13,817 nt of DNA, taken from a bacterium (lineage in GTDB: Bacteria > ARS69). Each line of letters opens with the position of its first letter. The stretch's first letter is position 1. This document shows positions 1-13,817 of the stretch, one piece after another. Location: positions 1 to 13,817 of the forward strand of contig JALGZO010000274.1 of assembly GCA_025774865.1 (NCBI GenBank), given 5' to 3'. Position numbers and translations under genes: made by a program. The notes below the pieces were generated by a model. The model saw only the letters and a list, made by a program, of their open reading frames with translations, did not search any database and was not told the origin of the DNA.

Positions 1-83
1 TTTGGGGGAAAATCCCCGACGCCTCCCGGCGTTCTTCCCCAACTTCCCTCCGTGCGCCCTCCCACCGAAGCCACTCGCGGCGA

Positions 84-116
84 CGGCGCTATCTCCAGGG
101 CCCGCCCTGAGCGCCG
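84..116 (+). repeat. Inverted repeat upstream of the sigma-54-like promoter
   Basis: The arms CGGCGCT (84-90) and AGCGCCG (110-116) are perfectly complementary. A second pair, AGGGC (97-101) and GCCCT (104-108), nests inside them. The repeat is centred near base 100, about 95 bases before the transcript start implied by the -24/-12 element at 169-184. Sigma-54 activators often bind inverted repeats at that distance, so this could be an activator site. It could equally be the terminator of a gene left of the window, although no T-tract follows it. Confidence 0.35.
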
Positions 117-168
117 CCAAATGCCCCGTCTCGGCGTGCAGCCGCTTTTCCGCCGCGCCGCCGACGTT

Positions 169-184
169 TGGCGCCTCCCTTGCA
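169..184 (+). promoter_or_regulatory. Candidate sigma-54 (RpoN) -24/-12 promoter
   Basis: TGGCGCC-TCCC-TTGCA has the invariant GG at 170-171 and GC at 182-183, separated by exactly 10 bases. It matches the TGGC and TTGCW cores of the sigma-54 consensus. Transcription would start near 195, about 33 bases before the TTG start codon of the TPR gene at 228. The match is by eye, and a GC-rich genome gives chance hits, so this is a moderate call. Confidence 0.45.
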
Positions 185-227
185 ACATGCCTCACCGAGA
201 CCGCTCCGTGAGTCCGGGAGGACCCTA

Positions 228-998
228 TTGGCGTCAAAACGCTCTCTCCTGCTCGGGCCGCTCGCGGTCGCGACGGTCGTCTGCCTTGGCGCTGGATCGT
301 CCCCGGAATCTGTCGATCGGAGCGCCTCGATCCACTTCGTCGAAGGGAACGTGGTGGATCCGCCATTCGCACGGTGGGGGCCTTCGACGGACGAGGTCTT
401 CCTGGTGGAGAAGGGGTCCTCCTCCTACTCGGCCGAGATCCACTACGATCTCGGCCTGTATTTTTTCGAGCAGGCCGAGTACGAGATGTCTCTCACGCAC
501 TACCGAAAAGCGGCCGAGCTCGACCCGCAGTTCGCGGAGGCCTACTTCGGGATCGGGTTGTTGTTCTATACGCTGGGAGACGACGAGAACGCGATCCGGT
601 ACTACGAGCACTCCATCAAGTGTGACCCCTCCGACGCGGACACTCAGAACAACATCGGGTTGATCTACTACCGGATGGGAGAGCTCACTCGTGCGCAGGC
701 CCACATCGAAGAGGCGATCCGGCTCCAGCCGCGCTTCCCGGATGCGTTCTACAACCTGGGGCTCGTCTACTACCAGCAAGACGATCTCGACGTGGCGGTG
801 GCGAAGTTCCAGGCTGCGATCGACCAGGATCCGTTCTACGTACGCGCCCGCTTCAATCTGGGCGTCGTTTACTTCGAGCTCGGATTGAACGATCTCGCCG
901 CGGCCGAGTGGGACAAAGTCATCGAGTCGGCTCCCGGAACCGCGCTCGCCCAGCAGGCCGAGCAGAACCTCGCCATTCTGAGGGACACCGCCCGCTGA
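228..998 (+). CDS. Secreted tetratricopeptide-repeat (TPR) protein
   Basis: A 256-residue protein. The start is TTG at 228, chosen because GGGAGGA (216-222) lies 5 bases upstream. An in-frame ATG at 168 has no such site and would put the signal sequence in the middle of the protein. Residues 3-6 are basic and 7-22 hydrophobic, a Sec signal peptide; the Cys in VVC does not form a lipobox. A linker to about residue 67 is followed by five consecutive 34-residue TPR units at about 68-101, 102-135, 136-169, 170-203 and 204-237. They carry the usual G-Y-A-P pattern, for example AYFGIGLLFYTLGD and FNLGVVYFELG. TPR arrays bind other proteins, so it is probably a periplasmic or outer-membrane scaffold, but the partner is unknown. 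The candidate sigma-54 promoter upstream suggests conditional expression. The permease gene follows after 91 bases. Confidence 0.85.
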   Translation: MASKRSLLLGPLAVATVVCLGAGSSPESVDRSASIHFVEGNVVDPPFARWGPSTDEVFLVEKGSSSYSAEIHYDLGLYFFEQAEYEMSLTHYRKAAELDPQFAEAYFGIGLLFYTLGDDENAIRYYEHSIKCDPSDADTQNNIGLIYYRMGELTRAQAHIEEAIRLQPRFPDAFYNLGLVYYQQDDLDVAVAKFQAAIDQDPFYVRARFNLGVVYFELGLNDLAAAEWDKVIESAPGTALAQQAEQNLAILRDTAR

Positions 999-1050
999 GA
1001 AGGTCGGCGGCCGTTCCCTTTCGTTGCCCCGGAACGCGTTCTGAAGGAAA

Positions 1051-1075
1051 CTCGGCGTCCTGGGCGAACGCCGAG
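1051..1075 (+). repeat. Hairpin just before the TauE-family start
   Basis: CTCGGCGT (1051-1058) and ACGCCGAG (1068-1075) form a perfect 8-bp stem with a 9-base loop. The right arm touches the likely ribosome-binding site GAAGGG (1075-1080) of the permease gene. No T-tract follows on the plus strand, so a terminator for the TPR gene is weakly supported. Partial masking of the ribosome-binding site is an alternative. On the minus strand the hairpin would be followed by TTTCCTT, but no minus-strand gene needs a terminator there. Confidence 0.4.
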
Positions 1076-1089
1076 AAGGGCGCGATTCG

Positions 1090-1842
1090 TTGGATCTCTC
1101 CCCGCAAATGATTCCAGTGTTCCTGGTGGCCGGGGGGTTCGCCGGGTTCGTCAACACCGTCGCCGGCGGCGGCTCTTTCGTCTCGTTCCCGCTGTTGATC
1201 CTGATGGGGTACCCCGCCCACGTCGCGAACGGCACGATCCGCGTCACGATCGTCATGCAGAATCTCGTGGGAGTGCCGACCTACGCGCGCGAAGGGTTCT
1301 TCTTTCCGCGGCAAGCGCTCGCCTGCTCGCTCGTCACCGTGCCGGCGGCGATCGCGGGCTCGCTGACCGCTGTACACCTCGACCCCGATCCGTTCCGCAA
1401 GTTGTCGGGAATCCTCGTCCTGCTGGTCCTCGCGACGCTGTTTCTACGGCCCGACCACTGGACGCGTCGCGAGTCGCTCGGGCGGATTCGGTGGGATCGC
1501 TCGTTGCCGCTGATGGCGGCGGTCGGCTTCTACGGCGGGTTCTTTCAACTCGGCGCCGGGATGCCATTCCTCGCCGTCGCGGTGCTCGCGGGCGGCTGGG
1601 ACCTGGTCTCCGCGAACTCGCTGAAGGTGACGGTCATCCTCATCTTCAGCGCGGTCGCGCTCGCGGTGTTCGCAGCCTACGACCAGGTCGCGTGGGGAGC
1701 CGGCGTCGCGTTGGGCGCCGGAAACATGGTCGGCGCGTGGATCGGCGCCCGATCCGCCGTCAAGAAAGGACCCGGCTGGATCCGCTGGGTGATGGTCGCG
1801 ATGGCGGCTCTCGCCTCCGCGCGCTTGCTGTTCCGCGGCTAG
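1090..1842 (+). CDS. TauE/SafE (TSUP, DUF81) family membrane permease
   Basis: A 250-residue, highly hydrophobic inner-membrane protein. TSUP proteins carry small anions, mostly sulfite, sulfoacetate and related organosulfur compounds; the substrate here is not known. The two-fold family repeat is visible. The N-terminal half has GGFAGFVNTVAGGGSF followed by FPLLILMGYPAHVANGT. The C-terminal half has AVGFYGGFFQLGAGMPFLAV followed by ANSLKVTVIL. About seven or eight membrane segments fit the length. I chose the TTG start at 1090 because GAAGGG (1075-1080) lies 9 bases upstream; the ATG at 1108 has no clear Shine-Dalgarno, and either start keeps the first helix. It may be co-transcribed with the TPR gene. 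It converges with the tetR gene, with 46 bases between stops and no terminator hairpin visible there. Confidence 0.88.
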   Translation: MDLSPQMIPVFLVAGGFAGFVNTVAGGGSFVSFPLLILMGYPAHVANGTIRVTIVMQNLVGVPTYAREGFFFPRQALACSLVTVPAAIAGSLTAVHLDPDPFRKLSGILVLLVLATLFLRPDHWTRRESLGRIRWDRSLPLMAAVGFYGGFFQLGAGMPFLAVAVLAGGWDLVSANSLKVTVILIFSAVALAVFAAYDQVAWGAGVALGAGNMVGAWIGARSAVKKGPGWIRWVMVAMAALASARLLFRG

Positions 1843-1888
1843 TGGATCCGTCTCGAAAGTTGCGTTGGTTGGCTCGGACCCTCGGACT

Positions 1889-2542
1889 CTAGTTCATCGC
1901 CGGGGGTACGGTACCTCGCCGCGAAATCTCCGCGAGGATCCGGTCCACCCCCGGCTGCATCCGCCCGAAGATCCCGGAGTCGCCGGTCATCCGGTAGACC
2001 CACCCACTTCCGACGCACAGCGCCATGAGCTTCTCGCCGACGTCGTCAGGGTCGGCGTCGTCGCGGAACTCTCCCGTCGCCTGGCCGATCCGGACGATGT
2101 TCGCGAAGTCGGCGATGAACGTGCGCGCCGCACGCCGCAACGCGATCGCGATCTCGTCGTTCGGATCGACGGCGTCCACGGCCAGATTGACGAACGGGCA
2201 GCCGCCTTCGAACAGCGCCGACGTCCAGTAGCGACCGTAAGTCTCGAGCGTCCTCGACAGTCGCTCGGTCGGGGTGGACGCGCCTTTGAGTTCTTCACGG
2301 AAGAAGCGCCGGGCGATTTCGACCGACTCCTCCACCAGCGTGAGGATCATTGCCCGCTTCGAGGTGAAGTGGGCCATGATGCCGCCTTTGGAGTAGCCGG
2401 ACCGTTGCGCCAGCTTGCCGATGGACATCCCGTGGATGCCCAGCGTGGAGAGAAGCTGAACCGCTTCCGTGAGCAGGTTGCCTCGCCCCTCGCGGAGGAC
2501 CGGGCGGATCGATGCCGCCGTCGAAGCCACGTCCGTCGTCAT
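1889..2542 (-). CDS. TetR/AcrR-family transcriptional repressor
   Basis: A 217-residue protein of usual TetR size. The start is ATG at 2542: on the minus strand GGGAGGTG (2555-2548) lies 5 bases before it, whereas in-frame ATGs further upstream have no ribosome-binding site. The N-terminal domain (about residues 20-70) has the TetR helix-turn-helix: LLTEAVQLLSTLGIHGMSIG, then KLAQRSGYSKGGIMAHFTSK, where SKGG(x)3HFxSK is the family signature. Residues from about 75 on form an all-helical ligand/dimer domain with FEGGCPFVNLAVDAVDPNDE, a pattern of several TetR C-terminal families. The ligand cannot be predicted. The gene diverges from vanZ-hisS-aspS. A 10-bp palindrome at 2573-2582, near the probable transcript start, may be its own operator. 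Targets could be itself, the divergent operon or the convergent permease. Confidence 0.9.
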   Translation of the reverse strand: MTTDVASTAASIRPVLREGRGNLLTEAVQLLSTLGIHGMSIGKLAQRSGYSKGGIMAHFTSKRAMILTLVEESVEIARRFFREELKGASTPTERLSRTLETYGRYWTSALFEGGCPFVNLAVDAVDPNDEIAIALRRAARTFIADFANIVRIGQATGEFRDDADPDDVGEKLMALCVGSGWVYRMTGDSGIFGRMQPGVDRILAEISRRGTVPPAMN

Positions 2543-2572
2543 CCCTACACCTCCCATCAAAAAGCCCATGGA

Positions 2573-2582
2573 CGAACGTTCG
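2573..2582. promoter_or_regulatory. Palindrome, candidate TetR operator
   Basis: CGAACGTTCG is a perfect 10-bp palindrome 31 bases upstream of the tetR ATG. On the minus strand it directly follows a -10-like TAGCAT (2589-2584), so it would overlap the transcript start of tetR. That is a usual place for an autorepression operator. I saw no good -35 for this promoter, and flanking bases do not extend the symmetry. Confidence 0.4.
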
Positions 2583-2627
2583 AATGCTAAGGGGTCGAGC
2601 CCGTTTCGCCCAGAAAGAACTGCAGGT

Positions 2628-2656
2628 TTGACCGGGGCGCGCCCCGGTGCTACGTT
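2628..2656 (+). promoter_or_regulatory. Sigma-70-type promoter of the vanZ-hisS-aspS operon
   Basis: A -35 TTGACC (2628-2633) and a -10 TACGTT (2651-2656) are separated by exactly 17 bases. Transcription would begin near 2663, just before the Shine-Dalgarno GGGGAGGA at 2671-2678. The same layout, TTGAC-N17-TAnnnT, occurs at 6084-6112. The spacer carries a long palindrome, listed separately. Confidence 0.6.
2631..2648. repeat. 18-bp perfect palindrome in a promoter spacer
   Basis: ACCGGGGCGCGCCCCGGT is identical to its reverse complement over all 18 bases. It begins inside the -35 element and fills most of the spacer before the -10 TACGTT. This is where a dimeric repressor would block RNA polymerase. 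It does not resemble the CGAACGTTCG palindrome near tetR, so a different regulator, or only a DNA or RNA hairpin, is possible. Confidence 0.6.
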
Positions 2657-2670
2657 CCTCGCCTTTCGTC

Positions 2671-2687
2671 GGGGAGGATTCGCCATC
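2671..2687 (+). promoter_or_regulatory. Strong Shine-Dalgarno preceding an ATC codon
   Basis: GGGGAGGA (2671-2678) sits 6 bases before ATC (2685-2687), which is in frame with the VanZ-like protein. No ATG, GTG or TTG occurs at a suitable distance. The nearest in-frame canonical starts are TTG at 2628, which is the -35 hexamer, and GTG at 2730, which is 51 bases away. This site therefore argues for a rare ATC start. Confidence 0.5.
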
Positions 2688-3107
2688 GCCGTCGAAAACC
2701 CGGATAGCGCGTCCACCGCTCGTTCGCGCGTGCCTCGCTGGCTGCCCCCGCTGATCTGGGCCGCCATCATCATCGGGGCGTCCTCACTCGAGGATCTGCA
2801 GACGGTCGTTGGCGGGGTAGAGATCCGGGACAAGCTCGCTCACTTCGGCGAGTATTTCGTCTTCGGTTGGCTCGTGGCCCGCTCCTTCGACGGCCTCGGA
2901 TGGGGCGCCCGGAAGCACTTCCTCTGGACCCTTGCCTTCGGCCTGTTGCTCGGGGTCGTCGACGAGCTCTATCAAGGCTTCGTTCCGGGCCGGGAGCGCA
3001 GCGCGCTCGACGTCCTGGCGGACGTCGTCGGGTCCGCGGCGGGCTGGTACTTCAGTCGAGAGGATCAGGCGGTTGGCGACACTCACGGCACTGCCGGGCA
3101 CTCGTGA
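2685..3107 (+). CDS. VanZ-like family membrane protein
   Basis: About 140 residues from the ATC at 2685, the usual size for small VanZ-like proteins. The family signatures are clear: DKLAHFGEYFVFGWL in the middle, then a hydrophobic helix ending in GVVDELYQGFVPGRERSALD and VLADVVGSAAGWYF. Hydrophobic segments are WLPPLIWAAIIIGASS near the N terminus, one around GEYFVFGWLVA, WTLAFGLLLGVV, and a last short one before the end. VanZ itself confers low-level teicoplanin resistance; chromosomal homologues are mostly uncharacterised inner-membrane proteins, so resistance should not be inferred. The start is uncertain: ATC 2685 has the perfect Shine-Dalgarno, while GTG 2730, TTG 2628 or ATG 2568 are canonical but have none, and the last two lie upstream of the predicted transcript start. 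Its last 35 bases overlap the start of hisS, which implies coupled translation. Confidence 0.82.
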   Translation: MAVENPDSASTARSRVPRWLPPLIWAAIIIGASSLEDLQTVVGGVEIRDKLAHFGEYFVFGWLVARSFDGLGWGARKHFLWTLAFGLLLGVVDELYQGFVPGRERSALDVLADVVGSAAGWYFSREDQAVGDTHGTAGHS

Positions 3108-4262
3108 CCTGATCGCGCCCGAGATCGCGCGATGGCAGGGCATGGAAGCGGCCGCTCGGCTCGTTCTGAATCGGGCGTGCTTCTCCGAGATACGAACGCC
3201 CGTCTTCGAGCGCACAGAGCTCTTCGAGCGCGGCGTCGGCGAGGCGACGGAGGTCGTGGAGAAGCAGATGTACACGTTCGAGAGTCGAAGCGGAAAGGAC
3301 CGCATCACGCTGAGGCCGGAGAACACGGCCGGCGTCGTACGCGCCTTTCTGCAGCACGGACTCCGCACGGAATCGCCGCTGCCGCTCAAGCTCTGGTACC
3401 TCGGTCCCATGTTCCGCTACGAGCGCCCCCAAAGGGGGCGACAGCGCCAGTTTCATCAGCTCGGCGTGGAGACGATCGGCAGCGGAGATCCTCGAGCGGA
3501 CGCCGAGGTGATCCTCGTCGCCTGCGAGTTCCTTCGCGAGTGCGGCCTGGACGATCTCGTCGTCGACCTCAACTCGCTCGGGGACCCGGAAGACCGCGAC
3601 CGTTACCGAAAGGCTCTCGTCGAGTACCTGACCTCGGTGAAGGACCAGCTCGACGAGGACGCCGCCGGACGGATCGACCGGAGTCCCCTGCGCGTGCTCG
3701 ACTCGAAGAACGAGCAGACGCGGGAGGCCGTGAAGCAGGCGCCGTCGATCCTCGAATTTCTCGGCGACGAGTCGCGCGAGCAGAGAAGCTCGGCGCCCAA
3801 TCGACCGTGTGCGGCGGCGGCCGCTACGATGGACTCGTGGAGGAGCTCGGCGGTCCTCGGGTGCCGGCCGTCGGCTGGGCGCTCGGGCTGGAGCGCTTGG
3901 CCATCGTCCTCGACGAGACGCTGGGAGAGCGGGCGGAGCCCGGCCCCGATGCCTGTCTCGTCGCCCTGGGCGACGAAGCCCACGCCCAGGCTCTCCCGCT
4001 CGCCCGGGACTTACGAAGAGCGGGAGTGCGATGCGACGTGTCGTTCGCGGCGGGGGGTGCAGGCAAGCAGATGAAGGCGGCCGACCGGAGGCAGGCGGCG
4101 TTCGCCGTGGTACTCGGGGAGGAAGAGCTCGCGAAGGGCACCACGTCCGTGAAGAATCTCGCGACCGGCGAGCAGATCGAAGTCGCCCGCGACGACCTCG
4201 TGGAGTTTCTTCTCGGAAAGGCCGTGCCGGCGGCGGGCGCCGGGGCGCGGAGGGGGACATGA
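3073..4262 (+). pseudogene. hisS: Histidyl-tRNA synthetase, disrupted by a frame-changing internal deletion
   Basis: HisRS charges tRNA-His. The start is TTG at 3073, with GAGAGGA (3058-3064) 8 bases upstream; it overlaps vanZ by 35 bases. The first part, 3073-3780 (236 residues), is normal: LPGTRDLIAPE, RPENTAGVVRAF, and class II motif 2 FRYERPQRGRQRQFHQLGVE. It reads to GDESRE, after which that frame turns to nonsense. HisRS resumes two frames over at 3783 as EKLGAQSTVCGGGRYDGLVE, then motif 3 AVGWALGLERL and the C-terminal anticodon-binding domain, ending at TGA 4260-4262 inside an ATGA junction with aspS. Between GDESRE and KLGAQ about 38 residues of the family are absent, including the LVRGLDYY HisA motif with the catalytic Arg (Arg259 in E. 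coli). A 112-nt loss fits both the missing length and the frame change. Either the locus is a true pseudogene and another HisRS exists, or this is an assembly error. Confidence 0.88.
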
Positions 4263-6058
4263 AGCTCGACACCCGTCTTCGGACGCACGTATGCGGCGCC
4301 GTCGATGAGAAGCTCGTGGGTCGGACCGTCTCGCTTTGCGGCTGGGTCCACCGATCGCGCGACCACGGTGGGATGATCTTCGTCGACCTTCGGGATCGTT
4401 GGGGAGTGGTGCAGCTCGTCTTCCGCGGCGAGAACCAAGGCGGCAACGCGGAGCTCCGCGAGCGCGGTAAAGCGCTTCGCAACGAGTTCTCGATCCGGGC
4501 TGAGGGCGAAGTCGTGAAACGGGCGCCCGGAACGGAGAATCCGAAGATGGCGACCGGCGCGATCGAGGTCGTCGTCGGGAAACTCGAGGTGTTGAACACG
4601 GCACCGGCCGAGCTTCCGTTCCTGATCGAGGAGGCGCGGCAGGCGGGCGAAGAGCTTCGACTGCGTCACCGGTACCTCGACTTGAGGCGACCATCGCTCC
4701 AGGAGACGTTCGCGCTGCGGTCCCGAACATCCCTGAGCGCTCGCCAGTACCTCACCGGGCAAGGCTTTCACGAGATCGAGACCCCGATGCTCGTCAAGCG
4801 CACTCCGGAAGGTGCTCGCGACTACCTCGTGCCGAGCCGCGTGCATCCCGGGAAGTTCTACTCGCTGCCCCAGTCACCACAGCTCTACAAGCAGATCCTG
4901 ATGTGCTCGGGCTTCGACCGGTACTTCCAGCTCGCCCGCTGCCTTCGCGACGAGGACCTTCGCGCCGACCGGCAACCCGAGCACACCCAGATCGATCTGG
5001 AGATGAGCTACGTGGACGAGGACGATGTGTTCGCGCTCGTCGAGGGCCTCATGGTCACGCTGTGGAAGGAGTCGCTCGGCGTCGACGTTCCGAGCCCCTT
5101 TCCGCGTCTCACGTACGCCGACTCCATGAAATCCTACGGCACCGACAAGCCCGACTTGCGGGCGGGCCCGGCGCTCTTCGAGGTGGCGGATCTCGCCGCC
5201 CGTTCCACGTCGGATCTGTTCCGCGGTGTCGCGGATCGCGGCGACCGAATGAAGGGGCTCAACGTCACGGGAGGCGCCGAGTGGTCGCGGAAGATCATCG
5301 ACGAATTGACCGCCGTGGCGCAGGGCGGGGGGGCCAAGGGACTCGCGTGGACGAAAGTGGACGACGGCGGCGTGCTCGCGGGCGGCGTCGGCAAGTTCTT
5401 CGCCGACATCTCGGACGACTTGAAGGCCCGCGCGGAAGCGGCGTCGGGCGATCTCCTCCTGTTCGTCGCCGGCCCGGAGAAGGTCGTGAACACATCGCTC
5501 GATCTCGTGAGGCGGGAGGTCGGAAAGCGAAAGGGACTGACGCAGGGGAAACCGCCCGCGTTCCTCTGGGTGCACCGGTTCCCGATGTTCGAGAAGGACG
5601 AGGAATCAGGAGATTGGGCGCCCTGTCACCACGTCTTCACGATGCCGCACGACGAATGTCTCGACACCTTCGACTCCGACCCCGGGAGCGCCGTTGGCAA
5701 GCTTTACGATCTCGTTCTCAACGGAACCGAGCTGGGCTCGGGCAGCGTGAGAATCCATCGTCGCGATCTGCAGCAGCAAGCGTTCCGGGTGATCGGCATC
5801 GATGCCGACGAGGCGGAACGGCGCTTCGGCTTCCTGCTGCGGGCCTTCGACCACGGGGCGCCGCCCCACGGGGGGATCGCCCTCGGTCTGGACCGAATCA
5901 TCATGCTGATGACCGGGCGGACCTCGCTCCGGGACGTGATCGCCTTTCCGAAGACGAATCGGGCGGTTTCGCCCATGGACGAGTGCCCGTCCGAGGTCGA
6001 GCCGGCGCTCCTCGACGACCTCGGGATCGAGGTGCGCGAGGCGCTGGAGCGGTCCTGA
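4259..6058 (+). CDS. aspS: Aspartyl-tRNA synthetase, bacterial type, probably non-discriminating
   Basis: A 599-residue enzyme that charges tRNA-Asp, of normal length for bacterial AspRS. The ATG at 4259 overlaps the hisS stop (ATGA) and is preceded by GGAGGGGG. Domains in order: N-terminal OB-fold anticodon-binding domain (about 1-115, GWVHRSRDHGG at 29-38); catalytic core with motif 1 (FHEIETPML, 170-178), TPEGARDYLVPSR, motif 2 with the RDEDLRADRQPEHTQID block at 230-246; the bacterial GAD insertion (about 310-425); and motif 3 GGIALGLDRIIMLMTG (538-553, Arg546). His36 in RDHGG and Gly91 in RAPG correspond, from remembered alignments, to His31 and Gly82 of the Pseudomonas aeruginosa enzyme. 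Those residues mark AspRS that also charges tRNA-Asn for GatCAB. No defects are seen. Confidence 0.96.
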   Translation: MKLDTRLRTHVCGAVDEKLVGRTVSLCGWVHRSRDHGGMIFVDLRDRWGVVQLVFRGENQGGNAELRERGKALRNEFSIRAEGEVVKRAPGTENPKMATGAIEVVVGKLEVLNTAPAELPFLIEEARQAGEELRLRHRYLDLRRPSLQETFALRSRTSLSARQYLTGQGFHEIETPMLVKRTPEGARDYLVPSRVHPGKFYSLPQSPQLYKQILMCSGFDRYFQLARCLRDEDLRADRQPEHTQIDLEMSYVDEDDVFALVEGLMVTLWKESLGVDVPSPFPRLTYADSMKSYGTDKPDLRAGPALFEVADLAARSTSDLFRGVADRGDRMKGLNVTGGAEWSRKIIDELTAVAQGGGAKGLAWTKVDDGGVLAGGVGKFFADISDDLKARAEAASGDLLLFVAGPEKVVNTSLDLVRREVGKRKGLTQGKPPAFLWVHRFPMFEKDEESGDWAPCHHVFTMPHDECLDTFDSDPGSAVGKLYDLVLNGTELGSGSVRIHRRDLQQQAFRVIGIDADEAERRFGFLLRAFDHGAPPHGGIALGLDRIIMLMTGRTSLRDVIAFPKTNRAVSPMDECPSEVEPALLDDLGIEVREALERS

Positions 6059-6073
6059 GGCGCCGAGGCGCCT
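6058..6073 (+). terminator. Weak hairpin at the aspS stop codon
   Basis: AGGCGCC (6058-6064) and GGCGCCT (6067-6073) are complementary and start at the last base of the aspS stop codon. They can form a 6-bp GC-only stem with a 4-base loop. The T-rich run TTGACTTTTT lies about 10 bases further on, so this is not a textbook intrinsic terminator. A promoter starts at 6084, so transcription may simply be renewed there. Confidence 0.3.
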
Positions 6074-6083
6074 TCGAGCCTCC

Positions 6084-6112
6084 TTGACTTTTTCCGGTCT
6101 CCTGCCTAGCCT
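6084..6112 (+). promoter_or_regulatory. Sigma-70-type promoter of the lipoprotein-LysM pair
   Basis: A -35 TTGACT (6084-6089), a 17-base spacer and a -10 TAGCCT (6107-6112) match the layout at 2628-2656. Transcription would start near 6119, leaving a leader of about 53 bases before the ATG at 6173. The leader contains an exceptionally strong Shine-Dalgarno. Confidence 0.62.
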
Positions 6113-6155
6113 CGCCCATTCTTCGGAATCTCGGAACGTCCGGGAAACGTGTTTG

Positions 6156-6165
6156 AAAGGAGGTG
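6156..6165 (+). promoter_or_regulatory. Maximal Shine-Dalgarno for the lipoprotein
   Basis: AAAGGAGGTG pairs over all 10 bases with the usual 3' end of 16S rRNA and lies 7 bases before the ATG at 6173. It is the strongest ribosome-binding site in the window. It decides the start, since an in-frame GTG at 6149 lies upstream of it, and it suggests an abundant product. Confidence 0.75.
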
Positions 6166-6172
6166 CGGACCC

Positions 6173-6454
6173 ATGTCCGCCTTTCGTTTGAGGGAATCCG
6201 CGCTCGCCGCCGTGGCTGCGTCGCTCGCTGCGTTCGCCACGGGCTGTGGCTCCAACCCACCGTGCGAGATCGACATCTCGGCGGTCGACGCCGCTCGCAG
6301 CGAAGCCAAAGCTGCGGAAACGGCGTTGGAAGAAGCCGAATCACAGAAGGCTCAACTCCAGCGGCAGATCGATAAGGAGAATGCGCGCAAGCAGGAGCTG
6401 GAGAATCGGAAACGTGAGCTCCTGGCCGCGATCGAGGAGCTCGAAGGCTCATGA
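6173..6454 (+). CDS. Small coiled-coil lipoprotein
   Basis: A 93-residue protein, not matched to a named family. It has a short basic N terminus (R5, R7), a hydrophobic stretch (LAAVAASLAAFA) and FATGC, so Cys25 should be the lipidated residue after signal peptidase II cleavage. Residues about 38-90 are almost only Ala, Glu, Lys, Gln and Arg with heptad spacing (AKAAETALEEAES, LQRQIDKENARKQELENRKR), a continuous coiled coil. In size and layout it recalls Braun-type lipoproteins, but it has no C-terminal Lys for peptidoglycan attachment. The stop overlaps the first possible ATG of the next gene (ATGA at 6451-6454), so it is translated together with a LysM protein, a domain that can contact peptidoglycan. 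A tether or periplasmic spacer is an inference. Confidence 0.78.
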   Translation: MSAFRLRESALAAVAASLAAFATGCGSNPPCEIDISAVDAARSEAKAAETALEEAESQKAQLQRQIDKENARKQELENRKRELLAAIEELEGS

Positions 6455-6480
6455 ACGCCCGGAAAGGAGTCACAAGAGCG

Positions 6481-7176
6481 ATGACGCGGACCGTGAACCT
6501 CCGGGCGCTTCCCGTGCTTGCCGGGGCAGTCTGCCTCGTGCTGGCGGCGCATGCCGGAGGCTGGGCCCAGAACTATGACATTTCCGAAGGGACGTACCTG
6601 ACCGAAGAGCAGTACAAGAAGCTCTCCGGCGACGAAGCAATGGAGTACTGCGACAAGCTCGCGCAAGAGATCGACATCCAGAACGACAACGCGGCCGCCG
6701 CGAACGCGATGATGTCGGACATCGACAGTGCCATTCGGGATCTGCAGCGTCAGCTCGCCGATGCCCGCGCGGCGACGAGCCCCCTGGCCAGCGAAGTCGC
6801 CGAGCTCGAGCGGAAACTGAGGGAAATGCAGCAGCTGCCGCGGTCGTACACGGTGGTGAAGGACGACTTTCTCATCAAGATTTCCGAGATGCGCAAGATC
6901 TACGGGGATGGCAGTCACTGGAAGAGGATCTACCGCGCGAATCGTGACAAGATCAACGATCCCAACCTGATTTATCCGGATCAGATCTTCCTCATTCCGC
7001 GCGGCAAGCCGAACACTCACGTCGTCTACGAAGGCGAGACGCTCATCCGGATCGCCGGGTACGTGGAGGTCTACGGGGATCGGTCGCAGTGGCCACGGAT
7101 CTACGAAGCGAACAAGGACCGTATCTCGGATCCGAACATCATCGAGCCGGGGATGACCCTCAATATTCCGAGGTAA
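6481..7176 (+). CDS. Secreted protein with coiled coil and two C-terminal LysM domains
   Basis: 231 residues from ATG 6481, which has GGAAAGGAG (6461-6469) 11 bases upstream and begins directly at a signal peptide: MTRTVNLR, a hydrophobic core, then AHAGGWA cleaved before Q30. An ATG at 6451 overlaps the previous stop but adds ten residues before the signal and has a poorer site. Residues about 55-118 form a charged coiled coil (LQRQLADARAATSPLASEVA). Two tandem LysM-like domains follow at about 120-174 and 179-231. Each ends with the same pattern: IYRANRDKINDPNLIYP...IPR and IYEANKDRISDPNIIEP...IPR. LysM binds N-acetylglucosamine polymers such as peptidoglycan, so the protein probably holds to the cell wall in the periplasm. 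No hydrolase domain is present. It shares a transcript with the lipoprotein, and both are rich in coiled coil, so they may interact. Confidence 0.88.
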   Translation: MTRTVNLRALPVLAGAVCLVLAAHAGGWAQNYDISEGTYLTEEQYKKLSGDEAMEYCDKLAQEIDIQNDNAAAANAMMSDIDSAIRDLQRQLADARAATSPLASEVAELERKLREMQQLPRSYTVVKDDFLIKISEMRKIYGDGSHWKRIYRANRDKINDPNLIYPDQIFLIPRGKPNTHVVYEGETLIRIAGYVEVYGDRSQWPRIYEANKDRISDPNIIEPGMTLNIPR

Positions 7177-7201
7177 GCTCCGACTGTGAGCTCCATGGCT
7201 T

Positions 7202-7229
7202 CGGCCCCGGCGCTTCGGCGTCGGGGCCG
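7202..7229 (+). terminator. UUCG-capped hairpin ending the LysM operon
   Basis: CGGCCCCGGCGC (7202-7213) pairs with GGCGTCGGGGCC and its flank (7218-7229) through 12 base pairs, one of them G-U. The loop is TTCG closed by C-G, the very stable UUCG tetraloop. It lies 25 bases past the LysM stop. The tail TCGTTATGTC is only partly T-rich, so termination may be weak or factor-assisted. It also shows that the kinase gene starts downstream rather than at the in-frame GTG at 7186. Confidence 0.65.
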
Positions 7230-7284
7230 TCGTTATGTCGGGCCGATCGTCTCTCTCCGTTCGTCCCTGTCGCACAAGTGTGGT

Positions 7285-8922
7285 ATGGATTCCGAGGTCG
7301 CTACCCCGGAGGACGCGGTGGACCAGTCACTCCCGGACTCGGATCGCATCGGCCAGTCGGTCGGAGGCCGGAATTCTGCCGGTGCTCCCGGCGCGGGCGG
7401 ACTCCCTCCGGATCTGCTGGAGAGCGCGTACCGACGCCTGAGCATCCTCTCGCTCGTCGTATCCGCGCTCCTCGTCGTCAATCTCGTCATCTACTCGCTG
7501 CTCCCGCTGATCAGTTTGCCGGATCCCGGCCAACCGCCCGACCTCGTGGATCTGTTCGTGCTCGGAATGCTGGTGCTCTCGGGCGGAGTCTTCTTCCTCG
7601 CGCGGTCGCGACGACTCGGGGCGCGCCGTCTGCTCGACCTCGGTCTGGTCTACCAGGTCCTGCTCGCGTTCACGGGCGGCGTCGCGATCCAGCTCGTCGC
7701 GGGGGAGCCGCAGCTACCCCGGTGGGGAATCTCCCACGTCTGCATCATCATCCTCCTGTTTCCGGTGATCGTGCCGAACACCCCCGCCCGGACGCTCGGA
7801 GCGTCCTTGATCGCGGCCAGCATGGATCCGCTCGGCGTGCTGCTCGGCGGCTGGATGGGCCATGTCGTGCCGCCGGCGACCGAGATCGTCGTGGCGTTTC
7901 ACTGGAACTACCTGTGTGCCGGGCTCGCCGTGATCCCGTCGCTGGTAGTCACGGGGCTCGGGCGCGAGGTCGGTAAGGCTCGCGAGATGAGCGCCTACCG
8001 GTTGATCGAGCGGTTGGGCGAAGGCGCGATGGGAGAGGTCTGGAGGACGCGCCACCACCAGCTCGCGCGCGACGCGGCGATCAAGATCATCCAACCCGAG
8101 AAGCTCCTGGCCGGAGACGAGGAGGCCGCGCGGCTCCTGCAACGATTCGAGAGGGAAGCTCAGGCGACCGCGACGCTCGAGTCGCCTTACACGGTCGAGC
8201 TCTACGACTTCGGGGTGACGGACGAGGGGACCTTCTTCTACGTGATGGAGCTCCTCGACGGGCTGGATCTCGACTCGCTCGTGCGCCGATACGGTCCGGT
8301 TCCGTCGGAGCGCGCAGTATGGTTCTTGATCCAGGTGTGCCACTCGCTGGCCGATGCGCACGCGCGCGGCCTCATGCACCGAGACGTGAAACCGGCGAAC
8401 ATCTTCGCGTGCCGCAAGGGTCTCGACAGCGATTTCGTCAAGGTGCTCGACTTCGGTCTCGTGAAGGCGCGTCCCAGCGTCGTCGCCGATGGTGCCACGA
8501 TGGAGAACGCCGTTCTCGGGACTCCCGCGTACATGCCGCCCGAGATGATCCGTGGCGGAGAAGAGATCGACGGCCGCGCCGACCTCTATTCGCTCGGGTG
8601 TGTCGCCTACTGGCTGCTCACGGGACGCCTCGTTTTCGATGCCACTTCGCCCGTGGACGTGATGATCCAGCACGTGAACCGGGAGCCGGAGCCACCCTCG
8701 GTGCGGTCCGAGCTCGCCGTCGACCCGGCCCTCGAGCGGATCGTCCTCCAGTGTCTGCAGAAGGAACGCGATGATCGACCCCACTCGGCCGCCGCCCTCA
8801 TGACGCGCCTCGAGGATCTTCCGATCGCGCGGGCGTGGACGCCCGAGCGGAGCTGGGAGTGGTGGGGCCGGCACACCCCCCCGGTTCCCGAACCCGTCGC
8901 CGAAGAGGTGGTGCCGGTGTGA
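7285..8922 (+). CDS. Membrane-anchored Hanks-type serine/threonine protein kinase
   Basis: 545 residues from ATG 7285; the ribosome-binding site is weak, and an earlier GTG (7186) would place the terminator hairpin inside the gene. A cytoplasmic tail (1-50, Gly/Pro/Asp-rich) is followed by about six hydrophobic segments between 53 and 226: 53-78, 87-107, 115-138, 150-164, 171-189 and 200-224. The kinase domain covers about 238-512. It has the glycine loop GEGAMGEV (245-252), Lys267 in AIKII, Glu291 in REAQ, MHRDVKPAN (364-372, Asp367), the DFG of VLDFGLVK (389-391), MPPE (417-420) and DLYSLGCVAYWLLTGR. All catalytic residues are present, so it should be active. A short tail with SWEWWGRHTPP follows. 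Bacterial PknB-like kinases usually place the kinase first and the membrane part after it; here the order is reversed. The membrane block may sense a signal. DUF2007 overlaps the stop. Confidence 0.93.
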   Translation: MDSEVATPEDAVDQSLPDSDRIGQSVGGRNSAGAPGAGGLPPDLLESAYRRLSILSLVVSALLVVNLVIYSLLPLISLPDPGQPPDLVDLFVLGMLVLSGGVFFLARSRRLGARRLLDLGLVYQVLLAFTGGVAIQLVAGEPQLPRWGISHVCIIILLFPVIVPNTPARTLGASLIAASMDPLGVLLGGWMGHVVPPATEIVVAFHWNYLCAGLAVIPSLVVTGLGREVGKAREMSAYRLIERLGEGAMGEVWRTRHHQLARDAAIKIIQPEKLLAGDEEAARLLQRFEREAQATATLESPYTVELYDFGVTDEGTFFYVMELLDGLDLDSLVRRYGPVPSERAVWFLIQVCHSLADAHARGLMHRDVKPANIFACRKGLDSDFVKVLDFGLVKARPSVVADGATMENAVLGTPAYMPPEMIRGGEEIDGRADLYSLGCVAYWLLTGRLVFDATSPVDVMIQHVNREPEPPSVRSELAVDPALERIVLQCLQKERDDRPHSAAALMTRLEDLPIARAWTPERSWEWWGRHTPPVPEPVAEEVVPV

Positions 8923-9164
8923 ATCGCGAACCGGACCTGGGTGCGGATATCGTGGTGGTCCGGACGTTCGCGAACACGGTCCATGCGGACCTGGCGGCGT
9001 CTTGGCTGGCGGCCGCGAACATCGAGTCGATGACGCTGGCCGACGATGCGGGCGGCGCGTACCCCTTCCTGCAGGTCACGCGGGGTGTGAAGGTCCTGGT
9101 GCGATCCGAGGATGCTGCCCGAGCTCGGGAAGTCCTGGATACGGCCGAGCAAGGGCTGGACTGA
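8919..9164 (+). CDS. DUF2007 (putative signal-transducing) small protein
   Basis: An 81-residue soluble protein starting at GTG 8919, which overlaps the kinase stop (GTGA). GAGGTGG lies 8 bases before it. The pattern IVVVRTFANTVHADLAASWL, then AANIES, then GVKVLVRSEDAARAREVLD matches the DUF2007 family: a ferredoxin-like fold that takes in a short loop and ends in LLV-x-EDxxxAxEIL. The family is annotated as putative prokaryotic signal-transducing protein, but no biochemical role is established. Coupling to the kinase suggests a partner or substrate; this is inference. The downstream gene is convergent with 5 bases between stops. Confidence 0.85.
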   Translation: MNREPDLGADIVVVRTFANTVHADLAASWLAAANIESMTLADDAGGAYPFLQVTRGVKVLVRSEDAARAREVLDTAEQGLD

Positions 9165-9169
9165 GTGTG

Positions 9170-10342
9170 TCAGGTGACGCGCACGATTTCCTTGAGCGAC
9201 GTCGTTCCGGCCCGGACGTGGGCGTACCCGGCGACCCGGAGCGAATCGATCTGTCTCCGGCGCAAGAGCTCCTTGAAGTCGCTTCGGTGAGTTCGATCCG
9301 ACTTCACGAGATCGGCGAGCTCGCCGTCGACCTCGACGAGCTCGAAGATCGCGATCCGGCCCCGGAAGCCCGTACCGTCGCACGCGTCGCAGCCGCTTTC
9401 CTCGTAGATCGCGGGAAAACCGTTCTCGATCTCCAGCTCGCCCTTCGTGTTTTCGTCCGGCGTGACCTCGACCTTGCACTTCGGGCAGAGCTGGCGGATG
9501 AGCCGCTGGCAAAGGACCGCGCGGATGGAGCTCGCGACGACGAAGCGCTCCAGCCCCATGTCGATCAATCGCATGAACGTGTCGATCGTGCCGTTCGTGT
9601 GCAGCGACGAGATGACCAGGTGTCCGGTGAGCCCCGCCTTCAACGCGATGTCGGCCGTCTCGCGGTCGCGCATTTCGCCGACCATCACGATGTCGGGATC
9701 CTGTCGCAGGACGGCCCGCAGCCCCGACGAGAACGTGTAGCCGGCCTTCGTACTGATCTGCGTCTGGACGATGTCGGGGAATCGGATCTCGATCGGGTCC
9801 TCGAGCGTGACGACGTTGCGCGTCTTCGCGTCCAGAATTCGCAGCATCGAATAGAGCGTCGACGTCTTCCCGCTTCCCGTCGGACCCGTGACCAGGACGA
9901 CGCCGTTTGCCTGCTGCAGGCACAGGCGCAACCGATCGATGACTTCCTGCGCCATCCCCAACCGCCCGAGTTCGAGGTGTACGCCGCGCTGGGACAAGAG
10001 GCGCAGACAGACCTTTTCGCCGTAGTCGGTGGGGAGGGTGGAGACGCGGAACCGCGCGGCGCCGGAGTCCGTGTTCACGGAGAAGCCGCCGTCCTGGGGT
10101 GTCCGCTTCTCGGCGACATCGAGCTGGGCGAGCACCTTCACGCGGCCGACGACGGCGGTGATCAACGCTTTCGGTAGGGGGGGTTGCTCGACCAGAGTTC
10201 CGTCGATGCGGAAGCGCACCCGGAGATGACGCTCGCGCGGCTCCAGATGAATGTCGCTCACCCTCTTGGCGATGGCCGCCGTGAGGACACCGTTCAGCAT
10301 CTGCGTGACTTTCTGTTCGTCGAGCGTGGTCGTCTGCGGCAT
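9170..10342 (-). CDS. PilB/GspE-type secretion or pilus assembly ATPase, short form
   Basis: 390 residues from ATG 10342 (GGGAGA 8 bases upstream on the minus strand); a GTG at 10411 would give 413 but has no ribosome-binding site. The whole N2 plus catalytic core is present: SDIHLEPRERHLRVRFRIDG, Walker A GPTGSGKT (153-160), Asp box VTLEDPIEIR, Walker B and arginine region DPDIVMVGEMRDRETAD, the His box SSLHTN, and the zinc motif C286-x2-C289 / C318-x2-C321. It is therefore a working hexameric ATPase of the type IV pilus or type II secretion extension class, not PilT, which lacks the zinc site. The N-terminal N1 (MshE-N) domain of full-length PilB or GspE (usually 500-570 residues) is missing. 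No other pilus gene lies in the window. It converges with DUF2007 and diverges from phoH. Confidence 0.9.
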   Translation of the reverse strand: MPQTTTLDEQKVTQMLNGVLTAAIAKRVSDIHLEPRERHLRVRFRIDGTLVEQPPLPKALITAVVGRVKVLAQLDVAEKRTPQDGGFSVNTDSGAARFRVSTLPTDYGEKVCLRLLSQRGVHLELGRLGMAQEVIDRLRLCLQQANGVVLVTGPTGSGKTSTLYSMLRILDAKTRNVVTLEDPIEIRFPDIVQTQISTKAGYTFSSGLRAVLRQDPDIVMVGEMRDRETADIALKAGLTGHLVISSLHTNGTIDTFMRLIDMGLERFVVASSIRAVLCQRLIRQLCPKCKVEVTPDENTKGELEIENGFPAIYEESGCDACDGTGFRGRIAIFELVEVDGELADLVKSDRTHRSDFKELLRRRQIDSLRVAGYAHVRAGTTSLKEIVRVT

Positions 10343-10677
10343 TTCCTCGGTCTCCCGGCTCTGACCGCGCGTTCGGGGCGGCGCGGCGTCCCCTTCGGGT
10401 ATCGGTGCCACGAGGGGACCATTTGACGCGCCGCCGCGAGATGCTGGCCACGAAAGGTCGGCGGCGTGGAGTGTAATGCGCGCGTTTCCAGCGACTTGGA
10501 GAGCGCCCGCTCAGCCTACCCGGTCGGTGGGTCGCTCCGTATCTTGCTCTCTTGCCGCTTCCGGGCGGTTTTGGCGGATTCTTACCGTCGGGGGGCTGGA
10601 AACCTGGCGGCAAGTTGCCGATTATGGAGGGGACCGGAGGGTCCGGCATCCTCCCGGCCGAACCACGAGGAGCCTGA
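10343..10677. other. Divergent intergenic region, pilB-like gene to phoH
   Basis: 335 bases if the ATPase starts at 10342, or 266 if at 10411. It contains the inverted repeat at 10427-10468, a CGGCAA-G-TTGCCG palindrome at 10608-10620, and GGACC/GGTCC (10631-10644) just before the phoH ribosome-binding site. I could not find a good promoter for either gene. TTGACG at 10423-10428 has no -10 at the right distance. TATCTT at 10540-10545 is -10-like but lacks a -35. No gene is seen. Confidence 0.5.
10427..10468. repeat. Long-armed inverted repeat between pilB-like gene and phoH
   Basis: CGCCGCCG (10429-10436) and CGGCGGCG (10459-10466) are complementary. The pairing extends to 10 bp with one G-T and one C-G at 10428/10467 and 10427/10468, and the loop is 22 bases. 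It lies in the leader of the minus-strand ATPase gene. Function unknown; GC-rich repeats also arise by chance. Confidence 0.35.
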
Positions 10678-11694
10678 TTGAACGAGCAGTCCACCCGGCG
10701 AATCCAGCTGGGACAGCTCCCGCCCGTCAACCTGTTCGGGCAAAACGACGCCAATCTCCGAATCATCCGAGATACGTTCGGCACGCGCGTGGTCGCACGT
10801 GGGAACGAGATCCTCCTGGAAGGTCCGACCACCGAGGTGGAGAAGCTCCAGGAGATCTTCGACCATCTGATCTCGGTCGCTGAACAGGGGCGCTGGGTAA
10901 GTCCGTCGGACGTTCGCTACGCTGTGCGAATGGTTCGCGACGAGAACGGCCACCAGCTCGAGTCGATGAACGGCACTGAGGGACCGCGGCCGTTCCACGG
11001 CCTTCGCAAGAACATCGCGCCGAAGACCGTGCACCAGACCGCCTACGTCAGGGCCATGGAAGAGTGCGACATCGTGTTCTCGATCGGTCCGGCGGGAACG
11101 GGGAAGACCTATCTCGCGATGGCCGCCGCTCTCTCCGCGCTCAACCGTCGGGAGATCGAGCGGATCCAGCTCGTGCGACCGGCCGTGGAGGCGGGCGAGA
11201 GCCTCGGCTACCTCCCCGGCGATTTCACCGAGAAGGTGGCGCCGTACCTCCGTCCGCTTTACGACGCGCTCAACGACATGATACCCGTGGAGCGTGTGCA
11301 AAAGCTTCTGGACAACGGGACCATCGAGGTCGCACCGCTCGCCTACATGCGGGGTCGAACGCTCAACAGCTCCATGGTGATCCTCGACGAGGCGCAGAAC
11401 ACCACGCTTCCTCAGATGAAGATGCTCCTGACCAGACTCGGCCACAATTCGAAGGCGGTCATCACCGGAGACGACACGCAAATCGACCTCGTGCGCCCCG
11501 ACGAATCGGGCCTTCTGAAGATTCAGCGCGTCCTGCGTGGCATCGAGGGCGTCCGGTTCGTACGCTTCGGTGACGAGGACGTCGTGCGGCACCATCTCGT
11601 GCAGGAGATTATCCAGGCCTTCGACGATTACGATGGCCGCACCGAGAGGAGAGGCCCGAGCCCCCCGGCGCCGGAAGGTGGTGAGGCGAAATAG
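10678..11694 (+). CDS. phoH: PhoH-like ATPase (YbeZ type)
   Basis: 338 residues. The start is TTG 10678 with GAGGAG (10667-10672) 5 bases before it. The N-terminal part (about 20-95) is the KH-like region typical of PhoH proteins. The PhoH P-loop domain follows: LRKNIAPKTVHQTAYVRAM, Walker A GPAGTGKT (137-144), LVRPAVEAGESLGYLPGD, Walker B MVILDEAQN (233-241), and LLTRLGHNSKAVITGDDTQI. PhoH/YbeZ is a cytoplasmic ATPase associated with RNA metabolism and, in several bacteria, with YbeY. It heads a run of phoH, ybeY and CorC-type genes, a widely conserved order. In many genomes a membrane HD-domain phosphodiesterase (PgpH) sits between phoH and ybeY; it is absent here. The C-terminal tail is Pro/Glu-rich and its stop overlaps the proposed ybeY start. 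Confidence 0.95.
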   Translation: MNEQSTRRIQLGQLPPVNLFGQNDANLRIIRDTFGTRVVARGNEILLEGPTTEVEKLQEIFDHLISVAEQGRWVSPSDVRYAVRMVRDENGHQLESMNGTEGPRPFHGLRKNIAPKTVHQTAYVRAMEECDIVFSIGPAGTGKTYLAMAAALSALNRREIERIQLVRPAVEAGESLGYLPGDFTEKVAPYLRPLYDALNDMIPVERVQKLLDNGTIEVAPLAYMRGRTLNSSMVILDEAQNTTLPQMKMLLTRLGHNSKAVITGDDTQIDLVRPDESGLLKIQRVLRGIEGVRFVRFGDEDVVRHHLVQEIIQAFDDYDGRTERRGPSPPAPEGGEAK

Positions 11695-12179
11695 ACGAGT
11701 CATCCAGTGGTTCCGATTCGTCCCCCCGCCGACAACGCTACGGCATCTGCATCCGGGGTTTGAGCCGAGCACTCGGCGTCGACCGGGCCCGTCTGACGAA
11801 CATGCTTCGGGATGCGCTCGAAGCCGAGCGTGCCCCCGGCGGCGAGATGTCGCTGTTCTTCGTCGGTGATCGCACGATGAGACGCATCAACCGAGATCAT
11901 CGCGGCGTCGACTCGACCACCGACGTCCTCTCGTTCTCGTACATCGACGAACCGCATTCCGGCGAGGTGCTCGGCGAGATCTTCGTCTCGCCTGAGGTCG
12001 CGAAGCGACAAGCCGTCGATACCGGTTGCCGCGTGGCGGAGGAGATCGCCCGGCTGTCGGTCCACGGTTTGCTTCACGTGCTCGGCTACGATCACGACAC
12101 ACCGCGGACCCGTCGCAGCATGAGCCGCCGGGAGCAGCGCTACCTGGAGCGGCACTTCGGAGCGGGGATCACATGCTGA
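11691..12179 (+). CDS. ybeY: Endoribonuclease / rRNA maturation factor YbeY, probable ATA start
   Basis: YbeY is a metal-dependent endoribonuclease needed for 16S rRNA 3' end maturation and ribosome quality control. The core is diagnostic: NRDHRGVDSTTDVLSFSY, then LGEIFVSPE, and the zinc motif VHGLLHVLGYDHD with three His. From TTG 11760 the protein is 139 residues but lacks the first beta strand. That strand, RYGICIRGLS, is encoded in frame just upstream, before the first helix DRARLTNMLRDALEAE. No ATG, GTG or TTG exists further upstream. ATA at 11691 overlaps the phoH stop (ATAG) and has GGTGAGG (11680-11686) 4 bases upstream, giving 162 residues, close to the E. coli length of 155. I choose ATA as the best start but cannot prove it. 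The 3' end overlaps the next gene by 7 bases. Confidence 0.88.
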   Translation: MDESSSGSDSSPRRQRYGICIRGLSRALGVDRARLTNMLRDALEAERAPGGEMSLFFVGDRTMRRINRDHRGVDSTTDVLSFSYIDEPHSGEVLGEIFVSPEVAKRQAVDTGCRVAEEIARLSVHGLLHVLGYDHDTPRTRRSMSRREQRYLERHFGAGITC

Positions 12180-13435
12180 GCCTCGGACTCGAGGTCATTC
12201 TTCCGCTCGCGGGGATCGTGGGCTTCACGATGCTGTTGGCCGTGGCGGCGGCGGCGGAGCAGGCCTTTCTCTCTCTCACCGAGGCGCAGATACGCCGCCT
12301 CAAGGATCGAGAGAACGGAAAGACCGAGCGGATCTTGCAGTGGGTGCGAAGCCCGCACCAGGTGATCATCACGACGGTCCTGTCCACCGGCGTCTTCGCG
12401 TCGGGGGCGATACTCTCGTTCATCCTTCTCCTGTTGCGGAGCGACCCCGTGAGCGTCGGTCGGGTGGTGGGCTGGGGGCTCGTCGGTGGGCTCGTGCTCG
12501 CGATCGTCGGCCGCGCCGTGCCGCGCGCGATGGTCTCCGCGCGACCCGAGAGGTCCGCCTTTCGGCTCGTCGGCGTCTATTCGATCATCGCGGGCGTCTT
12601 CCGGCCGCTCACGTGGCTCGTCCGCCTGCTTCTGACGCGCGTGTCCGATGAAGCCCACGACGATCTCGTTGCCACCGAGGAGTTCAAGGCCGTCACCGAG
12701 GAGGACGAGGAGACGCCCCGTCTTCACGACGAGAAGCGGGAGCTGATCCATTCGATCGTCGAGTTCGGCGGCACGACGGCGAAAGAGGTCATGGTGCCGC
12801 GCATCGACATGATCATGGTCGAAGCCTCCGCACCTCGCCGCGAGGTTCTGAAGCAGATCGCGGAACACGGCCACTCTCGGATCCCGGTGTTCGACGAATC
12901 GGTCGACAAGATCCTCGGCGTCGTCCACGTGAAGCAACTCGTGATGGACGGGACGGTCGTCGGCGACGAGACGCCTGCCCGCGAATTCGTTCGTCCAGTG
13001 ATGTTCGTCCCGGAGTCGAAGAAGATCGACGAGTTGCTCCAGCAGTTCCAATCGGAGAAGTCGCACCTCGCGATCGTGGTCGACGAGTACGGTGGAACCT
13101 CCGGTATGGTCACGCTGGAGGACGTACTGGAAGAGATCGTCGGGGAGATTGAGGACGAGTACGATACCGAAGAGACGCTGCTCGAACCTCTGGCCGACGG
13201 ATCCTACCGCGTCGCCGCCAAGATCGACCTGGACGATCTCAACGAGGAAATGAACCTGCAGCTCCCGACGGAGCGGAGCGACACCCTGGGTGGGTTCATC
13301 TACGAGCTCGTCGGAAAGGTGCCATCTCAGGGCGAAGCCGTGGACTACGGAAACCTGAAGTTCGTCATCGACCGCGTCCACCGGCAGCGTATCATCCGAG
13401 TCCGGATCAAGAAGAAGGAAGCGGCCCGGGCGTAG
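12173..13435 (+). CDS. CNNM/DUF21 plus CBS-pair membrane protein, CorC/HlyC type
   Basis: 420 residues from ATG 12173, which overlaps the ybeY stop; GGAGCGGGG precedes it. Residues 7-155 form the DUF21 (CNNM) membrane domain with four hydrophobic segments: about 7-34, 64-88, 97-120 and 132-154. Two CBS domains follow (about 205-260 and 272-328). KEVMVPRIDM, HSRIPVFDESVDKILGVVHV and VVDEYGGTSGMVTLEDVLEE are the strong signatures. A CorC_HlyC transporter-associated domain fills 338-415 (GSYRVAAKIDLDDLNEEM, DTLGGFIYELVGKVPSQGE). Relatives act in Mg2+/Co2+ export or resistance (CorB/CorC) and bind nucleotides at the CBS pair; old haemolysin annotations of this family are not evidence of toxicity. 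It follows phoH and ybeY in the conserved order, here with the membrane domain fused, unlike enteric CorC, which lacks it. Confidence 0.93.
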   Translation: MLSLGLEVILPLAGIVGFTMLLAVAAAAEQAFLSLTEAQIRRLKDRENGKTERILQWVRSPHQVIITTVLSTGVFASGAILSFILLLLRSDPVSVGRVVGWGLVGGLVLAIVGRAVPRAMVSARPERSAFRLVGVYSIIAGVFRPLTWLVRLLLTRVSDEAHDDLVATEEFKAVTEEDEETPRLHDEKRELIHSIVEFGGTTAKEVMVPRIDMIMVEASAPRREVLKQIAEHGHSRIPVFDESVDKILGVVHVKQLVMDGTVVGDETPAREFVRPVMFVPESKKIDELLQQFQSEKSHLAIVVDEYGGTSGMVTLEDVLEEIVGEIEDEYDTEETLLEPLADGSYRVAAKIDLDDLNEEMNLQLPTERSDTLGGFIYELVGKVPSQGEAVDYGNLKFVIDRVHRQRIIRVRIKKKEAARA

Positions 13436-13496
13436 GTGGATCGTCACGACCCGCCACGGGTCCTTGCTCGAGGCTTGCCGCCGAGAGGTGGGGAAG

Positions 13497-13817
13497 ATGG
13501 GTGCGTTTCGCAGGTACTTTCTGACCGGGATCCTCGCCATCCTCCCGCTGGGGATCACGGCCTGGGTCCTCTACAAGCTCTTCGTCACCGTCGACTCCAC
13601 GGTCAGCCCGTGGATCGCGCGCTGGACCGGCTACGAGATTCCCGGGATCGGCTTCGCCGCCACCGTCGTGGCTCTGTTCCTGGTCGGCGTCTTCGCATCC
13701 AACATCATCGGACGCACCATCATTCACCGCTTCGAAGCGTTCTTTGCAAAGGTGCCGCTGGCCAGTAGGATCTACATCGCGGTCAAGCAGATCGGCGAGG
13801 GCGTCATCGGGAGTCGG
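13497..13817 (+). CDS. DUF502 membrane protein, 3' end outside window
   Basis: The first 107 residues of an open frame with no stop before the window edge. ATG 13497 has GAGGTG (13485-13490) 6 bases upstream. The sequence is typical DUF502: FRRYFLTGILAILPLGITAW opening the first membrane helix, DSTVSPWIARWTGYEIPGIGF between helices, VVALFLVGVFASNIIGR as the second, then FFAKVPLASRIYIAVKQIGE, the family's KxPLxxxIYxxVKQ motif. Full-length members have about 200 residues. Their function is unknown; they are inner-membrane proteins found in many bacteria and in plant plastids. It begins 61 bases after the CorC-type gene, with a small GACCCG/CGGGTC hairpin in the gap and no T-tract, so read-through from the operon is likely. 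Confidence 0.9.
   Translation, partial: MGAFRRYFLTGILAILPLGITAWVLYKLFVTVDSTVSPWIARWTGYEIPGIGFAATVVALFLVGVFASNIIGRTIIHRFEAFFAKVPLASRIYIAVKQIGEGVIGSR

Follow-up and report, generated by a model that had tools for sequence, protein, structure and literature searches.

A clean 112-nt gap in hisS of a draft bacterial genome, most likely an assembly artefact

Organization of the interrupted hisS locus

The window, by which we mean the whole 13,817-nt stretch analysed (contig JALGZO010000274.1 of assembly GCA_025774865.1, ARS69 lineage; the genome is called G000 below), carries hisS in two forward-strand pieces that are collinear with the TIGR00442 (hisS) family and, as a pair, lie directly upstream of an intact aspS (Table 1). 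Starting from the TTG, the upstream HisRS frame translates as ...APSILEFLGDESRE through 3780 and leaves an orphan CA at 3781-3782, which ends the 5' piece; EKLGAQSTVCGGGRYDGLVE then follows from 3783 in a different frame.

Table 1. Features of the hisS-aspS region (positions in the window)
Feature	Position	Strand	Content and basis
5' part of hisS	3073..3782	+	TTG start, class II motifs 1-2, to GDESRE; translation, TIGR00442 positions 2-231/232
Junction	3781..3783	+	112 nt missing relative to intact relatives, frame change; nucleotide alignment with G002, G003 and G004, protein alignment
3' part of hisS	3783..4262	+	EKLGAQ..GGGRYDGL (histidine-B), motif 3, anticodon-binding domain; TIGR00442 positions 270/271-405
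Intact aspS, the next gene, which overlaps hisS at its end	4259..6058	+	599-aa ORF without stop; 71% identity to the G003 neighbour

Alignment at the nucleotide level with the intact genes of three genomes of the same family (G002, G003 and G004) reduces the difference to a single clean gap of exactly 112 nt, the rest being collinear. At the protein level, the missing stretch corresponds to HF...LVRGLDYY...FEIQS and thus includes the histidine-A motif, LVRGLDYY, whose catalytic Arg is absent from the window and present in the aligned relatives. The GLDYY stretch fills the gap in all intact relatives aligned, a set chosen for having it, and the deletion was not found in any relative examined. 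The preliminary description of this DNA, which had read the upstream frame as ending at GDESRE and had proposed that one loss of 112 nt, and neither a sequencing indel nor programmed frameshifting, accounts for the missing LVRGLDYY residues, their number and the change of frame, is borne out by the translations and by both alignments, which exclude an indel of 1-2 nt.

As it stands, the locus does not encode a recognizable complete enzyme. Hits to the TIGR00442 profile span positions 2-232 (267-268.5 bits) and 270-405 (139-141 bits), both below the curated cut-off of 286.75 bits taken as the mark of a functional HisRS and exceeded in 54 of 60 related genomes; moreover, the frame shift at 3781-3783 breaks the single continuous frame of the gene. 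Compared with the family, the gene therefore differs in lacking the 112 nt with the histidine-A motif and in falling apart into two sub-threshold pieces. By translation and profile coverage, those pieces together retain the C-terminal domain as well as class II motifs 1-3 and histidine-B (GGRYDGL).

Both pieces being open and conserved, they could be imagined to act as a split HisRS, or translation could be imagined to bypass the gap. Such a scheme is barely credible: the catalytic stretch is missing and has no counterpart elsewhere in the genome, where a 53-residue probe spanning it found no relocated copy (best match E=1.2, a chance level), and the missing residues cannot be supplied by bypass or frameshifting.

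Conservation of the hisS flanks

Neither hisS piece shows signs of sequence decay when its identity is compared with that of three relatives. Identity of the 5' piece to these sequences is 69-75%, against 67-73% among the three themselves, and that of the 3' piece lies within or above the range among relatives. Since a gene that had long been without function would drift, the undrifted flanks imply that the loss is either very recent or not real.

The sequence around the junction was also inspected for features that might have produced the loss. An 8-nt repeat, CGAGCAGA, occurs at 3711-3718 and 3777-3784 and is insufficient for a loss of 112 nt; no long direct repeat flanking the gap was found at the junction, making simple repeat collapse unlikely. 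A strong hairpin or extreme GC content of the lost stretch was likewise rejected as the cause, being inconsistent across relatives. The closest relatives among the genome contigs compared are at most 61% identical at the protein level, so that no second assembly of the species is among them.

Clean losses in other genes of the same draft

The draft and the sister assembly G003 were surveyed with a codon-usage frame model, trained per genome, that reports same-strand switches between two frames where the upstream frame meets no stop over 75 nt. The sample consisted of ~0.5 Mb of G000, from contigs picked for tRNA genes, for other matches or at even steps, against 1.2 Mb of G003; 11 of the sampled G000 contigs, each <3 kb, were read as N, giving an effective G000 sample of ~0.47 Mb. 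Six switches were found in G000, including that of hisS at 3785, within ~452 kb of coding sequence, a figure that may be somewhat too high given the N contigs, against two in 1,098 kb of coding sequence in G003. Reading by eye identified both G003 switches as overlapping neighbour genes, and they were rejected as real losses.

Besides hisS, the G000 switches affect recJ, an acetyl-CoA acyltransferase (thiolase), an O-antigen-ligase gene, a glucan-synthase-like gene and an IS630 transposase. In recJ (L176, G000:C69, about 4000), the frame change is accompanied by the absence of profile positions 156-165, or ~17 nt net; in the thiolase (L279, G000:C670, about 4789, minus strand), positions 115-139 are missing, corresponding to ~25 residues and ~71 nt net (NCBIfam positions in both cases). 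The O-antigen-ligase gene (C625) and the glucan-synthase-like gene (C740) change frame without a stop; a loss in these two is presumed from the frame change and from family motifs rather than from a comparison with a homologue.

The IS630 transposase (L192, G000:C702, about 2970, minus strand) is read in two frames without any missing profile positions. This switch, possibly a natural frameshift, was excluded from the deletions because nothing is lost by profile positions.

Two further losses emerged from tblastn comparison with G003 ORFs. A multihaem, cytochrome b/c fusion-like gene (L266, G000:C480, 1140-1146) lacks ~89 nt, with a frame change, and is 62-75% identical to G003; a peptide-binding protein gene (L179, G000:C183, 5728-5735) has lost 16 residues, or 48 nt, in frame from a well-conserved core.

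If real cases fell at random by coding length, the chance of finding all five of them in G000 would be ~0.002, a rough value because hisS was known in advance and the cases were assessed by eye; on raw counts, 6 versus 2 gives p = 0.01, or p = 0.025 without hisS. Defects like that of hisS are present in unrelated genes of G000 and absent from the sister assembly.

Clean deletions in several genes are also what would be expected of a genome truly decaying, by pseudogenization, through small deletions. We consider this very improbable, as the genome measures 4.7 Mb with ~63% GC in the sampled part, rpoB and alaS are intact, hisS is essential and its flanks are undecayed. Moreover, no convincing internal stop codons were seen by eye in real G000 genes, apparent ones lying in shadow or upstream frames in both genomes; the count of in-frame stops is itself weak evidence, dominated as it is by shadow ORFs.

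Origin of the gap and its meaning for HisRS

The preliminary description had offered three ways out of the loss of an essential gene: a second HisRS, another route of charging, or an assembly artefact. The first found no support in the assembly, where the profile search it had suggested detected neither a further match to TIGR00442 or PF13393 nor a HisZ. The G000 draft, however, is a 4.72 Mb assembly of 785 contigs with a completeness of 92.65% and a contamination of 8.3%, in which tRNAs for His, Ile, Lys, Glu and Tyr were not found either; in addition, G007, a 98% complete genome, has no HisRS match even though both its genus mates have hisS. Because tRNAs for five amino acids also went undetected and hisS can be absent from so complete an assembly, the lack of a second HisRS in G000 is not very telling, and parts absent from such drafts carry little weight. 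Neither a second gene nor a new charging route is required. That the deletion is real and fixed, with tRNA-His charged by an enzyme unrecognizable as HisRS, has a negligible likelihood in our estimation.

A real and very recent deletion, confined to the sampled strain or to a minority of the population while other members of the species keep an intact hisS, would agree with the clean and unique junction; cells carrying it would survive only if another HisRS resided in an unassembled part of the genome, and with ~7% of the latter missing, another hisS could indeed have escaped assembly. Against this stand the lack of a second HisRS or HisZ in the assembly, the absence of decay in both pieces and the like losses in unrelated genes, recJ and the thiolase among them, and we regard such a deletion as unlikely.

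The third way out, an artefact, is strongly favoured, because G000 shows other clean losses in otherwise intact genes and its sister shows none. With several unrelated genes each lacking a clean stretch of ~17 to 112 nt, and no such losses in the sister, assembly error is the simplest account. The assembler would have joined two ends and dropped the 112 nt between them, leaving the real gene intact; wrong end-joining across a small gap is the probable route, and the losses would have arisen during assembly or gap closing rather than in the cell. Many apparent bacterial pseudogenes are described as assembly errors by Cooley and Wright (2024, PMC11017572), and the present case resembles these in the apparent breakage of an otherwise intact, conserved gene in a draft assembly; the defects described there are frameshifts and internal stops, whereas in G000 whole stretches of ~17 to 112 nt are gone.

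In summary, the hisS junction is most likely an assembly artefact, and otherwise no more than a non-functional variant of very recent origin; the 112-nt loss very probably reflects an error in a fragmented, metagenome-type draft, the organism itself possessing an intact hisS. With clean losses of ~17 to 112 nt inside its conserved genes, claims of gene loss drawn from this draft are unsafe. A real deletion would challenge the indispensability of HisRS; the evidence, however, speaks against one.
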